This document shows positions 1 through 5,780 of a DNA stretch of 5,780 nt, in pieces. Numbering within the stretch: position 1 is the first letter of the stretch; each line of letters begins with the position of its first letter. The notes under the pieces are model-generated. The model made no database searches. It saw nothing but the letters and a program-made list of their open reading frames with translations, and was not told where the DNA came from. The position numbers and the translations under genes are program-made. Source of the DNA: Clostridia bacterium (GTDB taxonomy: Bacteria > Bacillota_A > Clostridia > Oscillospirales > CAG-272); the NCBI GenBank assembly GCA_017414605.1, contig JAFQLG010000065.1, positions 1 through 5,780 on the forward strand. The letters run 5' to 3'.

Positions 1-3
1 TAC

Positions 4-78
4 GGCCCATTGGTCAAGCGGTTAAGACGCTAGCCTCTCACGCTGGAAACTCGGGTTCGATTCCCGGATGGGTCACCA
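4..78 (+). tRNA. tRNA-Glu (anticodon CTC, reads GAG)
   Basis: This is a complete cloverleaf. The acceptor stem GGCCCAT (4-10) pairs with ATGGGTC (68-74) with one G.U pair. The discriminator base is A75 and the CCA end is encoded at 76-78. The anticodon stem CTAGC (30-34) pairs with GCTGG (42-46), and the 7-nt loop CTCTCAC (35-41) places anticodon CTC at 37-39. The T-arm is TCGGG/CCCGG around TTCGATT, and the D-loop carries the conserved GG at 20-21. GGCCCAT...ATGGGTCACCA is typical of bacterial tRNA-Glu. Only three bases precede it, so its promoter, and any tRNA gene before it, lies outside the window. Confidence 0.97.
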
Positions 79-118
79 AAAACAAAAAGGAGCAACAAAG
101 TTGCTCCTTTTTGTTTTT
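78..118 (+). terminator. Rho-independent terminator of the tRNA-Glu gene, likely bidirectional
   Basis: Positions 78-96 and 100-118 form a perfect 19-bp inverted repeat around a 3-nt AAA loop. The GC-rich core is GGAGCAAC/GTTGCTCC, followed by a T-rich tail (TTTTTGTTTTT), and an A-rich arm on the other side gives the same tail on the minus strand. It begins at the last base of the tRNA CCA, so transcription would stop directly after the tRNA. On the minus strand it would end any transcript crossing the downstream repeat units. Confidence 0.9.
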
Positions 119-239
119 GCCGATTCTTTATGAATCGGAACCCGTTCCCACCGCTTGCGGTGGGATTCGACGTGCGCTAAAAGAACATCAGTAAAGATAG
201 GTATCCGCGCACGTGAGGGTTCAGATTCTCGGATCATCC
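93..239. repeat. 147-bp tandem repeat, unit 1 (three-way-junction structure)
   Basis: This is the first of two head-to-tail copies. The first 52 bases (93-144) are identical to 240-291. The unit folds on itself. Outer stem P1 pairs GAATCGGAACCC (132-143) with GGGTTCAGATTC (217-228), 11 pairs plus one G.A mismatch. P2 is the perfect hairpin 146-165. P3 pairs ACGTGCGC (170-177) with GCGCACGT (207-214) and closes a 29-nt loop. The linkers are GT, TTCG and GA. A competing 7-bp hairpin (120-126 with 132-138) uses part of the same P1 strand. The end of the unit (217-234) resembles the T-arm of the upstream tRNA. There is no credible coding. I do not know a named family for it, and its active strand cannot be decided here. 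Confidence 0.85.
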
Positions 240-386
240 CAACAAAGTTGCTCCTTTTTGTTTTTGCCGATTCTTTATGAATCGGAACCCGCTCGCACGA
301 AGTGCGATTCGATTTGCGCCTCATAACCCTTTGATTACAATTGAATTTTGCGCAAATGAGGGTTCAGATTCCGGATGGGACACGCT
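240..386. repeat. 147-bp tandem repeat, unit 2 (same fold, changed stems)
   Basis: This second copy has the same architecture. P1 pairs 279-290 with 360-371 and is identical to unit 1. P2 is 293-298 with 302-307 (TCGCAC/GTGCGA). P3 is ATTTGCGC (312-319) with GCGCAAAT (350-357), around an unrelated 30-nt loop. The linkers are GC, TTCG and GA. Relative to unit 1, one P2 pair and two P3 pairs have changed on both sides so that pairing is kept. The copy starts inside what was the terminator loop in unit 1, so it lacks the rising arm (79-92) and cannot form that terminator. Its end (360-383) matches the tRNA 3' end closely. The right boundary is approximate, between about 383 and 389. Confidence 0.83.
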
Positions 387-389
387 CAC

Positions 390-440
390 AATCCCTCAGT
401 CTCGCATTCGCTCAACAGCTCCCTTTACACAAGGGAGCCT
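390..440. repeat. REP-like intergenic palindrome of a type seen in Clostridia
   Basis: The element begins AATCCCTCAG and ends in a perfect 8-bp hairpin, GCTCCCTT (418-425) with AAGGGAGC (431-438), around TACAC. I recall the pattern CCCTCAGTC-hairpin-GACAGCTCCCTT-AAGGGAGCC as a frequent intergenic repeat in gut Clostridia; that is memory, not a search. The central part (399-416), which in that pattern forms a second hairpin, pairs poorly here, so this copy looks degenerate. It follows repeat unit 2 within a few bases and encodes nothing. Confidence 0.7.
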
Positions 441-466
441 TCGATTTGCGCCCCGCTCTTGCAAAT
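440..466. repeat. Remnant of the tandem unit (linker plus degenerate P3-like hairpin)
   Basis: The 13 bases TTCGATTTGCGCC at 440-452 repeat 308-320 exactly, which is the TTCG linker plus the P3 left arm of unit 2. A matching right arm, GCAAAT (461-466), pairs with ATTTGC (444-449) across 11 bases. This looks like a shortened third P3 hairpin left after the REP-like palindrome. It overlaps the -35 box of the next gene. Confidence 0.6.
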
Positions 467-487
467 CTCCCAAACCTATGCTATAAT
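459..487 (+). promoter_or_regulatory. Sigma-A promoter of the HAD hydrolase gene
   Basis: The -35 box is TTGCAA (459-464). A 17-bp spacer leads to a perfect -10 box TATAAT (482-487), with an extended -10 TG at 479-480. The predicted transcript start, near 494, leaves a leader of about 23 bases containing the ribosome site GGAG (507-510). Confidence 0.85.
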
Positions 488-516
488 TACAACAAATCAA
501 CCAATCGGAGAATAAT

Positions 517-1212
517 ATGAACTTTCTTTTCGACCTATACGGAACACTTATCGATATAAAGACCGACGAAAACGACCGCGCTCCCTGGGAGATCGCATGC
601 ACGTTTTTAGGGCTTGACAAGAGTGCTTGGCAGCAAGTACAACTTGAATGCGCTGCTCTTTGTCGCACTCGCATAACAAGCCCCGAGCATGAGATACAGC
701 TTCTCGACGTCTTTTGCGACCTGCTTAAAAATCACGGCAAGGACGCGGCAAATGCCGCAGAGCTGGCTTGGCAATTCAGACGCGCGTCAACGCAAAAGCT
801 AAGGCTTTTTGACGGTGCGCGCGAAATGCTCACGGCACTTCACAAGGCGGGCGCAGGTGTTTATCTTTTGTCAAACGCGCAGTCCTGCTTTACTATGCCC
901 GAGCTTGAACTGCTTGAGCTTTTGCCGCATTTTGACGGCATTGTCATTTCCTCTGACGCCGGTGTTAAAAAGCCTGCCAAAGCAATTTTCAACCTTGCTC
1001 TTTCCCGTTTTTCCCTTTCCGCAAACGACTGCATATACGTTGGAAATGATATGCGCGACGACGTTCTCGGAGCCACGGGTGCAGGGCTCAAAACGGTATA
1101 TATCCACACCGAGCAATCGGGCAGCTACGACATCGAAATACCCGATCCCACCTACGTAGCACGCGACCACAGACATCTCACCGAGCTTTTGCTTGACATA
1201 GCGACAAAATAA
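517..1212 (+). CDS. HAD-superfamily (subfamily IA) hydrolase
   Basis: The protein has 231 residues, a normal length for this family, and is probably cytoplasmic. All four HAD motifs are visible. Motif I is FDLYGTL, with nucleophile Asp6. Motif II is LLSNAQ, with Ser119. Motif III is the VKKP lysine at 151/152. Motif IV is YVGNDMRDDVLGA, with Asp178 and Asp182. A helical cap (about 16-95) sits between motifs I and II. The residue two after the nucleophile, usually the acid/base Asp of phosphatases, is Tyr8, as in haloacid dehalogenases and a clostridial group starting FDLYGTLVDI. The first Asp of motif IV is Asn177. The substrate cannot be told from sequence; a small phosphorylated metabolite or an organic acid is possible. 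The start is set by GGAG six bases upstream. The gene has its own promoter and a terminator directly after the stop, so it is monocistronic. Confidence 0.93.
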   Translation: MNFLFDLYGTLIDIKTDENDRAPWEIACTFLGLDKSAWQQVQLECAALCRTRITSPEHEIQLLDVFCDLLKNHGKDAANAAELAWQFRRASTQKLRLFDGAREMLTALHKAGAGVYLLSNAQSCFTMPELELLELLPHFDGIVISSDAGVKKPAKAIFNLALSRFSLSANDCIYVGNDMRDDVLGATGAGLKTVYIHTEQSGSYDIEIPDPTYVARDHRHLTELLLDIATK

Positions 1213-1255
1213 AAAAGCGACGGAATCTTCCACCTTGAAGACTCCGTCGTTTTTT
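1211..1255. terminator. Bidirectional terminator shared by the HAD gene and rnmV
   Basis: The stem pairs 1218-1224 (CGACGGA) with 1243-1249 and, after one A/C mismatch, 1226-1230 with 1237-1241; the loop is 1231-1236. Six T (1250-1255) follow on the plus strand, and six A (1211-1216) give the U-tract on the minus strand. It sits between two convergent stop codons that are only 44 bases apart. Confidence 0.93.
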
Positions 1256-1256
1256 G

Positions 1257-1844
1257 TTATTTTTCTTTATTTGTAAGCCTCAAAAACTCTTCACGGCCAA
1301 TAAGCACGTTGAGTGCCGCAAGGAGCGCATTGGCGGTCATTCCCTTGGGCAATCCAAGCCTTTCGGCAAGCGCATCGCGGCGCGCGGCACTGTCCTTGCC
1401 ACCCGAAAGTCCCGCCTCAAACATATCAAGCTTGGTTATCTCCTGACCTCTCGCCGCACACCCTCCGTCCGTTGAAAAGGGCTCAAGCAGGCGGCGCAGA
1501 ACGTCCGCGTCCGTGCCCTCAACACCAAGATAGCCCTCCTTTGAGGGTACCGCCTTGCGCCTTTCCTTGCCCGTGACTTGCGGAACGTAAAGCTGTATCA
1601 TTCTGTCCTTGGGTATTGTACCCGTTATGTGCGAACGAATGACCTTGCCCGCACCGTCAGAATCGGTCAACACGATTATTTGGCTCTTCTCTGCAAGACT
1701 GCGGATAAGCGCCAGGCGCTCATGGCTCTTGAATATTCCAAAGCCATCCGTTTGGATAACGGTTGCATCTGCAATAGAATCAATTTTTATCTTGTCGTAT
1801 TTACCCTCCACTATAATAGGGAGTGCGATCTTTAGCTTTTCCAT
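1257..1844 (-). CDS. rnmV: Ribonuclease M5 (5S rRNA maturation)
   Basis: RNase M5 cuts the 5S rRNA precursor on both sides in low-GC Gram-positives; this is known for the family. The 195-residue protein begins with a TOPRIM domain. IVEGKYDK (11-18) holds the catalytic Glu13, and LTDSDGAG (59-66) holds the metal-binding Asp61 and Asp63. The basic stretch after it (GKERRKAVPSKEGYLGVEG, 92-110) is characteristic of RNase M5. A C-terminal helical domain (about 125-195) probably recognises the RNA. Length is close to that of the Bacillus subtilis enzyme. A primase or topoisomerase is ruled out by the small size and the GVEG region. The ATG is supported by AAGGA at 1852-1856. The gene follows uppP by 10 bases and is probably co-transcribed; in many Firmicutes it sits instead beside ksgA or tatD, so this placement is less usual. 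Confidence 0.95.
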   Translation of the reverse strand: MEKLKIALPIIVEGKYDKIKIDSIADATVIQTDGFGIFKSHERLALIRSLAEKSQIIVLTDSDGAGKVIRSHITGTIPKDRMIQLYVPQVTGKERRKAVPSKEGYLGVEGTDADVLRRLLEPFSTDGGCAARGQEITKLDMFEAGLSGGKDSAARRDALAERLGLPKGMTANALLAALNVLIGREEFLRLTNKEK

Positions 1845-1851
1845 AGTTCAG

Positions 1852-1856
1852 TCCTT
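1852..1856 (-). promoter_or_regulatory. rnmV ribosome site overlapping the uppP stop codon
   Basis: On the minus strand AAGGA lies seven bases before the rnmV ATG, and its first two bases are also the last two of the uppP TAA stop (1855-1857). This arrangement fits translational coupling: ribosomes ending uppP would be placed on the rnmV start. Confidence 0.75.
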
Positions 1857-2751
1857 ATACCGCAAAAGCGAAAAACATAATGACAAGCGCGCCGAGAATT
1901 ATGCGGTACACGCCAAAGGGCGCAAAGCTGTGCTTTTTGACAAATTCCATCAAGAATTTGATGCACACCATGGAAACGGCAAATGCCACAACGCTTGCAA
2001 CCAAAAGCACTATCCAGGCAAGCGCGGGAACGTCCACGCCGCCCTCCGCAACGTAATCAAAAAATCCGTATCCCTTGAGAAGCGATGCTCCCACCATTGC
2101 GGGAATACCCATAAAGAATGAGAATTCCGCCGCCGCAGGTCGCGATATACCCAGCGTTCTTGCGCCAAGTATCGTTGAGCCCGAGCGCGAGGTTCCGGGG
2201 ATTATTGAAAGCGTTTGGAAACAGCCCACCGCAAGCGCCTGCGAATATGAAATATCGTCCACGCTGTCCACCTTTATAGGCTTGCTTGACTGCCACTTTT
2301 CAACCACTATGAACAAAACGCCATACACAATAAGAGTTATGGCAACGGTTATCCAATTGTATATCCAACCGTCAATGTCCTTTCCCGTTATCTTTTCAAG
2401 TATCTTGTCGCCAACTATGCCGATAAGTGCCGCGGGAACGCTTGCAATAACAACCTTTAACCAAAGTGTCCACGTGCTCTTTTTCTCTGCCGCACTCTTT
2501 GAGGGTGCAAAGGGATTGAGCTTGGAGAAAAACATTACCACAACGGCAAGTATCGCGCCAAGTTGAATTACCACCTCAAACATGCTCATATATTCCTCGG
2601 CAAAGACGGGACCCAGCTCGCCGCCCACGTTGAGCTTCAAGAATTCGTCCAGCAGAATAAGATGTCCCGTTGAACTGACGGGCAGCCACTCGGTTATTCC
2701 CTCGACTACGCCAAAGATTATAGCTTTGATAATTTCTATAAATTCTGTCAT
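1855..2751 (-). CDS. uppP: Undecaprenyl-diphosphatase (BacA/UppP family)
   Basis: The enzyme recycles the lipid carrier of peptidoglycan and other wall polymers by converting undecaprenyl diphosphate to the monophosphate at the membrane; overproduction gives bacitracin resistance in other bacteria. The 298-residue protein is hydrophobic throughout, with about eight membrane segments. The first family motif, EGITEWLPVSSTGH (17-30), includes Glu17, Glu21, Ser27 and His30. The second motif, PGTSRSGST (185-193), supplies Arg189, matching the catalytic Arg of the Escherichia coli enzyme. It is slightly longer than the usual 265-290; the extra length seems to lie in polar loops around 76-95 and 151-169. 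The ATG is preceded by AAGGAG (2757-2762) at five bases. It lies between the U32 gene and rnmV in one leftward set. Confidence 0.97.
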   Translation of the reverse strand: MTEFIEIIKAIIFGVVEGITEWLPVSSTGHLILLDEFLKLNVGGELGPVFAEEYMSMFEVVIQLGAILAVVVMFFSKLNPFAPSKSAAEKKSTWTLWLKVVIASVPAALIGIVGDKILEKITGKDIDGWIYNWITVAITLIVYGVLFIVVEKWQSSKPIKVDSVDDISYSQALAVGCFQTLSIIPGTSRSGSTILGARTLGISRPAAAEFSFFMGIPAMVGASLLKGYGFFDYVAEGGVDVPALAWIVLLVASVVAFAVSMVCIKFLMEFVKKHSFAPFGVYRIILGALVIMFFAFAV

Positions 2752-2822
2752 AAGTTCTCCTTAAAAATCAGTTAAATTCGAGAAACAAGCAACGCCGTAT
2801 TGCGACGTTTATTGGGCGAACG
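2752..2822 (-). other. Gap between the U32 gene and uppP without clear promoter or terminator
   Basis: This 71-base gap holds the uppP ribosome site at its left end. I see only a weak 4-bp hairpin (around 2793-2807) without a U-tract, and no -35/-10 pair with proper spacing on the minus strand. Read-through from the U32 gene into uppP and rnmV is therefore the simplest reading. Confidence 0.5.
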
Positions 2823-4106
2823 TCATTCTGCGCCTCTCATTATATCGCCCTCTTTTACCTCGAAAGGAACTCTGCACCAAAAGATCATTGAAGGATGCGG
2901 CGCCGATTCCGCCGCCTCTCCGTTTGCAAGATATATTTCGCTCATCTCAAAAGCCACGCCTATCCTGGAGGGAGAGATCATCTCGGCATGGTCACCTATC
3001 TTGACCTTGTTTCTTTGAACAAAGCGATATAGCCTGCCATTTTCGGTTTCAAGTGCAACTCCTGCAGCCGCAATAGCTTGCGCCTCGTCATCATTATATT
3101 CGGTAGCCGTTGCAAAATACGCCTTGTCGCGAATATATCCCGTTTGCGTGCCGAGTTGCGCGTTTTCTATGGGCTTATCGAGATAATAGCCCGTGCAATA
3201 CTCTCTGTGCGAAACGCATTCAAGCTCGCGCAGCCACATGGGGTCATACTCATATCCCTCGGGGTCGGCAAGATAAGCGTCAATCGCCATTCTGTACACG
3301 TTGGTTACAACCGCCGTGTAATATGCGCTCTTCATTCTTCCCTCTATCTTAAAGGAGTTTATTCCGCTGCGGATAAGCTGGGGCACGTGCTCTATCGTGC
3401 ACATATCCTTTGAGGACATAATAAATGTGCCAAGCTCGGTCTGCTCTATCGGAATAGGCAGATCGGGGCGCTTTTCCTCATAGATTATGTAGTTCCAGCG
3501 GCAAGGCTGCGCGCATCTGCCGCGGTTGGCATCCCTGCCCGTCATCATATTGGAGAGCATGCATCTTCCGCTGTATGACACGCACATAGCGCCGTGTATA
3601 AACGCCTCAAGTTCAACGTCGTCAGGCAGCCTTTCGCGTATCGCCTTGATCTCGGTAAAGGAAAGCTCGCGCGCCAACACAAGCCTTTTTGCGCCGAGCG
3701 CCGCGTAAGCCAGAGCCGCCTCGGGCGAAACTATGCTCGCCTGCGTTGAAACGTGTATTTCCGCTCCCGGAATTATCTCGCGCACCGTTGCCATAACGCC
3801 AAGATCCGCGATGATAAAAGCATCTATTCCAGCTTCCCTTATGTCTGAAAGGAATCGGCGAAGCTCCTCGTATTCGTCGCCGTGCGGCATGGTATTTAAC
3901 GTCAAATAAAGCTTTTTGCCGCGCTCATGGGTGTATTTTGCCGCCTCGTAAAGCTCCTCAACCGTAAAATTGTCCGCCGCGGAGCGCATTCCAAAGCTCT
4001 GCCCTGCGAGATATACGGCATCGGCGCCATAAAGCAATGCCGCTTTGAGCTTTTCAAAGTTGCCCGCAGGCGATAACAGTTCAGGTCTTTTTATCATTTC
4101 TTTCAT
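2823..4106 (-). CDS. Peptidase U32 family protein, TrhP-like (tRNA uridine hydroxylation)
   Basis: The 427-residue protein starts KRPELLSPAGNFEKLKAA, as U32 proteins do. The family signature EAFIHGAMCVSYSGRCMLS spans 167-185, and Cys175, Cys182, Cys198 and Cys202 form the set expected to hold an iron-sulfur cluster. IEGRMKSAYY (254-263) and a C-terminal beta-barrel-like domain (about 325-427) follow. The pattern is close to Bacillus YrrO and E. coli YegQ, now called TrhP, which use prephenate to make 5-hydroxyuridine at tRNA wobble position 34; transfer of that role here is inference. No signal peptide is seen, so secreted collagenase is unlikely. Start choice: an ATG at 4130 lies about 9 bases from the predicted transcript start and lacks a ribosome site, whereas the ATG at 4106 has GGACGG five bases upstream. 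An ATG at 4097 is also possible. First gene of the leftward set with uppP and rnmV. Confidence 0.9.
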   Translation of the reverse strand: MKEMIKRPELLSPAGNFEKLKAALLYGADAVYLAGQSFGMRSAADNFTVEELYEAAKYTHERGKKLYLTLNTMPHGDEYEELRRFLSDIREAGIDAFIIADLGVMATVREIIPGAEIHVSTQASIVSPEAALAYAALGAKRLVLARELSFTEIKAIRERLPDDVELEAFIHGAMCVSYSGRCMLSNMMTGRDANRGRCAQPCRWNYIIYEEKRPDLPIPIEQTELGTFIMSSKDMCTIEHVPQLIRSGINSFKIEGRMKSAYYTAVVTNVYRMAIDAYLADPEGYEYDPMWLRELECVSHREYCTGYYLDKPIENAQLGTQTGYIRDKAYFATATEYNDDEAQAIAAAGVALETENGRLYRFVQRNKVKIGDHAEMISPSRIGVAFEMSEIYLANGEAAESAPHPSMIFWCRVPFEVKEGDIMRGAE

Positions 4107-4111
4107 ATCAA

Positions 4112-4117
4112 CCGTCC
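4112..4117 (-). promoter_or_regulatory. Ribosome site that decides the U32 start
   Basis: GGACGG on the minus strand lies five bases before the ATG at 4106. It is an imperfect AGGAGG but is the best site among three candidate starts (4130, 4106, 4097). Confidence 0.55.
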
Positions 4118-4145
4118 AAAAAATTAACATATTTCTTCATTTTAT

Positions 4146-4174
4146 ATTCTACCACAAAGGAGCGCCAATGTCAA
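4146..4174 (-). promoter_or_regulatory. Sigma-A promoter of the U32-uppP-rnmV set
   Basis: On the minus strand a perfect -35 box TTGACA (4169-4174) is followed by a 17-bp spacer and -10 box TAGAAT (4146-4151). The predicted transcript start is near 4139, leaving a leader of about 33 bases before the preferred start at 4106. It is divergent from the oxidoreductase promoter; the two -35 boxes are 64 bases apart across AT-rich DNA. Confidence 0.85.
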
Positions 4175-4238
4175 CTGACGGAAAAGCAAATAACGCCGCA
4201 AAATATATAAAACAAAAAATATAAATACTGCATATCTA

Positions 4239-4267
4239 TTGTCAATCTCTCGAAATTGTGATAAAAT
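4239..4267 (+). promoter_or_regulatory. Sigma-A promoter of the Gfo/Idh/MocA gene
   Basis: The -35 box TTGTCA (4239-4244), a 17-bp spacer and the -10 box TAAAAT (4262-4267) predict a transcript start near 4274 and a leader of about 37 bases. Confidence 0.8.
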
Positions 4268-4281
4268 ATAGACAATACAAG

Positions 4282-4296
4282 GCAAAAACGTTTGCA
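4282..4296 (+). promoter_or_regulatory. Possible cre/LacI-family operator
   Basis: GCAAA (4282-4286) and TTTGC (4291-4295) form an inverted repeat around AACG. Aligned to the CcpA site TGWAARCGYTWNCW with the central CG at 4289-4290, it matches 12 of 14 positions; only the first two differ. It lies between the predicted transcript start and the ribosome site, where a bound repressor would block elongation. A sugar-linked regulator would suit the downstream gene. No regulator gene is in the window. Confidence 0.45.
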
Positions 4297-4310
4297 GATC
4301 GGAGAAAACT

Positions 4311-5321
4311 ATGAAAAAATTAAGAGTCGGCATTATCGGCTGCGGCCGCATTTCACCCATGCATCTTATCTCAGCCGACACACTTGAGCAAGCCGATTTG
4401 GTCGCTTGCTGTGACATAAAAAAAGACCGCTCGGAAGCGACAGCCCAAAAATATGGCATCAATGCTTACGTATCTTTTACGGACATGATCGAAAAGGAAT
4501 CGCTTGATGCGGTTCATCTTTGCCTGCCCCACTATCTACACACGAAAATAGCGCGCGAATGCTTCAAATACGGAGTTCACGTTCTCTCCGAAAAGCCTAT
4601 GGATATTGATCTCGAATCCGCCCAGGCGGCGATTGCCGAGGCACAGGCGCACGGCGTGCTTTACGGAGTTATATTCCAATGCCGATATAATCCTTCCGCA
4701 AGACTTGTAAAGAATGCCATTCAAGGCGGCAAGCTTGGCAGAGTGATCTCGGCGCGCTCAGTCCTTACCTGGAAGCGCGAGCGCGACTATTATTCGAGCA
4801 GCGATTGGAACGGCACCTGGGACAAGGAGGGCGGCGGAGTTATAATTAACCAGGCGATACACTCCCTCGACCTTGTCAATTGGATGATAGACAGCGATTT
4901 TGATAGCGTTTCCTGCACTATGAGCCAGCGAGAGGACAAGGGCATTTCGGTTGAGGACACCGCAGAAGGCCTTGTAACTTACAAAAACGGCGCCAAATAC
5001 GCTTTTTACGCTATGAACAATTACGGCTGTGACGAGCCTATCGAGATAAGACTGCACTGTGAAAACGGAAAAGCAATTCTGGACTATGACAACGCCGTTA
5101 TTCGATATAAAGACGGCTCGGTTGAAGAGTCGCATCCCGACAAACAGCCTATGCAGTATCCCGGCGGCAAGGTTTATTGGGGGGTACAGCACATTCGCCA
5201 GATAGAGCAATTCTATAATGCTTGCCTTGGGCTTGAGCCGCTTGAGATAGACGGAGAAGAAGCGCTGAGGACGCATCGCCTCGTTATGAAAATTTATGAG
5301 GCTGGCGGCTTGAAAAAGTAA
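4311..5321 (+). CDS. Gfo/Idh/MocA family NAD(P)-dependent oxidoreductase
   Basis: The 336-residue cytoplasmic enzyme has a normal length. An N-terminal Rossmann fold carries VGIIGCGRIS (6-15), the GxGxxx dinucleotide loop, and an acidic residue ending the second strand (Asp35). SEKPMDID (93-100) holds the conserved Lys95 of the EKP motif. The C-terminal substrate domain has GGGVIINQAIHSLDLVNWM (174-192), where His184 is the catalytic His and Asn180 sits where many relatives have Asp. Family members oxidise or reduce sugars, inositols and related polyols; the substrate cannot be named here. GGAG at 4301-4304, six bases upstream, supports the ATG. It has its own promoter, a possible cre site and a terminator, so it is probably monocistronic. 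No transporter or sugar kinase is beside it. Confidence 0.94.
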   Translation: MKKLRVGIIGCGRISPMHLISADTLEQADLVACCDIKKDRSEATAQKYGINAYVSFTDMIEKESLDAVHLCLPHYLHTKIARECFKYGVHVLSEKPMDIDLESAQAAIAEAQAHGVLYGVIFQCRYNPSARLVKNAIQGGKLGRVISARSVLTWKRERDYYSSSDWNGTWDKEGGGVIINQAIHSLDLVNWMIDSDFDSVSCTMSQREDKGISVEDTAEGLVTYKNGAKYAFYAMNNYGCDEPIEIRLHCENGKAILDYDNAVIRYKDGSVEESHPDKQPMQYPGGKVYWGVQHIRQIEQFYNACLGLEPLEIDGEEALRTHRLVMKIYEAGGLKK

Positions 5322-5330
5322 TACTTAAAA

Positions 5331-5367
5331 AAACGGAGCGCATGAGCGCTCCGTTTAATTGTTTTTT
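5331..5367. terminator. Bidirectional terminator between the oxidoreductase and membrane protein genes
   Basis: A perfect 11-bp stem pairs 5331-5341 (AAACGGAGCGC) with 5346-5356 around ATGA. On the minus strand the stem runs straight into seven T, giving a strong terminator for the membrane protein gene. On the plus strand the T-run (5362-5367) is separated from the stem by AATTG, so that side may be weaker. Confidence 0.9.
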
Positions 5368-5698
5368 AAGAAATGCAAACGATAAAAAGCCAAGCCAACA
5401 GTGCGGTGATCAGTGACGTAACGTTGATCGCGGGAAGTGCCGCAACCACACCTATCAAAGAAAATACGCAAATTATGATGCCGAATATTCTGCATTTTTC
5501 CTTTTTCATTCCAAAAAGACCGAATATACCTGCAAGCAGTGTCAAAATTCCAACTCCCGCAGATATCATTGCGCCAACGTCCAGCGCTACTACCGCCTGA
5601 AATGCCTGAATGGGCGAATATATACCCCAGATGATATAAATTATACTGATCAATATCTTAAGTACGTTCTTGGTGTTCTTTTTCATTTTCTTTGCCAT
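5366..5698 (-). CDS. Small four-helix membrane protein of unknown function
   Basis: I do not recognise this 110-residue protein. The N-terminus is lysine-rich (MAKKMKKNTKNVLK). Four hydrophobic segments follow at roughly 12-34, 41-63, 69-88 and 92-109. The basic loop MKKEKCR (64-70) between segments 2 and 3 and the basic N-terminus both point to a cytoplasmic N-terminus and an even number of crossings. Gly and Ala in the second segment suggest tight helix packing. No catalytic motif is visible, and the first segment reads as a membrane anchor rather than a cleaved signal. Coding is supported by GAGGAG (5705-5710) six bases before the ATG, a consensus promoter and a matching terminator. It appears monocistronic. 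The stop codon overlaps the T-run of the terminator on the other strand. Confidence 0.85.
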   Translation of the reverse strand: MAKKMKKNTKNVLKILISIIYIIWGIYSPIQAFQAVVALDVGAMISAGVGILTLLAGIFGLFGMKKEKCRIFGIIICVFSLIGVVAALPAINVTSLITALLAWLFIVCIS

Positions 5699-5733
5699 AC
5701 CGTTCTCCTCTCAAAAGATAATCTTGTAGATAC

Positions 5734-5762
5734 ATTATACCGCATTTTGCGAAATTTGTCAA
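5734..5762 (-). promoter_or_regulatory. Consensus sigma-A promoter of the small membrane protein gene
   Basis: On the minus strand TTGACA (5757-5762), a 17-bp spacer and TATAAT (5734-5739) match consensus at all 12 positions. The transcript would start near 5727, with a leader of about 28 bases. The spacer holds a short palindrome, CGCA-AAA-TGCG (5741-5751), which could be a binding site or chance. Confidence 0.9.
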
Positions 5763-5780
5763 TAAGGCAAAAAAGCGGAA

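Follow-up and report, generated by a model that had tools for sequence, protein, structure and literature searches.

Known systems with a similar layout

The closest known counterpart of the units reported here is the RtT RNA of Escherichia coli, also called the tyrT repeats (Rfam RF00391). PMC4986893 describes RtT as an RNA that is released from tRNA transcripts and linked to the stringent response; the further literature cited comprises PMC3119063, on tRNA duplications by prophages, and PMC8144298. In E. coli K-12 the tyrV locus has, at +59, an antisense of the T-arm (a 20-nt match, score 14); hairpins come next, the tRNA end is copied in 19 of 19 bases at +159, and the fold contains a 10-bp closing helix. 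The RtT repeats and the clostridial units of the current report are both tandem and 3' of a tRNA gene, and both hold a T-arm antisense, hairpins and a sense copy of the tRNA 3' end that closes a helix. They differ in that RtT, as read here, has three branches, a sense copy that lacks the T-loop part and no long palindrome directly after CCA, whereas the clostridial class has the helices P2 and P3 with a conserved TGCGC and, unlike RtT, occurs behind a wide range of tRNA genes and tmRNA. The E. coli locus contains four copies according to the Rfam RtT model, which finds nothing at its gathering score in seven unit-bearing clostridial loci and nothing up to E = 1 in the window (the whole stretch of 5,780 nt that was analysed); our own model R2, run on the E. 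coli locus with filters off, reaches no more than 9.8 bits, and that over the tRNA end. The layout is common to RtT and the clostridial units, and we make no claim of common descent.

Integron attC sites consist of inverted arms with an unpaired extra base around variable terminal hairpins, and they form tandem arrays that grow at one fixed site. The clostridial units resemble them in their inverted arms, extra base, enclosed hairpins and tandem arrays but, unlike attC, are without genes; the attC core, GTTRRRY, is not matched by their tails, which read TTC[A/T][A/G]A in 83 of 102 copies, with C at a purine position. The ends of IS200/IS605 and REP-type elements are short non-coding hairpin units in which pairing between guide and cleavage site encloses a hairpin. 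The units described below are likewise short, non-coding and hairpin-bearing; they differ in their location behind the ends of tRNA or tmRNA genes and in that the presence of Y1 transposases does not track them. The 3' ends of tRNA and tmRNA genes are also classic integration targets. The literature searches that we ran turned up no account of these clostridial units.

Two units behind the tRNA-Glu gene of the window

The original prediction had placed tandem three-way-junction units at 120-371, 3' of a tRNA gene. The tandem arrangement was borne out, the two units forming an 88% direct repeat with a spacing of 147 nt (75 nt matched gap-free) behind tRNA-Glu(CTC), but the feature is larger than was drawn, with a palindrome (P0) to be added in front and partial copies of the tRNA 3' end that reach to ~239 and ~383:

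4-78, + strand: tRNA-Glu (anticodon CTC), the host gene (ARAGORN; Rfam tRNA)
52-66, + strand: T-arm of tRNA-Glu(CTC), CGGGTTCGATTCCCG; T-arm and tRNA 3' end are recopied in each unit
79-117, + strand: P0 palindrome, 18-bp stem and 3-nt loop, at offset 0 from CCA
132-143, + strand: unit 1, P1 5' arm, a T-arm antisense with one added base facing the extra T-loop base
146-165, + strand: unit 1, P2 hairpin, 8 bp (RNA fold and alignment)
167-216, + strand: unit 1, whole of P3; core 170-177/207-214, 8 bp, with conserved TGCGC/GCGCA; loop 178-206
167-168/215-216, + strand: unit 1, two possible pairs beneath P3, with a bulged G
217-239, + strand: unit 1, P1 3' arm (217-228) and tail; T-arm copy that has gained a single base (GGGTTC-A-GATTC), its 3' end degraded
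240-266, + strand: truncated second copy of the P0 palindrome between the units (direct repeat)
279-290, + strand: unit 2, P1 5' arm (RNA fold and alignment)
293-307, + strand: unit 2, P2 hairpin, 6 bp (RNA fold and alignment)
309-359, + strand: unit 2, P3; 312-319/350-357 plus two possible lower pairs; loop 320-349
360-383, + strand: unit 2, P1 3' arm (360-371) and tail, CGGATGGGACAC; repeats the 3' end of tRNA-Glu, a single base being added in the T-loop

P0 of the window reads as an intrinsic terminator, and the tRNA-Glu 3' end at 53-76 forms a direct repeat with the unit 2 tail at 360-383. RNA folds place P1, P2 and P3 of both units where they had been predicted. The fold of 120-239 has z = -4.7, with none of 200 shuffles equally stable, and that of 267-385 has z = -1.85, with 8 of 200 shuffles equally stable; the centroid fold of unit 2 pairs part of P1 differently. 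Changes on both sides of a pair are present in the sequence, as claimed, at 148/163 against 295/305 and at 171/213 and 172/212 against 313/356 and 314/355, and the P3 loops of the two units are indeed unlike each other. Two details of the earlier drawing need amendment. P1 was correctly positioned, but its sixth pair is a G.A mismatch in both window units (T-A in three of four other aligned copies); and the GA of the supposed linkers TTCG and GA can pair with the TC of TTCG, which gives the two extra pairs under P3 with the bulged G. Both of these pairs vary two-sidedly, and they are paired in only 58% of cells.

A 7-bp hairpin, CCGATTC/GAATCGG, is the same in both window units (120-126/132-138 and 267-273/279-285) and competes with P1 for the P1 5' arm.

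A family of covarying copies

A scan of genome contigs with a 15-base piece gave, among the matches listed, L230 (clostridial MAG, sheep rectum) and L220 (Oscillospiraceae MAG); the L230 genome carries a tandem pair of units behind tRNA-Glu(TTC). Among the loci screened in short exact-pattern scans of viral and genome contigs, only these two and, for its layout, L113 were useful. A covariance model (R1) was built from six copies, in which 95% of cells are paired and 7 pairs have changed on both sides, as much being reached by one of 500 shuffles. At E <= 0.01, R1 matched at least 21 of 146 family genomes, with up to 11 rows each, mostly behind tRNA genes, and an order-wide search matched at least 9 of 245 genomes; 26 candidates were scored per genome in the first search and 15 in the second, so that copies were missed in both.

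An alignment of 66 distinct rows, fitted to the structure, has 92.7% of its cells paired (70.6% when shuffled) and 401 two-sided cells (124 when shuffled), and in it 23 of 28 pairs, in all helices, change on both sides; pairing falls to 25-48% when the partners are slid by one to three columns. The original prediction had proposed a selected structured RNA or folded-DNA element and, as its test, a covariance-model search; that search was run and turned out positive, with further copies whose stems covary and remain paired, and the proposal is supported. A second model, R2, at E <= 0.05 returned 189 rows in 16 known-positive genomes (2 to 27 per genome), some of which are possibly the two strands of one unit. 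After removal of repeats of the same DNA and of opposite-strand overlaps, 126 of 146 matches, from 33 sources, were kept as non-redundant copies; for the analysis of tails and arrays the same removals left 91 of 114. Tandem arrays contain up to five units, and the tails of many units are truncated.

When the window and the seven clostridial loci were searched with 4227 Rfam models, the units were unmatched, and the only matches at gathering score were to tRNA (plus RtT in the E. coli control); below gathering score, SpF25_sRNA touches P0 at 34.2/48 bits. The earlier statement that no named family has this layout holds for the three-way junction but fails for the general plan, which the E. coli RtT repeats have as well. 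Viral contigs gave no match to a pattern with both arms, and blastn of window positions 120-385 gave nothing in phage or plasmid records. The pattern GCGCAANNNNGGTTCNGANTCC was present in viral contigs at six loci, none of which scored as a unit there (the best score, 11.9 bits, lay elsewhere); the loci L466, L471 and L469 look like phage coding DNA.

The distribution of the units is patchy. At E <= 0.001, three-way units were found in 11 of 38 genomes of the clostridial family, centre included, some with one weak match; a class-wide draw of 41 genomes, under stricter filters, gave units in the centre, G001, and in 0 of the 40 others; and at tRNA-His a three-way unit is present at 1 of 29 readable loci. 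Apart from E. coli, the genomes include metagenome assemblies, and presence or absence is bounded by their completeness and by the candidates scored per search. Judged by the UppP protein of the window, its closest relatives among 118 genomes are G002 (92% amino-acid identity) and G110 (81%). No clean pair of an empty and a filled version of one locus was obtained, the orthologous loci being distant or of another layout.

Position behind tRNA genes

A tRNA or tmRNA gene on the same strand lies at most 700 nt upstream of 102 of the 126 copies, the genes representing 27 anticodon types (14 amino acids) and tmRNA, and 72 first units start 44-57 nt past the gene. Directly behind the gene, P0 has a median stem of 18 bp (11-22) in 50 element-bearing genes and begins at offset 0 from CCA in 45 of them. 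Behind 28 tRNA-His genes of the family that lack the element, the palindrome has a median of 10.5 bp (5-20) and starts at offset 4; the difference in stem length is significant (Mann-Whitney p = 4e-10), with the controls representing one tRNA type, tRNA-His. A terminator-like palindrome also occurs between the units of some arrays, and at tRNA-Lys, His and Gln, each with a single unit, the distal tail leads into a different, ordinary terminator.

The 24 copies with no tRNA gene within 700 nt are heterogeneous. Seven are at most 300 nt from a contig end, two (L292) lie 1.1-1.2 kb from tRNA-Arg, four (L265, L254 and L270 twice) come after a recombinase frame and the tip of a tRNA, and three (L361, L329 and L297) follow an apparent tRNA that is missing its 5' part. 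The eight that are not accounted for include the copy at L306, which is probably a false match.

P1 as copy and antisense of the neighbouring tRNA

The original prediction missed the main point about the units: one strand of P1 copies the T-arm of the neighbouring tRNA, and the other is its antisense. The 3' strand, together with the bases that follow it, reproduces the T-arm and some of the acceptor end of the gene next to it. Over 76 copies the summed score of tails against their own tRNA is 1241, as opposed to 698 for permuted genes (sd 27; maximum of 10,000 permutations 830), and the own tRNA is best or tied among 41 tails in 53 of the 76; the tails are copies of the local tRNA and not of tRNAs in general. 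For the antisense 5' arm the corresponding sum over 102 copies is 827 against 675 (sd 15; maximum of 5,000 permutations 730), and only 27 of the 102 have their own tRNA as the best or joint best match, its mean rank being 7.6 of 59 tails. The 5' strand of P1 tracks the local tRNA less sharply than the 3' strand does.

The copied T-loop carries one extra base after TTC in 85 of 102 tails (46 A, 37 T, 1 G, 1 C); the other 17 fall outside this pattern, and none of the 102 reads as the native loop. The 5' arm is the better complement of the native T-arm in 40 copies and of its own 3' arm in 44, with 18 ties, so the extra base is often a bulge.

We also scanned 46 tRNA genes with no further tRNA behind them, of which nine entries (one locus twice) have units. 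These nine score 10-26 for the sense copy and 7-17 for the antisense, compared with 5-10 and 6-11 for the other 37; the short antisense arms of two three-way units (8 and 10) do not stand out.

Variants of the layout

The arrangement of gene, palindrome, antisense and sense copy also encloses other interiors. At the locus of G110 that is orthologous to the window the units have a single hairpin, and at that of G002, where no tRNA gene is called, the terminator persists together with a three-way unit and a short unit whose tRNA tail is full. At tRNA-His of both genomes the antisense arm spans nearly the whole tRNA 3' end, with a different T-loop core, and three hairpins precede the T-arm copy. 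In L113, from another clostridial MAG, two units lie behind tRNA-Phe (antisense score 18, sense 25), and the tail of the first has the native T-loop.

Several further loci deserve mention as observations in their own right. The tRNA-Glu(CTC) gene of the window and of G110 was not found at L351 4280-4620 (G002), where the terminator and units are still present. On the minus strand of L113, at ~840-1200, two tandem tRNA-Phe-like copies have ~110 nt in place of part of the anticodon arm. In G038, tRNA-Asn at L439 1508-1760 is followed by a palindrome, hairpins and a native 3'-end copy without the extra base, and tRNA-Lys at L429 has units of yet another layout; in G096 (L430 ~1760-2169, minus strand), tRNA-Lys is followed by tandem stretches that resemble 5S rRNA fragments.

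Possible movement of the interiors

Among 75 arrays, the nearest relative of the interior (P2-P3) lies in the same genome in 26, where 2.8 are expected (maximum 11 in 2,000 permutations), and behind the same anticodon in 12, where again 2.8 are expected (maximum 10 in permutations). The unit 1 interior of the window, for example, shares P2 and the P3 5' stem with the unit at tRNA-Lys of G110, and P1 and the loop differ. It seems that P2-P3 spreads between the tRNA genes of one genome, by transposition or conversion, with P1 fitting the local tRNA; gene conversion could account for the likeness of interiors within a genome.

Neither of two candidate trans factors follows the units. Y1 transposase domains (E <= 0.001) occur in 10 of the 16 genomes chosen that have units and in 12 of the 24 without, and reverse transcriptase in 3 and 6 of them, respectively. 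The unit-bearing genomes with no Y1 match are G106, G060, G110, G002, G031 and G035, the first of which has 27 unit matches. Both enzymes were rejected as the trans factor because their presence disagrees with that of the units. Half sites resembling dif were considered in P3 and dropped.

What the units might be

The evidence points to a little-known class of tRNA-anchored elements with the RtT layout that are probably spreading. The explanation that we rank first, at about even chances, is that they are non-coding elements, anchored at tRNA and tmRNA genes, that spread and amplify as DNA. Their order is gene, P0, T-arm antisense, branched interior (here P2 and P3) and a sense T-arm copy whose extra base sits between positions C56 and G57; the sense and antisense parts pair as P1, so that a single strand folds into a branched hairpin. 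We suggest that units arise in the T-loop, at the junction C56/G57, that the 3' half of the tRNA is duplicated in the process, and that the gene remains intact since this same half forms the start of the unit. The single-unit tails that lead into an ordinary terminator at tRNA-Lys, His and Gln look as if a stretch had been inserted at C56/G57; the inserted stretch would begin in the T-loop, take in the tRNA end and P0 and finish at GGTTCN. Further units might arise by recombination between the repeated tails, and the conserved P3 (TGCGC/GCGCA) might be the site of a putative enzyme. The interior would be the part that moves, with P1 remade from the target or re-fitted by selection.

Some observations speak against parts of this account. 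The search for an enzyme, which covered Y1 and reverse transcriptase, found none, and for 39 of the 75 arrays the closest interior comes from another genome and from behind another anticodon. The negative blastn search of phage and plasmid records and the lack of a clean empty site among the loci read count in the same direction. Cut-and-paste insertion alone leaves the antisense of the 5' arm to a new tRNA unaccounted for. Two related layouts have native T-loop tails, at the first unit of L113 and at the tRNA-Asn locus of L439. A more specific version, which we offer only tentatively, holds that the units are self-retargeting mobile elements free of genes, whose interior moves between tRNA and tmRNA genes while the ends are rebuilt as an altered T-arm copy and its antisense, the guide to the host gene being kept, and that RtT would be a long-known member of the class. 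If the ends are indeed rebuilt from the target, this would be an unusual way to find and keep a site.

The next candidate, distinctly less probable than spread as DNA, is a small RNA system of the kind proposed for RtT: read-through of P0 would release a structured RNA whose 5' arm pairs with the T-arm of the upstream tRNA or with a downstream copy, and which might act on tRNA processing, termination or amino-acid stress. The units are on the same strand as the gene and at a near-fixed distance behind it, their helices all change on both sides, and RtT itself is described as an RNA from tRNA transcripts. On the other hand, a strong terminator-like palindrome separates tRNA and unit, and sometimes the units from each other, the three-way unit is absent from 27 of the 38 family genomes, and many tails are truncated. 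The counts of G.U and A.C cells, used to tell RNA from DNA, cut both ways. In the P2 and P3 helices of the best 66 rows, the ratio of G.U to A.C is 13:1, which is RNA-like and counts against a DNA element, and in 122 rows it is 38:26, compared with 26:1 in tRNA stems. The share of G.U, by contrast, is depleted in the units (13 of 870 in the 66 rows, 38 of 1666 in the 122) relative to adjacent tRNA acceptor stems (26 of 391). These rows are related to each other and were chosen by score; taken as an RNA/DNA test, the comparison gives no verdict beyond a leaning to DNA through the low share of G.U.

That the units are scars or attachment sites of integrating islands, relics or partners of site-specific integration at the T-loop or 3' end of a tRNA, appears unlikely, although tRNA and tmRNA 3' ends are usual integration targets. 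Large serine recombinase islands were tried as the source of the units and kept as a rival only; counted from the recombinase side, a three-way unit lies just downstream at 4 of 21 recombinase loci (G106, G072, G001 and G074). In the first three of these genomes the recombinase frame runs into a tRNA tip, with no tRNA gene on the stretch examined. The other 17 loci are without a unit (a weak 18-bit match at L409 is not counted), 102 of the 126 copies have a tRNA or tmRNA gene just upstream, and a covarying interior with a conserved P3 is not expected of scars. As observed separately, large serine recombinase frames at L401 (912-12028), L402 and L403 run into a tRNA 3' tip before P0 and unit; by eye, the island at L401 further resembles a restriction system of type I that has two genes for specificity subunits.

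It is improbable that the units are by-products of replication, formed by a double template switch at the tRNA (sense-antisense-sense, an inverted triplication) and then by slippage, for while tRNA 3' end, P0 and 5' arm do make up a single long inverted repeat, which is almost complete at tRNA-His of G110 and G002, with the tail as third copy and with tandem arrays, independent events would not give a common P2-P3, P3 motif and extra base over 33 sources.

Of the explanations considered, spread as DNA thus remains the most likely, followed by an RtT-like RNA. The E. coli tyrT repeats have so far been an oddity; their layout is now found behind tRNA genes of 14 amino-acid classes and tmRNA, and one clostridial family supplies dozens of natural helix variants. 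Whether such repeats are RNA, parasite or scar can now be tested by comparison and in culture.

Other repeats in the window

Downstream of unit 2, window positions 386-436 form a palindromic stretch (..CAGCTCCCTTTACACAAGGGAGCC..) that resembles what we take to be an intergenic repeat of gut Clostridia; it had no match among the loci fetched for comparison. At 438-469, TTCGATTTGCGCC reproduces exactly the stretch 308-320 of unit 2, its junction and P3 strand, and GATTTGC/GCAAATC could pair; this segment is probably the remnant of a decayed third unit, with a local alignment score of only 14.
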